Positions 1 to 64,000 of a stretch of 64,000 nucleotides of DNA are shown in pieces; position 1 is the stretch's first letter; the number at the start of each line of letters is the position of its first letter. Below the pieces are notes generated by a model. That model saw only the letters and a program-made list of their open reading frames with translations. It was not told the DNA's origin and did not search any database. This DNA is from Pseudomonadota bacterium. Its GTDB lineage: Bacteria > Pseudomonadota > Gammaproteobacteria > Steroidobacterales > Steroidobacteraceae. Made by a program: the position numbers and the translations under genes. Location of the stretch: positions 1-64,000 of the forward strand of contig JAJZDW010000014.1 in the NCBI GenBank assembly GCA_021851405.1, given 5' to 3'.

Positions 1-48
1 CTGAAGGAAGCGGCCGAGCGGGTTGCCAAGCGGGCCGCCGCCGGGTAA
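1..48 (+). CDS. 3' end of an unidentified gene, possibly an IS21-type helper gene
   Basis: Only the last 15 codons are inside the window. Frame 1 reads LKEAAERVAKRAAAG and stops at TAA. The fragment is too short to identify by itself. The repeat that follows at 75-120 resembles the repeats at IS21-family ends, so this could be the tail of an IstB-like ATPase or another transposition gene, but that is inference from position only. Confidence 0.35.
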   Translation: MKEAAERVAKRAAAG

Positions 49-74
49 TCATCCCGGCATCTCGCCGCTGTCAC

Positions 75-120
75 GTGGGGGATTTTGACCTGGCCACGGG
101 TGGGGGAATTTGACGTGGCC
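75..120. repeat. Two 21-bp direct repeats, IS21-like terminal repeats
   Basis: GTGGGGGATTTTGACCTGGC begins at 75 and GTGGGGGAATTTGACGTGGC at 100. The two 21-mers match at 19 positions and start 25 bp apart. Multiple short repeats containing GGGGGAATTTGACGTGGCC are typical of IS21-family ends next to istB. The rest of the element would lie to the left of the window. The exact terminus is not fixed; the sequence ending in CA at 132 is possible but unproven. Confidence 0.5.
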
Positions 121-129
121 GCCAGGGGC

Positions 130-822
130 TCAGGCGCTAGTGGACATAAATACGCCCGATTTGCGGTTGAACAGGGCCGTGAGCAACACGGCCCGCACCA
201 GGCAGCCCTTGTCGCTCGGCTGGGTCTTGATGACGTGGGCGACCATATCCATGCCGAGCGCTTCGATGCGGATGTTGCGCCCCGTCCGCACGGCCACCGC
301 CGTATACAGGCTGACGCCGCTCGCCGAGAGATCGCGCAACACCGCCGAGACCGGGGTCTCATCGGGGGCGGCATGCACGGTGACGCGGCTGTTTTTCTCT
401 ACCCGAGGCGCCGAGCGCCTGCCGAACGGCTCGCGGGCCGTGGCCAGCTCCGCGGCCACGGGGGCGAGCGGGCTGGCGCAGCGGCGGCAGCGGGTCTCTG
501 CCTCGATGCGCGCGGGGACGGGGGCGGCACAGAACGGGCAGGTACCCGCGGTGGCCGCTGCCGTACGGCGCACTTCGCCGTCGTTCGGGTGGGCCCGGGA
601 GGACAGAGGGCGGCGGCTGTCGTCATACGCCTTGCGTTTCACCGGATCGCGCAACACCTGGTAGGCCTGGTTGATGCGTGCGGCCACCTCGGTATGGCCA
701 CCGAGATCCGGGTGGGCGCGCAGCTGGCTCATCAGGCAGCGGTACACGGCCGTGATCACCTCGGGCGGGGCATCGGGTTGAACGTAGAGGATCCGGTACA
801 GATTGCGTCGTTCGTGCGTCAT
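130..822 (-). CDS. J-domain / zinc-ribbon / PilZ fusion protein
   Basis: A 230-residue protein with three recognisable parts. Residues 5-66 form a DnaJ J-domain with the diagnostic HPD tripeptide (AHPDLGG), which should stimulate a DnaK-type chaperone. A CPFC...CRRC zinc ribbon follows at about 95-118. The C-terminal 90 residues resemble a PilZ domain: an arginine-rich RRSAPR segment and the DLSASG motif, which corresponds to the D/NxSxxG c-di-GMP-binding signature. Start ATG at 822. The stop lies about 10 bp from the IS-like repeats, so the 3' end may have been edited by the insertion. J-domain and PilZ assignments are from motifs; coupling of c-di-GMP to a chaperone is inference. Confidence 0.75.
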   Translation of the reverse strand: MTHERRNLYRILYVQPDAPPEVITAVYRCLMSQLRAHPDLGGHTEVAARINQAYQVLRDPVKRKAYDDSRRPLSSRAHPNDGEVRRTAAATAGTCPFCAAPVPARIEAETRCRRCASPLAPVAAELATAREPFGRRSAPRVEKNSRVTVHAAPDETPVSAVLRDLSASGVSLYTAVAVRTGRNIRIEALGMDMVAHVIKTQPSDKGCLVRAVLLTALFNRKSGVFMSTSA

Positions 823-1072
823 TCGGCATTAAATCGGCCGCGGCGCCCGGGACTTAAGGCCGGTGCCCGAACTTCCCCGGGGGGCAGCAGCTCCTGGGCC
901 CCCGCCGGCCGGCCGCCACTACCGGAAATAACTATCGCACAGAATGGCCCGCTTGGGGGGCGTGTCCCGGACGTCCCAATCGCATATTCTTGCGGGACGG
1001 CCGACGGGGCGGGGTAGGGCTGCCTCGGGGAAGGAGGCCGGCCGCGCATCCAGAACGCAGACGGAGTGCACC

Positions 1073-1918
1073 ATGACCGCGAGCGTCGCAGAACACTTCA
1101 ACGACAAGGTCGTACTGATCACCGGGGCGTCTTCGGGCATCGGCGAGGAGATGGCGCTGCAGCTGTCTCGCGCAGGGGCACGCCTGGCACTCGCGGCGCG
1201 CCGCACCGATCGGCTGGAGCAACTGCGCGGGCAGATCCTGGCGGCCGGCGGCGTCGAACCGCTGATTGTCGCCTGTGACGTCACTCGCGATGAGGATCCG
1301 CCGCGCGCGCTAGCCCAGACCATCGCACGCTGGGGTCGGCTCGACATCGTCATCGCCAACGCCGGCTTCGGTGTCGTCGGTGCCTTCGCACAACTGTCGG
1401 TCGAGGACTATCGTCGGCAGTTCGAGACGAATGTGTTTGGCGTGTTGCGCACGTTGCTAGCTGCGCTGCCGGCCGTGCTCGAATCACAGGGTCAACTCGT
1501 TCTGCTCGGCAGCGTGGCGGGGTGGATCGCCTCACCGGGTACCTCGCCCTACGCCATGAGCAAGTTCGCCGTGCGTGCGCTCGCCAACGCCATCACCCCT
1601 GAATTGGCGCTGCAAGGCGTGCGCGTGACGCTGATCAGCCCCGGGTTCGTCGAAAGCGATATCCGTCGCGTCGACAACCAGGGCCGTCTGCATGCCGAGG
1701 CGGCCGAGCCCATTCCGAGCTGGTTGGTGATGGCACGCACGGACGCGGTGCGCACCATGCTGCGCGCGATCGCCCGCGGGCAGCGCGAAGTGATCATCAC
1801 CGGGCACGGCAAGCTGTTCGTTTTTCTCGAGCGGTTCTTTCCCTGGCTGCTGCGTGCCGCGGCGCGCCGCATGGCCGCGACGCGCGGTGGGTACCGGACG
1901 GAGCCGAAGACCGAGTGA
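1073..1918 (+). CDS. Short-chain dehydrogenase/reductase (SDR)
   Basis: A 281-residue classical SDR. The Rossmann nucleotide motif ITGASSGIGEEMA is near residue 20, the NAG motif is present (IANAGFG), and the catalytic YxxxK is SPYAMSK with Tyr160 and Lys164. The C-terminal part is rich in aromatic and hydrophobic residues (FVFLERFFPWLLRAAARR), suggesting membrane association as in lipid-related SDRs. Start chosen at ATG 1073, about 5 bp after GGAG; the frame stays open upstream but that stretch lacks SDR-like sequence. The stop overlaps the GTG start of the WYL regulator by 4 bp, so the two are translationally coupled. Substrate unknown. Confidence 0.85.
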   Translation: MTASVAEHFNDKVVLITGASSGIGEEMALQLSRAGARLALAARRTDRLEQLRGQILAAGGVEPLIVACDVTRDEDPPRALAQTIARWGRLDIVIANAGFGVVGAFAQLSVEDYRRQFETNVFGVLRTLLAALPAVLESQGQLVLLGSVAGWIASPGTSPYAMSKFAVRALANAITPELALQGVRVTLISPGFVESDIRRVDNQGRLHAEAAEPIPSWLVMARTDAVRTMLRAIARGQREVIITGHGKLFVFLERFFPWLLRAAARRMAATRGGYRTEPKTE

Positions 1919-2622
1919 GCCGGACCGCGCGGCTGTTCGAGCTGCTCGATGCGCTGCGAGCACACCGGCGGCCGGTCACCGCAGCGAAGCTCGCCGAGGG
2001 GCTCTCGGTGTCCGTGCGCACCATCTACCGAGACGTGCAGACGCTCATCGGGCTCGGCGCACCGATCGACGGCGGGGCGGGTATCGGTTACGTGCTGCGC
2101 AGTGGGTTTTTTCTGCCCCCATTGATGTTCAACGAAGAGGAGCTCGAAGCGCTGGTGCTCGGGGCGCGCTGGGTGCGTGCGCAGGGAGACGCTGGACTTG
2201 CTCGCGCCGGGGACTCGGTGCTGGCGAAGATCGCCACGGCCTCCCCGCGCGACCTGCGCGAGCGGATGGCCGAGACCGGGCTGTGGGCGCCGCGCATCGG
2301 ATCCGACGCCGGCGGGGAGGCGCTCCTGGGTGCGCTGCGCGAGGCGATTCGCCGTGAGCGCAAGCTGCGGTTCCGGTACGTGGATGCCGCCGGCGCAGCG
2401 AGCGAGCGGCAGGTCTGGCCGATTGCGCTTGCCTTCTTCGAAGGGGCGCGCGTGCTGGCCGCCTGGTGCGAGTTGCGCGCCGGCTTTCGCCACTTCCGTG
2501 CCGATCGGATCGGGCAGCTCGAATCTTTGAACGAACCTTACCCGCGACCGCGGCGCGAGCTGGTGAACGAGTGGCGCGGACAGCTCCGTCAGCGTGGCGC
2601 GGTGCCTGCGGAGGGCTGCTGA
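1915..2622 (+). CDS. HTH/WYL-domain transcriptional regulator (YafY type)
   Basis: A 235-residue regulator starting at GTG 1915 inside the stop of the SDR gene (GTGA overlap). The N-terminal winged helix-turn-helix contains LAEGLSVSVRTIYRDVQTL, typical of DeoR/YafY proteins. The C-terminal half is a WYL domain (residues about 140-215: VWPIALAFFEGARVLAAWCE and FRADRI). WYL domains are ligand-sensing, in some cases for nucleic acids or nucleotides. The coupling suggests it regulates its own SDR operon, but no operator was identified. Confidence 0.85.
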   Translation: MSRTARLFELLDALRAHRRPVTAAKLAEGLSVSVRTIYRDVQTLIGLGAPIDGGAGIGYVLRSGFFLPPLMFNEEELEALVLGARWVRAQGDAGLARAGDSVLAKIATASPRDLRERMAETGLWAPRIGSDAGGEALLGALREAIRRERKLRFRYVDAAGAASERQVWPIALAFFEGARVLAAWCELRAGFRHFRADRIGQLESLNEPYPRPRRELVNEWRGQLRQRGAVPAEGC

Positions 2623-2685
2623 CGGAATCTGTCACTGCCCGGGCGCATCTTCGGGTTCCGTTTCGCACACTCAACGAGTCCTCCC

Positions 2686-3303
2686 ATGCGCCTCTATTAC
2701 CACCCCCTCGCCTTCAATGCCCGCCGTGCCGTCATGACCGCCGTCGAACTCGGCGCGCCCGTCGAACTCATCGTCGTCGATCTGAAGAACGGTGAGCAGC
2801 GCCAGCCGCCGTTCCTGCGGCTCAATCCCAACCATCGCGTGCCGGTGCTGCAGGATGGGGAGTTCTTGCTGTGGGAATCCCATGCCATCATGCAGTACTT
2901 GGCGGAGCTCACGCCGGACCAACGCCTCTATCCGCCGCAGCCGCAACCGCGAGCCGACGTCAATCGCTGGCTCTTCTGGAGCGCCTACCATCTGTCCCCG
3001 GCGGTGCGCGACCTGAGTTTTGAGCGCGTGATCAAGCCCCTGCTGGGGCGTGGAGGACCTGACCCGGGCATCGTCGCGCGTGCCGATCTGCAGGTGCGCG
3101 AACTCGTCGCGGTGCTCGATGAACACCTTGCGCAGCGGCAGTGGCTCAGCGGGACGGCACTGACGCTGGCGGATCTGGCGATCGCAGCGCCATTGGGCGC
3201 AGGAGCCGAGGCTCAGCTGCCCCTCGGTGAGTGCGCGCATCTGCGGGCATGGTTAGAGCGCATGCAGACGCGCGAGTCCTGGCGCAGGAGCGCTGCCGCC
3301 TGA
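2686..3303 (+). CDS. Glutathione S-transferase family protein (first)
   Basis: A 205-residue protein with the GST fold order. The N-terminal thioredoxin-like domain begins MRLYYHPLAFNARRAVM, with the cis-Pro region NPNHRVPVLQDG and the glutathione-contact LWESHAIMQYLAEL. An all-helical C-terminal domain follows (LDEHLAQRQWLSG...LTLADLAIAAPL). These are hallmarks of bacterial Theta/Beta-like GSTs that conjugate glutathione to electrophiles. It lies 63 bp after the WYL gene on the same strand and converges on a second GST. Substrate cannot be inferred. Confidence 0.85.
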   Translation: MRLYYHPLAFNARRAVMTAVELGAPVELIVVDLKNGEQRQPPFLRLNPNHRVPVLQDGEFLLWESHAIMQYLAELTPDQRLYPPQPQPRADVNRWLFWSAYHLSPAVRDLSFERVIKPLLGRGGPDPGIVARADLQVRELVAVLDEHLAQRQWLSGTALTLADLAIAAPLGAGAEAQLPLGECAHLRAWLERMQTRESWRRSAAA

Positions 3304-3311
3304 GTTCACCC

Positions 3312-3350
3312 GAGCAGGTGCACCGGCGCAGCGCGCCGGTGCACCTGCTC
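3312..3350. terminator. Perfect hairpin between convergent GST genes
   Basis: Two 18-nt arms, GAGCAGGTGCACCGGCGC at 3312-3329 and its exact reverse complement at 3333-3350, are separated by only 3 nt. The hairpin fills the 45-bp space between the two convergent GST stop codons and reaches into the stop of the minus-strand gene. No T-tract follows on either side, so it is either a bidirectional terminator of the GC-stem type or an RNA 3'-end stabiliser. Confidence 0.7.
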
Positions 3351-3969
3351 ATACGTGCAGCGTGGTGTCGTCGAACGGCGCGGCGAGGAACTCAGGCTGC
3401 GCCTCCGCCCACCCCGACAGCGCGCGCAACCGCGGATGCGCGCCCGCCTCGAGCGCCTCCGGCACCTTCTCCTGAGTGAATCGCCAGCTCACCGCGGTGG
3501 CGATCGTCGCAGCGGTGAGTCTCGGCGCGGCATCCATCGCGGAGACTTCGGTCTCGAGCGCCCGGTAGGCCGCTTGCAGCTGCTCGGTCACCCGCTGCAT
3601 CCAGGGTTCGTATTGCTTCTCGCTCGGACGCAGTTGGCGCTCGTACACGATTTGCACGGATTTTTCGCAGGCCGCGAGTGCCAGTCCCACGGTGCGCAGC
3701 GCCGTGGCGCGCGCGGCCGGTTCGGCCGGGAGGAGCGAGCGCGGACGCGCAAGCGTCTCGGCGTAATCCAGGATGAGCGTCGAGTCGAGCAGCATCGTGC
3801 CATCGTCGCACACGAAGGTCGGAGCCTTGACGACCGGATTGATGGCTTTGAACTGCTCGTAGGTACGGAACACCGACAGCGAGCGGTGCGTATAGGGCAG
3901 GCCGAGGGCCTGCAGCGAAACCGCCACGCGCCGCACGTAGGGTGAATCGAGCATGCCGATGAGCTGCAT
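3349..3969 (-). CDS. Glutathione S-transferase family protein (second)
   Basis: A 206-residue GST starting MQLIGMLDSPYVRRVAVSLQ. The SPYVRRV motif occurs in a common proteobacterial GST group. NPVVKAPTFVCDDGTML is the cis-Pro strand-turn, and LLDSTLILDYAETL contacts glutathione. The helical domain contains LTAATIATAVSWRFTQ. It is the last gene of a minus-strand run beginning at 9763 and lies 19 bp after the DUF3887-like gene. The two neighbouring GSTs differ in sequence and are not a recent duplication. Confidence 0.85.
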   Translation of the reverse strand: MQLIGMLDSPYVRRVAVSLQALGLPYTHRSLSVFRTYEQFKAINPVVKAPTFVCDDGTMLLDSTLILDYAETLARPRSLLPAEPAARATALRTVGLALAACEKSVQIVYERQLRPSEKQYEPWMQRVTEQLQAAYRALETEVSAMDAAPRLTAATIATAVSWRFTQEKVPEALEAGAHPRLRALSGWAEAQPEFLAAPFDDTTLHV

Positions 3970-3988
3970 CAGGTCGCTCCGCGTGTAT

Positions 3989-4396
3989 CTACTGGATGGG
4001 GACGACGCGCAGGCCGGAGATCTGGTGCGCGTGATTGAAGAACACGGCCAGGCCCACCGTCTGCTTCTTGAACATCGTGTGGACGATCACCATGGGGTGG
4101 CCCTTGAAGTTCATCTGGTCGCTGCCGATGGTCTTGGCGTACGGCCCGAAGTGCTTCTCCATGAACTGCCAGAGCTTCTGCAGCTTCGCCGGCGTGGCGT
4201 GCGTGCGCATGGTGGCGTTGAAATGCGTTTCCGCCTGGGTGAACTGGCCAGCGGCCAACTGTTGAATGAAGGCGGTGGCCTCGGCGCGTCTGCCGGCAGG
4301 CGAGGCGGCCCGGGCCGCCGTCAGTGCTAGCGGTGCGAGCAGAACGAGTGCACAGGCGCTGCGCAGGGCGTTCAGTTTTCCGGTCGTGCGATACAT
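3989..4396 (-). CDS. Secreted DUF3887-like protein
   Basis: A 135-residue protein with a clear signal peptide (LNALRSACALVLLAPLALTA, predicted cleavage after ARA near residue 30). The mature part, with QLAAGQFTQAETHFNATM followed by LWQFMEKHFGPY, resembles DUF3887/NTF2-like export domains. In these a small alpha-beta cone fold often sits next to hydrolases. Start chosen at ATG 4396 because it opens directly into the signal peptide; the longer frame from 4459 adds a segment without signal character. No catalytic function can be assigned. It is 25 bp downstream of the DUF58 gene and probably cotranscribed. Confidence 0.7.
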   Translation of the reverse strand: MYRTTGKLNALRSACALVLLAPLALTAARAASPAGRRAEATAFIQQLAAGQFTQAETHFNATMRTHATPAKLQKLWQFMEKHFGPYAKTIGSDQMNFKGHPMVIVHTMFKKQTVGLAVFFNHAHQISGLRVVPIQ

Positions 4397-4421
4397 GGCG
4401 TGTCCTCTGTCGGCTGAGGGG

Positions 4422-5711
4422 TCAAACCCGCCGCTCGCGGCGGAAGCGTTGATAGGCATCGAGCACCGCGCGGTCGAGCTGCTCGGGCCGCTCGATGAGC
4501 GCAGCGGCCCCCAGCGCCCGCAGGGCCCGCACGTTGCCCGTCAGGGTACGATGGTACTCGGCGGCGGCCAGCGCGCGATAGGGCGCGAGCGCATCGGTGG
4601 GTGGCGCCGACGGCAGGGCCGTGATCGCCGGATTCTCCACGCCGCAGACCAGCGTGAAGTGCTTCGGACCGAGCAGCCGCACCGCCTCGCTCAGCTCCTC
4701 GATCGCCGTATCGAGCAGATCGGTCAGCAGCACCACCAGCAGGCGCCGCGGCGCAGCGGCGCGAATGCGGGCCGCGGCCAGCGCGGGATTGGCCTGACCG
4801 GTGTGGACGGTACATTCGGTGAGCATCCGGCGGATGCGAGTCACGGCGGCCGCACCACGCGCCGGTGCGAGCAGCGTCAGCGGCCGCTCGGCAAACAGCA
4901 GCAGCCCGACCGCATCATCGAGCTCCGCGGCGCGCTGGGCCAGCCGGGCCGCGACATTGACGTACAGTCCCAGCCGATCGATCGGGCCGGCCGCCAGGGC
5001 TGAACCACGGCCGATGTCCACCGCGAGCAGGATCTCCAGACGGAGCTCCTCGGCGAGCTCGCGGCTGACGAGCCGACCGCGTCGGGCGCTCGCCTTCCAG
5101 TCGATGGTGCGCAGGGAGTCGCCGTGGCGGTACTCGCGCAGCTGCACAATTTCCGTGTTGCCGCCACCGAAGCGTGTCGCCGTGCCCTCGCCCGTGGCAT
5201 TGCCGCGGATGCGTTCCGGGCGGCTGATCAAATCGGGAATCACTGTCGCGGTGTACTCCGCGGAGGGGTGCGCCGGCCACCATGCCAGCTGCAGCGGCCC
5301 GGCCACGCGCAGGGCGGGCTCAGGCCAGCGGTACCGGCCGAGACGGCGCGGTTCGGCGCGCAGCTCAAGCGCGACGGGCTCTCCGCGCGCCAGCCGCAGC
5401 GGCGCAAGGCGGCTCTCGGCGGCGAACTCCGCGGGTGCCCGAAGCGCGGCCTGCGCCCGCAGTCGCGCCCGCCGGTCCTGGACGAAGAGAAACCGCACCG
5501 TGCGCTCGCGCCCGAGTGGCCAGCGTTCAGGCCCCAGCAGACGCAGCCCGACGGACTCCCGGCGCACCTGCAGGCTCTCGTAGATCAGCCCGAGCAGCAC
5601 CAGCGCGGCCGGTAGGCTCCACAGCCGCCCGAACGCCGGGTCCCATTGCTGCAGGATGCCGAGCAGCCCCGTCAGCAGAATCAGCACCAGAGCGTTGCGC
5701 TGCAGACTCAT
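4422..5711 (-). CDS. DUF58 domain membrane protein
   Basis: A 429-residue protein with two N-terminal membrane segments (residues about 8-45) followed by a beta-rich region. The DUF58 core carries the typical signature REYRHGDSLRTIDWKASARR near residues 195-215, and a vWA-like fold follows (ILLAVDIGRGSAL). DUF58 proteins are found with MoxR AAA+ ATPases, where the ATPase is thought to act as chaperone for vWA partners. It follows the moxR gene by 16 bp. Client and biological role are unknown. Confidence 0.85.
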   Translation of the reverse strand: MSLQRNALVLILLTGLLGILQQWDPAFGRLWSLPAALVLLGLIYESLQVRRESVGLRLLGPERWPLGRERTVRFLFVQDRRARLRAQAALRAPAEFAAESRLAPLRLARGEPVALELRAEPRRLGRYRWPEPALRVAGPLQLAWWPAHPSAEYTATVIPDLISRPERIRGNATGEGTATRFGGGNTEIVQLREYRHGDSLRTIDWKASARRGRLVSRELAEELRLEILLAVDIGRGSALAAGPIDRLGLYVNVAARLAQRAAELDDAVGLLLFAERPLTLLAPARGAAAVTRIRRMLTECTVHTGQANPALAAARIRAAAPRRLLVVLLTDLLDTAIEELSEAVRLLGPKHFTLVCGVENPAITALPSAPPTDALAPYRALAAAEYHRTLTGNVRALRALGAAALIERPEQLDRAVLDAYQRFRRERRV

Positions 5712-5727
5712 GGGTGTTCGGGCCGCC

Positions 5728-6678
5728 TCAACGCGGCACCGGCACCCGCTCGAGCAATGTGCGCACCAGCTCGCGTCCGTTGCGGCCTTCGAGCAGCGCC
5801 TCCGGTGTCAGTGTGAGCCGGTGTGCCGTGACCCAAGGCGCGACCCGCTTGAGGTCATCGGGTGCGACGAAGTCGCCACCGCGCAGACCCGCCGCGACGC
5901 GGGCGGTGCGCAGCAGGGCGAGCGCGCCGCGGGTGGACAGACCGAGCGCGATCTGGGGATGCTCGCGCGATGCTTGCGCCAGTGCGAGGGCGTAATCGCG
6001 CAGTTCCGCGGAGACGTGCACGGCATCGGCGCATGCGCGCGCTGCGGCGAGGAGCGGGGCGTCGATTGCCGCGATGACGCCGGCCCCCGGCGCCGCGGCC
6101 GCGGCGGCCACGGTGCCGTATCGCTCGAGGACCGTGCGCTCATCGTCGGCACTGGGATAGGTGACGTCCACCCGCATCATGAACCGGTCGAGCTGGGACT
6201 CCGGCAGCGGGAAGGTGCCCTCGAACTCGTGCGGGTTCTGCGTGGCAATCACCACAAACTCCGGCGGCAGGCGGTAGGTCTGGCGGTCGATGCTCACCTG
6301 GCGCTCCTCCATGGCCTCGAGCAGCGCCGACTGCGTCTTCGGTCCGGTGCGGTTGATCTCATCGATCAGCAGCACTTCGGTGAATACCGGCCCGGGCCGC
6401 AGCGCGAACTTGCGGTTTGTCTCGTCGAATACGTGTACGCCGGTGATGTCCGCCGGCATCAGATCAGCGGTGCCCTGGATGCGGCTGAACCGGCCGGCGA
6501 GCGTGCGCGCGAGACTCTTGCCGAGCAGCGTCTTGCCGAGGCCGGGGGGGCCCTCGACCAGAATGTGTCCGCGAGCGACGACGCAGATCACCACCGCGGC
6601 GATGAGCTCCCGCAATCCGAACACCGTGCCGGCGAGGCGCTGCTCGATCTGTCCGGAGAATTCCTCAAGCGCATTCAT
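5728..6678 (-). CDS. MoxR-family AAA+ ATPase
   Basis: A 316-residue ATPase. Walker A is GPPGLGKT (Lys49), Walker B is VLLIDEINR and sensor 1 is VIATQNPHEFEGTFPLPESQ, the latter highly typical of MoxR. The C-terminal AAA lid is present (ALSTRG-like LGLSTRGALAL). Start chosen at ATG 6678, which overlaps the stop of the upstream DUF4350 gene (ATGA), showing translational coupling. MoxR proteins remodel or insert cofactors into vWA/DUF58 partners; here the likely partner is the next gene downstream. Confidence 0.9.
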   Translation of the reverse strand: MNALEEFSGQIEQRLAGTVFGLRELIAAVVICVVARGHILVEGPPGLGKTLLGKSLARTLAGRFSRIQGTADLMPADITGVHVFDETNRKFALRPGPVFTEVLLIDEINRTGPKTQSALLEAMEERQVSIDRQTYRLPPEFVVIATQNPHEFEGTFPLPESQLDRFMMRVDVTYPSADDERTVLERYGTVAAAAAAPGAGVIAAIDAPLLAAARACADAVHVSAELRDYALALAQASREHPQIALGLSTRGALALLRTARVAAGLRGGDFVAPDDLKRVAPWVTAHRLTLTPEALLEGRNGRELVRTLLERVPVPR

Positions 6679-7904
6679 GTCAGTTGCCTTCGAAGTCGAG
6701 CCAGAATGGATTGCAGTCGCAGCACGTTGACGCGCTTGCCCGCCCCGGTGCGTTCGCGCAGCTGCTCGAGTGCGCGCCAGTCGCGCGGCGCTGCGCCGCT
6801 GCCAGAGCGCAGCCACTGCCACGGGTCCTCGTTCGGTACGCGCGCCTGAATTTCCGCGGCGAAGCCCGCGATCAGCCGCTGCGCGATGTCCTCGGGCCGT
6901 ACCACTGCCGCCAGATAGCGCGCGCTGCCGTCAATGTACGCCGTTTCGTCGATCGCCTGCCAGTGAGTCCGCATCGCGCGCAGCGGTTGTGTGCCAAACA
7001 CGAAGACCAGCCAGAGAGCGAGGAGCCACAACAGAGTGTTGTGCAGCCTCGGGTCGGCGAAAAATGCGTCGGCATCGTAGAACGCCGTCAGACCCTGGTG
7101 TGCGTCATCGAAGATCACTGCGCCGCGAGGACGGCGCGACCAGGCGAGTACGTTCGCCAGAAATCGGGCATTGCCGCGCCGCACGAGTCCGGCGTTGGAG
7201 AATGGGCTCGCCACCGCCGACACGATGATCTGTCCGCCGCCGAGCCGCTCGAGCCATACCGCCGGGGCGCCGCGCTGCGAAATCGTGGCGAGCACGAGCG
7301 GTAGCCGATGGTTCGTTGCGTGTGCCACCCAGGGCCGCCCGATGAGAGCGCCGACCGGGTGCAGCGCGCTGATGCCGCGCATCAGGGGCTGCGCACCGCG
7401 GACCTGGAGTGCTTCAGGGCGCGGACCGAGGGCACTGGCAAGCGCTCGCAGCGTCGTGCTCCGAGGCGAGGGCTTGAACTGCAATCCGCTCAACCGCCGC
7501 AGGTTCTTCAGCTCCAGAGGATCGTACGCGCCGAGCGTCCAGGCCGGGCGGTCATCGAGCGCCGCGGCCACGAGCAGCGTGTTGCCGCGCGCCACCCATC
7601 GGCGCAGCGACGCCAGTTCCTCGGCCTGCATCGGCACACGCTGCGGCAGGGTCAGCAGCAAGACATTGCCGCGCGGACGCGGTGCGAGCTGCGCCAGCGC
7701 CGTGTAGCGCTCACGCAGACTCACCCGGGGCACGTGCGCTGCCCCGAGCCAGCGCCAGATACCGAGGTAGCCGGCGGGTCGGGCGCTGTCGGAAACCGGC
7801 ACCCCGCTGGCGGGCGCCGTGCCCTGGGGTTTGGGGACCATCAGTGCGTAGAAGAGGAGCAGCGCCCCGGCCGCGAGCGCCGCGGTGATGAGCCGGTCCT
7901 TCAC
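6675..7904 (-). CDS. DUF4350 domain membrane protein
   Basis: A 409-residue protein. An N-terminal membrane segment (LITAALAAGALLLFYALMV) is followed by an extracytoplasmic DUF4350 region (YLGIWRWLGAAHVPRVSLRE). A second membrane helix lies near residue 300 (TLLWLLALWLVFVFGTQPLR). GTG 7904 is chosen as start because it forms a GTGA overlap with the stop of the DUF4129 gene; an ATG at 7943 would need a 43-bp overlap. The protein accompanies MoxR/DUF58 modules in many proteobacteria; its molecular activity is unknown. Confidence 0.8.
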   Translation of the reverse strand: MKDRLITAALAAGALLLFYALMVPKPQGTAPASGVPVSDSARPAGYLGIWRWLGAAHVPRVSLRERYTALAQLAPRPRGNVLLLTLPQRVPMQAEELASLRRWVARGNTLLVAAALDDRPAWTLGAYDPLELKNLRRLSGLQFKPSPRSTTLRALASALGPRPEALQVRGAQPLMRGISALHPVGALIGRPWVAHATNHRLPLVLATISQRGAPAVWLERLGGGQIIVSAVASPFSNAGLVRRGNARFLANVLAWSRRPRGAVIFDDAHQGLTAFYDADAFFADPRLHNTLLWLLALWLVFVFGTQPLRAMRTHWQAIDETAYIDGSARYLAAVVRPEDIAQRLIAGFAAEIQARVPNEDPWQWLRSGSGAAPRDWRALEQLRERTGAGKRVNVLRLQSILARLRRQLT

Positions 7905-8833
7905 GATGGCGTTCCGCGGCCGACGGTGTGAGCCGTGCGGCACTGCGCGTAGAGCGCGGGGATTCTCTGCAGTACCGTCTCCGGCACGCGTGCGACGGCG
8001 GGCGGACCAAAGCGTTCCCGCTCGGCCAACAACGCCACCTGTGCGAACTCCTCGCGTTGTGCGCCGGTGTCGAACTGCGCCTGCGTCGTGAGCTCCCGGC
8101 AGGTCAGGTGTTGCTCGCGCTCCAGACGTCCGGCTTCAACCAGGGCCGCGACGAGCACTCGCAGGATGCGCGAGGGCTGAGTGCCGAGCGTGCTCCAGTC
8201 CGGGGAGGGCGGGGCAGCGACTGGGGTTCTGCCCGCCTGCCCCCGTGGAGGATCTGCGCGCTGATGCGTGCGGCGTTTGAACAGGCCGGTCCGCAGGCCG
8301 ATGTATACCCCGACCAGTACCAGGGCGAGGAGCAGCGCCACGAGGCACCATAACACCGTGTGCAGCAGCTGCACGCGGGCGCGTCCGCGCAGCAGTGCGC
8401 CGAGGTGCTGGCGCAGGAAGCTCGTCACTGGCGCGCTCCAGTGCGACAGCCACGCGCGGATCCGGTCCCATTCGCTCGGCGCGGGCGTCGGGGCGGCGAG
8501 CGTCCGGGCGATGTCCTGCAGCACGGCGGGATTGGGTTGCGGCGACTGGGGCGCGCCGGCGTAATGGTGCGCCAGCGCCGCGAGCTCACCGAGGCTGGCC
8601 GACTGGAGTGTCGTGCGCCACTCGGGCGGCAGCAGCCCCTGCAGCCCGAGCTGCTGCAGTGCGCGGCCGAGTCCGGGGCATTGCGCGTGCAGTGCCGGCC
8701 ATCCCTTGAGCACCGGGGTGTGGGCCGCGCAGTGCTCGAGCACGGCCTGGGGTGGCGGTACGGCGGCACGCAGCGGCGTCGCGACGCTCCAGAGCGCGGC
8801 GAGCGCCAGTGCCAAGAGCGGCCGGGCCGGCAT
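7901..8833 (-). CDS. DUF4129 domain membrane protein
   Basis: A 310-residue protein with a signal peptide (LLALALAALWSVATPLRAA), an extracytoplasmic helical part and a membrane helix near residues 165-185 (TVLWCLVALLLALVLVGVYI). The cytoplasmic C-terminal DUF4129 region carries the usual ending (LTCRELTTQAQF...RFGPPAVARVPE). DUF4129 proteins occur next to MoxR and DUF58 genes and, in other bacteria, next to transglutaminase-like proteins. It is 3 bp after the preceding membrane gene and overlaps the next by 4 bp, so it belongs to a tightly coupled operon. Confidence 0.8.
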   Translation of the reverse strand: MPARPLLALALAALWSVATPLRAAVPPPQAVLEHCAAHTPVLKGWPALHAQCPGLGRALQQLGLQGLLPPEWRTTLQSASLGELAALAHHYAGAPQSPQPNPAVLQDIARTLAAPTPAPSEWDRIRAWLSHWSAPVTSFLRQHLGALLRGRARVQLLHTVLWCLVALLLALVLVGVYIGLRTGLFKRRTHQRADPPRGQAGRTPVAAPPSPDWSTLGTQPSRILRVLVAALVEAGRLEREQHLTCRELTTQAQFDTGAQREEFAQVALLAERERFGPPAVARVPETVLQRIPALYAQCRTAHTVGRGTPS

Positions 8834-8836
8834 CGC

Positions 8837-9763
8837 TCAGGGGGCGCCGAGCGCCTCAGCCCGCGCGGCCAGATCGGCGCCCTCCACCCGCAGCGTCAAG
8901 TCCCGAAAGATCACCAGCGAGATGGCGGAACTCAGCGGCAGCGTCAGCAGGTGCGTCGTCTGCGAGAGCATCTGCGCGACGCGCAGGTGGATCCCGAGCT
9001 GCGGTTGCGCTGCGGCGTGCAGCGAGAACAGCCCAAACGCGGCACTGAGGGCCCAGGGTACGACGTAGCCGAGGATGCCGATGACGATGTTCGCCACGAA
9101 CAGAATGCCCGTCACGCGCCACCAGTGGCCCTTGACCAGGCGCCAGCTGCGCCCGAGCGCGGCGGAGGCCTTGGCATCTTCGACGAACACGGCGGCTTGC
9201 CACAGCAGCAGCCGCACCGACACGTAGATGAACACGCAGGCCGAGGCGATCCCCAAGACTGCAATGAGCACCCAGGGCAGCGGGTGCGTGAGGGTGGCGC
9301 GGTCGGAGTGGAAGAGCACGGCGACCACGATGCCGACGATGATCATGGGGATCGCGATCGCGAACATGATCAGGACTTGCAGCATCACGCCTGCGATCAG
9401 ACGCAGCACGCGATGCAGCCCGACGTTCAGTGCGGCACCGGCGTCGAGCGATCCGCCTTGCATCGTGCGAATCTGCGTCGCGAACAGCGCGCCGGTGACC
9501 ACCATGATGATCAGGACCAGTGCGAGGGACGCCAGCGCGTTCTGCGGTCCGTTCATCAATGACCACATGACCATCTCGTGTTGCCACGCCGAGGCGTTCA
9601 GCGGTGGCAGCGTCGGTGTCACGGCGAACACCGTGATTGCGCCGGCTGCGACGCTGATCACTGCCAGAAGCCAGCAACGGCTGAACGATGCGCTGAACAG
9701 CCGTAGCCAATCGTCGAGCACGCCGCCGATCGACTGAGGTGCGGAGGATGCTTGGTATGTCAT
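8837..9763 (-). CDS. Polytopic membrane protein of the MoxR/DUF58 cluster
   Basis: A 308-residue, strongly hydrophobic protein with about six membrane segments, for example CWLLAVISVAAGAITVFAV, LALVLIIMVVTGALFATQI and VLIMFAIAIPMIIVGIVVAV. It resembles the loosely defined glycerophosphoryl-diester-phosphodiesterase-like/DUF4013-type membrane proteins found beside RDD and SpoIIM genes. I cannot assign a family with confidence. Start at ATG 9763 gives MTYQASSAPQS; the upstream extension is non-hydrophobic and covers the divergent promoter region. It is the first gene of the minus operon. Confidence 0.75.
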   Translation of the reverse strand: MTYQASSAPQSIGGVLDDWLRLFSASFSRCWLLAVISVAAGAITVFAVTPTLPPLNASAWQHEMVMWSLMNGPQNALASLALVLIIMVVTGALFATQIRTMQGGSLDAGAALNVGLHRVLRLIAGVMLQVLIMFAIAIPMIIVGIVVAVLFHSDRATLTHPLPWVLIAVLGIASACVFIYVSVRLLLWQAAVFVEDAKASAALGRSWRLVKGHWWRVTGILFVANIVIGILGYVVPWALSAAFGLFSLHAAAQPQLGIHLRVAQMLSQTTHLLTLPLSSAISLVIFRDLTLRVEGADLAARAEALGAP

Positions 9764-9824
9764 GATCGCTCCGATGCAGTTGCGGGTCGACGGCCGCCGG
9801 ACCGGCATCTTGCCGCCACCGCGC

Positions 9825-9854
9825 AGAATAGCTAAGCTGAACCTTGACCGGCAA
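9825..9854 (-). promoter_or_regulatory. Candidate sigma-70 promoter of the MoxR/DUF58 operon
   Basis: On the minus strand TTGCCG and TATTCT are spaced by 18 bp (plus-strand CGGCAA at 9849-9854 and AGAATA at 9825-9830). They lie about 60 bp upstream of the ATG at 9763, in the AT-richer divergent spacer between this operon and the RDD gene. Match to consensus is moderate. Confidence 0.35.
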
Positions 9855-9872
9855 CCCTTTTCATCGTACGGG

Positions 9873-10610
9873 ATGGCGATGGCCGACGCTGTACTCACCG
9901 TCAGGAGTCTCACCGGCGTCGAGATGACGCTCCCGGTCGCAGGGCCGGGAATGCGCAGCTACGCATTTCTCATCGACTGGCAGATCCGCCTGCTCGGCGC
10001 GCTCGCCGTCCTGCTCATCGTCGTGTTGCTGCGGCTCCTGCCGGGCCTGCCCAAGCCGCTCGGGGCGCACCTCTTGGTCGGCGGCGGCATCGTCGCTCTG
10101 TCGATTTATCTGCTGTATCAGCCGGTCGCGGAAATCGTGACGCGAGGCCGCACGCCGGGGCTGCGCACCGCGGGGGCACGGATCGTGACGCTGGAGGGGA
10201 CTACGCCGGGCGTCGGATCGTTGCTGATCCGCAACGTATTTCGACTGATCGATGCGCTGCCGCTGTGTTATGTCGTTGGCCTGATCACCTGCATGCTGAC
10301 CGAACGGCACGTCCGTCTCGGTGACATCGTGGCCGGCACGGTGATGGTGTGCGCCGCGGAGGCGGCGGGCGCGCCGCTCGAGCGGCTCGTGCTGCATGCC
10401 CAGCGCAGCGCGCTGACGCCCGACACGGCTGAGCTCGTGCATGACCTGCTCGAGCGCTTCAACACGCTGGCTCCGGCGCAGCGCACCGCGCTCGCGCTCG
10501 CGGTGCTGCGCAAGGTCGATCCGGACTTTGACGTCTCCGGGACAGCGCCCGAGGAGGGTGCGCTGCGGGCGAGGCTGGAGGCGCTGCTTGGGTCTGTCGA
10601 ACGATCCTGA
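9873..10610 (+). CDS. RDD family membrane protein
   Basis: A 245-residue membrane protein with the RDD-domain pattern: RSYAFLIDWQIRLLGALAVL, then a second helix (LVGGGIVALSIYLLYQPVAE), then the conserved TRGRTPGLRTAGARIV and the late RHVRLGDIVAGTVMV. The C-terminal 70 residues are soluble and helical. Start chosen at ATG 9873; ATG 9879 is equally possible. It is divergent from the MoxR operon and overlaps the SpoIIM-like gene. RDD proteins are proposed transporters or envelope factors; function here is unknown. Confidence 0.8.
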   Translation: MAMADAVLTVRSLTGVEMTLPVAGPGMRSYAFLIDWQIRLLGALAVLLIVVLLRLLPGLPKPLGAHLLVGGGIVALSIYLLYQPVAEIVTRGRTPGLRTAGARIVTLEGTTPGVGSLLIRNVFRLIDALPLCYVVGLITCMLTERHVRLGDIVAGTVMVCAAEAAGAPLERLVLHAQRSALTPDTAELVHDLLERFNTLAPAQRTALALAVLRKVDPDFDVSGTAPEEGALRARLEALLGSVERS

Positions 10611-11580
10611 AGCGGCCGTTTGGGTGCGCCGGCACGCGGCGCAATGGCAGCAGCTGGCGGCCGAAACCGCGGCGTCCGCCCGCCGCACGCACCTGAGCGT
10701 CGAGCAAGCGCTGCAGACGCTCGGGGCCTATCGCACGCTCTCGCGTCATCTGGCGACGGTGCGCTCGCAGTTGCCGGGCAGTCTGCCAGCGGCCGCGTTG
10801 GAGCGAACCTGCGCTCAGTTGCACACCGTGGTGAACCGTCCGGCGCGCTTTGGCCGTGCCGAATGGGTCCGGATGGTGCGCGAGGACGTGCCGGCCGCGG
10901 CCGCGGCCGTGCGCGTCACAACTCTGTGGCTCGCGGCGCTGCTCGCGGTCAGCACGTGTGCCGGGTGGTGGCTGATCAGCCGGTACCCGGAGCTCGTCAG
11001 CCTGATCGCCAGCCCGCAGATGATCGATGGCGTCGAGCACGGGCACCTGTGGACCTATCAGATCCTCACGCTCGGGCCGCCCGCGCTGCTCTCGGCACGG
11101 ATTTTCTCCAACAACGTCATGGTGACGCTCGGGGCGTTCTGCTTCGGCACACTGTTCGGTCTGGGCGCCTTCTACATGATTGCCTTCAATGGTCTGATGC
11201 TGGGCGGTCTGCTCGCCTTCACGCATCAGCACGGACTCGGGCTCGGCTTGCTCAAATTCACCCTGGCGCACGGCCCGGTGGAACTGTCGGTGATGTGCCT
11301 GGCGGCCGCAGCCGGCACCGCACTCGGCGAGGCGCTCATCCGGCCCGCGGAGTTCACTCGCCACGAGGCGCTGCGGCGTCGCGCCGCGCAGCTCGGCCCG
11401 CTGCTGCTCGCCTGTGCGCTGCTGCTGCTCGGGTCGGGGCTGATCGAAGGGTTCGTCTCGCCGCGACCGCAGATCTCAATCCTCGCACGCCTCGCGATCG
11501 GACTCGGTTACTGGACCCTGATGCTGCTGTGGCTCTCCGGGCGACTGTTCCGGCGCACCGGGCCGCGGGTCACCTCCTGA
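10588..11580 (+). CDS. SpoIIM-like (stage II sporulation protein M) membrane protein
   Basis: About 330 residues. A soluble N-terminal region is followed by five to six membrane helices. The SpoIIM core includes NNVMVTLGAFCFGTLFGLGA, MIAFNGLMLGGLLAFTHQHG and LAHGPVELSVMCLAAAAGTA. No ATG is available in the coding part. I chose TTG 10588, which overlaps the RDD gene by 23 bp and follows GGAGGCG with good spacing; a nearby CTG is the alternative. In Bacillus SpoIIM works with SpoIID/P in peptidoglycan remodelling. In this Gram-negative context it is part of the RDD-SpoIIM-MoxR module of unknown role. Confidence 0.75.
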   Translation: MGLSNDPEAAVWVRRHAAQWQQLAAETAASARRTHLSVEQALQTLGAYRTLSRHLATVRSQLPGSLPAAALERTCAQLHTVVNRPARFGRAEWVRMVREDVPAAAAAVRVTTLWLAALLAVSTCAGWWLISRYPELVSLIASPQMIDGVEHGHLWTYQILTLGPPALLSARIFSNNVMVTLGAFCFGTLFGLGAFYMIAFNGLMLGGLLAFTHQHGLGLGLLKFTLAHGPVELSVMCLAAAAGTALGEALIRPAEFTRHEALRRRAAQLGPLLLACALLLLGSGLIEGFVSPRPQISILARLAIGLGYWTLMLLWLSGRLFRRTGPRVTS

Positions 11581-11922
11581 CATGGCAGGCCGCGATGCGC
11601 CTGGGTGGCGGGGCGGTTCTGTCCTTCCGGGGGTGATGCGCGCGATGCGGCCCCACGCGGGTCGGGCAATCCTCTTCTGGGGACCCTTGAACGGGGTTGC
11701 TCAGGGCTGGGCTTGCGGTCACGGCGGACGACTCCTGCGACCTGCCCATACCGAGGAGCACTCACCAAGATGCAGCGGGTCAGCAGGGTTCCGACGATGG
11801 AGTACGCCGCGCCGGACCGTTGGCGCGCACGGCCCGCGCCCACCATGACCGAAATCATCACTCCCGCGACGATGTGCCGGTGAGCATCCAGGCACCGGCG
11901 GCCCGAGGGTCGCCGTGCGCCT
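11581..11922. other. 342-bp convergent intergenic region, no supported gene
   Basis: The region lies between the ends of the SpoIIM-like gene and the DUF3683 oxidoreductase gene. Several open frames cross it on both strands but none has a convincing start, ribosome site or family resemblance. One minus frame gives a short hydrophobic stretch (IVAGVMISVMVGAG) that could be a decayed membrane gene. A weak hairpin, GCCGGTG (11876-11882) with CACCGGC (11893-11899), could help terminate transcription. Confidence 0.5.
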
Positions 11923-14900
11923 CTACACCAGGACGCGCTCGATGCCGCCGCTGTTGGCGCGAGCCACATACTCGGCCATCCAGTTTTCCCCGAGGATGTA
12001 CTTGGCAATCTCGACCACGATGTAGTCCGCGTCGAGATCGGCATCCTCATTGTAGCGCTTCAGTCCCTGCAGGCAGGACGGGCAGGACGTGAGGATCTTG
12101 ATGCGCTCGGCACCGGCTGCGCGCAGTTGCTCGGCGCCGCTGCGCACCTCTTCTTCCTTGCGGAATCGTACCTGCGTCGACACGTCGGGACGGGTGATGG
12201 CGAGCGTTCCGGACTCCCCGCAGCAGCGGTCGTTCTTCTCGATATGCCCGTTGCGTGCTTCGTTGATCAGGGCGTTGACCACCTTCAGCGGGTCATGCTG
12301 CTTGATCGGCGAATGGCACGGATCGTGGTACATGTAGCGCGTACCGGTGACGCTCTCGAGCTGGACACCTTTTTCCATCAGATATTCGTGAATGTCGATG
12401 ATGCGCGAGCCGGGGAAGATTTCCTCGAATTTATAGCTCTGCAGCTGGTCGTAGCAGGTTCCGCAGCTGACCACCACGGTGCGGATGTCCAGATAGTTGA
12501 GCGTGTTGGCCACGCGGTGGAATAGCACCCGGTTGTCCGTGGTGATCTTCTCCGCCTTGTCGAACTGGCCGGCGCCGCGTTGCGGGTAGCCGCAGCAGAG
12601 GTATCCTGGCGGCAGCACGGTCTGCACGCCGACGTGCCAGAGCATCGCCTGGGTGGCGAGTCCGACCTGGGAGAACAGCCGCTCAGAGCCGCAGCCGGGG
12701 AAATAGAACACCGCTTCGGTGTCGCTCGAGGTGCTCGCCGGGTTGCGAATCACCGGAACGTAGGCGGCATTCTCGATGTCGAGCAGCGCCCGGGCAGTCT
12801 TCTTCGGCAGCCCGCCCGGCATCTTCTTGTTGACGAAATGCACCACCTGTTCACGCATCGCCGGCCGGCCGGTGGTGGCCGGTGGGTGTTGGGTCTGGGC
12901 GCGCGCCAGACTCTTCAGCAGCCTGTTGCCGAGCCGCTGCGCCTTGTACCCCCAGTCGATCATTACCTTGCGGGTCAGGCGGATGGTCTCCGGCGAGGTG
13001 GCGTTGAGGAAGAACATCGAGGCCGCCGTGCCGGGGTTGAACCGCCGCTTGCCCATGCGCCGCAGCAGATCGCGCATGGCCATCGAGACATCGCCGAAAT
13101 CGATGTCGACCGGGCAGGGCGTCACGCACTTGTGGCACACGGTGCAGTGGTCGCCGACGTCGGCGAATTCATCCCAATGGCGCAGGCTCACGCCGCGGCG
13201 GGTCTGCTCCTCGTAGAGGAAGGCCTCGATCAAGAGCGAGGTGGCGAGGATCTTGTTGCGCGGGCTGTAGAGCAAATTTGCACGCGGGACGTGCGTGGCG
13301 CACACCGGCTTGCACTTGCCACAGCGCAGACAGTCCTTGATCGAATCGGCGATCGTGCCGATTGCCGACTGCTGCATGATCAGCGACTCGTGCCCGAGCA
13401 AATTGAAGCTCGGAGTGTACGCATTGGACAGATCCGCGCCCGGCAGCAGCTTGCCGCGGTTGAAGCGGCCCTGCGGATCGATGCGCGCCTTGTAGTCGCG
13501 AAACTCCCGGGTCTCCTCCTCGTGCAGGAACTCGAGCTTGGTGATGCCGATGCCGTGTTCGCCGGAGATGACCCCGTCGAGTCGCCGCGCGATGCCCATG
13601 ATGCGTGCAACGGCGGCGGTGGCCGAGTGCAGCATCTCATAATCGTCCGAATTGACCGGGATATTGGTGTGAACGTTGCCGTCCCCGGCATGCATGTGCA
13701 GGGCCACGAACACCCGTCCGCGCAGGATCCGCTTGTGCGTCTCCTCGCAGGCCTTGATGACCGGGGCGAACACGCTGCCGCCGAAGATCTGCCGCAGAGG
13801 GGCGCGCAGTTCGCGCTTCCACGAGATGCGGATCGTGCGGTCCTGCAGTGCCTCGAATACCCGCGCCCCCGGGGACCGCGCGGCGCAGGCGCGCAGCTGC
13901 TCGGGCGGCACGTCGGTGCCCAGGTGCACCAGCTCCTCGATCGCATCGGCGAGCGAGACGTCCATGTGCGTGAGCAGCCACTGCCAGCGCGTGCGCGTCA
14001 GCACCAGCAAACGGCGGGTCTGTTCGATGCGCTCGCCGATCGCCTCTTCGTACGGGAGATTGGCCACTTCTGGGTCATCGCTGCGCGCCAGCGGGAGCTT
14101 TGCCTCGAACAGCCGCTCGAGGGCCTCGGTCAGCGCCAGCTTGTTGGCGATCGAGAACTCGATGTTGATGCGTTCGATTTCATCGGTGTACTCACCCATC
14201 CGCTCGAGCGGCAGCACCACGTCCTCGTTGATCTTGAACGCGTTGGTGTGGCGGGCGATCGCCGCGGTGCGCGAGCGGTCGAGCCAGAACGTACGACGCG
14301 ACTCGGCGCTGACGGCGATGAAGCCCTCGCCGGTGCGCGCATTGGCGATGCGAACCACCGCCGAGGCCGCCGCGGCCACCTCGGATTCCTCGTCGCCGAC
14401 GATATCGCCGAACAGGGCCATTTTCGGGAACGCGCCGCGCTTGGACTTGGTCGTGTAGCCGACCGCGCGCAGGTAACGCTCATCGAGATGCTCGAGGCCG
14501 GCGAGCTGCACGCCGCGCGGCGCCAGGCTCGCCAGATACTGCTTGATCTCGACGATGGACGGAACGGCGTCGCGGGCCTGGCCGAAGAACTCCAGGCACA
14601 CCGTGCGGGTGTAGGTGGGGCTGCGGTGCAGCACCCAGCGCGCGCACGTGATCAGTCCATCGCAGCCCTCCTTCTGCACGCCGGGCAGGCCGCCGAGAAA
14701 CTTATCGGTGACGTCCTTGCCGAGACCCACCTTGCGGAACCGGCGTCCAGGAACGCGCAGCGCCTCGCGGCGCAGTTCCGGCGCGCTCTCCGGGGGGTGG
14801 CGGCCATCCTTCCACACCAACTCGAACTCGGCGGTCTCGACGTCGTGAATCTTGCCGCGATTGTGGGCGATACGGGTGACTTCGAGCCAATTCCCGTCGC

Positions 14901-15876
14901 AGTCGACCATGCGCCACCAGGCGAGATTGTCGACGGCGGTACCCCAGAGCACGGCCTTCTTGCCACCGGCATTCATCGCGATGTTGCCGCCGATGCAGGA
15001 GGCGTCCGCCGAGGTCGGGTCGACCGCGAACACCAGCCCGGCGGCCGACGCTGCGGTGGCGACGCGGCGCGTCACGACGCCCGCCTCGGTAAAGATGGTC
15101 GGTATGGGGTGCTCACAGCCCGGCAGCGCCCGTGACTCGACCGGGCCGAGGCGTTCGAGCTTCTCGGTGTTGATCACCGCCGAGAGCGGCGTCAGCGGCA
15201 CGACGCCGCCGGTGTAACCGGTGCCGCCGCCGCGAGGAATGACGGTCAGTCCGAGTTCGACACAGTCGCGGACCAGCGCGGGAATCTGCCCTTCGGAATC
15301 CGGCGTGAGCACGACGAACGGGTATTCCACGCGCCAGTCGGTCGCGTCCGTGACGTGCGAGACGCGCGCGTAGGCGTCGAAGCGGATGTTGTCGGTGCGG
15401 GTATGGCGGCGTAGCGCTCGAAGTGTGCGCCGGCGCAGACCGCCCCATGACGTGAAGTCCTGCTCGAACGCCTGTACGGCGCTGCGGGCCGCGGCGAGCA
15501 GCTCTCCGACCAGCTCAAAGCGCTCGCCCTGCTCGGCGTCGCGCCGCCGGTCGATGGCCGTGAGCCGGTGATGCAGCGCCTGGATCAGCAGCCGGCGGCG
15601 GCGCGCATTCTCCAGCAGATCGTCCTGGAGGTAGGGATTGCGGCGCACCACCCAGATGTCCCCGAGCACCTCGTAGAGCATGCGTGCGGAGCGGCCGGTA
15701 CGCCGCTCGCCGCGCAGCTCCTCGATGATGCGCCAGAAGCGCTCCCCGAGCAGGCGCACCACGATCTCGCGGTCGGAGAACGAGGTGTAGTTGTACGGAA
15801 TCTCGCGCAGCCGCGCCGGCTCGCCCGCCCGTACTGGCGCAAGGCCCTCAACCGTGCTGATCGCTTCAGTGTTCAT
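11923..15876 (-). CDS. Giant FAD-linked oxidase / Fe-S oxidoreductase with DUF3683
   Basis: A 1317-residue fusion. Residues 1-150 match the DUF3683 N-terminus ([20 protein letters not shown]). A PP-loop FAD-binding domain follows ([20 protein letters not shown], then [16 protein letters not shown]). The FAD-oxidase C domain carries [16 protein letters not shown], found in D-lactate, glycolate and D-2-hydroxyglutarate dehydrogenases. Two 4Fe-4S motifs come next ([11 protein letters not shown] and [12 protein letters not shown]), then two CCG cysteine-rich domains ([10 protein letters not shown]...[18 protein letters not shown]...DRCCGESG) as in GlpC/LldE. It should oxidise a 2-hydroxy acid and pass electrons through Fe-S clusters. 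It follows gltD by 30 bp, so a 2-hydroxyglutarate-type substrate is an attractive inference. Confidence 0.9.
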
Positions 15877-15906
15877 CGCGTGCGCAATCCTGCGATCGGT
15901 ACGTCC

Positions 15907-17391
15907 TCAAGGCAAGTCGGTGCTGCCCATCAGGTAACGGTCGCATTCGCGCGCCGCACCCCGGCCCTCGTGGATCGCCCAGACCACCAGGCTCTGCCCG
16001 CGCCGGCAGTCGCCGGCGGCAAACACTCCCGGGACGCTGGTGGTGAACGCACCGTATTCGGCGGCCACGTTCGAACGTGGGTCGGTGGCGATCCCGAGTT
16101 CCGTCAGCAGGGACTGCTCCGGACCGAGAAATCCGAGCGCGAGCAGCACCAGGTCGGCGGGGACTTCCGCTTCACTGCCGGGGACCTCGACCGGACGCAT
16201 CCGGCCTTCGCTGTCGCGCTGCCAGGTGATCTGCACGGTGGTCAGGGACTGCACGCCGCGCTCGGCGTCGCCGTTGAACTGCTTGACGGTCGTGACGTAG
16301 GCGCGCGGATCGGCGCCGAATACCGCCGCTGCCTCCTCCTGACCGTAGTCGAGCTTGTAGACCTTGGGCCACTCCGGCCAGGGATTGTCCGCAGCGCGCT
16401 CCAGCGGCGGCTGCGCCATGATTTCCAGCTGGCGCAGGCTCTTGCAGCCCTGGCGCATCGCCGTCGCGACGCAGTCGGTCCCCGTGTCGCCGCCGCCGAT
16501 CACGATGACGTGCTTGCCGGCAGCGTGGACGGTGCTGCGCTCGGGCGTCGAGTCGAGCACCGCCTGGGTGCTGGCCGTGAGGTATTCCATCGCCAGGTGC
16601 ACGCCCCGCAGCTTGCGGTTCGGTACGCCGAGATCTCGCGGCTGCGTAGCGCCGGTGCACACCACGATGGCATCGAAGTCCTTGCGCAGCAGCTGCGCCT
16701 CGACGTTCTCCCCGACGTGCGCATTGCACACGAATTTGACGCCCTCGCGCTCCATCAGCTGAATGCGCCGCAGCACGACGTCATTCTTGTCGAGCTTCAT
16801 GTTCGGGATGCCGTACATGAGCAGTCCGCCCGGGCGGTTGTCGCGCTCGAGGACCGTGACACTGTGGCCGGCGGCATTGAGTTGCGCCGCGGCGGCGAGG
16901 CCGGCCGGGCCCGAACCGATGACCACGACCCGCTTGCCGGTGCGCTGAACTTCGGGGCGCGGGACAATCCAGCCCTGGTCCCAACCCTTATCGGCGAGCG
17001 TCGCTTCGATGGTCTTGATGGCCACCGGTGGCTCGTTGATGCCGAGCACGCACGAGCCCTCGCACGGCGCCGGGCAGACCCGCCCGGTGAATTCCGGGAA
17101 GTTGTTCGTCTTCAGCAGTCGTTCGAGCGCCTCGCGCCACAGACCGCGGTAGACCAGGTCGTTCCACTCCGGCACCAGGTTGTGCAACGGGCAGCCCGAG
17201 GCCATGCCCGAGACCAGCGTGCCGGTGTGGCAGAACGGTACGCCGCAATCCATGCAGCGGGCGGCCTGGTTGCGCAGGCGCTTCTCGTCCATGTGGTGAT
17301 GAAACTCGCCCCAGTCACGCACGCGCTCGAGCGGCGCGCGGTCCACCGGGAGCTCACGCAGATATTCGATGAATCCAGTCGGCTTGCCCAT
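15907..17391 (-). CDS. gltD: Glutamate synthase, small (beta) subunit
   Basis: A 494-residue NADPH-dependent GltD. The N-terminal cysteine clusters that ligate 4Fe-4S centres are present (CMDCGVPFCHTG, GCPLHNLVPEWNDL, CPAPCEGSCVLGI). The FAD-binding GSGPAGLAAAAQLNAAGHSV and NADPH-binding VIGGGDTGTDCVATAMRQG sites are intact, as is the C-terminal AGDCRRGQSLVVWAI. GltD oxidises NADPH and feeds electrons to GltB for glutamate formation from 2-oxoglutarate and glutamine. It is 20 bp downstream of gltB and 30 bp upstream of the DUF3683 oxidoreductase. Length is normal for the family. Confidence 0.97.
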   Translation of the reverse strand: MGKPTGFIEYLRELPVDRAPLERVRDWGEFHHHMDEKRLRNQAARCMDCGVPFCHTGTLVSGMASGCPLHNLVPEWNDLVYRGLWREALERLLKTNNFPEFTGRVCPAPCEGSCVLGINEPPVAIKTIEATLADKGWDQGWIVPRPEVQRTGKRVVVIGSGPAGLAAAAQLNAAGHSVTVLERDNRPGGLLMYGIPNMKLDKNDVVLRRIQLMEREGVKFVCNAHVGENVEAQLLRKDFDAIVVCTGATQPRDLGVPNRKLRGVHLAMEYLTASTQAVLDSTPERSTVHAAGKHVIVIGGGDTGTDCVATAMRQGCKSLRQLEIMAQPPLERAADNPWPEWPKVYKLDYGQEEAAAVFGADPRAYVTTVKQFNGDAERGVQSLTTVQITWQRDSEGRMRPVEVPGSEAEVPADLVLLALGFLGPEQSLLTELGIATDPRSNVAAEYGAFTTSVPGVFAAGDCRRGQSLVVWAIHEGRGAARECDRYLMGSTDLP

Positions 17392-17411
17392 CGGGTTCTC
17401 GGGTATGTCTG

Positions 17412-20400
17412 TCAGTTTCCGCCGACGCGCGCCAGATCGCGCGCGTTTTCCTCGAAGGCCACCATCACGGCCTCCTCGCCACTGAGCCCCTGGCTGTGCG
17501 CGCGCTGCAGTGAGGCGATGGCGCGCTTGTAGTCCTTGGGGACGACGGCGAGGAAGTGCGCGAGGAGCCGCGGCCAGTTCTCGAGTACGTAGCGCGCCCG
17601 GGCACTGCCGGTGTACTCGTGGTGACGCTCGATCATGCCGCGGACCCGCTCGATCTGCTCGGGATCCGCCAGCGGCTCGAGGCTCACCATCTGCTTGTTG
17701 AGGTGCGCGGGGAACTCGCCCGCCTCATCGAGCACGTAGGCAATGCCGCCGGACATCCCGGCGCCGAAGTTGCGGCCGGTCGGGCCGAGGACCACCACGT
17801 GGCCGCCCGTCATGTACTCGCAGCCGTGATCTCCGACCGCCTCGACGACCGCATCGGCGCCGCTGTTGCGCACCGCGAAGCGCTCACCGGCCATGCCGCA
17901 GACGTACACTTCGCCGGCGGTGGCGCCGTAGAGGCCGACATTGCCGATGATGATGTTCGATTCCGGTGCAAACGGAGAGCCGGTCGGCGGGAACACGATG
18001 ATGCGTCCGCCGGACAGTCCCTTGCCGACGTGATCGTTGGCGTCGCCTTCGAGTACGAACGTCATCCCGCGCGGCATGAACGCCCCGAAGCTCTGCCCGG
18101 CCGTGCCCTTGAAGTGGATGCGGATCGTGTCCTCGGGCAAGCCCTGCGGGCCGTGGCGGCGCGTCACCTCGCTGCCGGTGATCGTGCCGACCACGCGGTT
18201 GACGTTGCGGATCGCGAGCTCGGCGCGCACCGGCTCGCCGCGCTCGATCGCCGGGACGCACAGGGGCAGCAACGTCGTCATGTCGAGCGACTTCTCGAGC
18301 CCGTGGTCCTGGGCGATCCGGCGGAAGCGGCCGACTTCCTCCCCGACATCGGGCTGATAGAGGATGTGGCTGAAGTCAAAGCCCTTGGTTTTCCAATGCT
18401 CGATCGCCTTCTTCGGTCGCAACCGATCGACCCGACCGATCATTTCATCGACGGTGCGAAAACCGAGCTCGGCCATGATCTCGCGCACGTCCTGGGCAAT
18501 GAACTGCATGAAGTTGATCACGTGCTCGGGCGTTCCGGCGAACTTCTCGCGCAGGCGTGGATCCTGGGTGGCGACGCCCGCCGGGCAGGTGTTGAGGTGA
18601 CAGACGCGCATCAGAATGCAGCCCATCGCCACCAACGGCGCGGTGGCAAAGCCGAATTCCTCGGCACCGAGCAGCGCCGCAATCACGACGTCACGTCCGG
18701 TCTTCAGCTGCCCGTCCGCCTCGATGGTGATGCGGCTGCGCAGGTTGTTCAGCACCAGCGTCTGGTGCGCCTCTGCGACGCCGAGTTCCCAGGGCAGGCC
18801 CGCGTGGGTAATCGAAGTCTGCGGCGAGGCGCCCGTGCCTCCGTCGTGGCCGCTGATCAGAACCACATCGGCATGCGCCTTGGCGACGCCGGCGGCGATC
18901 GTGCCGACACCAATCTCCGAGACCAGCTTCACGCTGATGCGCGCATGGTGGTTGGCGTTCTTCAGGTCATGGATCAGCTCGGCGAGGTCCTCGATCGAGT
19001 AGATGTCGTGGTGCGGGGGCGGGGAGATCAGTCCCACCCCGGCGGTGGTGTGGCGGGTCTTGGCGATCCACGGATAGATCTTGGTGCCGGGCAGCTGTCC
19101 GCCCTCACCGGGCTTGGCGCCCTGGGCCATCTTGATCTGCAACTCTTTGGCGTTCACCAGGTACTGGCTGGTCACGCCGAAGCGGCCCGAGGCGACCTGT
19201 TTGATGGCGCTCGCCTTGGAGTCGCCATTCGGCAGCGGAGTGTAACGGGCCGGATCCTCTCCGCCCTCCCCGGTGTTGCTCTTGCCGCCGATGCGGTTCA
19301 TGGCGATCGCGAGCGTCTCGTGTGCTTCCTTGCTGATCGAGCCGTACGACATCGCGCCGGTCTTGAAGCGCCTCAGGATGCTCTGTACCGGCTCGACCTC
19401 CTCGATCGGTACTCGCTCGAACGGCAGGAACTCGAGCAGGCCGCGCAGCGTGGCCAGATGCTCGGTCTGGTCATCGATCAGACGCGCGTACGACTTGTAG
19501 GTCGCGTAGCTGCCGGTGCGTACTGCCTTTTGCAGACGGTGAATCGACTCGGGGTTGAACAGGTGATGTTCGCCGTCAGCGCGCCACTGGTACTGCCCGC
19601 CGGTGTCGAGCGTCTGGTCGCTCTTGTGCGCGGCGAAGGCGGCGCGGTGGCGCTGCAGCACTTCCTGCGCGATGGTCTCCATGCCGATGCCGCCGATGCG
19701 CGAGGCGGTCCAGGTGAAGTACTGGTCGATGACGTCCTGGCGCAGACCGACCGCCTCGAATACCTGAGCGCCGTGATAGCTCTGGATCGCCGAGATGCCC
19801 ATCTTCGACATGATCTTGACCACGCCCTTGGTGGCCGCCTTGACGAAGTTCTTGCAGGCGAGCGTGGTGTCGACCTGGGTGATCAGGCCGTCGCGGATCA
19901 GCTGCTCGAGCGTCTCGAACGCGAGGTACGGGTTCACGGCCGAGCAGCCATAACCGATGAGCAGCGCGAAGTGATGCACCTCGCGTGCCTCACCGGTCTC
20001 CAGCACGATGCTCACCCGAGTGCGCAGGCCCTCGCGAATCAGGTAATGATGCAGCCCGCTCAGGGCGAGCAGCGCCGGTACCGCGGCGAAGTCGCGCGAG
20101 ACTCCGCGGTCGCTGAGGATCAGGACGTTGACCTCCTCGTCCTCGATCATGCGCCGCGCCGCCAGGCACAGCTCCTCCATCGACTTGATCAGGCCCTTCT
20201 CCCCGCGAGTGGCGCGGAAGAGGATCGAGAGCGCACCGACCTTCAGTCCCGGTAGCGACATCCGCCGCACCCGCGCGAACTCCTCATTGGTGAGGATCGG
20301 TCCGGACAGCTCGAGCCGGCGGCAGTCGGCCGGCTGGGGCCTGAGCAGATTGCCCTCGGAGCCGAGCCAGACTTCCGAGGCGGTGATCAGCTCCTCGCGG

Positions 20401-22067
20401 ATGCAGTCGATCGGCGGATTGGTCACCTGCGCGAACAGTTGCTTGAAGTAATCGTAGAGCAGCCGCGAGCGGCTCGAGAGGGCCGCGAGCGGCGTGTCGT
20501 TGCCCATCGAGCCGATCGCCTCGACGCCGTTCTTGGCCATCGGCGCGAGCAGCAGCCTCTGGTCCTCGAACGTGTAGCCGAAGGCGATCTGCCGCTGCAG
20601 CAGCGTCTCCGGGTCAGACGGCGGCATCTCCGCGGCCGGCGGCAGGTCCTTCAGGTACACCAAGTGCTGGTCGAGCCACTGGCGGTACGGGTGGCGCGAG
20701 ACGACCGAGCGCTTGATCTCCGCGTCATCGATGATGCGGCCCTGCTCGGTGTCGACCAGGAACATCCGTCCGGGCTGCAGCCGTCCCTTCTGCACCACGT
20801 TCTCGGGCGGCACCTGGAGCACGCCGGCCTCGGAGGCCATGATGACCAGATCGTCGCGCGTGACGTAGTAGCGCGAGGGCCGCAGGCCGTTGCGGTCCAG
20901 GACCGCGCCAATCTGTTTGCCGTCGGTGAAGGCGATCGAGGCCGGGCCGTCCCACGGCTCCATCAGGCTCGAGTGGTACTGATAGAAGGCGCGCAGGTCC
21001 GGATCCATGGTCTCGTGGTTCGACCACGGCTCGGGGATCAGCATCATCATCGCGTGCGCCAGCGGGCGCCCCGAGAGGACCAGCAGCTCGAGCGTGTTGT
21101 CGAGCATGGCGGAGTCGCTGCCGTTGGGGTTGACCACCGGGAGGATCTTCGGCGTGTCGTCGCCGAACAGATCCGAATCGAACAACGCCTCGCGCGCCTT
21201 CATCCAGTTGAAGTTGCCGCGCAGGGTGTTGATCTCGCCGTTGTGCGCCAGATAGCGGTACGGATGGGCGCGGTCCCAGCTGGGGAACGTATTGGTGCTG
21301 AAGCGCGAGTGCACCAGCGCCAGCGCGGTCTCGACCGCGGGGTCGGTGAGATCGGGGTAGTACTGGGAGAGCTGCTCGGTGAGCAGCATGCCCTTGTAGA
21401 CGATGGTCTTGTGCGAGAGGCTGCACAGGTACCAGTGCTCGGCCCCATCGATGGTCGAGGCGCGGATCTCGCTGTAGGCGCGCTTGCGAATGATGAACAG
21501 CTTGCGCTCGAACTCGACCGCATCGCGCACCTGCGGGCCGCGACCGATGAACACTTGGCGGATGAACGGCTCGCCGGACTTGGCGGTCTCGCCGAGCATC
21601 GAGTTGTTCACCGGCACGGTGCGCCAGCCGAGCATGATCTGGCCCTCGGACTGTACGATGTGCTCGAACAGCTCGACGATGCGCCGGCGCAACGTCGGGT
21701 TGCGCGGCAGGAAGATCAGGCCGCTGCCGTACTCATCGGGCCCGGGCAGGCTGATGTGGTGGCGTCGGGCGACCTCGCGCAGGAATGCATGCGGCATTTG
21801 GATGAGGACGCCGGCGCCATCGCCGGTGTTCGTCTCGCAGCCGCACGCCCCGCGATGCTCGAGATTGCGCAGCAGCTCGATGCCCTGCTCGAGGATGCGG
21901 TGGGATTTGCGGCCCTTGATGTCGACCACGAAACCCACGCCGCAGGCATCGTGCTCGAACCACGGATCGTACAGCCCCTGCTTGGCGGGGGCACCCTGGG
22001 GGCGGCGCGCGGCGCCCGGTGCGACCCGGGGCGTGCGCGCCACAGCGCTGCGGCGCTGATGTCGCAT
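17412..22067 (-). CDS. gltB: Glutamate synthase, large (alpha) subunit
   Basis: A 1551-residue GltB. The N-terminal amidotransferase domain begins at Cys42 ([14 protein letters not shown]); the preceding residues would be removed as a propeptide so that this Cys becomes the catalytic N-terminus. The FMN/synthase domain contains [20 protein letters not shown] and [20 protein letters not shown]. The 3Fe-4S ligands are in [17 protein letters not shown]-terminal beta-helix is present ([16 protein letters not shown]). ATG 22067 is preferred over ATG 22079 because TGAGG lies just upstream of it. The protein makes two glutamates from glutamine and 2-oxoglutarate. Confidence 0.97.
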
Positions 22068-22388
22068 GATCGGCCTCATTGGTTGGTTGATCCGGTCAAA
22101 GCCGCCCGATGCGGCCTCTCGCCGGAGTGTCCAGCCCCCGCCGCGTAGGAACGGACGGTCTGCGCGGTCGGCACGGAGGCCGCCGCACCGGCCGCCCGCC
22201 GGCGTGGCGAGTTGCTGGGCAACGTTTGCGGGCGCGCGTTCCCTCGCACCGACGGCCACCCCTGCGGTCAGGGGCATGCGTATCGCCAGTGGCTCCCGCA
22301 TGACTCAAGATGAATGAGGCGGATCGCGCCGCGCCCCGTCGCTCTCTTCAGTGAAAGAGCCGGGCAGCGGAACCGGTCTAAGCCGCCA

Positions 22389-22405
22389 ATATGACCCGAT
22401 CATAT
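22389..22405. promoter_or_regulatory. Inverted repeat overlapping the gltB -10 box
   Basis: ATATGA-CCCGA-TCATAT is a perfect 6-bp-arm inverted repeat (22389-22394 and 22400-22405). It overlaps the -10 element of the predicted gltB promoter. The position suits a repressor operator. The binding protein is unknown. Confidence 0.4.
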
Positions 22406-22426
22406 CCGTCTGTGTCTGCGGGTCAA
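22399..22426 (-). promoter_or_regulatory. Candidate sigma-70 promoter of the gltBD operon
   Basis: Minus-strand TTGACC (plus 22421-22426) and TATGAT (plus 22399-22404) are spaced by 16 bp. Both match consensus at five of six positions. The predicted transcript would have a leader of about 320 nt before the gltB ATG at 22067; I see no known riboswitch in that leader. Confidence 0.5.
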
Positions 22427-22445
22427 TGCCGCTGGAGCCGATTTC

Positions 22446-22477
22446 GGCGGTTTGAGGAAAATTTATTTCCTACCGCC
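22446..22477 (-). terminator. Stem-loop just after the mscS stop codon
   Basis: GGCGGT-(TTG)-AGGAAA, loop ATTTA, TTTCCT-ACCGCC forms a 12-bp stem with a 3-nt bulge. It lies 6 bp beyond the mscS stop at 22484 and before the gltB promoter. It probably ends the mscS transcript. There is no long T-tract. Confidence 0.5.
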
Positions 22478-22483
22478 CGCGCA

Positions 22484-23581
22484 TCAGGCGCCGTCCGACG
22501 CGGACTCCGGGCGTGCCGCGGTGGCCCGCTCCATGATCAGCCGCTGTGTCGGGTAGGCGAACTCCACCCCCAGGCGCGTGAATTCCCGGTGCAGCTTCAG
22601 GTGGATCTCCTGCTGGATATCCATATGGCGCGTGTAGTCCGCCTTCAGCACGTAGTACACCGTCTCGAAGTCGAGCGACACGGCGCCATGCGCCGAGAAG
22701 TGGCTGCGATCGAAGCGGGTGTCGGGGATCGCCTCGATGATGGTGCGGATGATGCCGGGGATCTGCTCGATCGTCTCGAGCGGGGTCTCATAGGTGACCC
22801 CGACGGTGAACAGCACCCGCCGCTCGACCATGCGTCCGTAGTTGCGCAGCCGGCTCTTGAGCAGATCGGAATTGGAGATGACGATCTCCTCCCCGCTGAC
22901 GCTGTGCAGGCGAGTGCTCTTGATGCCGATGTGCTCGACGGTGCCGGAGAAGGCATCCACCGCGACGGAGTCGCCGACGAAGAACGGCTGGTCGAACGTG
23001 ATCGAGAGTGAGGCGAACAGGTCACCGAGAATGCTCTGCAACGCGAGCGCCACCGCCACGCCGCCGACGCCGAGGCCGGCGACCAGGGTGGTGATGTTCA
23101 CCCCCAGGTTCTCCAGCGCCATCAGCACCACCATGACCCAGACCACCGCCTTGGCGATGAAGGCGACCACTGCGAGCGAACTGGTCGCGGCGCGGTCATC
23201 GCCGCGCCGTCCCCGGCGACTGCGCTCGAGCCACCAGCTCACCGTGACGCTGGCCCACACCCCTAGCTGCCAGAACGACACCACGGTGACGGTGGAGTCG
23301 ATCAGCTCGCGGCCACGCGGGGGCAGGTGCAGGAACTGCAGGCCGGCGAAGATCGACACGACCACCAGGAAGGTCTTCTGGGTGCGGCTGACGAGTTCGA
23401 AGGCGAACTCCATCAGGTCGGTGCGCCCGGCGACATGCGCACGCTGGAAGTAATGCGCGGCGATGCGCCGCGCGAGCAAGGTCGCGCCGAGCAGGATCAG
23501 CGCGGTGGCCGCGCCCTGGAGCAGATCGGCCGGCGCGCTGCGCAGGATCGGCAGCAGGATCAGAATGTGCAGATGTTTCAC
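22484..23581 (-). CDS. MscS-family mechanosensitive ion channel
   Basis: A 365-residue small-conductance mechanosensitive channel. Several N-terminal membrane helices precede the pore helix and beta-domain signature GVGGVAVALALQSILGDLFA followed by FDQPFFVGDSVAVDAFSGTVEHIG. A cytoplasmic alpha-beta domain follows. Start chosen at GTG 23581 (VKHLHILILLPIL) because it opens directly into the first hydrophobic segment; the upstream open frame is non-hydrophobic and crosses the promoter region. It is divergent from the MarR gene by about 130 bp. Such channels release solutes upon hypo-osmotic shock. Confidence 0.88.
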   Translation of the reverse strand: MKHLHILILLPILRSAPADLLQGAATALILLGATLLARRIAAHYFQRAHVAGRTDLMEFAFELVSRTQKTFLVVVSIFAGLQFLHLPPRGRELIDSTVTVVSFWQLGVWASVTVSWWLERSRRGRRGDDRAATSSLAVVAFIAKAVVWVMVVLMALENLGVNITTLVAGLGVGGVAVALALQSILGDLFASLSITFDQPFFVGDSVAVDAFSGTVEHIGIKSTRLHSVSGEEIVISNSDLLKSRLRNYGRMVERRVLFTVGVTYETPLETIEQIPGIIRTIIEAIPDTRFDRSHFSAHGAVSLDFETVYYVLKADYTRHMDIQQEIHLKLHREFTRLGVEFAYPTQRLIMERATAARPESASDGA

Positions 23582-23708
23582 GGCCGTAGAGTAACGCAAA
23601 TGTCGATTCTGGCAACGCGGTCCGCTGAAGCGTTGTGTGTCGCGAGCCGCCGGGCTACCCTGGTGCCCGTGAGGCGCACACCGCGCCGCGCGAAGTTGGG
23701 TTGTTCGC

Positions 23709-24227
23709 TTGCCAGCACGTTCTTCCCGAAAAATCGCGCGCCGTGCGAGCGGCGCCGCCGCGCGCGCCGCCGTCAAGCTGCGCGTGCTGCAGGATCTGCG
23801 CACGGCGGTCGGCTCAGCCCGCCAGCATGATGCGCGCGTCCGGCGCGCCGCGGGGATCTCCGGCTCGCAGTTATGGGCGCTCGACGAAGTGGTGCACGCC
23901 GAGGGGATCACCGTCAATGAGCTCGCCGCGCGCCTGGCGCTGCATCAGGCCACCGCGAGCAACCTCGTCAATGCGCTCGTGGCGCGCCGACTGATCCGCC
24001 GCGCTCGCGATCGTGACGATCAGCGCATCGTGCATTTGCACGCGACTGCGGACGGCACGCGTCTGCTGGCGCGCGCACCGCAACCTTGCAGCGGTCTGCT
24101 GGTCGATGCGTTGCGCCGACTCGCCGCGCGCGATCTGGAGAAATTCTCGCGCAGTCTCGTGCGGCTGCTCGGCGCGATGCGCCGGGCCGCACCGGCCGCT
24201 GCGGGCGAGTTTTTCATCGCCGAGTAG
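23709..24227 (+). CDS. MarR-family transcriptional regulator
   Basis: About 172 residues if it starts at TTG 23709; no ATG is present near the N-terminus, so the exact start is uncertain. The winged-helix core is clear: ITVNELAARLALHQATASNL followed by VNALVARRLIRRARDRDDQRIVHL, where the DxR wing motif is DRDDQR. MarR proteins are dimeric ligand-responsive repressors. A 13-bp inverted repeat lies 34 bp after its stop, in front of the methyltransferase gene, and is the likely operator. Confidence 0.8.
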   Translation: MPARSSRKIARRASGAAARAAVKLRVLQDLRTAVGSARQHDARVRRAAGISGSQLWALDEVVHAEGITVNELAARLALHQATASNLVNALVARRLIRRARDRDDQRIVHLHATADGTRLLARAPQPCSGLLVDALRRLAARDLEKFSRSLVRLLGAMRRAAPAAAGEFFIAE

Positions 24228-24260
24228 ATCCGCGGTGCCTGCGCAGCGACGCGGGTTTTG

Positions 24261-24292
24261 ATCTTAATACATTCCGACCAATATATTAAGAT
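24261..24292. promoter_or_regulatory. 13-bp-arm palindrome, likely MarR operator
   Basis: ATCTTAATACATT (24261-24273) and AATATATTAAGAT (24280-24292) are inverted copies matching at 12 of 13 positions around the spacer CCGACC. This strongly AT-rich island stands out in GC-rich DNA. It lies between the MarR stop and the methyltransferase ATG (24386). Size and symmetry fit a MarR dimer site overlapping a promoter. Confidence 0.65.
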
Positions 24293-24385
24293 GGATGATC
24301 TCACGCGGCCAGAGGGAACGGCCGACGTCTCATCCGACAGAGGATCGGCGCTGGCACCGCACGATCGATCGCGAAGGAGGACCGC

Positions 24386-25324
24386 ATGCCGCAGTACGCC
24401 ACGCTCAATGCCTCGAAGGCCAACTTCGACAACATCTACGATCAACCCGATCCGCGCGGGTATTTCTCGGTGCTCGGCGCGCTCGATTACATGATCCCGG
24501 ATGTCGCCCAGCCCATCATCCGCCAGATCCTGCGCGCCCGGGAGCGCCGCTCGGGCGTGCCGCCCGCGGTGCTCGACATCGGGTGCTCGTACGGCATCAA
24601 TGCGGCGGTGCACCGCTTTCCACTCACGTTTCGCCGGCTGCGCCAGCGCTACGCCAACTCGGACATGGCGGCCGTGGAGCCGGAGGATCTCGCCCGGCTC
24701 GACCGCAATTATTACGGCAGCTGGCCGCAGGTCGGTGGTGCGCGCTTCGTCGGGCTGGATGTGTCGGCGCCCGCCGTCCGGTATGCGGTCTCGGTCGGGC
24801 TGCTCGATGCCGGGGTCATTGCCAACTGCGAGAACGGCACTCCGGGGCCGAAGGATCGCGAGACACTGCGTGGCACGGACCTCGTGCTGTCCACCGGCTG
24901 CGTCGGTTACGTCACTGAGCGGACCTTTGCGGCCGTTCTGGCGGCCACCGAGCGGCCGCCGTGGATCGTCTCGTTCGTGTTGCGCATGTTTCCCTACGAG
25001 AAAATCGCCGCCACCCTCGGCGAGCACGGGTTGGTGACCGAGAAGCTTGCCGGTGCGACCTTCGTGCAGCGCCGTTTCCGCGACCTGAATGAATTCAGCA
25101 GCTGCCTGGCGACGCTCGAGGCGCTCGGTCTGGAGACCGGCGGGCTCGAGGCCGAGGGCTGCTTTCATGCCGAACTGTTCGTGTCGCGGCCGCGCGCGGA
25201 CGTCGAGGCGTTGCCACTTGGCAGGATGGTGACGGTGGCGAGTGGCCGGTCGCGCACCGTGGGGACCCGCTACGTGCGGGTCGGGCGCGGCGCCGAGACG
25301 CATGTCCTGCGCGTCCCGTCGTGA
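24386..25324 (+). CDS. SAM-dependent methyltransferase-like protein
   Basis: A 312-residue protein with a class I methyltransferase motif I (AVLDIGCSYGINAAV near residue 63), an acidic second motif (RFVGLDVSAPAVRYA) and LRGTDLVLSTGCVGYVTE as a motif IV/post-I region. Closest recognised class is the small-molecule class I methyltransferases; the substrate is unknown. Start ATG 24386 follows GAAGGAGG by about 7 bp. It sits 94 bp after the MarR-type palindrome, so it is probably repressed by the upstream regulator. The C-terminal 60 residues show no recognised domain. Confidence 0.75.
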   Translation: MPQYATLNASKANFDNIYDQPDPRGYFSVLGALDYMIPDVAQPIIRQILRARERRSGVPPAVLDIGCSYGINAAVHRFPLTFRRLRQRYANSDMAAVEPEDLARLDRNYYGSWPQVGGARFVGLDVSAPAVRYAVSVGLLDAGVIANCENGTPGPKDRETLRGTDLVLSTGCVGYVTERTFAAVLAATERPPWIVSFVLRMFPYEKIAATLGEHGLVTEKLAGATFVQRRFRDLNEFSSCLATLEALGLETGGLEAEGCFHAELFVSRPRADVEALPLGRMVTVASGRSRTVGTRYVRVGRGAETHVLRVPS

Positions 25325-25369
25325 TCCGCTGCCTTCCGTCGGCGCCTGCCCGCTGCTTCAATCGAAGAG

Positions 25370-25386
25370 GTGAGCGGCCGGCTCAC
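25370..25386. terminator. Short hairpin between convergent genes
   Basis: GTGAGC (25370-25375) and GCTCAC (25381-25386) around GGCCG form a GC stem between the methyltransferase and the ParB-fold gene. It overlaps the latter's stop. No T-tract. Weak terminator candidate for both strands. Confidence 0.35.
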
Positions 25387-26411
25387 TCCTCGGCTGCGGC
25401 CCCGACGGCAATCCACGCCAGGTCACGGTGCGAGACGGATTCGAGCTTGAACCCGCGGGCGGCCGCAGTCATGCGGGTCAGCGCCTGGCCCATCGGCATC
25501 AGCGGCGCGGCGCCTGCGCTGCGCGGCTTCAGCCATCGCACGGGATTGATGCGGGCGACCACGTAGTTGCGCAGATACGGGGAGCGGAAGCCGCGCCCCT
25601 GCAGTCCGGCGACGATGCGCTTGACCTGCGCGTCGATGTCGAGCAGCCGAGCCGCGTAATCTTCCCGTTCCTGCAGACTGCGCGCGAGCGGCCGGTCGCT
25701 GAAACGCTCCACCTTGCGCAGGAAGGGGCTGTAGGCGCCCCCGGCGAATCGACCGGACGTCTCATACAGCACCCCGAGCGTGAGGAGCTCGGGCGCCTCG
25801 AACTGCTCGGCCCAGCGCTGCTCGCTGCCGCGATCGCGAGCGGTCGCGAGGCTGCGGGCCATGCGGATCACCTCCAGGCTGCGGTCGCGCAGGTTGTGTG
25901 CCTTCTCGGTGTTCAGCGCGAGGATGCGGTAGGCGAGAGCGGGGTCGGGCGAAATCAACACCGTGATCTGGCGCAGTCCGAGCAGTTTGGCGGCCGCGAG
26001 CCGGTGGCGGCCGTTCGGCGTCCAGAGCCGCCCGTCCTCGCCACGCACGACGATCAGCGGGTCGAGAAATGCGCCGGACTCCCCGATGCGCCGAGCGAGA
26101 CGCTGGGTGTGTGTCGGGGAGAGGTCTCGCTGGAACGGAGTGGGCTGCAGGGCAGTGAGCGGCACGGTGGCGAGGAGCAGCGGCCGGCCGCTGAGCGGTT
26201 CGCGGTAGGCCCCGAGCGGGGCGCCCGAGAGTGCGCGGACCTGCGTGCTGAGCGCGGCGATCTCGGGGCTCTCGAGCGACAGGGGCGTGTCGGCGGCGGT
26301 CAGGCCGCGGGCCTGCTTGCCCGGCGCGAGCGTGCCGCGGCGACGCGTGGAGGAGCGTTTGGCGCGCGCCGCGCGGCGGCGCGGCGTCGGGGTTTTCTTG
26401 CGGGCCGCCAT
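25383..26411 (-). CDS. ParB-like nuclease-fold protein (orphan)
   Basis: A 342-residue protein. The first 45 residues are very basic (AARKKTPTPRRRAARAKRSS), suggesting nucleic-acid binding. Residues about 85-165 carry the ParB N-terminal fold: LTALQPTPFQRDLSPTHTQR, then IVVRGEDGRLWTPNGRHRLAAAK, where GRHRLAA replaces the GERRxxA box of true ParB. No helix-turn-helix like that of Spo0J/ParB is obvious, and no parA lies nearby. A chromosome-segregation role is therefore not supported; it may be a ParB/Srx-fold CTPase or nuclease-like protein. Start at ATG 26411; ATG 26426 is possible. Confidence 0.7.
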   Translation of the reverse strand: MAARKKTPTPRRRAARAKRSSTRRRGTLAPGKQARGLTAADTPLSLESPEIAALSTQVRALSGAPLGAYREPLSGRPLLLATVPLTALQPTPFQRDLSPTHTQRLARRIGESGAFLDPLIVVRGEDGRLWTPNGRHRLAAAKLLGLRQITVLISPDPALAYRILALNTEKAHNLRDRSLEVIRMARSLATARDRGSEQRWAEQFEAPELLTLGVLYETSGRFAGGAYSPFLRKVERFSDRPLARSLQEREDYAARLLDIDAQVKRIVAGLQGRGFRSPYLRNYVVARINPVRWLKPRSAGAAPLMPMGQALTRMTAAARGFKLESVSHRDLAWIAVGAAAEE

Positions 26412-26488
26412 GCCGATACGGTGCACTGGCGGGCGCGCCGCGTAAAGAGCCGCATGCGAGAATGCCGGGCCCTTCTCGGAGCGTGCGC

Positions 26489-27922
26489 ATGGATACTGGA
26501 GCTGACTTGCCGCGCGGCCCGCGGCCTCTGCCGGCGCAGCGCCGGGACCCCGACGGCCAAACGCACATCGACCTGTGGGCGGTGTGGGCGCTGGCCGTGC
26601 CGCTGATGGTCAACAGCGCCGTTCAGGTGGTCCTGAACCTCACTGACATGTGGTTCATCGGCCACATCTCCACCGCGGCGCTGGCGGCCGTCGGTGCGGT
26701 GCAATGGCTGATTCTCGGGGTGCTCCTGGTCCTCGGCGGCTCGAGCATGGCCGTGCAGACCCTGGCCTCGCACGCCCATGGGGCACGCCGTTTCCGCTGC
26801 GCCGCGCAGGCGACGTGGACCGCGTTGTGGCTGACGCTGTGGATCGCTCCGGTATGTGTGGCGCTCGGATTCGCGGGGCACTGGATGCTGCTGCCCTTCG
26901 GCTTCGCGCCCCGCATTGCCCGGCTCGCCGGACAGTTCTGGCTGCCGCGCATCGGTGGGGCCGGCGTTGCGGTGGCGGCCTGGGCGATGATGGGCTTTTT
27001 CAACGGCATCGGCCGGACTCGCATCAGTTTCGGGGTGGCGGTGGCGGCGGCGGTCGCCAACGGCGTGTTCAACGACCTGTTCATTTTCCATTTCGGCTGG
27101 GGCGTTGCCGGCTCGGCGTGGGCGAGCAATGCGGCGCAGGCCGTGGGCTTCCTGTTCGGGTTCGTGCTGTTCCTGCGTGCCCCGATCCGCAGTGCCTTTC
27201 GTTCCCACCTCACCTGGCGGCCTCGCTGGCGCAGCGTGCGCCGCCAGCTGCGCCTCGGGATCCCGCTCGGACTGATGCCGGCCGCCGACGTACTCGGCTT
27301 TGCCGTCTTTCAGATGATGCAGGTGCGCTACGGCATGGTGGCCGGCGCCGCCACTCAGATGGTCACCGTGCTCACGTCCATGGCGTACCTGCCCGGAATC
27401 GGGATCGCAACGGCCGGCACCACGCTCGTCGGGCAGTCGATCGGTGCCGGGGACCGGGTCTGGGCGTTTCGTCTCGGCACCCGGGTGATTCTGCTGGCGG
27501 CGGTGCTCATGGGCGGGATCGGCCTCGTGCTGGCGGCGGCAGGCCCCTGGCTGCTGCCTCTGTTCGCCGCGGCGCACGACCCGCACGCGGCGGCGGCGGT
27601 GCAGCTCGGAACGCGATTGCTGTGGCTGGCGGCCGCCTACCAGTTCTTCGACGGCCTGAACATCGGTAGCAGCATGTGTCTGCGTGGTGCGGGCGACGTC
27701 CGGGTGCCGGCGGCGCTGATCCTCCCGGTGTGCTGGCTGGTCTTTCTGCCGCTGGCACACGCCTTCACGTTCGCTCCGGGACAGGGGTGGGTCCGGTTTC
27801 TGCCGCAGTTCGGCTGGGGCGCGCCGGGAGGCTGGAGCGCCGTCATCATCTATGTGGTGCTGCTCGGGACCTCGCTGTACCTGCGGTGGCGCTCGCGCGC
27901 CTGGGAGCGCATCCGCGTCTGA
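26489..27922 (+). CDS. MATE family multidrug efflux transporter
   Basis: A 477-residue polytopic protein with about twelve membrane helices in two homologous bundles. MATE signatures include LAVPLMVNSAVQVVLNLTDM in helix 1 and GTTLVGQSIGAGDRVWAFRL after helix 7. MATE proteins export drugs and cations using Na+ or H+ gradients. Start ATG 26489 places the first membrane helix near residue 30. It is divergent from the ParB-fold gene by about 77 bp. The gene ends 111 bp before the start of the GH3 gene. Confidence 0.88.
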   Translation: MDTGADLPRGPRPLPAQRRDPDGQTHIDLWAVWALAVPLMVNSAVQVVLNLTDMWFIGHISTAALAAVGAVQWLILGVLLVLGGSSMAVQTLASHAHGARRFRCAAQATWTALWLTLWIAPVCVALGFAGHWMLLPFGFAPRIARLAGQFWLPRIGGAGVAVAAWAMMGFFNGIGRTRISFGVAVAAAVANGVFNDLFIFHFGWGVAGSAWASNAAQAVGFLFGFVLFLRAPIRSAFRSHLTWRPRWRSVRRQLRLGIPLGLMPAADVLGFAVFQMMQVRYGMVAGAATQMVTVLTSMAYLPGIGIATAGTTLVGQSIGAGDRVWAFRLGTRVILLAAVLMGGIGLVLAAAGPWLLPLFAAAHDPHAAAAVQLGTRLLWLAAAYQFFDGLNIGSSMCLRGAGDVRVPAALILPVCWLVFLPLAHAFTFAPGQGWVRFLPQFGWGAPGGWSAVIIYVVLLGTSLYLRWRSRAWERIRV

Positions 27923-27954
27923 GCGCTCGGGCGGGGGCCCGGCCGTGATCTGCA

Positions 27955-27982
27955 TTGACAGCGCTGTCATGCCGTGTATCCT
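27955..27982 (+). promoter_or_regulatory. GH3 promoter with embedded LacI-type operator
   Basis: The perfect 14-bp palindrome TGACAGCGCTGTCA spans 27956-27969 and contains the -35 box TTGACA (27955-27960). A -10 box TATCCT (27977-27982) lies 16 bp further. A repressor bound here would block RNA polymerase. The same core occurs in front of the lacI-type gene at 33058-33071. Confidence 0.65.
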
Positions 27983-28033
27983 CCGTCCTCACGCCGCCCC
28001 AGAGGGCGGGATCGAGAGAGGGGGCGGCAGCAC

Positions 28034-30583
28034 ATGAATAGAACCGGATCGCAGTGGGGCGGTACTTTGCGCGCGCGCGGCACCTGGCTCGCCGTCGGCA
28101 TGGGGTTCATGCTCGGCGCGGGTAGGATCGTGAGCGTCAGCGCTGCCGAGCCGGTGGTGCATCCCCAGCGCTGGCCGGTGTTGTATCCGGCGCAGAAGGA
28201 CTCCGCGGCGCTCGAGCGCCGGGTCGATCAGATCCTGGCGCAAATGACGGTGCGCCAGAAGGTCGGCCAGCTGATCCAGGCCGACATCAGCGGCATCAAG
28301 CCTCGCGACCTGCTGCGCTGGCCGGTCGGGGCGATCCTGAACGGCGGCAATTCCAAGCCCAACGGGGCCATCACCGCCGCGCCGCAGGCGTGGCAGTCGC
28401 TGGCGAACCGGTTCTATCTCGATTCGATGCGCGTCCCGGGCGTGCAGCGCCCCATCCCGGTGATGTGGGGCATGGATGCCGTGCACGGGGCGAACGACAT
28501 CTACGGCGCGACCGTCTTTCCGCAGAACGTCGCGTTGGGCGCGGCGAACGACCCGGCACTGGTGCGGCGCATCGGACAGGCCACGGCCGAGGAAGTGCGC
28601 GCGATCGGTCTCGATTGGACGTTTGGGCCGACCGTCGCGGTGGTGAGCGACATGCGCTGGGGTCGCACGTACGAGAGTTACTCGCAGGACCCGCGCCGGG
28701 TCGCCGCGCTGACCCGCGCCATGGTGCTCGGATTGCAGGGGGCGCCGAATACGGCCCACTTCCTCGATGCCGAGCATGTGCTCGCCACGCCGAAGCATTT
28801 CATCGGCGATGGCGGTACGGACGGTGTCGATCAGGGCGACAACCGTGAGAGCGAGACGCAGCTGATTCACCGCGATGCGGCCGGCTACGAGGCCGCGCTC
28901 GGTGCCGGCGTGCAGGTCATCATGGCGAGCTTCTCGAGCTGGCAGGGCGAGAAGATGCTCGCCAACCACGGACTGCTCACTTCGGTGCTGAAGCGCCGTT
29001 GGCATTTCGACGGGTTTGTGGTCGGCGACTGGAATGCCCAGGGCCAGGTGCCCGGCTGCACCGATGTCAGCTGCGCGCGCGCGGTGAACGCGGGTCTGGA
29101 CATGTTCATGGCGCCCGATGACTGGAAGGCGTTGTTCAAGAACACCCTCGCCGAGGTGCGCTCCGGGCAGATCTCCCGCCGTCGACTCGATGCGGCCGTG
29201 CGGCGCATCCTGCGCGTGAAGCTGCGCGATCGGCTCTGGGCAGAAGGACCGCCGGCGCAGCGCCCGCTCGCCGGCCAGTTCGGTCTGCTCGGCGATGCGG
29301 CGCACCGCCAGATCGCGCGCCAAGCGGTGCGCGAGTCGCTGGTGTTGCTGAAGAACGATCATCATCTGCTGCCGCTTGCGCCCCGAGAGCGCGTGCTCGT
29401 CGCGGGCGACGGCGCAAACAACATCCCGATGCAGTGCGGCGGTTGGACGCTGACCTGGCAGGGCACCGGCACGACCAATGCGGACTTCCCCCATGGGGAA
29501 TCGATCTGGCAGGGCATCCAGTCCGCCGTGCACGCGGCCGGCGGTACGGCGACGTTGAGCGTCGATGGCCACTACCAGCGCCGCCCCGACGTGGCGATCG
29601 TCGTCTACGGGGAGCATCCCTACGCGGAATTTGAAGGCGATGTACACGACCTTGCGTTCAGCGGGAGCGCCGCGGAGCGCGACTTGCGCCTGCTGCAGCG
29701 ACTGCGCGCAGCGCACATCCCGGTCGTGTCCGTGTTCCTCTCCGGGCGCCCGCTCTGGGTCAACCCGCAGCTCGACGCCTCCACGGCCTTTGTCGCGGCC
29801 TGGCTGCCCGGGTCGGAAGGCGAGGGTGTCGCCGATGTCCTCTTCCGCAAGCCCAACGGGCAGATCCGCTACGATTTCCACGGCACACTTCCCTTTGCAT
29901 GGCCGCGCACGCCGCTGCAGTTCGGCCTCGACGTGCCGGGCACGCCGCTGTTTCCGTTCGGCTACGGTCTGCGCGACGCCTCTGACGGAAACCTCGCGCA
30001 TCTGCCGGTTCGCAGCATCGGTGCGCTCACCCCGTCAGTCAATGCGCGTCGGTTCTTCTCCGCCGGGCACAGCGGTGCCGGTTGGCACTGGGCCGTGGTG
30101 CGCACTGGGGCGAAAGAGCGCATCCCGCACGGCATCGGTGGGGCCGCCGGGACGGTCACCCTGAGCGCGTTGGACTGGCGGCGGCAGGAAGATGCGCGCC
30201 GGTTGAGTTGGACCGGGGGGGGCGCCGCCACCGTGGCCCTGGTCGGTGCGACGCCCATCAATCTTACGCGTCAGGCCAATGGACAGATGGTGCTCGGTCT
30301 GCACTACCGCCTCGACCGGCCTCCGTCCTCGGGCGTGACGCTGAGCATGGCGTGCGGTGCGCACTGCTCCGGTGCGGTGCCGCTCACCGCGCTCTTGCGG
30401 CACGCACCGCTGCGGCGATGGCAGTCGCTACGTATTCCGCTCGCCTGCTTTGCGCGCGCAGGGGCAAATATGAGTCGCATCGACACGCCATTCGCGATCC
30501 GCACGGCCGGCCGCCTCACGCTGGTCGTGGCCGACATCCGCGTGCAATCCGACATCTCCGGGGCGCTCGCCTGTCCGCACTGA
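28034..30583 (+). CDS. Secreted GH3 beta-glucosidase / exo-beta-glucan glucohydrolase
   Basis: An 849-residue GH3 enzyme with a signal peptide (TWLAVGMGFMLGAG, cleavage near residue 38). The (beta/alpha)8 domain holds MTVRQKVGQLIQAD and IPVMWGMDAVHGANDIYGAT. KHFIGDGGTDGVDQGDN supplies substrate contacts, and the nucleophile Asp332 is in FVVGDWNAQGQV. The C-terminal alpha-beta sandwich contains GGWTLTWQGTGTTNADFPHG, resembling ExoP/Cel3-type exo-1,3/1,4-beta-glucanases. A further 170-residue beta-rich tail resembles a carbohydrate-binding domain. It likely releases glucose from beta-glucans or cello-oligosaccharides in the periplasm. Its promoter carries the LacI-type palindrome. Confidence 0.92.
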   Translation: MNRTGSQWGGTLRARGTWLAVGMGFMLGAGRIVSVSAAEPVVHPQRWPVLYPAQKDSAALERRVDQILAQMTVRQKVGQLIQADISGIKPRDLLRWPVGAILNGGNSKPNGAITAAPQAWQSLANRFYLDSMRVPGVQRPIPVMWGMDAVHGANDIYGATVFPQNVALGAANDPALVRRIGQATAEEVRAIGLDWTFGPTVAVVSDMRWGRTYESYSQDPRRVAALTRAMVLGLQGAPNTAHFLDAEHVLATPKHFIGDGGTDGVDQGDNRESETQLIHRDAAGYEAALGAGVQVIMASFSSWQGEKMLANHGLLTSVLKRRWHFDGFVVGDWNAQGQVPGCTDVSCARAVNAGLDMFMAPDDWKALFKNTLAEVRSGQISRRRLDAAVRRILRVKLRDRLWAEGPPAQRPLAGQFGLLGDAAHRQIARQAVRESLVLLKNDHHLLPLAPRERVLVAGDGANNIPMQCGGWTLTWQGTGTTNADFPHGESIWQGIQSAVHAAGGTATLSVDGHYQRRPDVAIVVYGEHPYAEFEGDVHDLAFSGSAAERDLRLLQRLRAAHIPVVSVFLSGRPLWVNPQLDASTAFVAAWLPGSEGEGVADVLFRKPNGQIRYDFHGTLPFAWPRTPLQFGLDVPGTPLFPFGYGLRDASDGNLAHLPVRSIGALTPSVNARRFFSAGHSGAGWHWAVVRTGAKERIPHGIGGAAGTVTLSALDWRRQEDARRLSWTGGGAATVALVGATPINLTRQANGQMVLGLHYRLDRPPSSGVTLSMACGAHCSGAVPLTALLRHAPLRRWQSLRIPLACFARAGANMSRIDTPFAIRTAGRLTLVVADIRVQSDISGALACPH

Positions 30584-30753
30584 GGCGCGCCGCACTTTGG
30601 CCGGTTTCCGCTGCCGGTGCCGCGATGACAGACCACACATCCCCCCCGATGTGACTGCCATCGCGGCGGCCGGCACTTGCGCCCGGCGCGCCGTTGAAGC
30701 GTCGGATGCGGCTCGCTATGCTGGTGAACCGGACGGTGGAACACGCCGGGGAG

Positions 30754-30768
30754 TTGACTGCATTGTCC
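30754..30768 (+). promoter_or_regulatory. Degenerate LacI-type operator before the epimerase gene
   Basis: TTGACTGCATTGTCC agrees at 11 of 15 positions with the TTGACAGCGCTGTCA site of the GH3 promoter. It lies about 60 bp upstream of the GTG start at 30828. It is only a weak match and has no good -10 box after it. Confidence 0.3.
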
Positions 30769-30827
30769 ATCGCCTCCTGCCCTCTGCGCCCGCCGCCCGC
30801 TGCGGCAGCATCCGCGAGCCTCCGTCG

Positions 30828-31970
30828 GTGACCTCGGCCGCCCGCGCCGAAGTCGAGCGCACTTACCCCGTGCTGCGCCGCTGGCTGGTGCAGGACGCGT
30901 ATCCGCGCTGGATGGCCTCGGGATGGGATCACAGCAGTGGCGGATTCTACGAGCGGCTCGGCGTGCACGGACCGGTCGCGGCAGACGCCCGCCGTGCGCG
31001 CGTACAGTTCCGGCAGATTTTCGCTTTCGCGCGCGCCGCTGCGTTCGGGTGGCACGAGCACGTCCGCGAGCGGGTCATTGACGGGCTGGCGCATGTGTAT
31101 GCGCGCTATCGGCGCGCCGACGGGCTGATGCGCACGCTGCTTGGCCCCGACGGTGCGGTGCGGGAGGAGCGCGCGCTGCTGTACGACCAGGCGTTTGCGT
31201 TGCTCGCACTCGCCGAGGCGCATCGACTGCTCGGCCCGGCGGCGGGGTGCGCTCAGCGGGCGGCCGAGCTGCTTGCGGCGCTGATGGGCCGGCTCGGCGG
31301 CGAGTACGGTTTGCGCACCGATACGGAATCCGACGCGCATGCGCCCTGCCTCGCCAACCCACACATGCATTTGCTCGAAGCGATGCTCGCCTGGCGCGCA
31401 CTCGACCCCTCGCCGCAGTGGAGCGCGCTGGCCGAGCGCATCGTGGCCCTGGCGCTGGGGTGCTGGATCGATCCGGCGAGCGGGGCACTGCGTGAGGCCT
31501 TTGCGCAGGGGGCGGGCGGAACGCTGGTACGCACCGGTGAGATCGAGCCGGGACATCTGTTCGAATGGGCCGGCCTGCTGCTGCGCTTCGATGGGGCTCG
31601 TGCGCCGGTGCGCGCCGCCGCACAGCGTTTGGCGCAGATCGCCGAGCAGCACGGCGTGCGCGACGGCTACGCCGTGAACGCGCTCAACGCGGATCTCTCG
31701 GTGCGCGACCCTAATGCCCGATTGTGGCCGCAGACCGAGCGGATCAAGACGTTGGCGCGGCTGGCGAGTCTGGAGGAGCACGAGGACCGCTGGGCGTCTT
31801 TGCCCGAGGCGATCGGTGCGCTGCGCGCGTATTTCCTGCCGGTGCCGGGGTTGTGGCTCGATCGGCGCTCGCCGGACGGGGAGTTCCTCGAGGAGCCCTC
31901 ACCGGCCAGCAGTTTCTATCACATCATCGAGGCGGTGAGCACGCTCGAGGAAGTGCTCCGCGCGCGCTGA
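30828..31970 (+). CDS. AGE-family sugar 2-epimerase/isomerase
   Basis: About 380 residues, an (alpha/alpha)6-barrel protein of the N-acylglucosamine 2-epimerase family. Typical sequences are GWDHSSGGFYERL at the start of the barrel, VQFRQIFAFARAAAFG, LLYDQAFALLALAEAHRLLG, ANPHMHLLEAMLAW with the catalytic-type HMH, and GEIEPGHLFEWAGLLLRF with the second conserved histidine. The family covers N-acylglucosamine 2-epimerase, cellobiose 2-epimerase and mannose/sulfoquinovose isomerases; the substrate cannot be fixed from sequence. Start chosen at GTG 30828, since the longer frame adds 77 non-homologous residues. Neighbouring GH3 and LacI genes favour beta-glucoside or mannose metabolism. Confidence 0.85.
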   Translation: MTSAARAEVERTYPVLRRWLVQDAYPRWMASGWDHSSGGFYERLGVHGPVAADARRARVQFRQIFAFARAAAFGWHEHVRERVIDGLAHVYARYRRADGLMRTLLGPDGAVREERALLYDQAFALLALAEAHRLLGPAAGCAQRAAELLAALMGRLGGEYGLRTDTESDAHAPCLANPHMHLLEAMLAWRALDPSPQWSALAERIVALALGCWIDPASGALREAFAQGAGGTLVRTGEIEPGHLFEWAGLLLRFDGARAPVRAAAQRLAQIAEQHGVRDGYAVNALNADLSVRDPNARLWPQTERIKTLARLASLEEHEDRWASLPEAIGALRAYFLPVPGLWLDRRSPDGEFLEEPSPASSFYHIIEAVSTLEEVLRAR

Positions 31971-31982
31971 GGCGGCGTGGCT

Positions 31983-33038
31983 TCAGGCCGCACCGACCGG
32001 CGCCGCGGCGATCGAGCCGCGCAGGATCACTTCCAGGTCGAGGTGTGGCCGCGGCATCGGTTGCGGCCAGCCCCGTCGGTGCGGCTTGTGTTGGATGATG
32101 AGGTCGGCGGCGGCCCGGCCCATCGAGCGCACCGGCTGGCGCACGGTGGAGAGCTGCGGCCAAATCATCGTCGCCACCGGCGCATCGTCGAACCCCACGA
32201 TCGACAACTGCTGCGGCAGCGCGATCTCCATCTGGCGCGCCACACACACGGCGGCGGCACCCATGTCATCGTTGCTGGCGAAGATGGCCGTCGGCCGCTC
32301 GGGGCTCGAGAGGATGCGGCGGGCGCACTCGAGTCCCTCGGCGAACTCGAAGTTGCCCGTCTGCACGAGCTTCGGGTCGATGGCCAGTCCGTGCGCGTGC
32401 ATTGCATCGGCGAAGCCGAGATATCGCTGCTCGGTGGCGCGGTGGCCGGCCCGACCGAGCATGAAACCGATCCGCCGGTGTCCGCGCTCGATCAGCTCAT
32501 CGGTGAGCTGGCGCGCTGCGGCCCGATCATCGGTATCGACCGACGGTGAGTCGTCCTGGCGGTGCATCGGCGCGATGTGCACCGCCGGGATGCCCGCCTC
32601 GGCGAGTGTCGCGCGCACTTCGGGCAGATCACTCAGCGGCGGCAGCAGGATCACCCCTTCGAGGCGCAGCTGGCGGATCAGCGTGCTCACCGCGCGCGTC
32701 AGGTCCGGGTCGGCGGCAACGAGCGGCTCGACCATCAGGTGCAGATTCGACTCGCGGCAGCGCTGCACGGCGCCGGTCTGAAATTCGCTCAGGTAATCGC
32801 CCGGGTTGTCGTAGAACAGCCCGATCAGGAACGAACGCGCGCCGGCCAGGCCGCGCGCGGCCAGGTTGGGTTGATAGTCGAGCTTCTCGATTGCGGCCAT
32901 CACCCGCGCGCGGGTTTCGGTACGCACGCCACGCTCGTTGTTGATGACGCGCGACACTGTCTTGGCCGAGACGCCGGCCTGCTCCGCGACGATCTCGATC
33001 GTCGCCGCTTCGCGTGTGGGGACGGGAGGTCGACGCAT
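31983..33038 (-). CDS. LacI-family transcriptional repressor
   Basis: A 351-residue regulator. The N-terminal DNA-binding domain is TIEIVAEQAGVSAKTVSRVI plus the hinge-helix region VMAAIEKLDYQPNLAARGLA. A periplasmic-binding-like sugar domain follows (SFLIGLFYDNPGDYLSEFQT...PTAIFASNDDMGAAAVCVAR). It matches LacI regulators of sugar use in Xanthomonas-like bacteria. Its own promoter and that of the GH3 gene share an operator core, so it probably represses both. The effector is likely a breakdown product of the beta-glucan substrate. It converges with the epimerase gene across only 12 bp. Confidence 0.92.
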   Translation of the reverse strand: MRRPPVPTREAATIEIVAEQAGVSAKTVSRVINNERGVRTETRARVMAAIEKLDYQPNLAARGLAGARSFLIGLFYDNPGDYLSEFQTGAVQRCRESNLHLMVEPLVAADPDLTRAVSTLIRQLRLEGVILLPPLSDLPEVRATLAEAGIPAVHIAPMHRQDDSPSVDTDDRAAARQLTDELIERGHRRIGFMLGRAGHRATEQRYLGFADAMHAHGLAIDPKLVQTGNFEFAEGLECARRILSSPERPTAIFASNDDMGAAAVCVARQMEIALPQQLSIVGFDDAPVATMIWPQLSTVRQPVRSMGRAAADLIIQHKPHRRGWPQPMPRPHLDLEVILRGSIAAAPVGAA

Positions 33039-33044
33039 CGCGCT

Positions 33045-33072
33045 ACAATAAATGAATTGTCAACGCTGTCAA
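33045..33072 (-). promoter_or_regulatory. lacI-type gene promoter with overlapping operator
   Basis: Minus-strand TTGACA (plus 33067-33072) and TATTGT (plus 33045-33050) are 16 bp apart. The operator-like TGTCAACGCTGTCA (33058-33071) overlaps the -35 box and agrees at 12 of 14 positions with the GH3 site. The -10 box lies only 6 bp from the ATG at 33036-33038, so the mRNA could be leaderless. Confidence 0.6.
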
Positions 33073-33131
33073 TCGGTGCGGCGAGGAGACTGCACGTGAC
33101 GCGGCAGGGGCAGCCGGCCTCCGGCCGGGGC

Positions 33132-34526
33132 TCACACGACTTTTGAATAGCGCGGCGGCGCGGCGGCCTGCTCGGCCGCACGCAGATAGCGATCGAAACA
33201 CATCGCGAGCAGGCGCAGCAGCAGTTGGCCGCGCTCGGTGGCCTCGATCGCCTGCGGGCCGATCTCGATCAGCCCGTCCGCCTCGAGCGCGCGCAGCTGC
33301 GCCTGCGCATCGGCGAAATAGCGGTTGAATTCGATGCCGTGACGCGCCTGCAGCGCTGCGATGTCGATGCGGCCCTGGCACATCACGCCCTGGATCACCT
33401 CGGCACGCAGCAGATCATCGGCCTCGAGCGCGAGTCCGCGCCACACCGGCAGGACGCCGGCATCGACGGCCGCCTCCCACCCCGGCAGGTCGCGGTGGTT
33501 CTGGCTGAAACTCGCGCCGATGTGACTGATCGCGCTGACGCCGAGTCCGAGCAGGTCACAGTGCGCGTGGGTGGTATAGCCCATGAAATTGCGCTGCAGG
33601 CCGCCCGCGGTGCGCGCGGTGCTCAGATCGTCCTGCGGCAGCGCGAAGTGATCCATGCCGATGTACTGATAGCCGGCAGCCGTCAGCTGCTCGATGGCCA
33701 GGCGCAGCAGTGCGATGCGCGTCGGCGGGTGCGGCAGGAATGTCGTGTCGAGGTGGCGCTGCGGTTTGAACAGCTCGGGCAGGTGGGCATATCCGTAGAC
33801 CGCGAGCCGGTCCGGGCGCGCCGCGATCACGGTGTCGAGCGTGCGCGCGAACCCTTCGATCGTCTGCAGTGGCAGGCCGTAGATCAGGTCGACGTTGAGC
33901 GAGCGGAAGCCGTGCTCGCGACAGGCGTCGATCACCGCCAATGTCTGCTCCACGCTCTGCATCCGATTGACCGCGCGCTGCACCTGGGGATCGAAATCCT
34001 GCACCCCGAGGCTGGCGCGATTGAATCCCAGAGCGGCGAGTGCGGCGATGTCCGCGGGGCTCACGGTGCGCGGATCGAGTTCAATGGAGAAGTCCCGTTC
34101 GGGCCGCGCACTGAGCTGAAACTGCCCGGCCAGCGCCTCGAGGAGTCGTCCGATCTGCTCGGGCCGGAAGAAATTCGGCGTGCCCCCGCCGAGGTGCACC
34201 TGCAGCACCTCACGCTGTCGCGCGAACAGCGGCGCGATGAGTGCGACTTCGCCGAGCAGGCGGTCCAGATACCGCTCGGCGCGCCCCGCATCGCGCGTGA
34301 TGACGCGGTTGCAGCCGCAGTAGAAGCAAGGGCTCGCGCAAAATGGCATGTGCGCGTAGATCGACAGCGCGTGCGCACTGGCGTTGCTGGCGCGGATCGA
34401 GGCGCGCAATTCGGCGGCGCCGAACTGCGGCGTGAACTGAGGCGCGGTCGGGTAGGAGGTGTAACGAGGTCCCGGGCGGTCGTAGCGGCGCAGCAGATCG
34501 GGATCGAAGTCGAGCGGGCGCGTCAT
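33132..34526 (-). CDS. hemN: Oxygen-independent coproporphyrinogen III oxidase
   Basis: A 464-residue radical-SAM enzyme. The cluster-binding motif is PFCASPCFYCGCNRVITRD, with Cys63, Cys67 and Cys70 ligating the 4Fe-4S centre and Cys72 as in true HemN. The GGGTPNF motif and the HemN C-terminal domain (LRALEADGLIEIGPQAIEAT) are present, separating it from HemW. It decarboxylates coproporphyrinogen III to protoporphyrinogen IX without oxygen in haem synthesis. Start ATG 34526 gives MTRPLDFDPDLLRRYDRPGP. No FNR-type TTGAT-N4-ATCAA site was found upstream. Confidence 0.95.
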   Translation of the reverse strand: MTRPLDFDPDLLRRYDRPGPRYTSYPTAPQFTPQFGAAELRASIRASNASAHALSIYAHMPFCASPCFYCGCNRVITRDAGRAERYLDRLLGEVALIAPLFARQREVLQVHLGGGTPNFFRPEQIGRLLEALAGQFQLSARPERDFSIELDPRTVSPADIAALAALGFNRASLGVQDFDPQVQRAVNRMQSVEQTLAVIDACREHGFRSLNVDLIYGLPLQTIEGFARTLDTVIAARPDRLAVYGYAHLPELFKPQRHLDTTFLPHPPTRIALLRLAIEQLTAAGYQYIGMDHFALPQDDLSTARTAGGLQRNFMGYTTHAHCDLLGLGVSAISHIGASFSQNHRDLPGWEAAVDAGVLPVWRGLALEADDLLRAEVIQGVMCQGRIDIAALQARHGIEFNRYFADAQAQLRALEADGLIEIGPQAIEATERGQLLLRLLAMCFDRYLRAAEQAAAPPRYSKVV

Positions 34527-34722
34527 GTCATGGGTCCGGCGGCCGCACGCGTCGGCCCTTGGGAAGCATGGCTCATGCCGATACCGCTGGCCATACGTAG
34601 AAGTGCTTCCCGCAGGTCCACTCCGGGGCACGTAGCGGTGCGAGGGCGGTGCCCGCGCCGGTGGGGGGGCGGCGGCGGGCCGCCCTGGCGCCCGGCCGCC
34701 GGGGCTGTGCGATGATGGGCGC

Positions 34723-35655
34723 ATGGACGAGCTCAGCGCCCACTCTTCGGCGCTCGCGGCGGCGGAGGTTGGGAGCGAGCCGGAGGTCGAGGTCTACCGC
34801 GCCCGGCGACGACGGGACTGCGAAGAGCGGGCGTTCGTGCTCGCGGCGGTCGGGATCGCGGGCGAGGTCGTGGCATTTTCGCGCGGGTGCGTGCTCTACG
34901 TCGCGGCGCGCGACGTGGAGCGGGCCACGGCCCAGCTGAATCTCTACGAGCAGGAGAACTTCCCGCGCCGTCCCCTGTCCCGGTCGCCCCCGCGGCGGCT
35001 GTTCCGCCATGCGTGGGTCGGCTGCGTGGGCTATGCGCTGTGGCTGCTCGGGGTGGCCTATGTGCTCTCGAACGGGCTGGTGCGGCTCGATGCATTCAAT
35101 CGGGGCGAGCTGTACGGCGCACCGGTGCGCGCGGGGCAGTGGTGGCGCGCCTGGACCTGCCTGACGCTGCACATGAGCGGACCGCACCTGGCCGGTAATC
35201 TGCTCGCGGGCCTCTGGTTCGGCTATCTCGCCGGCCAGCAGCTCGGTGTCGGGACGGCCTGGTTCCTGATCGTCGTCGGCGGCGGGCTGGCCAACCTCGT
35301 GGAGGGGCTGGTGGGACCGCCCTGGTACCGCTCCGTGGGGGCGTCGACCGCCGTGTTCACGGCGCTCGGCATGATGGCCGCACACACCTGGTGGACGGAG
35401 CGCAGTGCGCACCCGAGCTGGATGCGCCGCTGGGTACCGCTGGGGGCCGGTGTGGTGCTGCTCGGCTGGCTCGGCACGGCCGGCAAGCACACCGACGTCA
35501 TGGCGCACCTGCTGGGGTTCTCGTTCGGGGTCCTGCTCGGCTGGGTGGCCGCCTGGCCATCGATCGATCGGCGGTTGGAGCGCGTGCCGCAATGGCTGCC
35601 GGGGGTCGCGGCCCTGCTGATCATGGCGATTGCCTGGGCGTTCGCCCTGGCATGA
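34723..35655 (+). CDS. Rhomboid-family intramembrane serine protease
   Basis: A 310-residue protein. Residues 1-100 form a soluble N-terminal region of unknown type. Membrane helices begin near residue 103. The catalytic site is intact: HMSGPHLAGNLLAG in helix 2, GxSx as VGASTAVFTALGM (Ser208), and the catalytic histidine in DVMAHLLGFSFGVL (His262). Rhomboids cleave transmembrane helices of client proteins. The gene is divergent from hemN. The N-terminal region has a pattern of beta strands (AFVLAAVGIAGEVVAFSRGC) and may act in substrate or signal sensing; this is inference. Confidence 0.88.
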   Translation: MDELSAHSSALAAAEVGSEPEVEVYRARRRRDCEERAFVLAAVGIAGEVVAFSRGCVLYVAARDVERATAQLNLYEQENFPRRPLSRSPPRRLFRHAWVGCVGYALWLLGVAYVLSNGLVRLDAFNRGELYGAPVRAGQWWRAWTCLTLHMSGPHLAGNLLAGLWFGYLAGQQLGVGTAWFLIVVGGGLANLVEGLVGPPWYRSVGASTAVFTALGMMAAHTWWTERSAHPSWMRRWVPLGAGVVLLGWLGTAGKHTDVMAHLLGFSFGVLLGWVAAWPSIDRRLERVPQWLPGVAALLIMAIAWAFALA

Positions 35656-35754
35656 GCGCCAGTGACACGCGCCGCGCCCCAGGGTCATGTGCATGATAGT
35701 GATGACACAGTACGAAGAGGGACGCCCCTCGCCACGCCGCCCAGCGCTCCGGGC

Positions 35755-36168
35755 TCACCCCTTCAGGCATTCCCGGGGCGAGAGGATCTCGACTCCCCGG
35801 AACGGAGGGAGTCCCCGAAGATCCTGGTCGCCGGTCACGATCAGATCGGCCTCGCCATCAAGCGCCCCTTCGAGAAACGTGTCGTCCTTCGGGTCGCGGC
35901 AAGCCTTGACCGGAGCGGTGACGATGACCGGCTCGGTCATCCGATTGAGGACCCGGATGACCTCTTGCCGATCTTCCCGACTGACGTAGCGGTCGAATTT
36001 GGGGCACGACAGTACGTCCGCGAGTTCCTCGCGCGTCGCGTCCGAGACCAATCATGGTGCTTCAGTCACCGCCTTGCGCACGGCTGTGGCCCGCCCCGAA
36101 CCCGGGAGCAGGAGCCGGCTGACCAGGCCGTGGGTGTCAGCGACGATCCGCTGGGGCTCGAGCGGCAT
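35755..36168 (-). pseudogene. PIN-domain toxin disrupted by an in-frame TGA
   Basis: Reading from ATG 36168 gives MPLEPQRIVADTHGLVSRLL and continues to PGSGRATAVRKAVTEAP, then TGA as codon 39 (36054-36052). Without any frame change it continues LVSDATREELADVL to ACRDPKDDTFLEGALDGEAD and LIVTGDQDLRGLPPF, ending at 35755. This is a complete 137-codon PIN RNase of the VapC-like family with the conserved acidic residues. Asp11 is followed by T-H rather than the usual T-N. A single nonsense codon splits it. It overlaps the antitoxin gene by 32 bp. Reinitiation at TTG 36051 would omit Asp11 and probably give an inactive protein. Confidence 0.8.
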
Positions 36169-36415
36169 CGTCGTCGGTGAGCAGCGCGGCGAACTTCTTC
36201 TCCGTCAGGTCCCGCGCCACGGCTTTACGGCCCACCCGGTCGCAGAATTCCTGAACCTCCGTGACATTGAGCCCGCGATTCCGCTCGTCCTCGGCGGTCC
36301 AGAGGAGCCCCGCGACAGCGCGTTCCTGCCGTCGAATGACGACGGGCTCGCACTGAGCCGCGTCGATCAGTGCGGCAAGCCGCGGCTTCGCGTCGGTGGC
36401 GGATAGGTGGCGCAT
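36137..36415 (-). CDS. Phd/YefM-like antitoxin
   Basis: A 92-residue protein starting MRHLSATDAKPRLAALIDAA with ATG 36415, preceded by GGAGG. The N-terminal segment resembles the Phd/YefM DNA-binding fold (SATDAKPRLAALIDAAQCEP, VVIRRQERAVAGLL). The C-terminus (TEKKFAALLTDDDAARAP) is the flexible toxin-binding tail seen in antitoxins paired with PIN toxins. It overlaps the toxin start. It remains intact although the toxin frame is interrupted, consistent with loss of selection on the toxin. Confidence 0.75.
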   Translation of the reverse strand: MRHLSATDAKPRLAALIDAAQCEPVVIRRQERAVAGLLWTAEDERNRGLNVTEVQEFCDRVGRKAVARDLTEKKFAALLTDDDAARAPADRR

Positions 36416-36434
36416 GGCGACCTCCTCGCCATTC

Positions 36435-36463
36435 GGTCTAGGCAAAATGGACCCAACAGACAA
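36435..36463 (-). promoter_or_regulatory. Candidate promoter of the toxin-antitoxin pair
   Basis: Minus-strand TTGTCT (plus 36458-36463) and TAGACC (plus 36435-36440) are separated by 17 bp, about 20 bp before the antitoxin ATG. The match is modest. Confidence 0.3.
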
Positions 36464-36653
36464 ATGAGTCCCGGAGCCCATGCTCACGTCCAGACTGCCC
36501 AGCGCTCAGGCGGAGGGGCCCCACGCAGAACCGCGCCCTCGCTCAACGGCCCGTCAGGGCCAAGACCGTTCGAGCGCCGTCAGGAACCGCGCGATGAACG
36601 GTCAGGGCGGGACTCTGACGTACAGCATTCACAGGCTCAGAGGTGTCCCGGCC

Positions 36654-37394
36654 TCAGTCGCTGGTCGGCAGCAGCGTCTGCGGCGGCCCGTGTGTCGTGC
36701 GCCGATAACGGCGCACTAGGCTCACGTCGACCCCCTGGCCGGACAGGTGCAGCGTCATGACCAGCTCGCCCCCCGGGGCGATCGCGAACTGCTCGCTCAG
36801 TTTCGGTCCGAGCAGGGGCTGCAGCTCGATGATGAAGGCGTGCCCGCGCCAGCCGCAGCTCTGGTTCGCCGTGTCGTGCGGCCCAAAGGCGATCACGGTC
36901 GGGATGCCGAGGCTACACTGCTGCACGCCGGCCGCGCTGGTCAGGGAGAACTCGCCTGGTGAGAGCGCGAGGCCGAGGATGCTGCCGACCGGGACGTGCC
37001 CGATGAGCTCTCGGACCCAGGCTGCACCGAACATCGGGGCACTCACTTCGACGCCGGGTTCCCGGACGGTGCGCTCGCCGCTGCGCAGCGGCGCGGACGA
37101 TCCGTCCTGTTCGTGCGCCCGTCCTGGGTGCGGCGGGGGCGGCGTCTGCGCGCGCCCTTGGGCGCGCTTCATCGCCCGCAGCGCTTTGAGCATCCGCGTG
37201 TGCAGTTGCGCCTGCAGGAGCGTTACCGCTGCATCGATCGGTTCGCTGTGCGCGGCGTCGAGCCGCCAGTTGCCGCTCAGGTGCGGGGCGTGAGTCGGAG
37301 CGACGAGCCGCAGCGGCGCCGCCGAGCAGCCCGACAGGGCCGCGGCGAGCGCGGCCGCGCACAGCCGAAGCGCGCGGGACGGAGGGGTCGGCAT
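36654..37394 (-). CDS. Putative lipoprotein of unknown function
   Basis: A 246-residue protein with a lipoprotein signal (RLCAAALAAALSGC, lipid-bearing Cys23). The mature part starts SAAPLRLVAPTHAPHLSGNW and includes a proline-rich stretch (RAQTPPPPHPGRAH) and several beta-rich segments (GHAFIIELQPLLGP). I do not recognise a family. ATG 37394 is used because it opens the signal sequence; the longer frame adds 67 residues without signal character. The gene ends 46 bp before the KDPG aldolase gene's coding end region, on the same strand, and is probably separately transcribed. Confidence 0.65.
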   Translation of the reverse strand: MPTPPSRALRLCAAALAAALSGCSAAPLRLVAPTHAPHLSGNWRLDAAHSEPIDAAVTLLQAQLHTRMLKALRAMKRAQGRAQTPPPPHPGRAHEQDGSSAPLRSGERTVREPGVEVSAPMFGAAWVRELIGHVPVGSILGLALSPGEFSLTSAAGVQQCSLGIPTVIAFGPHDTANQSCGWRGHAFIIELQPLLGPKLSEQFAIAPGGELVMTLHLSGQGVDVSLVRRYRRTTHGPPQTLLPTSD

Positions 37395-37440
37395 GGTGAA
37401 ATGGCCCGTGGTACTGGCCATTGGACTGCGTCTCAGGGAC

Positions 37441-38076
37441 TCAAGTTCTGCTGGCGGCCGCCTTGGCGGCCAGCGCCTCGATCCGCGCCCAGTCGCGCCC
37501 GGCGAGGGCATCGACCGGGGAGAGCCACGATCCGCCGGCGCACAACACGTTGCTGAGCTGCAGGAAGGAGCCGACCGTCTCCTGCGTGATGCCACCGGTG
37601 GGGCAGAAGCGCGCCTGAGGAAACGGTCCCGCGAAGGACTTGAGCATGGCGGTGCCGCCGGCCGGCACGGCCGGGAAGAATTTGAAACAGTGGTAGCCGT
37701 GGGCGAGTCCGAGCATCAGCTCCGAGGCGCTCGCCACCGCGGGCAGATACGGGATCGGGGCGTGCGTGCCCGCCTCGAGCAGCGCCGGTGTCGCTCCGGG
37801 GGAGATCGCGAACGTGGCGCCCGCGTTGGCGGCGGCGCGCAGGTCCTCGACCGACAGGACGGTGCCGGCGCCGACGGCGATGTCCGGCACGGCGTGCGCG
37901 ATCGCCTCGATGGCCGCGAGCGCCGCGGGCGTGCGCAGCGTCACTTCGATGACGCGCAGACCGCCGCGCACCAGGGCGCGCGCCAGATCCGGGGCGATGG
38001 CCGGTTCATCGATCACCACGACGGGCATGACCGGGGAGAGCTTCAGAATCCGTTCGATGTCGGCAATGGAGGGCAT
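37441..38076 (-). CDS. eda: 2-dehydro-3-deoxy-phosphogluconate (KDPG) aldolase
   Basis: A 211-residue class I aldolase. The Schiff-base lysine is in YHCFKFFPAVPAGG. The catalytic glutamate is in LRVIEVTLRTPAALAA. Phosphate binding is through FCPTGGI and VLCAGGSWL. It cleaves KDPG to pyruvate and glyceraldehyde-3-phosphate in the Entner-Doudoroff pathway and may also act on 4-hydroxy-2-oxoglutarate. ATG 38076 (MPSIADIERI) is preferred; an alternative TTG at 38121 adds 15 residues. No edd gene is within the window, so the rest of the pathway lies elsewhere. Confidence 0.93.
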   Translation of the reverse strand: MPSIADIERILKLSPVMPVVVIDEPAIAPDLARALVRGGLRVIEVTLRTPAALAAIEAIAHAVPDIAVGAGTVLSVEDLRAAANAGATFAISPGATPALLEAGTHAPIPYLPAVASASELMLGLAHGYHCFKFFPAVPAGGTAMLKSFAGPFPQARFCPTGGITQETVGSFLQLSNVLCAGGSWLSPVDALAGRDWARIEALAAKAAASRT

Positions 38077-38154
38077 GGCTTCGGCTCGGTGAGTGGACGT
38101 CGAGACGGTATCCTGCAGCAATCGTACCGAATGCGATAGGGCGCGCCCGGCAGA

Positions 38155-39063
38155 TCAGCCCGTCGCGCCGTGAAGAAATGTCAGCGTGCGGGCCGTGGCA
38201 TCGAGCCGTACGCGCACCCCGAGCGGCACGGGCTCATTGTGCTCGCCGTGGCCGATCGGAAACCCGGCGGCGCACGGCAGCCCGGTCTCGACGGCCAAAT
38301 CACGCAGCACTTGAGCACTCGTGTAGTCGGCATCGCGGGGCTCGCAGGCGGTGAAGGCGCCGAGCACGATGCCCCGAACCTGGCGGAACACCCCGGCCAG
38401 CGCCAGGTGAGTCCACATCCGATCCAAACGGTAGGGCTGCTCGCCGACATCCTCGAGCAGCAGGACGGCGCCTTCGAGGGAGGGCAGGTACGGGGTGCCG
38501 AGCAACCGCGAGAGGACCGCGAGCGTCCCGCCCAGCAGCGGACCTTCGGCCGCGCCGGGTCCGTACGTGTCGGTGGCCCGAAGCGGCGCGGCCGGCGCGC
38601 CGTCCTCCAACAGGGCAAACAGGCGCTCGTGCGTGTGCGTGTCGAGTTTGCCGAGCTGGGTGAGCACCGGTCCATGCACGCTGATCAGCCCGTTGCGCTG
38701 CAGCCAGGCGTGCAGCGCGGTGATGTCCGAGAAGCCCACCAGCGGCTTCGGCCCCGGGATGAGGGTCTCGAGTGCCGGCAGCAACCGCATCGCGCCGTAC
38801 CCGCCGCGCGCACAGAACACCGCCTCAATCTCCGGATCGGTCAGCGCCGCAGTCAGCTGCCCAAGCCGCTGCGCGTCGCTGCCGGCCAGGTAGCGCTGCC
38901 GGGCGAAGAGCTCCGGGGCGAGGTCTACCGAATAGCGTTGTTCGAGTACGGCGAGGCCCGCCTCGAGGGCCGTGCGCTCGAAGGGGCCGGCGGGCGCCAC
39001 CACGGCCACGCGTGCGCCCGGGCGCAGTGGCTGAAAACCCTGATATCGGAGCCGATCGCTCAT
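38155..39063 (-). CDS. ldcA: LD-carboxypeptidase, peptidase family S66
   Basis: A 302-residue muramoyltetrapeptide carboxypeptidase. The nucleophile serine is in LVGFSDITALHAWL, the glutamate in AVLLLEDVGEQPYRLDRMW and the histidine in GFPIGHGEHNEPVPLG, together the S66 Ser-Glu-His triad. It removes the terminal D-Ala from murein tetrapeptides during cell-wall recycling in the cytoplasm. ATG 39063. It is divergent from the kdp operon. Length is typical. Gene symbol is given by family resemblance. Confidence 0.88.
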   Translation of the reverse strand: MSDRLRYQGFQPLRPGARVAVVAPAGPFERTALEAGLAVLEQRYSVDLAPELFARQRYLAGSDAQRLGQLTAALTDPEIEAVFCARGGYGAMRLLPALETLIPGPKPLVGFSDITALHAWLQRNGLISVHGPVLTQLGKLDTHTHERLFALLEDGAPAAPLRATDTYGPGAAEGPLLGGTLAVLSRLLGTPYLPSLEGAVLLLEDVGEQPYRLDRMWTHLALAGVFRQVRGIVLGAFTACEPRDADYTSAQVLRDLAVETGLPCAAGFPIGHGEHNEPVPLGVRVRLDATARTLTFLHGATG

Positions 39064-39099
39064 GGCGCAGCATTGTCCGTCAGGGTGTCGGCCGATACC

Positions 39100-39120
39100 A
39101 GCCGGTTTTTCTCACCGGCT
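39100..39120 (+). promoter_or_regulatory. Stem-loop in the kdp upstream region
   Basis: AGCCGGT (39100-39106) and ACCGGCT (39114-39120) form a perfect 7-bp stem with the loop TTTTCTC. It lies about 70 bp before the small first ORF of the kdp operon. It may affect leader stability or attenuation. No typical KdpE-binding site could be picked out by eye. Confidence 0.4.
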
Positions 39121-39192
39121 GCTCACACCGTGCGCGCTACCGTGCGCCTCCTGGGGAGTGATCCTCGGATGGCGCAATGAGGAGTCGCGAAC

Positions 39193-39288
39193 ATGGCGGA
39201 CCTGGAATTCATGCTGCTGCTCGCAGTGCTCTATGCACTGACCCACGCGATCATCTGGGCGATCGGGCGGCTGGGAGAGGCGCCATGA
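39193..39288 (+). CDS. 31-residue membrane peptide opening the kdp operon
   Basis: MADLEFMLLLAVLYALTHAI followed by IWAIGRLGEAP is a single predicted membrane helix. ATG 39193 is preceded by TGAGGAG with good spacing. Its stop overlaps the kdpF ATG by 4 bp (ATGA), so translation of kdpF is probably coupled to it. Tiny hypothetical proteins occur in front of kdpF in some bacteria, but I know of no assigned function. It might be a second KdpF-like lipid-mimicking helix of the Kdp complex. Confidence 0.6.
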   Translation: MADLEFMLLLAVLYALTHAIIWAIGRLGEAP

Positions 39289-39374
39289 ACGCGCTGTACC
39301 TGATCAGCGGCCTGCTCGCGCTCGCGCTCACCGGGTATCTGCTCTACGCGCTGTTCAAGCCGGAGAAATTCTGA
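39285..39374 (+). CDS. kdpF: Potassium-transporting ATPase subunit KdpF
   Basis: A 29-residue single-helix peptide, MNALYLISGLLALALTGYLL then YALFKPEKF. The FKPEKF ending is typical of KdpF. In E. coli KdpF stabilises the KdpABC complex in the membrane. It overlaps the preceding small ORF (ATGA) and the kdpA start (TGATG). Confidence 0.9.
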   Translation: MNALYLISGLLALALTGYLLYALFKPEKF

Positions 39375-41155
39375 TGACTGCCCAGTCCTGGGGGCTGCTC
39401 GCCCTCTTACTCGCCGTGACGCTGCTCGCGGTCAAGCCGCTCGGTCTGTACATGGCGCGTGTGATGGAGGGGGAGCCCGTCCCTGGGCTTGGCCTCGGCG
39501 CCCGATTCGAGTCGTGGCTCTATCGGCTCTCTGGGGTCGATCCGGCCGCGCAGATGGGCTGGAAGCACTACGCGCTCGCGCTGTTAGTGTTCAACACCCT
39601 CGGGGTGCTGCTGCTCTACGCGCTGCAGCGGCTGCAGGGCTGGCTGCCGTTGAACCCGCAGCATTTCGGGCCGCCCTCGGCGGACTCTGCGTTCAACACC
39701 GCGGTGAGCTTCGTCACCAATACCAACTGGCAGAGCTACACGCCAGAGACCACCATGAGTTATCTGACCCAGATGACGGGACTGGCGGTGCAGAACTTCC
39801 TCTCTGCCGCGACCGGCATCGTGGTGGCCGTGGCGCTGATTCGCGGGCTGGCGCGCCACAGCGCCAAGACCATCGGTAACTTCTGGGTCGATGTGACGCG
39901 CGCGACACTCTACGTGCTGCTGCCGATTGCCACCGTCATCGCCCTCGCTCTGGTCAGCCAGGGCGTGATTCAGAACTTCAGCCACTACCAGCAGGTGACG
40001 CTGCTGCAGCCGGTGACCTACCCGCAGCCGAGTACGACGGCCGCGGGCGCCTCGCGGCTGCAGACCGTCACCACCCGCACCCAGACGCTGCCGATGGGAC
40101 CGGTGGCCTCGCAGGAGTCAATCAAGGAGCTCGGCACGAACGGCGGCGGGTTCTTCAACGCGAATTCGGCCCATCCGTACGAGAACCCCAATGCGTGGAG
40201 CAATCTGCTCGAGATGTTCGCGATCGCGCTGATCCCGGCCGCACTGACCTACACCTTCGGCTTCATGGTCGGGGATACCCGCCAGGGCTGGGCGGTGCTG
40301 GCGGCCATGATGATCATGTTCGTCGGTCTCTACGCAGTGTGTAATCACAGCGAGCAGCGGGGCAATCCTGCGCTGAGCGCGCTTGGGGTGAGTCAACTGC
40401 CGAGTGCGCAGCAAAGCGGCGGCAACATGGAAGGCAAGGAGGTGCGCTTCGGCATTGCCGGCTCGACGCTGTTCAGCACGCTCTCCACCGTCACCTCCAC
40501 CGGTGCGGTGAATTCGATGCACGACTCCTACATGCCGATCGGCGGCATGGTGCCGCTGCTCGACATGATGCTCGGCGAAGTCGTGTTGGGCGGCGTCGGC
40601 TCAGGACTCTATTCGATGCTCATCTTCGCCATCATCGGGGTGTTCATCGCCGGGCTGATGATTGGGCGAACGCCTGAGTATCTGGGCAAGAAGATCGAGG
40701 CGTTCGAGATGAAGATGAGCGCCATCGCGATTCTCGTCATGCCGTTCATCGTGCTCACGGGCACCGCGATCGCGGTCAGCGTCGCCGCCGGGCGGGTGGG
40801 CGTGGCCAATCCGGGTCCGCACGGGTTCTCCGAGATCCTCTACGCGTTCACCTCAGCCGGTAACAACAACGGCAGTGCTTTTGCCGGTATCAGTGCCGAT
40901 ACGCCGTTTTACAACACGGCGCTCGGCATCGTGGTGTGGCTCGGGCGCTTCTGGCCAATCGTGGCGGTGCTTGCGATCGCTGGCTCGCTCGCCGCCAAGA
41001 AGCGCATTCCGGTCTCCGCGGGCACCATGCCGACGCATGGACCGACCTTCATCGCGTTGCTGATCGGCACGGTTCTGCTGGTCGGTGCGCTCACGTTCGT
41101 GCCGGCGCTCGCACTCGGACCAATCGTCGAGCACCTGATGCTCTGGAGCCATTGA
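39374..41155 (+). CDS. kdpA: Potassium-transporting ATPase subunit KdpA
   Basis: A 593-residue integral membrane protein with about ten helices and the K+ channel-like selectivity loops, including [20 protein letters not shown] and [14 protein letters not shown]. KdpA is the ion-conducting subunit of the high-affinity KdpFABC pump, homologous to SKT transporters. It is about 35 residues longer than the E. coli protein, mainly in the loop around residues 205-240. ATG overlaps the kdpF stop. Confidence 0.96.
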
Positions 41156-41156
41156 C

Positions 41157-43220
41157 ATGCGCCGCAAGCTCTCGATGTTCGATCGCTCGCTGCTCGGACC
41201 GGCCGTCCTTGACGCGCTGCGCAAGCTCGATCCGCGCGTGCAGTGGCGCAACCCCGTCATGTTCGTGGTCTACCTCGGCAGCCTGTTGACCACCGCACTG
41301 TGGGTGCGGGCGCTCGATGGGCAGGGTGAGGCACCCGCATGGTTCATCTTCAGCGTGGCGGTGTGGCTGTGGTTCACCGTGCTGTTCGCGAATTTCGCCG
41401 AAGCGCTCGCCGAGGGGCGCAGCAAGGCACAGGCGGCGAGTCTGAAGGGGTTGAAACAGGCCGTGCAAGCCAAACGCCTCGCCGACCCGGCTGACCGCGC
41501 GCAGGTGACGGGTGTGCGCGCCGATGCGCTGCGCAAAGGCGATGTCGTGCTGGTCGAGGCCGGTGATTTCATTCCGGGTGATGGCGAGGTCATCGAGGGC
41601 GCCGCCTCGGTCGATGAGAGCGCCATCACGGGGGAGTCCGCGCCGGTGATCCGCGAATCGGGCGGCGATTTCTCCTCGGTCACCGGGGGCACTCGCGTGC
41701 TGTCCGATTGGATCGTCGTGCGCATCTCGGTCAACCCCGGGGAAACCTTCATCGACCGCATGATCGCCATGGTCGAGAGCGCCAAGCGGCAAAAGACGCC
41801 CAACGAGATCGCGCTCACCATCCTGCTCGTGGCGCTGACTCTGGTGTTCCTGCTCGCCACCGCGACGCTGCTGCCATTCTCGCAGTACAGCGTCGAGGTG
41901 ACCCGACTCGGCAGTCCCGTGACGATCACCGCGCTGATCGCGCTGCTGGTGTGCCTGATCCCGACCACGATCGGTGGACTGCTCTCGGCGATCGGCGTGG
42001 CCGGCATGAGCCGCATGATGCAGGCGAACGTGATCGCGACTTCCGGACGCGCCGTGGAGGCTGCCGGTGACGTCGACGTGCTGCTGCTCGACAAGACCGG
42101 CACGATCACCCTGGGCAATCGCCAGGCGGCGGCGTTCATCCCGGCCGCCGGCGTGAGCGAGGAGGAACTCGCCGGTGCCGCTCAGCTCGCCTCACTCGCC
42201 GACGAGACGCCCGAGGGGCGCAGTATCGTGGTGCTCGCCAAACAGCGCTTCCAGCTGCGCGAGCGCGATCTGACCGCGTTGCACGGCACGTTCGTACCGT
42301 TCTCGGCGCACACCCGCATGAGTGGGGTCGACATCGGGGATCGCCAGGTGCGCAAAGGCGCGGTCGATGCCATCCGCAAGCACGTCGAGTCCGCCGGCCA
42401 GAGCTTCCCCAAGACGCTGCTCAGCACGGTGCAGGAAGTGGCGCGCCGGGGCAGCACGCCGCTCTTGGTGAGCGACGGGCCGCGCGTGCTCGGGGTGATC
42501 GAGCTGAAGGACATCGTCAAGGGTGGCATCAAGGAGCGGTTCGGGGAGCTGCGCCGGATGGGCATCAAGACCATCATGATCACTGGCGACAATCCGCTCA
42601 CCGCCGCTGCGATCGCCGCGGAGGCCGGTGTCGATGATTTTCTGGCCGAGGCGACTCCGGAGGCGAAGCTCAATCTCATCCGTGCTCACCAGACCGAGGG
42701 CCGCCTGGTGGCGATGACCGGCGATGGTACCAACGATGCGCCGGCGCTCGCCCAGGCGGATGTGGCCGTGGCGATGAACTCCGGTACCCAAGCGGCCAAG
42801 GAAGCCGGCAACATGGTGGATCTGGACTCGAACCCGACCAAACTCATCGAGGTCGTCGAGACCGGCAAGCAGATGCTGATGACGCGCGGCTCGCTGACGA
42901 CCTTCAGCATTGCCAACGACATCGCCAAGTACTTCGCCATCATTCCGGCGGCCTTCGCCACCACCTATCCGCAGCTCAACGCGCTCAATGTCATGCATTT
43001 GACGAGCCCGTTCTCGGCGATTCTTTCGGCTGTGATCTTCAATGCGCTCATCATCGTGGTGCTCATCCCGCTCGCCCTGAAGGGCGTGCGCTACCGGCCG
43101 CTCGGGGCCGGCACGCTGCTGCGGCGCAATCTGCTCATCTACGGCCTCGGCGGGATCATCGTGCCGTTCATTGGTATCAAGCTGATCGACATGGGTTTGA
43201 CGCTGCTGCATCTGACCTGA
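41157..43220 (+). CDS. kdpB: Potassium-transporting P-type ATPase subunit KdpB
   Basis: A 687-residue P-type ATPase. The phosphorylated Asp312 lies in [13 protein letters not shown]. The actuator TGES motif is in [35 protein letters not shown] is the hinge motif. KdpB hydrolyses ATP to drive K+ through KdpA. ATG 41157 is one base after the kdpA stop. Length and motifs are normal. Confidence 0.97.
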
Positions 43221-43230
43221 GAGAGACACC

Positions 43231-43803
43231 ATGAAGACGATTCTTCGGCCCGCGCTCACACTGCTGCTGGTGATGACGTTGATCACCGGGGTGATCTACC
43301 CGCTGGTGGTGACGGGCGTGGCGCAGATCGCCTTTCCGGCGCAGGCCAACGGCAGTCTGATCCGCAAGAACGGTCGGCTGATCGGCTCGCGCCTGATCGG
43401 CCAACCGTTCGACTCGGCCGGCTATTTCTGGAGCCGACCGTCGGCGACCAGCCCGCAGCCGTACAACGGCCTCGCCTCCGGAGGCTCGAACCTCGGGCCG
43501 ACCAACCCGGCGCTGATCGCCGCCGTCAAGGCGCGAATCGCCGCGCTCCACGCGGCCGATCCGGGCAATCGGGCCCCCATCCCGGTCGATCTGGTCACCG
43601 CCTCGGGCAGTGGACTCGACCCGGATATCAGCTTGGCGGCTGCGTACTACCAGGCCGGGCGGGTCGCGCGCGCTCGTGGCGTGAGCGTGCGCCAGGTGCG
43701 AGCCCTGATCGCAGCGCATGCTCGGGGTGGGGAACTCGGCGTGCTCGGCACTCCACGCATCAACGTGCTGGAGCTGAACCTGGCGCTCGACGCCATGAAA
43801 TAA
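43231..43803 (+). CDS. kdpC: Potassium-transporting ATPase subunit KdpC
   Basis: A 190-residue protein with one N-terminal membrane helix ([20 protein letters not shown]). The typical C-domain reads [20 protein letters not shown] and [20 protein letters not shown]. KdpC raises ATP affinity and stabilises the complex. It starts 10 bp after kdpB and lies 7 bp before kdpD. Confidence 0.96.
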
Positions 43804-43810
43804 TGTCGCC

Positions 43811-46519
43811 ATGAACCCACCGGTGACGCCCGAGCCGCGGCCCGATCCCGAGGAACTGCTCGCGCGCGTGCAGGCCGAAGAGGCGCGCGCCGGGCGCGGC
43901 AAACTGCGGATCTTCTTTGGCGCTTCCGCCGGCGTCGGCAAGACGTACTCGATGCTGCAGGCGGCGCGCTCGGAGCAGGCGGCCGGCACCGACGTGGTCG
44001 TGGGCTACCTCGAGCCGCATGGGCGCATCGAGACTGAGAGGCTGGCCGAGGGACTCGAGCGACTCCCGACGCTCCCGGTCAGCTACCGCGGCATCGTGCG
44101 CCAGGAGTTCGATCTCGATGCGGCGCTCGGGCGTCACCCGCAGATCCTGCTGGTCGATGAGCTGGCGCACTCGAATCTCCTCGGTGGCGTGCCGCAACCA
44201 CGTCATCCGAAGCGCTGGCAGGACATCGAGGAGCTGCTCGCCGCCGGCATCACCGTCTGGACGACGGTCAACGTCCAGCACCTGGAGAGTCTCAATGACC
44301 TGATCTACCAGACCACCGGCGTGCGCCAGGGCGAGACGCTGCCGGATCACGTATTTGACGATGCGGATGCCATCGAACTGATCGATCTGCCGGCCGACGA
44401 TCTGCTCGCGCGGCTGCACGCCGGGAAAGTCTACGTCTCCGATGCCGTCGCGACGGCGGCCGAGCGGTTCTTCCGCCGCACCAATCTGATGGCCCTGCGC
44501 GAGATCGCATTGCGCCGGGTCGCGGAGCGGGTCGAGGCGGCGGCGCGCGAGCTGCAACCGCAGCACGGTCGCGGACGGATTGCCGGTGAGCGCATCCTCG
44601 TCGCCGTCGGCCCCGATGAGCAGGCCGAGCAGCTCGTACGCGCCGGCAAGCGCATGTCCGATGCGCTCGCCGCCGGCTGGAGCGTGGTGTACGTGGAGAC
44701 TCCGGCGCTGCTGCACCTCTCCGATGCGGACCGCAATCGGCGCATCGCGGTGCTGCGCCTGGCGGAGTCGCTGGGCGCAGAGACCGTGACGCTCGACGGA
44801 CCGTCGGCAGCCGCGGCGCTGTTGGAATATGCGCAAACCCGGCGTGCGACCCGGGTGCTGGTCGGGGCGCCGAAGCGCCGCGGCTGGCGGGGCTGGATGC
44901 GCGCGTCGACCTCGAACTTGCTGGTCACCCAGGCGCGCGGCTTCGACGTCATCGTGGTCGCACCGGCCGGTACCGGCGCGGCGCGGCCCGCGCCCTCGGC
45001 GCAGATGGCCGTCGAGGGCTCACCGAGCGGGGTCCCCTGGGACCGGTACGGGTGGGCCGGTGGGATCAGCGTGCTGTGCACCGCGCTGGCGTTCGCCATG
45101 TACCCGAACTTCGAGCTGTCCAATCTCGCCATGGTGTACCTGCTCGGGGTCACCGTGGCGGGGTTGCGCCTGGGGCGCGGCCCCTCGGCGCTCACGACCG
45201 TGCTCAACGTGGTGGCGTTCGACTATTTCTTCGTGCCGCCGCGTTTCACCATAGCGGTGTCCGATGCACAGTACTTCGTGACGTTCGGGGCGATGTTGAC
45301 GATCGGGCTGGTCATCGCCACCCTGACCGCCAACGTGCGCCAGCAGAACCGAGTGGCGGGGGCTCGCGAGCGGCGCACGGCGGCGCTGTATGCGATGAGC
45401 CGGGAGCTGGCGGTCACGCGCGGGATCCACAACATGGCCGCTGTAGCGGTCCGCCACATCGCGGAGGTGTTCGACTGCCGGGCCGTGGTGCTGCTGCCCG
45501 ATGCCGAGGGCAAGCTGCATCGTCCGCGGGAGGTGCCGAATCCGGAATCGCTGCGCGGTGCTGATCTGGCCGTCGCCCAGTGGGTGAACGATCACGGCCT
45601 GCGCGCCGGACTCGGCTCGGACACGCTGCCGGCGAGCCCCGCTCTGTACGTGCCGCTCGGCGATGAGCGGCGTGCGACCGGGGTGCTCGGCGTGCTGCCG
45701 GCCAATGCGCGGCGTGTGCTGCTGCCGGAGCAGAGTCAGCTGCTCGATACATTCGCCGGTCAGATCGGCCTCGCCCTGGAGCGGGCGCGCTTCGCGGACG
45801 CAGCGCAGGCCTCGACGCTCGCGGCGGAGCGCGAGAGTCTGCGCAACACGCTGCTCGCATCGATCTCGCACGACCTGCGCACCCCGCTGTCGGTGATGGT
45901 GGGCGCCGCCAGCACGCTCACCGAGCGCGGCGAGGCGCTCGATGCGCCGAAGCGCCGCCAGCTCGCCGCCTCGATCGAACTGAAGGCGCGCGAGATGTCC
46001 GAGCTGGTCTCGAACGTGCTTGATCTGATGCGCTTTCAGTCCGGCCAAGTGCCGTTGCGGCGCGACTGGCAGAGTGTGGAGGATCTGGCCGGCGCGGCGT
46101 TGCAGCGCCTCGCAGAGCGCATGCGTGATCACCCGGTGGAGCTGAATCTGCCGCCGGAGCTCGTCCCGGTCTACGTCGATGCGAGCCTCGTGGTGCAGGT
46201 CTTCGTCAATCTCTTCGACAACATCGCCAAATACACCCCGCCCGGGACGTCCGCCGCGGTGAGCGCGCTCAACGAGGGCGCGAGCGTACGCGTCATCGTC
46301 GAGGATGAAGGGGCGGGACTCCCGGCGGGCGATCCGCAGCAGCTGTTCGAGAAGTTTCAGCGCGGCAGCGGTGAGGGTGTCATCTCCGGGGCCGGTCTCG
46401 GGCTGGCGATCTGCCGGGCGATCGTGAACGCGCATGGCGGGGAGATTCTCGCGCGCCGCAGAGACGGCGGAGGGGCACGCTTGGAGTTCACACTGCCGGC
46501 GCGGGACGGCGAGCCATGA
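43811..46519 (+). CDS. kdpD: Sensor histidine kinase KdpD
   Basis: A 902-residue kinase. The N-terminal KdpD domain has Walker A GASAGVGKTYSML and DELAHSNLLGG. A Usp-like domain follows (ILVAVGPDEQAEQLVRAGKR), then four membrane helices near residues 415-510 and a GAF-like region. HisKA has phosphorylated His687 in SISHDLRTPLSVMVG. HATPase contains DNIAKYTPPG and EDEGAGLPAG. It senses low K+ or turgor and phosphorylates KdpE. ATG 43811. The stop overlaps kdpE (ATGA). Confidence 0.96.
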   Translation: MNPPVTPEPRPDPEELLARVQAEEARAGRGKLRIFFGASAGVGKTYSMLQAARSEQAAGTDVVVGYLEPHGRIETERLAEGLERLPTLPVSYRGIVRQEFDLDAALGRHPQILLVDELAHSNLLGGVPQPRHPKRWQDIEELLAAGITVWTTVNVQHLESLNDLIYQTTGVRQGETLPDHVFDDADAIELIDLPADDLLARLHAGKVYVSDAVATAAERFFRRTNLMALREIALRRVAERVEAAARELQPQHGRGRIAGERILVAVGPDEQAEQLVRAGKRMSDALAAGWSVVYVETPALLHLSDADRNRRIAVLRLAESLGAETVTLDGPSAAAALLEYAQTRRATRVLVGAPKRRGWRGWMRASTSNLLVTQARGFDVIVVAPAGTGAARPAPSAQMAVEGSPSGVPWDRYGWAGGISVLCTALAFAMYPNFELSNLAMVYLLGVTVAGLRLGRGPSALTTVLNVVAFDYFFVPPRFTIAVSDAQYFVTFGAMLTIGLVIATLTANVRQQNRVAGARERRTAALYAMSRELAVTRGIHNMAAVAVRHIAEVFDCRAVVLLPDAEGKLHRPREVPNPESLRGADLAVAQWVNDHGLRAGLGSDTLPASPALYVPLGDERRATGVLGVLPANARRVLLPEQSQLLDTFAGQIGLALERARFADAAQASTLAAERESLRNTLLASISHDLRTPLSVMVGAASTLTERGEALDAPKRRQLAASIELKAREMSELVSNVLDLMRFQSGQVPLRRDWQSVEDLAGAALQRLAERMRDHPVELNLPPELVPVYVDASLVVQVFVNLFDNIAKYTPPGTSAAVSALNEGASVRVIVEDEGAGLPAGDPQQLFEKFQRGSGEGVISGAGLGLAICRAIVNAHGGEILARRRDGGGARLEFTLPARDGEP

Positions 46520-47223
46520 CCGAGGCGATGCATCAGGTGCTCATCGTCGAGGACGAGCCGGCCATCCGCACCGTCCTCAAGGTGCTGCTCGAGGCCGAGC
46601 ACTATCGCGTCATCGAGGCCGAGAACGCCATGCGCGCGGAAATTGAGAGCCGCAGTCACAAGCCCGATCTGCTGCTGCTCGACCTGGGACTGCCCGATGC
46701 GGACGGAATGGCCATCATCCGTCGGGTGCGCGCCTGGTCCCCGATGCCGATCGTCGTGCTCTCGGCACGCACCCAGGAGGAGCAGAAGATCGCCGCGCTC
46801 GACGCGGGCGCAGACGACTATGTGACCAAGCCGTTCAGCGCCGCGGAACTGCTCGCCCGAGTCCGGGCGGCTCTGCGGCGCAACGTGCGCGGCTCGCAAC
46901 GCACCGGGCCACTCTCCCTCGGCGAGGTCCGCATCGACCTGGAGATGCGCACCGCGAACGGCGCGCACGGGCCGATCCACCTCACCCCGCTCGAATACCG
47001 GGTTCTCGAGGCCCTGGCGCGCAACCTGGGGGCCATCGTGACTCAGCAGCAGCTGATTCGCGAGGTGTGGGGGCCGGAGCGGCTCGGGGATACGCGCGGG
47101 TTGCGCGTGTGCATCATGAATCTGCGCGCCAAGGTCGAGACCGATCCGCGCAAGCCCCGGTACCTGCTCACCGAGGCGGGCCTTGGCTACCGGCTGCTCG
47201 CCGAGGAGAGTGCGTCGGCGTGA
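46516..47223 (+). CDS. kdpE: Response regulator KdpE
   Basis: A 235-residue OmpR-type regulator. The receiver has EDEP at 12-15, phospho-acceptor Asp56 in LLLLDLGLPDADG and the KPF lysine in DDYVTKPFSAAELLAR. The winged-helix effector domain includes HLTPLEYRVLEALARNLGAI and VCIMNLRAKVETDPRKPRYL. It activates the kdp operon when phosphorylated by KdpD. The kdpD-kdpE overlap is 4 bp. It converges with the CheX-like gene 9 bp away. Confidence 0.95.
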   Translation: MTEAMHQVLIVEDEPAIRTVLKVLLEAEHYRVIEAENAMRAEIESRSHKPDLLLLDLGLPDADGMAIIRRVRAWSPMPIVVLSARTQEEQKIAALDAGADDYVTKPFSAAELLARVRAALRRNVRGSQRTGPLSLGEVRIDLEMRTANGAHGPIHLTPLEYRVLEALARNLGAIVTQQQLIREVWGPERLGDTRGLRVCIMNLRAKVETDPRKPRYLLTEAGLGYRLLAEESASA

Positions 47224-47232
47224 ACCCGGCGA

Positions 47233-47679
47233 TCAGGTGAGGGAGACCACCAACTTCGCCGAATGACTGCGCCAGTGGATGGGAATGACGAAGGCGCGCG
47301 CGCCCGCCGGCTGGCTGACCTGCGGCTTCTCCCCAGAGAATACGCTCGGCACGGAAATCACGAAGTCGTGCCCGAAATCGCGCCGCGCATTGCCGGAGAT
47401 GGTGTTGGCGACCTCGCCGACCAGATCGCGCATGCTCTCGTGGCTGAAGTCGCTCTCCTGCATCTTCATCAGCAGCACCGTCAGCATGGCGCGTGGAGCG
47501 GTGAAATACACCACGCCCTCGCGCTTGCCGGAGACGTTGATCATCCCGGTGTAGTCGTGCATCGCCGGCTCACCCTCGAGCATGTACGGCGAGCCGATGC
47601 TCGCCGGCTGCTGCGCGGCCACCTCGAAGTATCGGGTGGTGCCGTCGACGAAGGTTTTCAGTTCCTCTTCCCGCAGCAT
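47233..47679 (-). CDS. CheX-like phosphatase
   Basis: A 148-residue protein with the CheX/CheC-type fold. It carries the catalytic ExxN motif in DLVGEVANTISGNARRDFG (Glu89, Asn92), which in CheX dephosphorylates CheY-P. TGMINVSGKREGVVYFTAPR precedes it, as in CheX proteins. It is the last gene of the four-gene signalling operon, 30 bp after the CheY-like regulator that is its likely substrate. Start ATG 47679. Confidence 0.85.
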   Translation of the reverse strand: MLREEELKTFVDGTTRYFEVAAQQPASIGSPYMLEGEPAMHDYTGMINVSGKREGVVYFTAPRAMLTVLLMKMQESDFSHESMRDLVGEVANTISGNARRDFGHDFVISVPSVFSGEKPQVSQPAGARAFVIPIHWRSHSAKLVVSLT

Positions 47680-47709
47680 GGGCGTGCTCTGTGTGCCGGT
47701 GGGTCCGTA

Positions 47710-48102
47710 TCAGTACATCAATTCGGCGATCGCTTCGTTGAGCTGCCGGTCGGTGAACGGCTTGTTGAGAAAGCCGTTCGCCCCGCGCTCCATGGCCTCG
47801 ACTGCGGTCGCCTTATCCGCCAGGGCCGAGATTACCAGGATCCGCACCTCGGGCTTCATTTGCACCAGCTGCGTGATGCACTCGATACCATCCATCTGCG
47901 GCATGGTCAGGTCCATGGTGACCAGATCCGGATCGGTCCGGCGGGCCAGCTCAAGTGCCTCCAGACCATTGGCCGCGGTACCCACGACCTGCAGATCATC
48001 GAACTGCTGCGAGCGCTCGATGCGCCGGCGAACGATGTTCGAATCATCGACGATCAGCAACTTGACCGTCCGCCGCGCGCCTGTGTCCTGTGCGGTGTCC
48101 AT
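47710..48102 (-). CDS. CheY-like single-domain response regulator
   Basis: A 130-residue receiver domain with no output domain. The acidic pair is Asp19-Asp20 (LLIVDDSNIVRRRIE), the phosphorylated residue is Asp64 in LVTMDLTMPQMDGIE, Ser92 takes the switch position (VISALAD) and Lys114 is in GFLNKPFTD. A 13-residue N-terminal extension precedes the domain. It is 15 bp after the CheA-like kinase gene, whose phosphotransfer domain would phosphorylate it. It signals by protein interaction; the target is unknown. The TonB-fused protein in the same operon has a degenerate receiver and could be a partner. Confidence 0.92.
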   Translation of the reverse strand: MDTAQDTGARRTVKLLIVDDSNIVRRRIERSQQFDDLQVVGTAANGLEALELARRTDPDLVTMDLTMPQMDGIECITQLVQMKPEVRILVISALADKATAVEAMERGANGFLNKPFTDRQLNEAIAELMY

Positions 48103-48117
48103 GGGCGATCTCTATCT

Positions 48118-50226
48118 CTATGCCACTGCGGTCTCGCCGAGCGCGGGCAGCGCGATCTTGAAGCGCGTGTAGCGTCCGGGATTGGTGCTGACGCCGATTC
48201 GCCCGCCGAGGCTGTACACAGCTTTGGCGACGACGTCCATGCCAGCGCCGCGCCCGGCGTCCATCGAGATCTCGTTGCGGGTGGAGAAGCCGGGCTTGAA
48301 GATCAGTGCCAGTGCGGCGCGGTTGTCCAACTGGGCGGCCTGCTCTTCGCTCAGCAGCTTCTTGCGCACGGCCGCTTCCTTCAGCGTCTCCGGTGAGAGG
48401 CCGGCACCGTCATCCTCGAACGTCAGCTCGAAGCCGGACTCGACCCGACGGAAATCCACGCGGACCTGGCCGCCGCCGCTCTTTGCCCCGGCGCGGCGGA
48501 CTTCGTCCGCCTCGATCCCGTGCACCGCGGCATTGCGCAGCATCTGAATGAGGCAGTCCTTGAGCGTACCGAGATAGGCGGGCGGGCATTGCGCCAGGCC
48601 GTTCAGCGCCAGCTTGAAGTCCTTGCCGTGATCCTGCGCGAGCCTATGCGCCAGGGACTGCAAGGTCGAGGCGAGTTCGTCCGGGCCGGCCGTCGGGAGG
48701 CGCGGCGCAGGGGTGTTGAGAGTGCCGTCCGCGGCGCTCGGCTGCTCGCGCAGCGAGGAGAGCTTCAGCGTCATCTCGCGCACACCGCGCAGGTGCGCGA
48801 GCAGCTCATCGAGCTTCAGCACCAGCGGCAGGAAGTCGTTGCCGGTGAGCTCGTTGCGCGCCTTGAGCTCCGCAAGCATGTCCTCGAGGTGATGGACGCG
48901 CTGCGCGATGCTCATCAGGTTCAGCGCTGCCGCCTCACCCTTCATCGTGTGCAGCTCGCGCGACAGGCCGGCGAGCTTCTTGCTGAATTCCGCGTGCGTG
49001 CGCGCCGGCTCCTTCAGGATCGCGTTGATGTGCTTCAGGCCCGCCGAGGCGCTGTCGAGGAACGAGCCGAGCTGCAGCGGGTCCGAGTGCAGCATGCCGA
49101 CCATCATGTCGAGCTGCGAATGAGCATTCTCCTGCGCTTCGTGCAGCTCGCGCGCCAGCAGCACGCTCGAGGTGATGTCCCCGACGGCGCACAGCACGTG
49201 CTTGACACCCTTCGGCCCCATGACGCGGTGGAAGTCGAACTGCAGGTAACGGGTCTCTTTGCCGCCGCGCCCGTTGTCCATGTTGACCTCGAGCTGCCCC
49301 AGCGGGTTGATGCTCTTCATGAGGTTCTCGTGCGCCCGCTCGCCCCAGAGCAGCTTGATGAACTTCATCGCGGTATTGAGCGTCTCGGGCGGCACCTTGT
49401 CGCGCAGCAGCTCCTCGAAGGTCAAGCCGGCGAAGGTGCTGCGACCGAACATGTTCGTCAGGGCCTGCGACCAGACCGCACCGATGCGATAATCGGCATC
49501 GAGGAGGAAAAATCCCTCCCGTACCGTGGCAAGGATGTCGCGAGTCTGATCCTGCGCATCACGCGCGGCACGCTCCCCGCGCCCGCGGGCGACCTGCAAG
49601 TAGGCCGCGGCGAGACCGAGCAGCAGTACGGCGAGTACGCCTCCGGAGAGCAGCCAGCGCAGGCGCGAGGCTGCCGCGGCTGTACGCGCCTGCAGCGAGC
49701 CGCTGACCACGGCGAGCTCACGGTGCAGAGCCGCAGCGTTGGCCTGAGCAAACAGTTCGGCCCGGCGCACGTGGGCATAAAACACCCGGCCGCTGCGCGA
49801 GAGTGAGCTGTTCGTGGCGGTGTCGGAGTAGGGCTCGCCGTGATACGAGAGCACCTTGGCGAGCACCGGGGTGTAGTTGGTCCACAGCGCCGTCGCCGCG
49901 TGCATCGCGGCCGGATCGAGGCCTTTCTGGCGCTCGAGGGCGCTGAAGTCGCGATTGAAGCCGCGCACGCTCGAGTCGAGTTCACCATGGACATGGCCGG
50001 TGTACTCGAGGGTATCGAGTCGCTGGCGCAGGGCGGTCAGCTGCTCGGATATCGCCGACGGATAGGCTTCCAGCTCGCTCGCCTGCTGCAGCGTGGCGAC
50101 GTTGGCGCGAATCTGCGTGGCGAGCCTGAATCCTGCGATCAGCACCAGGCCCATCACCGCGGCGAGCACGATGCCGGCTGCGGCGGTGAGCAGCCGGCGG
50201 TTTCGATCAGCGCCTGACAATAACAT
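48118..50226 (-). CDS. Membrane-bound CheA-like histidine kinase with PAS-like region
   Basis: A 702-residue protein. Membrane helices at about 10-36 and 190-212 flank an extracytoplasmic sensor region. A PAS-like domain lies at about 225-360 (VREGFFLLDADYRIGAVWSQ). Then comes an HPt domain with the phosphorylated His426 in SRELHTMKGEAAALNL, as in the CheA P1 domain. The HATPase domain has the N-box LIQMLRNAAVHGIE (Asn565), FEDDGAGLSP and DAGRGAGMDVV, all CheA-like. There is no HisKA domain, no P2 domain and no CheW-like P5 domain, so it would not couple to a classical receptor array. It is 13 bp after the TonB-fusion gene. Confidence 0.9.
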   Translation of the reverse strand: MLLSGADRNRRLLTAAAGIVLAAVMGLVLIAGFRLATQIRANVATLQQASELEAYPSAISEQLTALRQRLDTLEYTGHVHGELDSSVRGFNRDFSALERQKGLDPAAMHAATALWTNYTPVLAKVLSYHGEPYSDTATNSSLSRSGRVFYAHVRRAELFAQANAAALHRELAVVSGSLQARTAAAASRLRWLLSGGVLAVLLLGLAAAYLQVARGRGERAARDAQDQTRDILATVREGFFLLDADYRIGAVWSQALTNMFGRSTFAGLTFEELLRDKVPPETLNTAMKFIKLLWGERAHENLMKSINPLGQLEVNMDNGRGGKETRYLQFDFHRVMGPKGVKHVLCAVGDITSSVLLARELHEAQENAHSQLDMMVGMLHSDPLQLGSFLDSASAGLKHINAILKEPARTHAEFSKKLAGLSRELHTMKGEAAALNLMSIAQRVHHLEDMLAELKARNELTGNDFLPLVLKLDELLAHLRGVREMTLKLSSLREQPSAADGTLNTPAPRLPTAGPDELASTLQSLAHRLAQDHGKDFKLALNGLAQCPPAYLGTLKDCLIQMLRNAAVHGIEADEVRRAGAKSGGGQVRVDFRRVESGFELTFEDDGAGLSPETLKEAAVRKKLLSEEQAAQLDNRAALALIFKPGFSTRNEISMDAGRGAGMDVVAKAVYSLGGRIGVSTNPGRYTRFKIALPALGETAVA

Positions 50227-50239
50227 GGGGGCTTCCTGA

Positions 50240-52333
50240 TTAATTCGGCAGTTCGAAGCGGATCAGAGTACGCACCGGCACCGAGACCGGTCGCCCATGG
50301 AATGTCGGCGGCGCGTAGCGCCAGCGGCGGATCGCATCGAGCGCCGCGCGGTCGAAGACGGTCGCGGGCTTCGCTGCGACCACCTTGATGTGGCGCGTGC
50401 GCCCGGTGGGATCCACGACGTACTGCACGGTCACTTCCCCGGAAATGTGCCGGGTGAGTGCCCGGTCCGGATAGGACGGGGAGACATAATGCGTGCGGCG
50501 CAACCGCCGAGCGACATCGGCCAGCTGAGCCACCGTTGGCGGTTGCGGCGTGTCGACCATGGCGGTGGCGGCGTTCAGTGCGGCGCCGCTGGCACCCCAC
50601 TGGCGCGCATCGGCGAGGTCGGTGACCGCCGTGGAGCGCTGTCCCGCACGCGCCGCAGCTTCGGCGCGCTGCAGGAGCGCATTGGCGAGCGCACGGTGCA
50701 TCTGGTTCGCGGCCGCCGCGGTGGCCGGATCCGGATGATCTGCCGCCAACGCGTTCAGGTAGTACGCGGCGCTGTCGTGGGCCGGCTGGAGTAGTTCGCC
50801 GGTATCGAGCCGGGCATGGGCTTCGGCGAGCAGCCGCTGCAACCGGTTCTGCACCGCGCTGATGCGGGCCGATTGGATCTGGTGCTGGACGGCGACGATG
50901 GCTGCTGCGGAAGCACCGTTCGCCCGCGCCGCTGCGAGCGCCTGGCTCTCGATCGCACCTTGCCCGGTGAGACCGGCCTGACGCGCTTGGTTCAGCAGCG
51001 CGCCGATCACGGCCTGCGTGGCGTTGGCGGTGCTCGTGGATTGTGGGTCCAGGGTGCGCAGCTTGGCGAGGGTGCTCGCGGCGCTGGCCGCTCCGGTGAG
51101 GCGATGCGCGGCGATCCGCCGGGTGAGCTGATCAACCAACTTCTGCGTACGCTGGTGGTGCGTGAGGTGAGTCAGTTGGCTCTGCCAGGCCGCAATCTGT
51201 GCCGCGGGCACGCCGCGGCGCGCAGCCTGGGCGATGAGGGCCGCTGCGCTGCTGAGCTGACCGCCGGAGAGTGCCTGATTCACCACGGCACTCGATAATT
51301 CAATGCCGAACGGATGAACGTCACGGTTCGTGGGATCCGCCAGCTGCAGCGTCGCGAGCGCCAGCGCGGCGGCGTTGTAATGTCCCTGGCTGAGCGCGTC
51401 TTTGAACCGTGAAATCACGACGTTGCCGACGCGGCGCAGACCGTCTCGTGCCTCGCCATTGGTGGGATCGACGGCCAGCACTGAGCGATAGAACACCAGA
51501 GCGTTGTCGCCTTTCGGTGCCGTGAAGTGCCGAGCAAACATCGCGCGGCTCGCCTTGACGAGCAGATCCTCGACACGGCCCTGCACGATGGAGGTGTCGA
51601 CGTCGGGTCGCGGCAGTGCTGCGAAGTGAGCCGCGTGCGCGGCGGCGGCAATCGGCCGCTGCAGCACCGGATGCGCTGCGACGACGTGGTGTTTCGGCAA
51701 CAGAAACAGTCCGGCCGCGACCGCAGCCACGGCCACTCCGGCGCCGAGCGTCAGCCACAGGCGCTTGCGCCCGTCGCCGGACGGGGGCTCAGTGGACGCC
51801 GCAGCGGATTCGGCCGGCAGCGGCGTGCGCGCCGCCTCTGCGGCCTGATGCACGGAGCGCACCGGGGCGCTGCGTGGCGCGACTTTTTCAGCCGCATCCG
51901 CCAGGGCTGCATCGAGTACGGCAGACGTCTTACCGGGTTCGATCGGCAGTGGCAGCACCGTGAACACCCGGGTGCCTTTCACGGCCGCGGCAACGGACTT
52001 CTCCGCCCCGGCGGTCGTGAACACGAGAATGACGGCATGAGCGTTGTGCGCGCACGCCCGTTCGACATCCGCGCGCACATTCTCGGCCTCGCGTGCGTCG
52101 ATCGCCAGAATCTGACCGCCGCGGGCCCCCTCGAGGTGTTCCAGTGCGACCTCGAGCGAGTCCGCCGGATGCACGCTGGCGCGCCCGCCGAGAACCTCGC
52201 CGAGTTCGAGCAGGAAATCATCGTGATGCGTGAGCGCGGCGAGATCCACCGGTGCGCGCGCTGCGGCGGACGCCGTGCCGCCAGCGGCATCGCCGGCCGA
52301 ATCGCGAGACTCACTCGGAGCTGAATGGGCCAC
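50240..52333 (-). CDS. Receiver-like / membrane / TPR-like / TonB-C fusion protein
   Basis: A 697-residue protein starting at GTG 52333. Residues 35-145 look like a degenerate receiver (ILAIDAREAENV, VILVFTTAG), with a candidate Asp79 but no conserved KP lysine at the LPLPIEP position. One membrane helix lies at 191-212 (LWLTLGAGVAVAAVAAGLFL). The extracytoplasmic region is rich in alanine and helical repeats (about 240-590, TPR-like). The last 95 residues form a TonB C-terminal domain (SYPDRALTRHISGEVTVQYV and VVDPTGRTRHIKVV). No ExbB/ExbD lies nearby. It opens the operon with kinase, CheY and CheX genes. A role in envelope sensing or energised uptake under phosphorelay control is inference. 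Confidence 0.8.
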   Translation of the reverse strand: MAHSAPSESRDSAGDAAGGTASAAARAPVDLAALTHHDDFLLELGEVLGGRASVHPADSLEVALEHLEGARGGQILAIDAREAENVRADVERACAHNAHAVILVFTTAGAEKSVAAAVKGTRVFTVLPLPIEPGKTSAVLDAALADAAEKVAPRSAPVRSVHQAAEAARTPLPAESAAASTEPPSGDGRKRLWLTLGAGVAVAAVAAGLFLLPKHHVVAAHPVLQRPIAAAAHAAHFAALPRPDVDTSIVQGRVEDLLVKASRAMFARHFTAPKGDNALVFYRSVLAVDPTNGEARDGLRRVGNVVISRFKDALSQGHYNAAALALATLQLADPTNRDVHPFGIELSSAVVNQALSGGQLSSAAALIAQAARRGVPAAQIAAWQSQLTHLTHHQRTQKLVDQLTRRIAAHRLTGAASAASTLAKLRTLDPQSTSTANATQAVIGALLNQARQAGLTGQGAIESQALAAARANGASAAAIVAVQHQIQSARISAVQNRLQRLLAEAHARLDTGELLQPAHDSAAYYLNALAADHPDPATAAAANQMHRALANALLQRAEAAARAGQRSTAVTDLADARQWGASGAALNAATAMVDTPQPPTVAQLADVARRLRRTHYVSPSYPDRALTRHISGEVTVQYVVDPTGRTRHIKVVAAKPATVFDRAALDAIRRWRYAPPTFHGRPVSVPVRTLIRFELPN

Positions 52334-52804
52334 AACCCGTCTCCCTCGTTGTTATGAGCGCAAGCTCGGCGTTCCGCCGTCCTCGCCGGTCCGAACCCGG
52401 TGCTGAGTGGCGGGACGACCCCTCGGGCCCGGATGCACGACGTTCTGTCGCCATCAAACCCGCACCTGAGTTTGCGTGCAGTGTCGCCGTTCACACTATT
52501 GGCGCGATGGGCGCTGATGGACGCCGATCGGCGCCGGAAGCGGATGGGAGTGCCGCTGCCGGGCGGCGGATCGACGCCGGTGCGGTCCGCGTGGAACGCG
52601 CGGCTCGACAGTGCGCGTTCAGGAGCCGATGATGGATCGGCGCTACGGCATCGGAACAAAACTCGGATGCCGCCGTCTTAAGAGTCATCGGGCAGCGGGA
52701 TCGCGAGTTCGGTAGCTTTCGCAGAGCGAGGCGCTCCAACCGGTCTGCACAGCGGGCTATCACAGCCGCCTCTCCCGGCCGCCACTGCCGTTCTGGAACG
52801 GGAG
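52334..52804. other. 471-bp divergent intergenic region
   Basis: It lies between the TonB-fusion gene (minus) and prkA (plus). Open frames cross it on both strands but none resembles a known protein or has a convincing ribosome site. The plus strand holds a candidate extracytoplasmic-function sigma promoter at 52653-52681. The promoter for the minus operon must lie here but I could not pick a clear one. The RBS for prkA, GGAGG, is at 52801-52805. Confidence 0.6.
52653..52681 (+). promoter_or_regulatory. Candidate ECF (sigma-E-like) promoter for prkA operon
   Basis: GGAAC (52653-52657) and GTCTTAA (52675-52681) match the GGAACTT...GTCTAA pattern of RpoE-type promoters with suitable spacing. 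The predicted transcript starts about 120 nt upstream of the prkA ATG. Assignment by eye only. Confidence 0.3.
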
Positions 52805-52813
52805 GTGATGGCG

Positions 52814-54814
52814 ATGCGAGCACGAGCCAACCATCCGGATCAGGCGCCGCGGCGCGCCTGCATCGACCACGAAGGGTTCATCGAGTCGCTCAGTTCATTC
52901 AGCCGGACCCACCGCGCGCAGCGGTGGGAGGGCACGTTCGGGCAATTTCTCACCGACATCCTGGCGGGGAGTCCCGCCGCGCTGGCGCGCACCAGTCACG
53001 AGTACATCTGGGACATGCTCCGTTGGCATGGCCGCTGCGCGCAGCATTTGGCGGGCGAACAGGGTGCGCCCGATGGACGTGCCGCCGATCCGGCCGGTGA
53101 GCTGTTTCGCCGTGAATTGTTCGGGATCGATGGGCCGCTCGCGCGCGTGGCGGAGTATTTCAAGGCCGCCGCGGGCGGCTCCGACGTCGGGCGGCGGCTA
53201 TTGTTGCTGCTCGGGCCGCCCTCCGGGGGCAAGTCGACGCTCGCGATCCTGCTGAAGCGCGGGCTGGAGGCATACAGTCGCACCGAGGAAGGTGCGCTGT
53301 ATGCAGTGCGCGGCTCGCCGGTGCATGAAAATCCGTTGAACCTGATTCCGGCGAGCTTGCGCGCGGAATTTCGGGAGCGCTACGCCGTCAATATCCCAGG
53401 GGAACTCTCGCCCTGGGCGCGCGATTACCTCGAGCGCGAATTCGACGGAGAGTTCCTGCGCGTACCGGTCGAGCGCATATTTCTCTCCGAGTCCGCCCGG
53501 CTCGGCATTGGTACCTACGCCCCGCACGATCCCAGTACCGCCGACATCGCCGACCTGGTCGGATCGGTCGACCTTGCCAAGGTCGCACAGATCGGTGATG
53601 AGGGGGACTCGCGTGCCTGGTCGTGGTCCGGCGCGGTGTATTCGGCGAGCCGCGGGCTGCTCGAGATGATCGAGATCCTCAAGGTCAAGCGCGAGTTTCT
53701 CTACCTGCTGCTGACGCTGACTCAGGAGAAGAATGTGAAGGTGGCGCGCTTCCCGCTGATCCACCTCGATGAGACGGTGCTCGCGCATACCAACCTCGCG
53801 GAATTCCACCGCTTCCTGCAGGAGAAGGAGAACGAGGCGCTGCTCGACCGTATGGTGATCATCAAGGTGCCGTATGCGCTGTCGTATCAGGACGAGGCGC
53901 GCATCTACCGCAAGTTGGTGTGCGCCGCACCGGCCTTCCGCGACGTGCACCTCGATCCACACGTGCTGAATCTCGCCGCGGTGTTCGCGATCCTCACGCG
54001 CCTGGTGGCGCCGGAGCGTGAAGGGCTCGATCTGGGCAAGAAGCTGCGTCTCTACGCCGGCGAAGCCATCGAGGGCGTGCCGCAGAGCGAGGCGGCGCGG
54101 CTGCGCTCCGAGGCGCCCGACGAGGGGCTGGCCGGTGTCAGTCCACGCTTCATCATCAATGCGATCTCCACGGCGATCACCCGCGGCACCACGCGCAGTC
54201 TGACCAGCATGGATCTGCTGCTCGCGTTGAAAGATGCGATCGAGAGCGATGCGCGCATGGAACTGAAACACAAGAAAGTGTGGATCGACCACCTGGTCAC
54301 GGCACGCAAGGAGTTCTACAACCGCTGGGTCAAGGAAGACGTACACCGGGCCATGTTCGCCTCGTTCGAGGAGGAGGCGCAGCAGTTGCTCGAGAAATAT
54401 CTCGATGAGGTGGAGGCCTCGCTCGATCACCGTCAAGTCACCGATCCGATCACGGGGGAGAGCCGTCCGGCGGACGAGCGCTTCCTGCGTTCGGTGGAGG
54501 AGAAGATCAAGGTGTCAGACTCCGGCAAGCTCTCCTTCCGCCAGGAGGTGGTGCGCAAGGCCATGGTCGCGTTCAAGGCCGGGGAGAAATTCAAGCTCGC
54601 GAGCCACGCACGCATGCGCGAGGCGATCGAGCAGTATCTGTTCGAGGAGCGGCGCGATGTACTCAGGCTGGTGACCTCCAGCGCCCGACCGGACGAGGAG
54701 GCGCGCCAGAAGATCTCCGTGGTGCAGCAGCGGCTGATCAGCGAGTACGGGTACGACGAGCACAGTGCCAAGGAGGCGCTCAGTTACGTCACGACGCTGC
54801 TCGCACAGGAGTGA
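52814..54814 (+). CDS. prkA: PrkA-family serine protein kinase
   Basis: A 666-residue PrkA/YeaG kinase. The AAA-type P-loop is LGPPSGGKSTLAIL (Lys140). The family signature HENPLNLIPASLRAEFRERY and the long C-terminal PrkA domain with VSPRFIINAISTAITRGTTR are present. Homologues phosphorylate serine residues and work in stationary-phase, nitrogen-starvation and stress responses. ATG 52814 is chosen because GGAGG at 52801-52805 is ideally spaced; ATG 52808 is the other candidate. It is followed 7 bp later by the DUF444 gene. Confidence 0.95.
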   Translation: MRARANHPDQAPRRACIDHEGFIESLSSFSRTHRAQRWEGTFGQFLTDILAGSPAALARTSHEYIWDMLRWHGRCAQHLAGEQGAPDGRAADPAGELFRRELFGIDGPLARVAEYFKAAAGGSDVGRRLLLLLGPPSGGKSTLAILLKRGLEAYSRTEEGALYAVRGSPVHENPLNLIPASLRAEFRERYAVNIPGELSPWARDYLEREFDGEFLRVPVERIFLSESARLGIGTYAPHDPSTADIADLVGSVDLAKVAQIGDEGDSRAWSWSGAVYSASRGLLEMIEILKVKREFLYLLLTLTQEKNVKVARFPLIHLDETVLAHTNLAEFHRFLQEKENEALLDRMVIIKVPYALSYQDEARIYRKLVCAAPAFRDVHLDPHVLNLAAVFAILTRLVAPEREGLDLGKKLRLYAGEAIEGVPQSEAARLRSEAPDEGLAGVSPRFIINAISTAITRGTTRSLTSMDLLLALKDAIESDARMELKHKKVWIDHLVTARKEFYNRWVKEDVHRAMFASFEEEAQQLLEKYLDEVEASLDHRQVTDPITGESRPADERFLRSVEEKIKVSDSGKLSFRQEVVRKAMVAFKAGEKFKLASHARMREAIEQYLFEERRDVLRLVTSSARPDEEARQKISVVQQRLISEYGYDEHSAKEALSYVTTLLAQE

Positions 54815-54821
54815 GGCGAAC

Positions 54822-55991
54822 ATGAACGCATCGGCCGGCGGAGAGTCTCCCTTCAGCGCAGCCAAGTGGTACGAGCTGTTCTCGCGCGGGGCGCGTGACT
54901 GGCTGCGTCACGATGCCAAAGTGCGCGATGCGGTGCGCCGCCACCTGCCGGAGCTCATCCGCAGTGGTGAGATCATCAGCGGTGGCGCGCGTACGGTGCG
55001 CGTGCCGGTGAAGCTGCTTGAGCACTACCGATTCCGGTTGCGCCGCGGCGCCGAGCAGCAGAGCGTGGGCCAGGGCGCAGCCAAGCCGGGCGACGTCTTC
55101 GTCGATCCGACGCACCGCGTCGCTCCACCCGGCAAGGGTCCGGGCGGTGAGGAGGAGGGTGAGGTGCAGCTGCTGCTTGAGCTGAAGGTCGAGGACATGG
55201 TCGAGTGGCTGTGGGAGGAGATGCGCCTGCCGAACCTCACGCCGCGCGCCGGACCCTCGCAGGACACCGAGTGGACCCGCGAGGGTTGGGACCGGCGCGG
55301 TGCGCGCTCCCGACTCGACCGCCGCCGGTCGTTCAAGGAGCTGGTCAAGCGTCGCGCCGCGCCGGGGGCGGTGCAGAGCTTTACGGATGATGATCTGCGC
55401 TTCCGTCAGCTCTCGCAGCGGCGACGTCCCGCGTTGCGGGCCGTGGTGTTCTTCCTGCTCGATGTCTCAGGCAGTATGTCCGAGCGCGATCGTCAGCTCG
55501 CCAAATCTTTCTTCTTCTGGACGGTGCAGGGGCTGCGCCGCCAGTACCGGATGCTCGAGACGGTATTCGTTGCACATACCACCGAGGCGTGGGAGTTCAC
55601 CGAGTCGGAGTTCTTCCAGGTGAGCGGTACGGGCGGAACGGTGGCCTCGAAGGGCTTCGGTAAGGTGAGTGAACTCATCGCGGAGCGCTTCGCGACCCAG
55701 CAGTACAACGTGTACGTCTATTACGCCTCGGACGGCGACAACGCCGCGAGCGACACCGCCGCGGCACGCGCGGCGCTCGGGACACTCGTGCCCGAGACGT
55801 GCTTCTGCGGCTACGTCGAGGTCGCGGCGGGCATGTCGCGCCGTCAGGAAACCGAGACCGGTCGGCTGTTCGACGAACGGGCGCTGGCCGGAGGGGCCGT
55901 CGAGCGCTGCGTGCTCGGCGGCTTCGAGGACATCTGGGCGGCGCTGCGCACGTTCTTTGCCGCGCAGGAGCGCGCTGCGGAGGATGCGTGA
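54822..55991 (+). CDS. DUF444/YeaH-family vWA protein
   Basis: A 389-residue protein homologous to E. coli YeaH. A DUF444 N-terminal part (KVEDMVEWLWEEMRLPNLTP) is followed by a von Willebrand A domain with the metal-binding DxSxS motif FLLDVSGSMSERDRQLA. It is always found with PrkA and often with SpoVR. ATG 54822 lies 7 bp after prkA and follows GAGG. The stop overlaps spoVR (GTGA). Confidence 0.93.
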   Translation: MNASAGGESPFSAAKWYELFSRGARDWLRHDAKVRDAVRRHLPELIRSGEIISGGARTVRVPVKLLEHYRFRLRRGAEQQSVGQGAAKPGDVFVDPTHRVAPPGKGPGGEEEGEVQLLLELKVEDMVEWLWEEMRLPNLTPRAGPSQDTEWTREGWDRRGARSRLDRRRSFKELVKRRAAPGAVQSFTDDDLRFRQLSQRRRPALRAVVFFLLDVSGSMSERDRQLAKSFFFWTVQGLRRQYRMLETVFVAHTTEAWEFTESEFFQVSGTGGTVASKGFGKVSELIAERFATQQYNVYVYYASDGDNAASDTAAARAALGTLVPETCFCGYVEVAAGMSRRQETETGRLFDERALAGGAVERCVLGGFEDIWAALRTFFAAQERAAEDA

Positions 55992-57346
55992 GCCACGAGT
56001 GGCGCACCTTCGTGCCGCGTCTCGAGCAGCTGGCCCGCGATCTCGGGCTGGACTTTCATCCGGTGGAATTCGAGGCGGTGCCCGATTCGTTCATGATGGA
56101 GATCGCCGTGTACGGCCTGCCGGTGCGCATGCCGCACTGGTCGTTCGGGGTGCGCTACATCTACCAGCTCATCCAGCGACACATGGGACACTCGCGTCTG
56201 TTCGAAGTGGTGTTCCCCGGCAATCCGGGTCATGCCTATCTCTCCGCCGGCAATGGGCTGGCCGAGAACGTGCTGGTGAGCGCACACGTGCTCGGGCATG
56301 CGGATTTCTCACGCAACAACTTGCTGTTTCAGCGCTGTCAGGGACAGGTGAGCGAGCGGATCGTCGAGCATGCCGCGCAGCATGCGCGTCAGATCCAGCA
56401 AGCCATCGAGACGCATGGCATCGGGCGCGTGGAGGCCGCACTGGATGCGGCGCTCGCGCTCGAGCAGCACATCGACGTCGACCAGCCGCTGCGCCGCGCG
56501 CCCTATCCTCAGTACCTCGAGCCGGCCAAGGCGCTGGCGGACGACGCGTTCCGTCGGCGTTTCGCGGCGCTCGATCCGGCGAGCCCCGCGGCGGGTGCGC
56601 CCGCGCCTCTGCGTGCGCCCCTGCCGCCGCACCCGGAGCGGGACCTGCTCTGGTTCATGGCAGAGTATGCCCCGGAGATGGAGAGCTGGGAGCGGGATGT
56701 GTTTCTCGCGGTGCGCGAGGAGTCATTCTATTTTTATCCCGTATTCGCCACCCAGATCATGAACGAAGGGTGGGCGTCGTATTGGCATGCCCGGCTGCTG
56801 CGCGAGGCGGATTTCATTCCCCAGCAGGCCTATCTCGATGCCATCCGGTGTCACTCCGAAGTGGTCCGGCCGGTGGCGGCCGACGAGCAGGTGGCCCTCA
56901 GCGTCAATCCCTATCACCTGGGCTTTTCGCTCTGGGAGCACATCGTGGCGCGGCGTGGCCTCGATGCGGCCTTCGCGATCCGGACCGAGGATGATGACTT
57001 CGCCTTCATTCGCAACCACCTCACGCGTGATCTGGTCGAGGAGTTGGGTCTGTTCCGCTACCGCGCTCGCGACGGCCGGGCAACCGTGCTCGAGAGCGAT
57101 CTCGACGCACTGCACGAGGCGATCCTCGCGCCGAAATATCACTTCGGCGCACCGGCGATGGTCGTGCGACGCACCCGCCCGGACGGCACGCTCGAGCTCG
57201 GGCACGATCATCGGCTCGCCGGGCGCGGTCTTGATCTGGACCGCAGCCGCAAGGTGCTGGAGTACGTGCAGCGCCTGTGGCGTCGGCCAGTGCGGCTCGT
57301 GACGGTCGATGAGCACGGCGCGGAGCTCGAGCTGTCGGTACCCTGA
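55988..57346 (+). CDS. SpoVR-family protein
   Basis: A 452-residue SpoVR/YcgB homologue. Family sequences include YIYQLIQRHMGHSRLFEVVF, LVSAHVLGHADFSRNNLLFQ and QIMNEGWASYWHARLLREAD. In E. coli ycgB is stationary-phase regulated; in Bacillus SpoVR is needed for spore cortex formation. The molecular role is not known. GTG 55988 overlaps the DUF444 stop by 4 bp, completing the prkA-yeaH-spoVR operon. Confidence 0.94.
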   Translation: MSHEWRTFVPRLEQLARDLGLDFHPVEFEAVPDSFMMEIAVYGLPVRMPHWSFGVRYIYQLIQRHMGHSRLFEVVFPGNPGHAYLSAGNGLAENVLVSAHVLGHADFSRNNLLFQRCQGQVSERIVEHAAQHARQIQQAIETHGIGRVEAALDAALALEQHIDVDQPLRRAPYPQYLEPAKALADDAFRRRFAALDPASPAAGAPAPLRAPLPPHPERDLLWFMAEYAPEMESWERDVFLAVREESFYFYPVFATQIMNEGWASYWHARLLREADFIPQQAYLDAIRCHSEVVRPVAADEQVALSVNPYHLGFSLWEHIVARRGLDAAFAIRTEDDDFAFIRNHLTRDLVEELGLFRYRARDGRATVLESDLDALHEAILAPKYHFGAPAMVVRRTRPDGTLELGHDHRLAGRGLDLDRSRKVLEYVQRLWRRPVRLVTVDEHGAELELSVP

Positions 57347-57425
57347 GCGTCGCCGGATCTTTGCGCCCCGCGCCCGGCCGGAGTACCCTCTGAAATCTGA
57401 CTCCGTGCTCGGCGGGGCGTGCTGC

Positions 57426-59468
57426 GTGGACCCAACGTGCATTCGCAACATCGCGCTCACCGGCGCTGCGGGCGCCGGCAAGACGCTGCTCGCGGAAGCG
57501 CTCCTGTTTGCGGCTGGAGCGACCCGCGCCAAGGGCAGCATCGAGCGCGGCTCCACGGTCTCGGACTTCGATCCGCAGGAACGCGTGCTCGGCCACTCGC
57601 TTGAACCGGCCGTGCTGACGTTCGAGCACGCGGGCACACGGCTGCATCTGCTCGACACACCGGGCTACGCGGATTTTCTCCCGCGTACGTTCGCGGCGCT
57701 CGAGGCCGTCGATGCCGTCGCGGTCGTCGTGAGCGCAGTCACGGGTCCGGATGCGGTGACGCAACGGCTCATGAACTTCGCGCGCGAGCGGGGGCTGGCG
57801 CGGCTGCTGATCGTCAACAAGATCGACAGCCGAGAGGCGGATTGCGCGGGCGTTTGGGCGCGGCTGCGCGAGGGGTTCGGATCGGAGTGTCTGCCGATCA
57901 ACCTGCCGGCCGCACAGGGCGCGGCGGTGCGCGATTGCTTTTTCGATCCGCAGGAGAGTCCCGTTCAGTTCTCCACGGTGGATGCGGCGCATACGGCCAT
58001 CGTCGATCAGGTCGTGGAGCTCGACGAAGGGCTGATGGGGCTGTACCTGGAGCAGGGTGAGACGCTCTCGCCCGAGCAGCTGCACGCGCCGCTCGAACAG
58101 GCGCTGCGCGAGGGACATCTGGTGCCGGTGTGTTTCGTGTCCGCCGAGAGCGGGGCCGGCGTCGGAGCGCTGCTCGAGATCTTCGAGCGGCTGATGCCCA
58201 ATCCCGCCGAGGGCAACCCGCCGATATTTCTCCTCGGCGAGGGCGATGCGGTCCGCCGCGTCGAAGTGCGGCCCGACCCCGAGCGGCACGTCATCGCGCA
58301 CGTCTTTCGCGTGACGATCGATCCGTACGTTGGGAAACTGGCGAGCCTGCGGGTCCATCAGGGCACGATCCGCCCGGGTGCGCAGCTCTACGTGGGCGAT
58401 GCACGCAAGTCGTTCAAAGTGACGCACCTGTATCGGCTGCTGGGCAAGGACACCACGGAGATCCCGCAGGCCATTCCCGGGGATCTGTGCGCGTTGGCCA
58501 AAGTCGAGGAGCTGCACCGCGATGCGGTCCTGCACGACACGCATGAGGAGGATCATTATCATCTCGCGCCCGTCGCGCTGCCGCCCTCGATGCTCGGGCT
58601 GGCGATCGAGCCGCAGCGGCGCGGGGATGAACAGCGGCTGGCCGATGCGCTGCACAAGCTCACCGCGGAGGACCCCGGAGTGCGCATCGAGCAACATGCC
58701 GCGGTGAACGAAACGGTGCTCTACGGCACCGGTGAGATGCACTTGCGGGTGCTGCTCGAGCGCATGCGCGAGCGCTACGGGGTCGAGGTGCGTACCCATC
58801 CGCCGAGCATTCCGTATCGCGAGACCATCACCCGCGCGGCCGAGGGACACAGCCGCCACAAGAAACAGACCGGTGGGGCCGGGCAGTTCGGCGAGGTGTA
58901 CCTGCGCGTCGAGGCGCTCGAGCGCGGCGCGGGCTTCGAGTTCATCGATGCGGTCACGGGCGGGGCGATCCCGGGTCAATACATTCCCGCGGTGGAGAAG
59001 GGCGTGCGCCAGGTGCTCGTGGAGGGCGCACTCGCCGGCTTTCCGCTGCAGGATGTGCGCGTCACGGTGCTCGACGGCAAACACCATCCGGTCGATTCCA
59101 AGGAGGTGGCTTTCGTCTCGGCAGGTCGCAAGGCGTTCCTCGATGCGCTCGGTAAGGCCAGCCCGATCGTGCTCGAGCCGATCGTGCACCTGGAGGTGAC
59201 CGGCCCGGCAAGCGCGATCGGGGACATCACCGGTGATCTGGCGACACGCCGGGCGCGCGTCAACGGCAACCAGGAGCTGCCTGGGCACCGAGCGAGCGTC
59301 TCGGCGCTGGTGCCGCTGGCGGAGATCGGCGAGTACCCCTCGCGCCTGAAGTCCCTCACCGGTGGGCAGGGCAGCTATGTCATGGCGCTCAGCCACTACG
59401 ATCCGGTGCCGCCGCGGCGCCAACAGGAACTCATCGAGGCTTATCGTCCGCGCACCGAGGCCGACTGA
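57426..59468 (+). CDS. Elongation factor G-like GTPase
   Basis: A 680-residue paralogue of EF-G. G1 is NIALTGAAGAGKTLLAEAL, where AGAGKT replaces the HVDAGKT of canonical EF-G. G3 is LLDTPGYADFL and G4 is IVNKIDSREADCAG. EF-G domain IV/V regions are present (HSRHKKQTGGAGQFGEVYLR, VTGPASAIGDITGDLATRRA). Such EF-G-like proteins are annotated separately from translocase EF-G and their role in translation or ribosome recycling is not settled. GTG 57426 is chosen; GTG 57405 is also possible. It lies 79 bp after spoVR. Confidence 0.88.
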   Translation: MDPTCIRNIALTGAAGAGKTLLAEALLFAAGATRAKGSIERGSTVSDFDPQERVLGHSLEPAVLTFEHAGTRLHLLDTPGYADFLPRTFAALEAVDAVAVVVSAVTGPDAVTQRLMNFARERGLARLLIVNKIDSREADCAGVWARLREGFGSECLPINLPAAQGAAVRDCFFDPQESPVQFSTVDAAHTAIVDQVVELDEGLMGLYLEQGETLSPEQLHAPLEQALREGHLVPVCFVSAESGAGVGALLEIFERLMPNPAEGNPPIFLLGEGDAVRRVEVRPDPERHVIAHVFRVTIDPYVGKLASLRVHQGTIRPGAQLYVGDARKSFKVTHLYRLLGKDTTEIPQAIPGDLCALAKVEELHRDAVLHDTHEEDHYHLAPVALPPSMLGLAIEPQRRGDEQRLADALHKLTAEDPGVRIEQHAAVNETVLYGTGEMHLRVLLERMRERYGVEVRTHPPSIPYRETITRAAEGHSRHKKQTGGAGQFGEVYLRVEALERGAGFEFIDAVTGGAIPGQYIPAVEKGVRQVLVEGALAGFPLQDVRVTVLDGKHHPVDSKEVAFVSAGRKAFLDALGKASPIVLEPIVHLEVTGPASAIGDITGDLATRRARVNGNQELPGHRASVSALVPLAEIGEYPSRLKSLTGGQGSYVMALSHYDPVPPRRQQELIEAYRPRTEAD

Positions 59469-59479
59469 CCGCTGTGGAC

Positions 59480-60853
59480 TCAGCCGTGGTGGAAGCGGCC
59501 GTGCGCCTGTGCGGGCCGCGCGGGCGGGTTTGCTTCCAGTGCCGCGATCACGCTGCGCAGGTCGGCGAGCAGGAGGTCGGCCATGTCCCGCGAGAAGCCT
59601 TCGCGGACCACGATTCGCAGCACCGCGATCGCTTCGGCGTCCTGGGGCATCGTGTAGGCGGGCACCTGCCAGCCATGGCTGCGCAGGCGCTCGGACACGT
59701 CGTACACCGAGTATCGCGTGGTCTCCTTGAGGCGAAACGCGAAGACCGGGATGGCTGATCCGTCGCTGAGCAGCGCGAAGGGACCGAGCGCTGCGATCTC
59801 GGCGGCGAGTTCGCGCGACACCGTGCACAGCGTGCGCATGATGCGCGTGTAGCCTTCGCGGCCGAGGCGCAGGAAATTGTAGTACTGGCCGACGATCGGG
59901 TTGCCGGGCCGTGAGAAGTTCAGAGTGAAGGTCGGCATGTCGCCGCCGAGATAATTGACGTGAAAGACCAGCTCCTCGGGCAGGTATGCCTTGCCGCGCC
60001 ACAGCGCCCAGCCGACGCCCGGGTACACCAGGCCGTACTTGTGGCCCGAGGTGTTGATGGACACGACATTGGGCAGACGAAAGTCCCAGCGCAGTTGCGG
60101 ATGAATGAACGGGGCGACGAAGCCGCCGCTCGCGGCATCCACGTGCAGCGGTACCTCGAGGCCGCGAGCCGCATTGTGCGCCACCAGCGCATCGTGGATT
60201 GCTTCAATCGGCTCGAACTCCCCGGTGAAGGTGGTGCCGAGAATCGCGACCGCACCGATGGTGTTCTGGTCGCAACGCGCCACCACCTCCTCGGGGGTGA
60301 TGACGTAGCGCCCCGGGCGCATGGGGATGTAGCGCGGCTCGACTTCCCAGTAGCGGCAGAACTTCTCCCACACCACCTGCACGTTCGAACCCAGCACCAG
60401 GTTCGGTGCCGCGGCGCTTCGGCCGGCGGCGCTGCGCTGCGCTCTCCAGCGCCACTTCATCGCCATGCCGGCGAGCATCACCGCCTCGCTCGAGCCGACC
60501 GCCGACACCCCGACGGGCCCTTCATGCTCCGGGGCGTGGAACAGTCGCGCGATCATGTTCACGCAGCGGGTCTCGAGCTCCGCGGTGCGCGGGTACTCGT
60601 CCTTGTCGATCATGTTCTTATCGAAGGTCTCGGCCATCAGCCGCGCCGCCTCCGGCTCCATCCAGGTCGTGACGAATGTGGCGAGGTTCAGCCGGGCGTT
60701 ACCGTCGAGCATCAGCTCGTCGTGGATGAGCTGATAGGCAGTGCGCGGACTCATCTCGTGCGGCGGCAGAGAGTACTTCGGCGCCGGTTCGGACATGGTG
60801 CGCGAGCCGTAGGTCGGGGCCAGATCGGCGTCGGGAACGAGGGGTTTGACCAT
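59480..60853 (-). CDS. gadB: Glutamate decarboxylase
   Basis: A 457-residue PLP enzyme. The cofactor lysine is in SINTSGHKYGLVYPGVGWAL. Other family sequences are TTWMEPEAARLMAETFDKNM, VGSSEAVMLAGMAMKWRWR and PLHVDAASGGFVAPFIHPQL. It converts glutamate to GABA, consuming a proton, in acid resistance. The C-terminus is GRFHHG; in E. coli GadB a C-terminal His closes the active site at neutral pH, so a comparable switch is possible. ATG 60853 follows AGGAGG. No GABA antiporter gene is seen here. It converges with the EF-G-like gene. Confidence 0.94.
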   Translation of the reverse strand: MVKPLVPDADLAPTYGSRTMSEPAPKYSLPPHEMSPRTAYQLIHDELMLDGNARLNLATFVTTWMEPEAARLMAETFDKNMIDKDEYPRTAELETRCVNMIARLFHAPEHEGPVGVSAVGSSEAVMLAGMAMKWRWRAQRSAAGRSAAAPNLVLGSNVQVVWEKFCRYWEVEPRYIPMRPGRYVITPEEVVARCDQNTIGAVAILGTTFTGEFEPIEAIHDALVAHNAARGLEVPLHVDAASGGFVAPFIHPQLRWDFRLPNVVSINTSGHKYGLVYPGVGWALWRGKAYLPEELVFHVNYLGGDMPTFTLNFSRPGNPIVGQYYNFLRLGREGYTRIMRTLCTVSRELAAEIAALGPFALLSDGSAIPVFAFRLKETTRYSVYDVSERLRSHGWQVPAYTMPQDAEAIAVLRIVVREGFSRDMADLLLADLRSVIAALEANPPARPAQAHGRFHHG

Positions 60854-60942
60854 GGGCGGCAGGCCTCCTGAGCGGATGCGCGTGAGCGCCCGTACCACTG
60901 GCCCGGGCGCACTCCGGCGGCGCGGCCTGCGCCGGCGGCGGA

Positions 60943-61398
60943 TTACTTCAGGACGAACTGCCCGCGTTCGTCGAACGGCAGTTCGCGCAACAGACCGCGG
61001 GCCAGCTCGACCTTGCCCCGCAGCCGGTACGCTACCGGACGCGCGCCGCCCCGACCGAACAGCGTGAACAGCGCCCCGGCCATGTTCGCGGTGACCTCGG
61101 TGTTGAACTGCGCCGTGCCGTGCGGCGGCACCGTGAATCGTCGCGCGCTGCGGCCGTCGGCCACCCGGTGGCCGTTCAGCGACAGGGCGTACTGAAGCGA
61201 TTCGATCGGCAGGCTGATGCTGTTGGGATTGCTGACCCGCAGGCGCACCTCGAGCTGCTGCTGCCAGAAGTCCGCGCGCAGCACCCGTACGCCGAGCACG
61301 GTCAGGTGCGGGGCGCGCAGATTCGGGGTGAGCCACGCGCACCCGCCGAGCACGGCGGCGAGCAGGAGCGGGGCGAGCTTCAGTGCGCGCCGCGTCAT
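60943..61398 (-). CDS. LEA type 2 / WHy-domain lipoprotein
   Basis: A 151-residue protein with a lipoprotein signal (RRALKLAPLLLAAVLGGC, lipid-bearing Cys20). The mature part is a LEA14/WHy-like beta domain: FWQQQLEVRLRVSNPNSISL, PIESLQYALSLNGHRVADG and FTVPPHGTAQFNTEVTANM. Such proteins are stress- and desiccation-associated in plants and bacteria. ATG 61398 opens the signal sequence; ATG 61416 adds six residues. It lies 7 bp after the GH57 gene stop, so the two are coexpressed. Confidence 0.85.
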   Translation of the reverse strand: MTRRALKLAPLLLAAVLGGCAWLTPNLRAPHLTVLGVRVLRADFWQQQLEVRLRVSNPNSISLPIESLQYALSLNGHRVADGRSARRFTVPPHGTAQFNTEVTANMAGALFTLFGRGGARPVAYRLRGKVELARGLLRELPFDERGQFVLK

Positions 61399-61405
61399 GA
61401 GTCGG

Positions 61406-63118
61406 TCAGCTGGCATAGGAGCGGCGCATCACCCCGCCGTGCTCAGGACTACCACCGCCGGTGGCGATCGGCTGAGCGAGCGTCGCGGGTGGCGTGCGCC
61501 CGATCTGTTCGTAGAGGCGGCTCAGCTGACGGCGGAACAGCGCATCGAACTGACTGACCGCCTCGGCGGGATTGTAGTCGCCGAACCACCAGAACCAGTC
61601 CGAGCTCTCGCACAGCGCCAACTGCCGCTGCGCGGCGCGCTGCGCGTGCGCATCCAGCGCGCCGCTGGCGATGACCTCATCGAAGGCGATCTTTGCCTCG
61701 CACAGCAGGTCCCACGCCCGGTTCTTCGCCGCATCACCCATCCAGGTGGTGAGCGTGCCATGCACCCAGCTGCCGGCCATCAGCTGCGGCAGCGTGATCG
61801 GCATCAGGCCGCGCGAGACGCAGGCCCCGAGCGTCGTCAGCTCGAGCTGCGGATGGGCCGCGAGCAGCGTGTACAGCGCGCGCAGGAAGTAATAGCCGTT
61901 GAACGGGTAGTGTTCCCAGGCGTTCTCACCGTCGAGCGCAATCAGCACCGCGTGTCCGGGGGTGCCGCTGTACTGGCGTGCCAACTGCGCCAGCGCGTCG
62001 ACGAGGTTGTGCGCGGCATCATCGCCGTGCCACGTGGCGTACGTGAAGCCGATCAGGTCCGAGAGCGTGTCGTCGCGGAAGAACTGCATCAGGGAGCTGC
62101 CCGCGAGCCGGTACGGCCGGTTGAAGACCTGGGCATCGAGGCTCGGCGGGTGCGGTGCGAGCGCCGCGGTGCGTTGCAGCGATCCGTGCAGCACATTGGC
62201 ACTGCTCGCGACCCACTTGAAGCCAAAGCGCTCGAGCATCTCGAGGGTGGGGCGGCTGACGGCGCCCTCGGACGGCCAGCAACCGACCGGACGAGTGCCA
62301 AAGGTCTGCGTGAACAGCCGCAGACCCTCACGCACGTGCCACTCGGCGCGCTCGGACCCGCCGGGATAACCCGGTAGCTTCGGCAGCGGCAGGTTCGGCA
62401 TGGCATCGCGCGCGGCCTGGAAGTCAAACAGCAGCGGCATGATCGGGTGGCCGTACGGCGTGACCGACAGCTCGCACCGACCCTGCTCGCTCAGGCGCCG
62501 GTAGCGTGGCACGATCTGCCCGAGCAGCGAGCCGATCAGGGTCAGCAGCTCGCGTCGCTGCGCAGCGGTGAAATCGCGGCCTTGCTCGGTGAGTCGGGTG
62601 ACCAGCGGATCGCTGCGGCGCACCGTCTCGCCCATCCACGCCAGGTGATACCACACGGCAAGATCCTGGATGAACTGGTCCGAGGCATAGCTGACGCGCT
62701 CGGGCGTGGCGAGCGTGTCGGCGATCGAGGCGAGCTCTAGATAGGGCCCGAAGCGCTCGATCATCTGCTTGCGCTGGGCGCGCAAGCAGGCATGCAGGCT
62801 CTCCAGCCGCTCGGCCGGCGCGCTCGGCACTGGATCGGGTCCGAGCAACGCGAGCACCGGGTCGGGCAGTGCGCTACCGGTGCGCAGATGCTCGGCGACG
62901 GCCGCGGCGAGTGCCTCGATCTGTTCGAGCAGCACCGGGGTGAAATTCACCACGGCACGCGCCTCTGGGATCGCCTCCAGGTGCGCGGCCATGTCGGTGT
63001 AGTCCTTGATGGCGTGCAGGTACGTCCAGGGCAGGACATAACGCCCGGTGAGCGCGTCGCGGTACTGCGGCTGGTGCATGTGCCACAACAGAACGACCGG
63101 CAGGCGCGGGGTGGACAT
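61406..63118 (-). CDS. GH57 family glycoside hydrolase
   Basis: A 570-residue GH57 enzyme, starting VVLLWHMHQPQYRDALTGRY. The N-terminal WHMHQPQY and the SEGAVSRPTLEMLERFGFKW, DGENAWEHYPFNGYYFLRAL and WFWWFGDY segments are conserved family regions. GH57 members include alpha-amylases, 4-alpha-glucanotransferases and branching enzymes; the closest general type is the bacterial alpha-amylase/alpha-mannosidase-like group. It is 7 bp after glgC, which fits glycogen metabolism. Confidence 0.9.
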   Translation of the reverse strand: MSTPRLPVVLLWHMHQPQYRDALTGRYVLPWTYLHAIKDYTDMAAHLEAIPEARAVVNFTPVLLEQIEALAAAVAEHLRTGSALPDPVLALLGPDPVPSAPAERLESLHACLRAQRKQMIERFGPYLELASIADTLATPERVSYASDQFIQDLAVWYHLAWMGETVRRSDPLVTRLTEQGRDFTAAQRRELLTLIGSLLGQIVPRYRRLSEQGRCELSVTPYGHPIMPLLFDFQAARDAMPNLPLPKLPGYPGGSERAEWHVREGLRLFTQTFGTRPVGCWPSEGAVSRPTLEMLERFGFKWVASSANVLHGSLQRTAALAPHPPSLDAQVFNRPYRLAGSSLMQFFRDDTLSDLIGFTYATWHGDDAAHNLVDALAQLARQYSGTPGHAVLIALDGENAWEHYPFNGYYFLRALYTLLAAHPQLELTTLGACVSRGLMPITLPQLMAGSWVHGTLTTWMGDAAKNRAWDLLCEAKIAFDEVIASGALDAHAQRAAQRQLALCESSDWFWWFGDYNPAEAVSQFDALFRRQLSRLYEQIGRTPPATLAQPIATGGGSPEHGGVMRRSYAS

Positions 63119-63125
63119 GAGCGGC

Positions 63126-64000
63126 TCAGCCGGCGACGCGCCGCAGCATCTCTGCGGTCACCAGCACGACGCCTTTCTCGGTGACCAGGAAGCGCTCGGC
63201 ATCGGCCTCGCGGTCGACACCGATGCTCATGCCGTCGGGGATCTCGCTGCCCTCATCGATGATGGCGCCGCGGATCACGCAGCTGGCACCGATGCGGGTG
63301 TTGGGCAGGATCACCGCCCGCTCGATGGTGCTGCGCTCCTCGACCCGCACGTTGGAGAAGAGCAACGATTCGCGCACATACGCACCTGAGATCACGCAGC
63401 CTGCCGAGACCATCGAGTTGATCGCCTGTCCGCGCCGGCCGTCCTCATCGAGGATGAACTTCGCCGGCGGTTGGTGCACCTGGTAGGTCCAGATCGGCCA
63501 GTCCTCGTCGTAGATATTCAGTTCCGGCTCGACGTGCACCAGCTCGAGGTTCGCCTCGTAGTAGGCATCGAGCGTGCCGACGTCGCGCCAATAGCTCTGC
63601 GCGCGAGTCTTGACGTCCTGGAACGGGTAGGCGAACACCTGCAGTGCGCCGGCGATGGCCTTCGGCAGGATGTCCTTGCCGAAATCGTGCGAGGAGGCCT
63701 CGTTGGTGGCATCTTCGCGCAGGAGCATCTCGAGCAGCCGGGTGTTGAACACGTAGATGCCCATCGAGGCGAGGATCGTATCCGGCCGGCCCGGCAGCGT
63801 GTCGGGCACCGGCGGCTTTTCGCTGAATTTCGTGACCCGGTTCCATTCCGTCGCGGTGAGCACGCCGAAGTGGCGTGACTCGCTCGCCGGCACCTCGACG
63901 ACACCCATGGTGACATCGGCGCCCTTCTCCACGTGGTAGGCGATCATCGGGCCATAATCCATCTTGTAGATGTGATCGCCGGCGAGCACCAATACGTGCT
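63126..64000 (-). CDS. glgC: Glucose-1-phosphate adenylyltransferase (N-terminus beyond window)
   Basis: The last about 291 codons of GlgC are inside the window. VLAGDHIYKMDYGPMI and HFGVLTATEWNRVTKFSEKP are ADP-glucose pyrophosphorylase core motifs. ARAQSYWRDVGTLDAYYEAN is the substrate-binding region, and the C-terminal left-handed beta-helix follows (VSAGCVISGAYVRESLLFSN). It makes ADP-glucose, the committed step of bacterial glycogen synthesis. The first about 130 residues, including the nucleotide-binding start, lie to the right of position 64000. It heads the glgC-GH57-LEA-gadB run. Confidence 0.95.
   Translation of the reverse strand, partial: HVLVLAGDHIYKMDYGPMIAYHVEKGADVTMGVVEVPASESRHFGVLTATEWNRVTKFSEKPPVPDTLPGRPDTILASMGIYVFNTRLLEMLLREDATNEASSHDFGKDILPKAIAGALQVFAYPFQDVKTRAQSYWRDVGTLDAYYEANLELVHVEPELNIYDEDWPIWTYQVHQPPAKFILDEDGRRGQAINSMVSAGCVISGAYVRESLLFSNVRVEERSTIERAVILPNTRIGASCVIRGAIIDEGSEIPDGMSIGVDREADAERFLVTEKGVVLVTAEMLRRVAG

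Follow-up and report, generated by a model that had tools for sequence, protein, structure and literature searches.

The four-gene operon described here appears to be a conserved, abbreviated version of the chemotaxis pathway. It lies in the window, i.e., the whole stretch of 64,000 nucleotides that was analysed, and encodes a TonB-domain protein, a membrane kinase of the CheA type, a CheY-like receiver and a CheX-like phosphatase (Table 1). Judged from gene order and conserved residues, kinase, CheY and CheX are a real gene unit, and the core of the relay is well supported. The full explanation with its output included, by which the operon is a chemotaxis pathway cut to three proteins and joined by a lineage-specific envelope partner, appears moderately probable.

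Table 1. Genes of the operon and the domains of their products, in window coordinates
Feature	Position	Strand	Extent	Remarks
TonB-domain protein	50240..52333	-	697 aa	receiver-like domain, TM, TPR-like helical repeats, TonB_C
Receiver-fold domain of TonB protein	51881..52252	-	residues 28-151	
Single TM segment of TonB protein	51692..51760	-	~residues 192-214	hydropathy; without SxxxH motif
TPR-like helical hairpins of TonB protein	50552..51592	-	residues 248-594	predicted periplasmic; membrane side deduced
TonB_C domain of TonB protein	50249..50482	-	residues 618-695	
Membrane CheA-type histidine kinase	48118..50226	-	702 aa	
TM1, helical PilJ-like sensor, TM2 of kinase	49597..50193	-	~residues 12-210	model and hydropathy
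PAS-like domain of kinase	49177..49548	-	residues 227-350	secondary structure of model only
HPt domain of kinase	48790..49068	-	residues 387-479	His426 at 48949-48951
CheA P4-type ATPase of kinase	48142..48639	-	residues 530-695	
CheY-like single-domain receiver	47710..48102	-	130 aa	Asp64 at 47911-47913
CheX-like phosphatase	47233..47679	-	148 aa	E89xxN92 at 47404-47415

An ORF check found the four reading frames on the minus strand with gaps of 13, 15 and 30 bp, as the sequence-only reading had stated, and together with Pfam it bore out the absence of a receptor, CheW, CheR and CheB from the operon. A prkA-yeaH-spoVR set lies upstream and is divergent (names by eye from translations). On the downstream side, KdpD-/KdpE-like genes at 43811-47223, also named by eye, converge on the operon, the kdpE-like gene ending 9 bp from the end of cheX. 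Output through the neighbouring kdpDE or prkA-yeaH-spoVR genes was rejected because the module is placed elsewhere in other genera; in L066, L067 and L069 it stands beside a rho-like gene (by eye). Scans around the operon for promoters (a single site, on the opposite strand, against 0.3 expected) and terminators (three matches, 2.3 expected) gave nothing bearing on it.

The kinase profile (E up to 1e-40) matched 69 of the 296 genomes searched in the order. By table reading, 62 of these have the full-length type and 7 a short paralogue only; three of the 62 (G063, G164, G247) are known in part or as two pieces. All 22 sampled genomes of the window's genus carry the kinase. The unit was surveyed in 61 hand-picked loci (63 entered, L034 and L036 dropped as repeats) spanning 23 genus labels and 13 named MAG contigs, and the remaining loci that had been fetched, for the most part the same places with shorter flanks, were excluded. 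CheY and then CheX follow downstream on the same strand for 62/62 kinases, all distinct, in these 61 loci; L045 and L031 were odd by ORF calling, and their CheY/CheX order was settled by tblastn. The search for this gene order in relatives, which had been proposed as a check, thus found kinase-CheY-CheX conserved with the active sites kept. The HPt His is present in 61/62 kinases, the remaining one reading X, and the N-box Asn in 60/62, with two gaps. Among the distinct ORF strings of the fetched loci, CheY keeps its acid pair (DD), D, S and K in 66/66 and CheX keeps its Glu in 65/65 and its Asn in 63/65.

Several copies depart from the common form. The unit is duplicated in tandem at L091:6742-14431, together with a third CheX-like ORF. 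At L093:6539-8706 the kinase is in two ORFs (a true split or an assembly error), and at L017:6001-7710 it has just 569 aa (a deletion or an assembly error); at the same place as L017, G247 gives profile matches in two pieces with the intervening part missing. The short paralogues L101:6869-8506, L102:6793-8349 and L103:3617-6322, which are not included among the 62 kinases, lack CheY, CheX and the HxxKG motif in 3/3 fetched cases. Since these paralogues without CheY are also without HxxKG, transfer from the His to CheY is supported.

At the level of the class, 11 of 369 genomes matched (E up to 1e-40). Two of them, G000 and G024, are members of the window's family, G319 was set aside and 8 remain. 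The kinases of G319 (L094) show HxxKG and CheY-like matches, no CheX and coverage of the ATPase part of the profile only; they are read as ordinary CheA-like on these sequence features. The phylum search (398 genomes, query A2, E up to 1e-80, at most two candidates scored per genome) matched G000 and G380; the 20 of the 396 unmatched genomes among those listed are all of one class, so little is taken from this result.

The AlphaFold model of the kinase (mean pLDDT 80.5) consists of a long helical sensor, a PAS-like strand-helix pattern at about residues 227-350, an HPt bundle and, last, the ATPase, with helices at 462-493 and 515-532. Hydropathy shows two hydrophobic TM stretches in the sensor. 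The HPt domain with His426 and the CheA-type ATPase claimed by the sequence-only reading were both recovered: Pfam gives Hpt (5e-7) and HATPase_c, the ATPase is nearest by sequence to T. maritima CheA P4 (1.1e-22), and fold comparison ranks CheA P3P4 and CheA P4 highest. The C-terminus lies only 7 residues past the HATPase_c match. With E up to 10, Pfam finds neither a CheW domain nor H-kinase_dim in the window kinase; H-kinase_dim is often missed by HMMER according to an excerpt of a survey (PMC10782961). The same Pfam library is able to detect both domains, because the flagellar CheA and the ChpA of the same genome give Hpt, H-kinase_dim, HATPase_c and CheW, the last at 5.3e-26 and 5.7e-18, respectively. 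The claim of a kinase without a CheW-like domain therefore stands against two positive controls.

The PAS-like domain has no Pfam match in the window kinase, nor does Pfam detect a PilJ domain in this kinase itself. Pfam recognises the sensor of distant relatives as a PilJ domain (6.2e-15 in L087), and PF13675 is present in most of 120 rows for kinase relatives, among the matches listed. A profile built from 13 kinases gives a weak match (0.0026) to 6gcv, a chemotaxis transducer of known structure. In the excerpted part of the survey, all CheA proteins have P1, P3, P4 and P5, and CheA is without a sensor domain (PMC10782961). The window kinase has a P1 Hpt with its His and a P4 ATPase, and it is not sensor-free. 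Because it has no CheW domain and carries its own sensor, it is not a CheA by the definition given in that excerpt, yet to judge from its sequence it works like one.

The CheX domain is recognised by Pfam at 4.7e-20 and by solved CheX proteins at 1.8e-9, and the ExxN active site is present. It is the single CheX found in the whole genome (97% complete). Two further chemosensory sets occur in this genome, a flagellar one on contig C53 and a Pil-Chp one on C33. Both encode their own CheY-like proteins, and a CheZ accompanies the flagellar one. As the sole CheX found in a genome whose flagellar set has CheZ, the phosphatase probably serves the CheY of its own operon. A complete chemosensory set elsewhere that uses the operon's CheY had been named as evidence that would count against the relay. 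Two sets do exist, but both have CheY-like proteins of their own; therefore the operon's CheY is not simply the only CheY of those sets.

In the mechanism proposed, a signal would be sensed by the PilJ-like periplasmic helical region of the kinase and/or by its PAS-like domain. Because these regions of its own would take the signal, the kinase would need no separate receptor or CheW. The conserved residues suggest that the CheA-type ATPase would then phosphorylate His426 in the kinase's own HPt. The phosphate would pass from His426 to Asp64 of the adjacent CheY, a step indicated by residue conservation, by the linkage of the genes and by paralogues that lack both CheY and HxxKG, and CheX, to judge from its family and ExxN motif, would then strip it from CheY. 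This series, from autophosphorylation at His426 through CheY to dephosphorylation by CheX, is very probable. The self-contained membrane phosphorelay suggested earlier is thus supported, as far as sequence reaches, by the unit, its residues and the contrast with the paralogues. Finally, CheY-P and/or the kinase may act on the receiver-fold TonB protein and/or on a receiver–Ser/Thr kinase, and a structure of the envelope or of a surface organelle would thereby change its state or position. This last step, in which we infer the output, is the weakest one and is put forward tentatively.

The TonB protein has a sound TonB_C domain, which matches true TonB C-termini. In its receiver, Asp79 is invariant (46/46 and 14/14 aligned sequences). 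The acid-pair position of the window protein reads Thr35/His36 and the Lys position Leu in a weak profile alignment (probability 33%); among 14 diverse receivers of these proteins, Lys-Pro is kept in L053 and L057 only. The receiver fold is present, and the complete phosphorylation site of acid pair, Asp and Lys is not. Because the acid pair has been lost, the protein probably responds through contact with another protein and not through classical phosphorylation.

Linkage of the TonB gene to the module is limited to one family, probably the Steroidobacteraceae, to judge from the label that a source gives to several protein relatives. The gene adjoins the module in 45/46 loci of the window's family, the remaining locus being cut by the contig end, and in 0/15 loci outside it. 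The conserved order of all four genes expected earlier was thus found within the family and failed outside it. With linkage so confined, the adjacent TonB protein cannot serve as the output of the module in general and was rejected as such; since it is missing beside the module in 15/15 loci outside the family, the relay itself can do without it. The suggestion that the TonB-fused protein is the output lost ground on this count and through a receiver without the residues for ordinary phosphorylation. A profile of the TonB protein matches 245/296 genomes of the order (E up to 1e-15), many of the matches covering the TPR-TonB part only; related TonB proteins therefore exist away from the module. 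A more specific version, in which the protein would be a trans-envelope response regulator whose cytoplasmic receiver is docked by CheY-P or the kinase HPt and drives a periplasmic TPR-TonB_C arm via the one TM helix, is speculative and considered unlikely.

The receiver–Ser/Thr kinase is a second candidate output of the relay, suggested by gene position and co-occurrence. It adjoins the operon in 8/61 loci: in L050, L051, L052, L098 and L099 it separates the TonB gene from the kinase gene, in L084 it comes after CheX, and in L064 and L086 it is on the opposite strand, the L086 match being weak (73 bits). Its gene also adjoins the short paralogue in L101, where it is cut by the contig end, and in L102, and by ORF calls is overlapped by the paralogue in L103. 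It was found in 233/296 genomes of the order (E up to 1e-60), with 62/62 among genomes that have the full-length kinase vs. 171/234 among those without it (Fisher 9e-8, relatedness ignored). In the window genome it is on another contig (G000:C26:62616-63902, corresponding to L108:7623-8933), where its neighbour, judged by eye, is an ExeA/GspA-like ATPase gene. This distance from the operon counts against it as an output, and so does its occurrence in the 171 genomes without the full-length kinase. In 4/10 regions fetched around such genes (L113-L116) it has a second receiver–TPR–TonB_C protein beside it. In other families of the order (L111, L112, L117), the gene follows a fimV-truA-accD-folC-(dedD)-cvpA-purF-like row (by eye).

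Other outputs have to be weighed against the preferred explanation. The operon may be a second, receptor-free input of the Pil-Chp kind, with CheY-P acting on pilus motors or on where pili are placed and a TonB3-like role for the TonB protein; this is a doubtful possibility. PilJ-type sensors, by which the distant kinases speak for it, occur outside pilus systems too. The closest solved structure by sequence to the TonB-protein receiver is 4dad, a putative pilus-assembly (CpaE-like) receiver (3.6e-8), but in fold this domain is no closer to it than to ordinary receivers. The genome itself has a TonB_C protein (L110:4206-5075), TonB3-like by position, one gene from a pilG-like gene in the Pil-Chp cluster; Pfam finds neither a receiver nor TPR in it. 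As reported in an excerpt on P. aeruginosa, pili require TonB3, which is grouped with PocAB, and PocAB determines where polar motility organelles are placed (PMC5285504). Against a pilus output, no pilus gene was recognised beside the module in the listed loci, where most neighbours are unannotated.

It is unlikely that the operon's CheY is an auxiliary flagellar CheY with FliM as its target, the kinase being a second input to flagellar switching. The window genome does own a flagellar set, and the module is commoner where FliM is present: FliM was found in 142/296 genomes of the order, in 52/62 with the full-length kinase vs. 90/234 without it (Fisher 8e-11), and within the window's family in 49/56 with the kinase vs. 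18/33 others placed from listings (8e-4), both tests ignoring relatedness. In the excerpted account of V. cholerae, one motility suppressor has a secondary mutation in vc0377, a gene of the CheX family (PMC8789113). However, the flagellar set is already provided with CheY-like proteins and CheZ, and FliM gave no match in 10/62 module genomes, of which 9 are 91-98% complete and which include 4/22 of the window's genus. The flagellar motor is therefore unlikely to be the only output, and a flagellar-only reading is weakened.

Quite improbable is an energy transducer for outer-membrane uptake that would be tuned by the relay. The TonB_C domain resembling true TonB C-termini would suit it, but the SxxxH motif known from the TM segment of E. 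coli TonB occurs in the TM of 0/59 TonB-protein sequences, which makes a classical transducer unlikely; ExbB/ExbD are absent from the operon, and another TonB_C ORF lies beside a MotA_ExbB match on C30. Chance neighbourhood of the four genes or an annotation artefact, with nothing in favour beyond the limits of a draft genome, may be dismissed for practical purposes, being refuted by the 62/62 kinases with CheY and CheX and, for the TonB gene, by the 45/46 loci of the family.

The preferred reading, a three-protein chemotaxis-type relay with an envelope partner, bears on how such relays are controlled. In chemotaxis-type phosphorelays, receptors and CheW are thought necessary for the control of CheA. 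A kinase in which a membrane sensor and CheA-type catalysis are joined, served by a CheY and a CheX of its own, would amount to a minimal and easily rebuilt chemotaxis pathway, and it would show how such catalysis can be uncoupled from receptor arrays. The lineage-specific receiver-fold TonB protein offers a testable route for direct action of a relay on the envelope. If the trans-envelope version were true, the cell wall or outer membrane would come under the direct action of a chemotaxis-type relay, with no transcription factor or motor in between. Among open-licence papers, no description of a kinase-CheY-CheX(-TonB) module was found.

Of the known systems, the CheA-CheY pathways (flagellar and Tfp, and those with CheX/CheC) share with the operon an HPt and CheA-type ATPase, a single-domain CheY and a CheX with ExxN. 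They differ in that the operon kinase lacks a CheW domain, gave no sign of H-kinase_dim or P2, and has a TM sensor of its own with a PAS-like fold, and in that MCP, CheW, CheR and CheB are missing from the operon. The Pil-Chp system of P. aeruginosa with TonB3/PocAB likewise groups a CheA-type kinase, CheY-like proteins and a TonB_C protein, by function or position, and its PilJ-type sensor fold is common to relatives of the operon kinase. In Pil-Chp, however, PilJ is a separate receptor and ChpA carries CheW and a receiver, and the genome's own Chp set is on the separate contig C33. CpaE/TadZ of Tad pili resembles the TonB protein in having a receiver fold with an altered active site and a link to the envelope, whereas the TonB protein lacks the ParA/MinD ATPase domain and has a TM segment, TPR-like repeats and TonB_C. 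Ordinary pairs of histidine kinase and response regulator also combine a TM sensor, a PAS-like domain, a kinase and a receiver in one operon. Unlike them, the kinase described here has its His in an HPt with a CheA-type ATPase and not in HisKA, and a CheX phosphatase is co-encoded.
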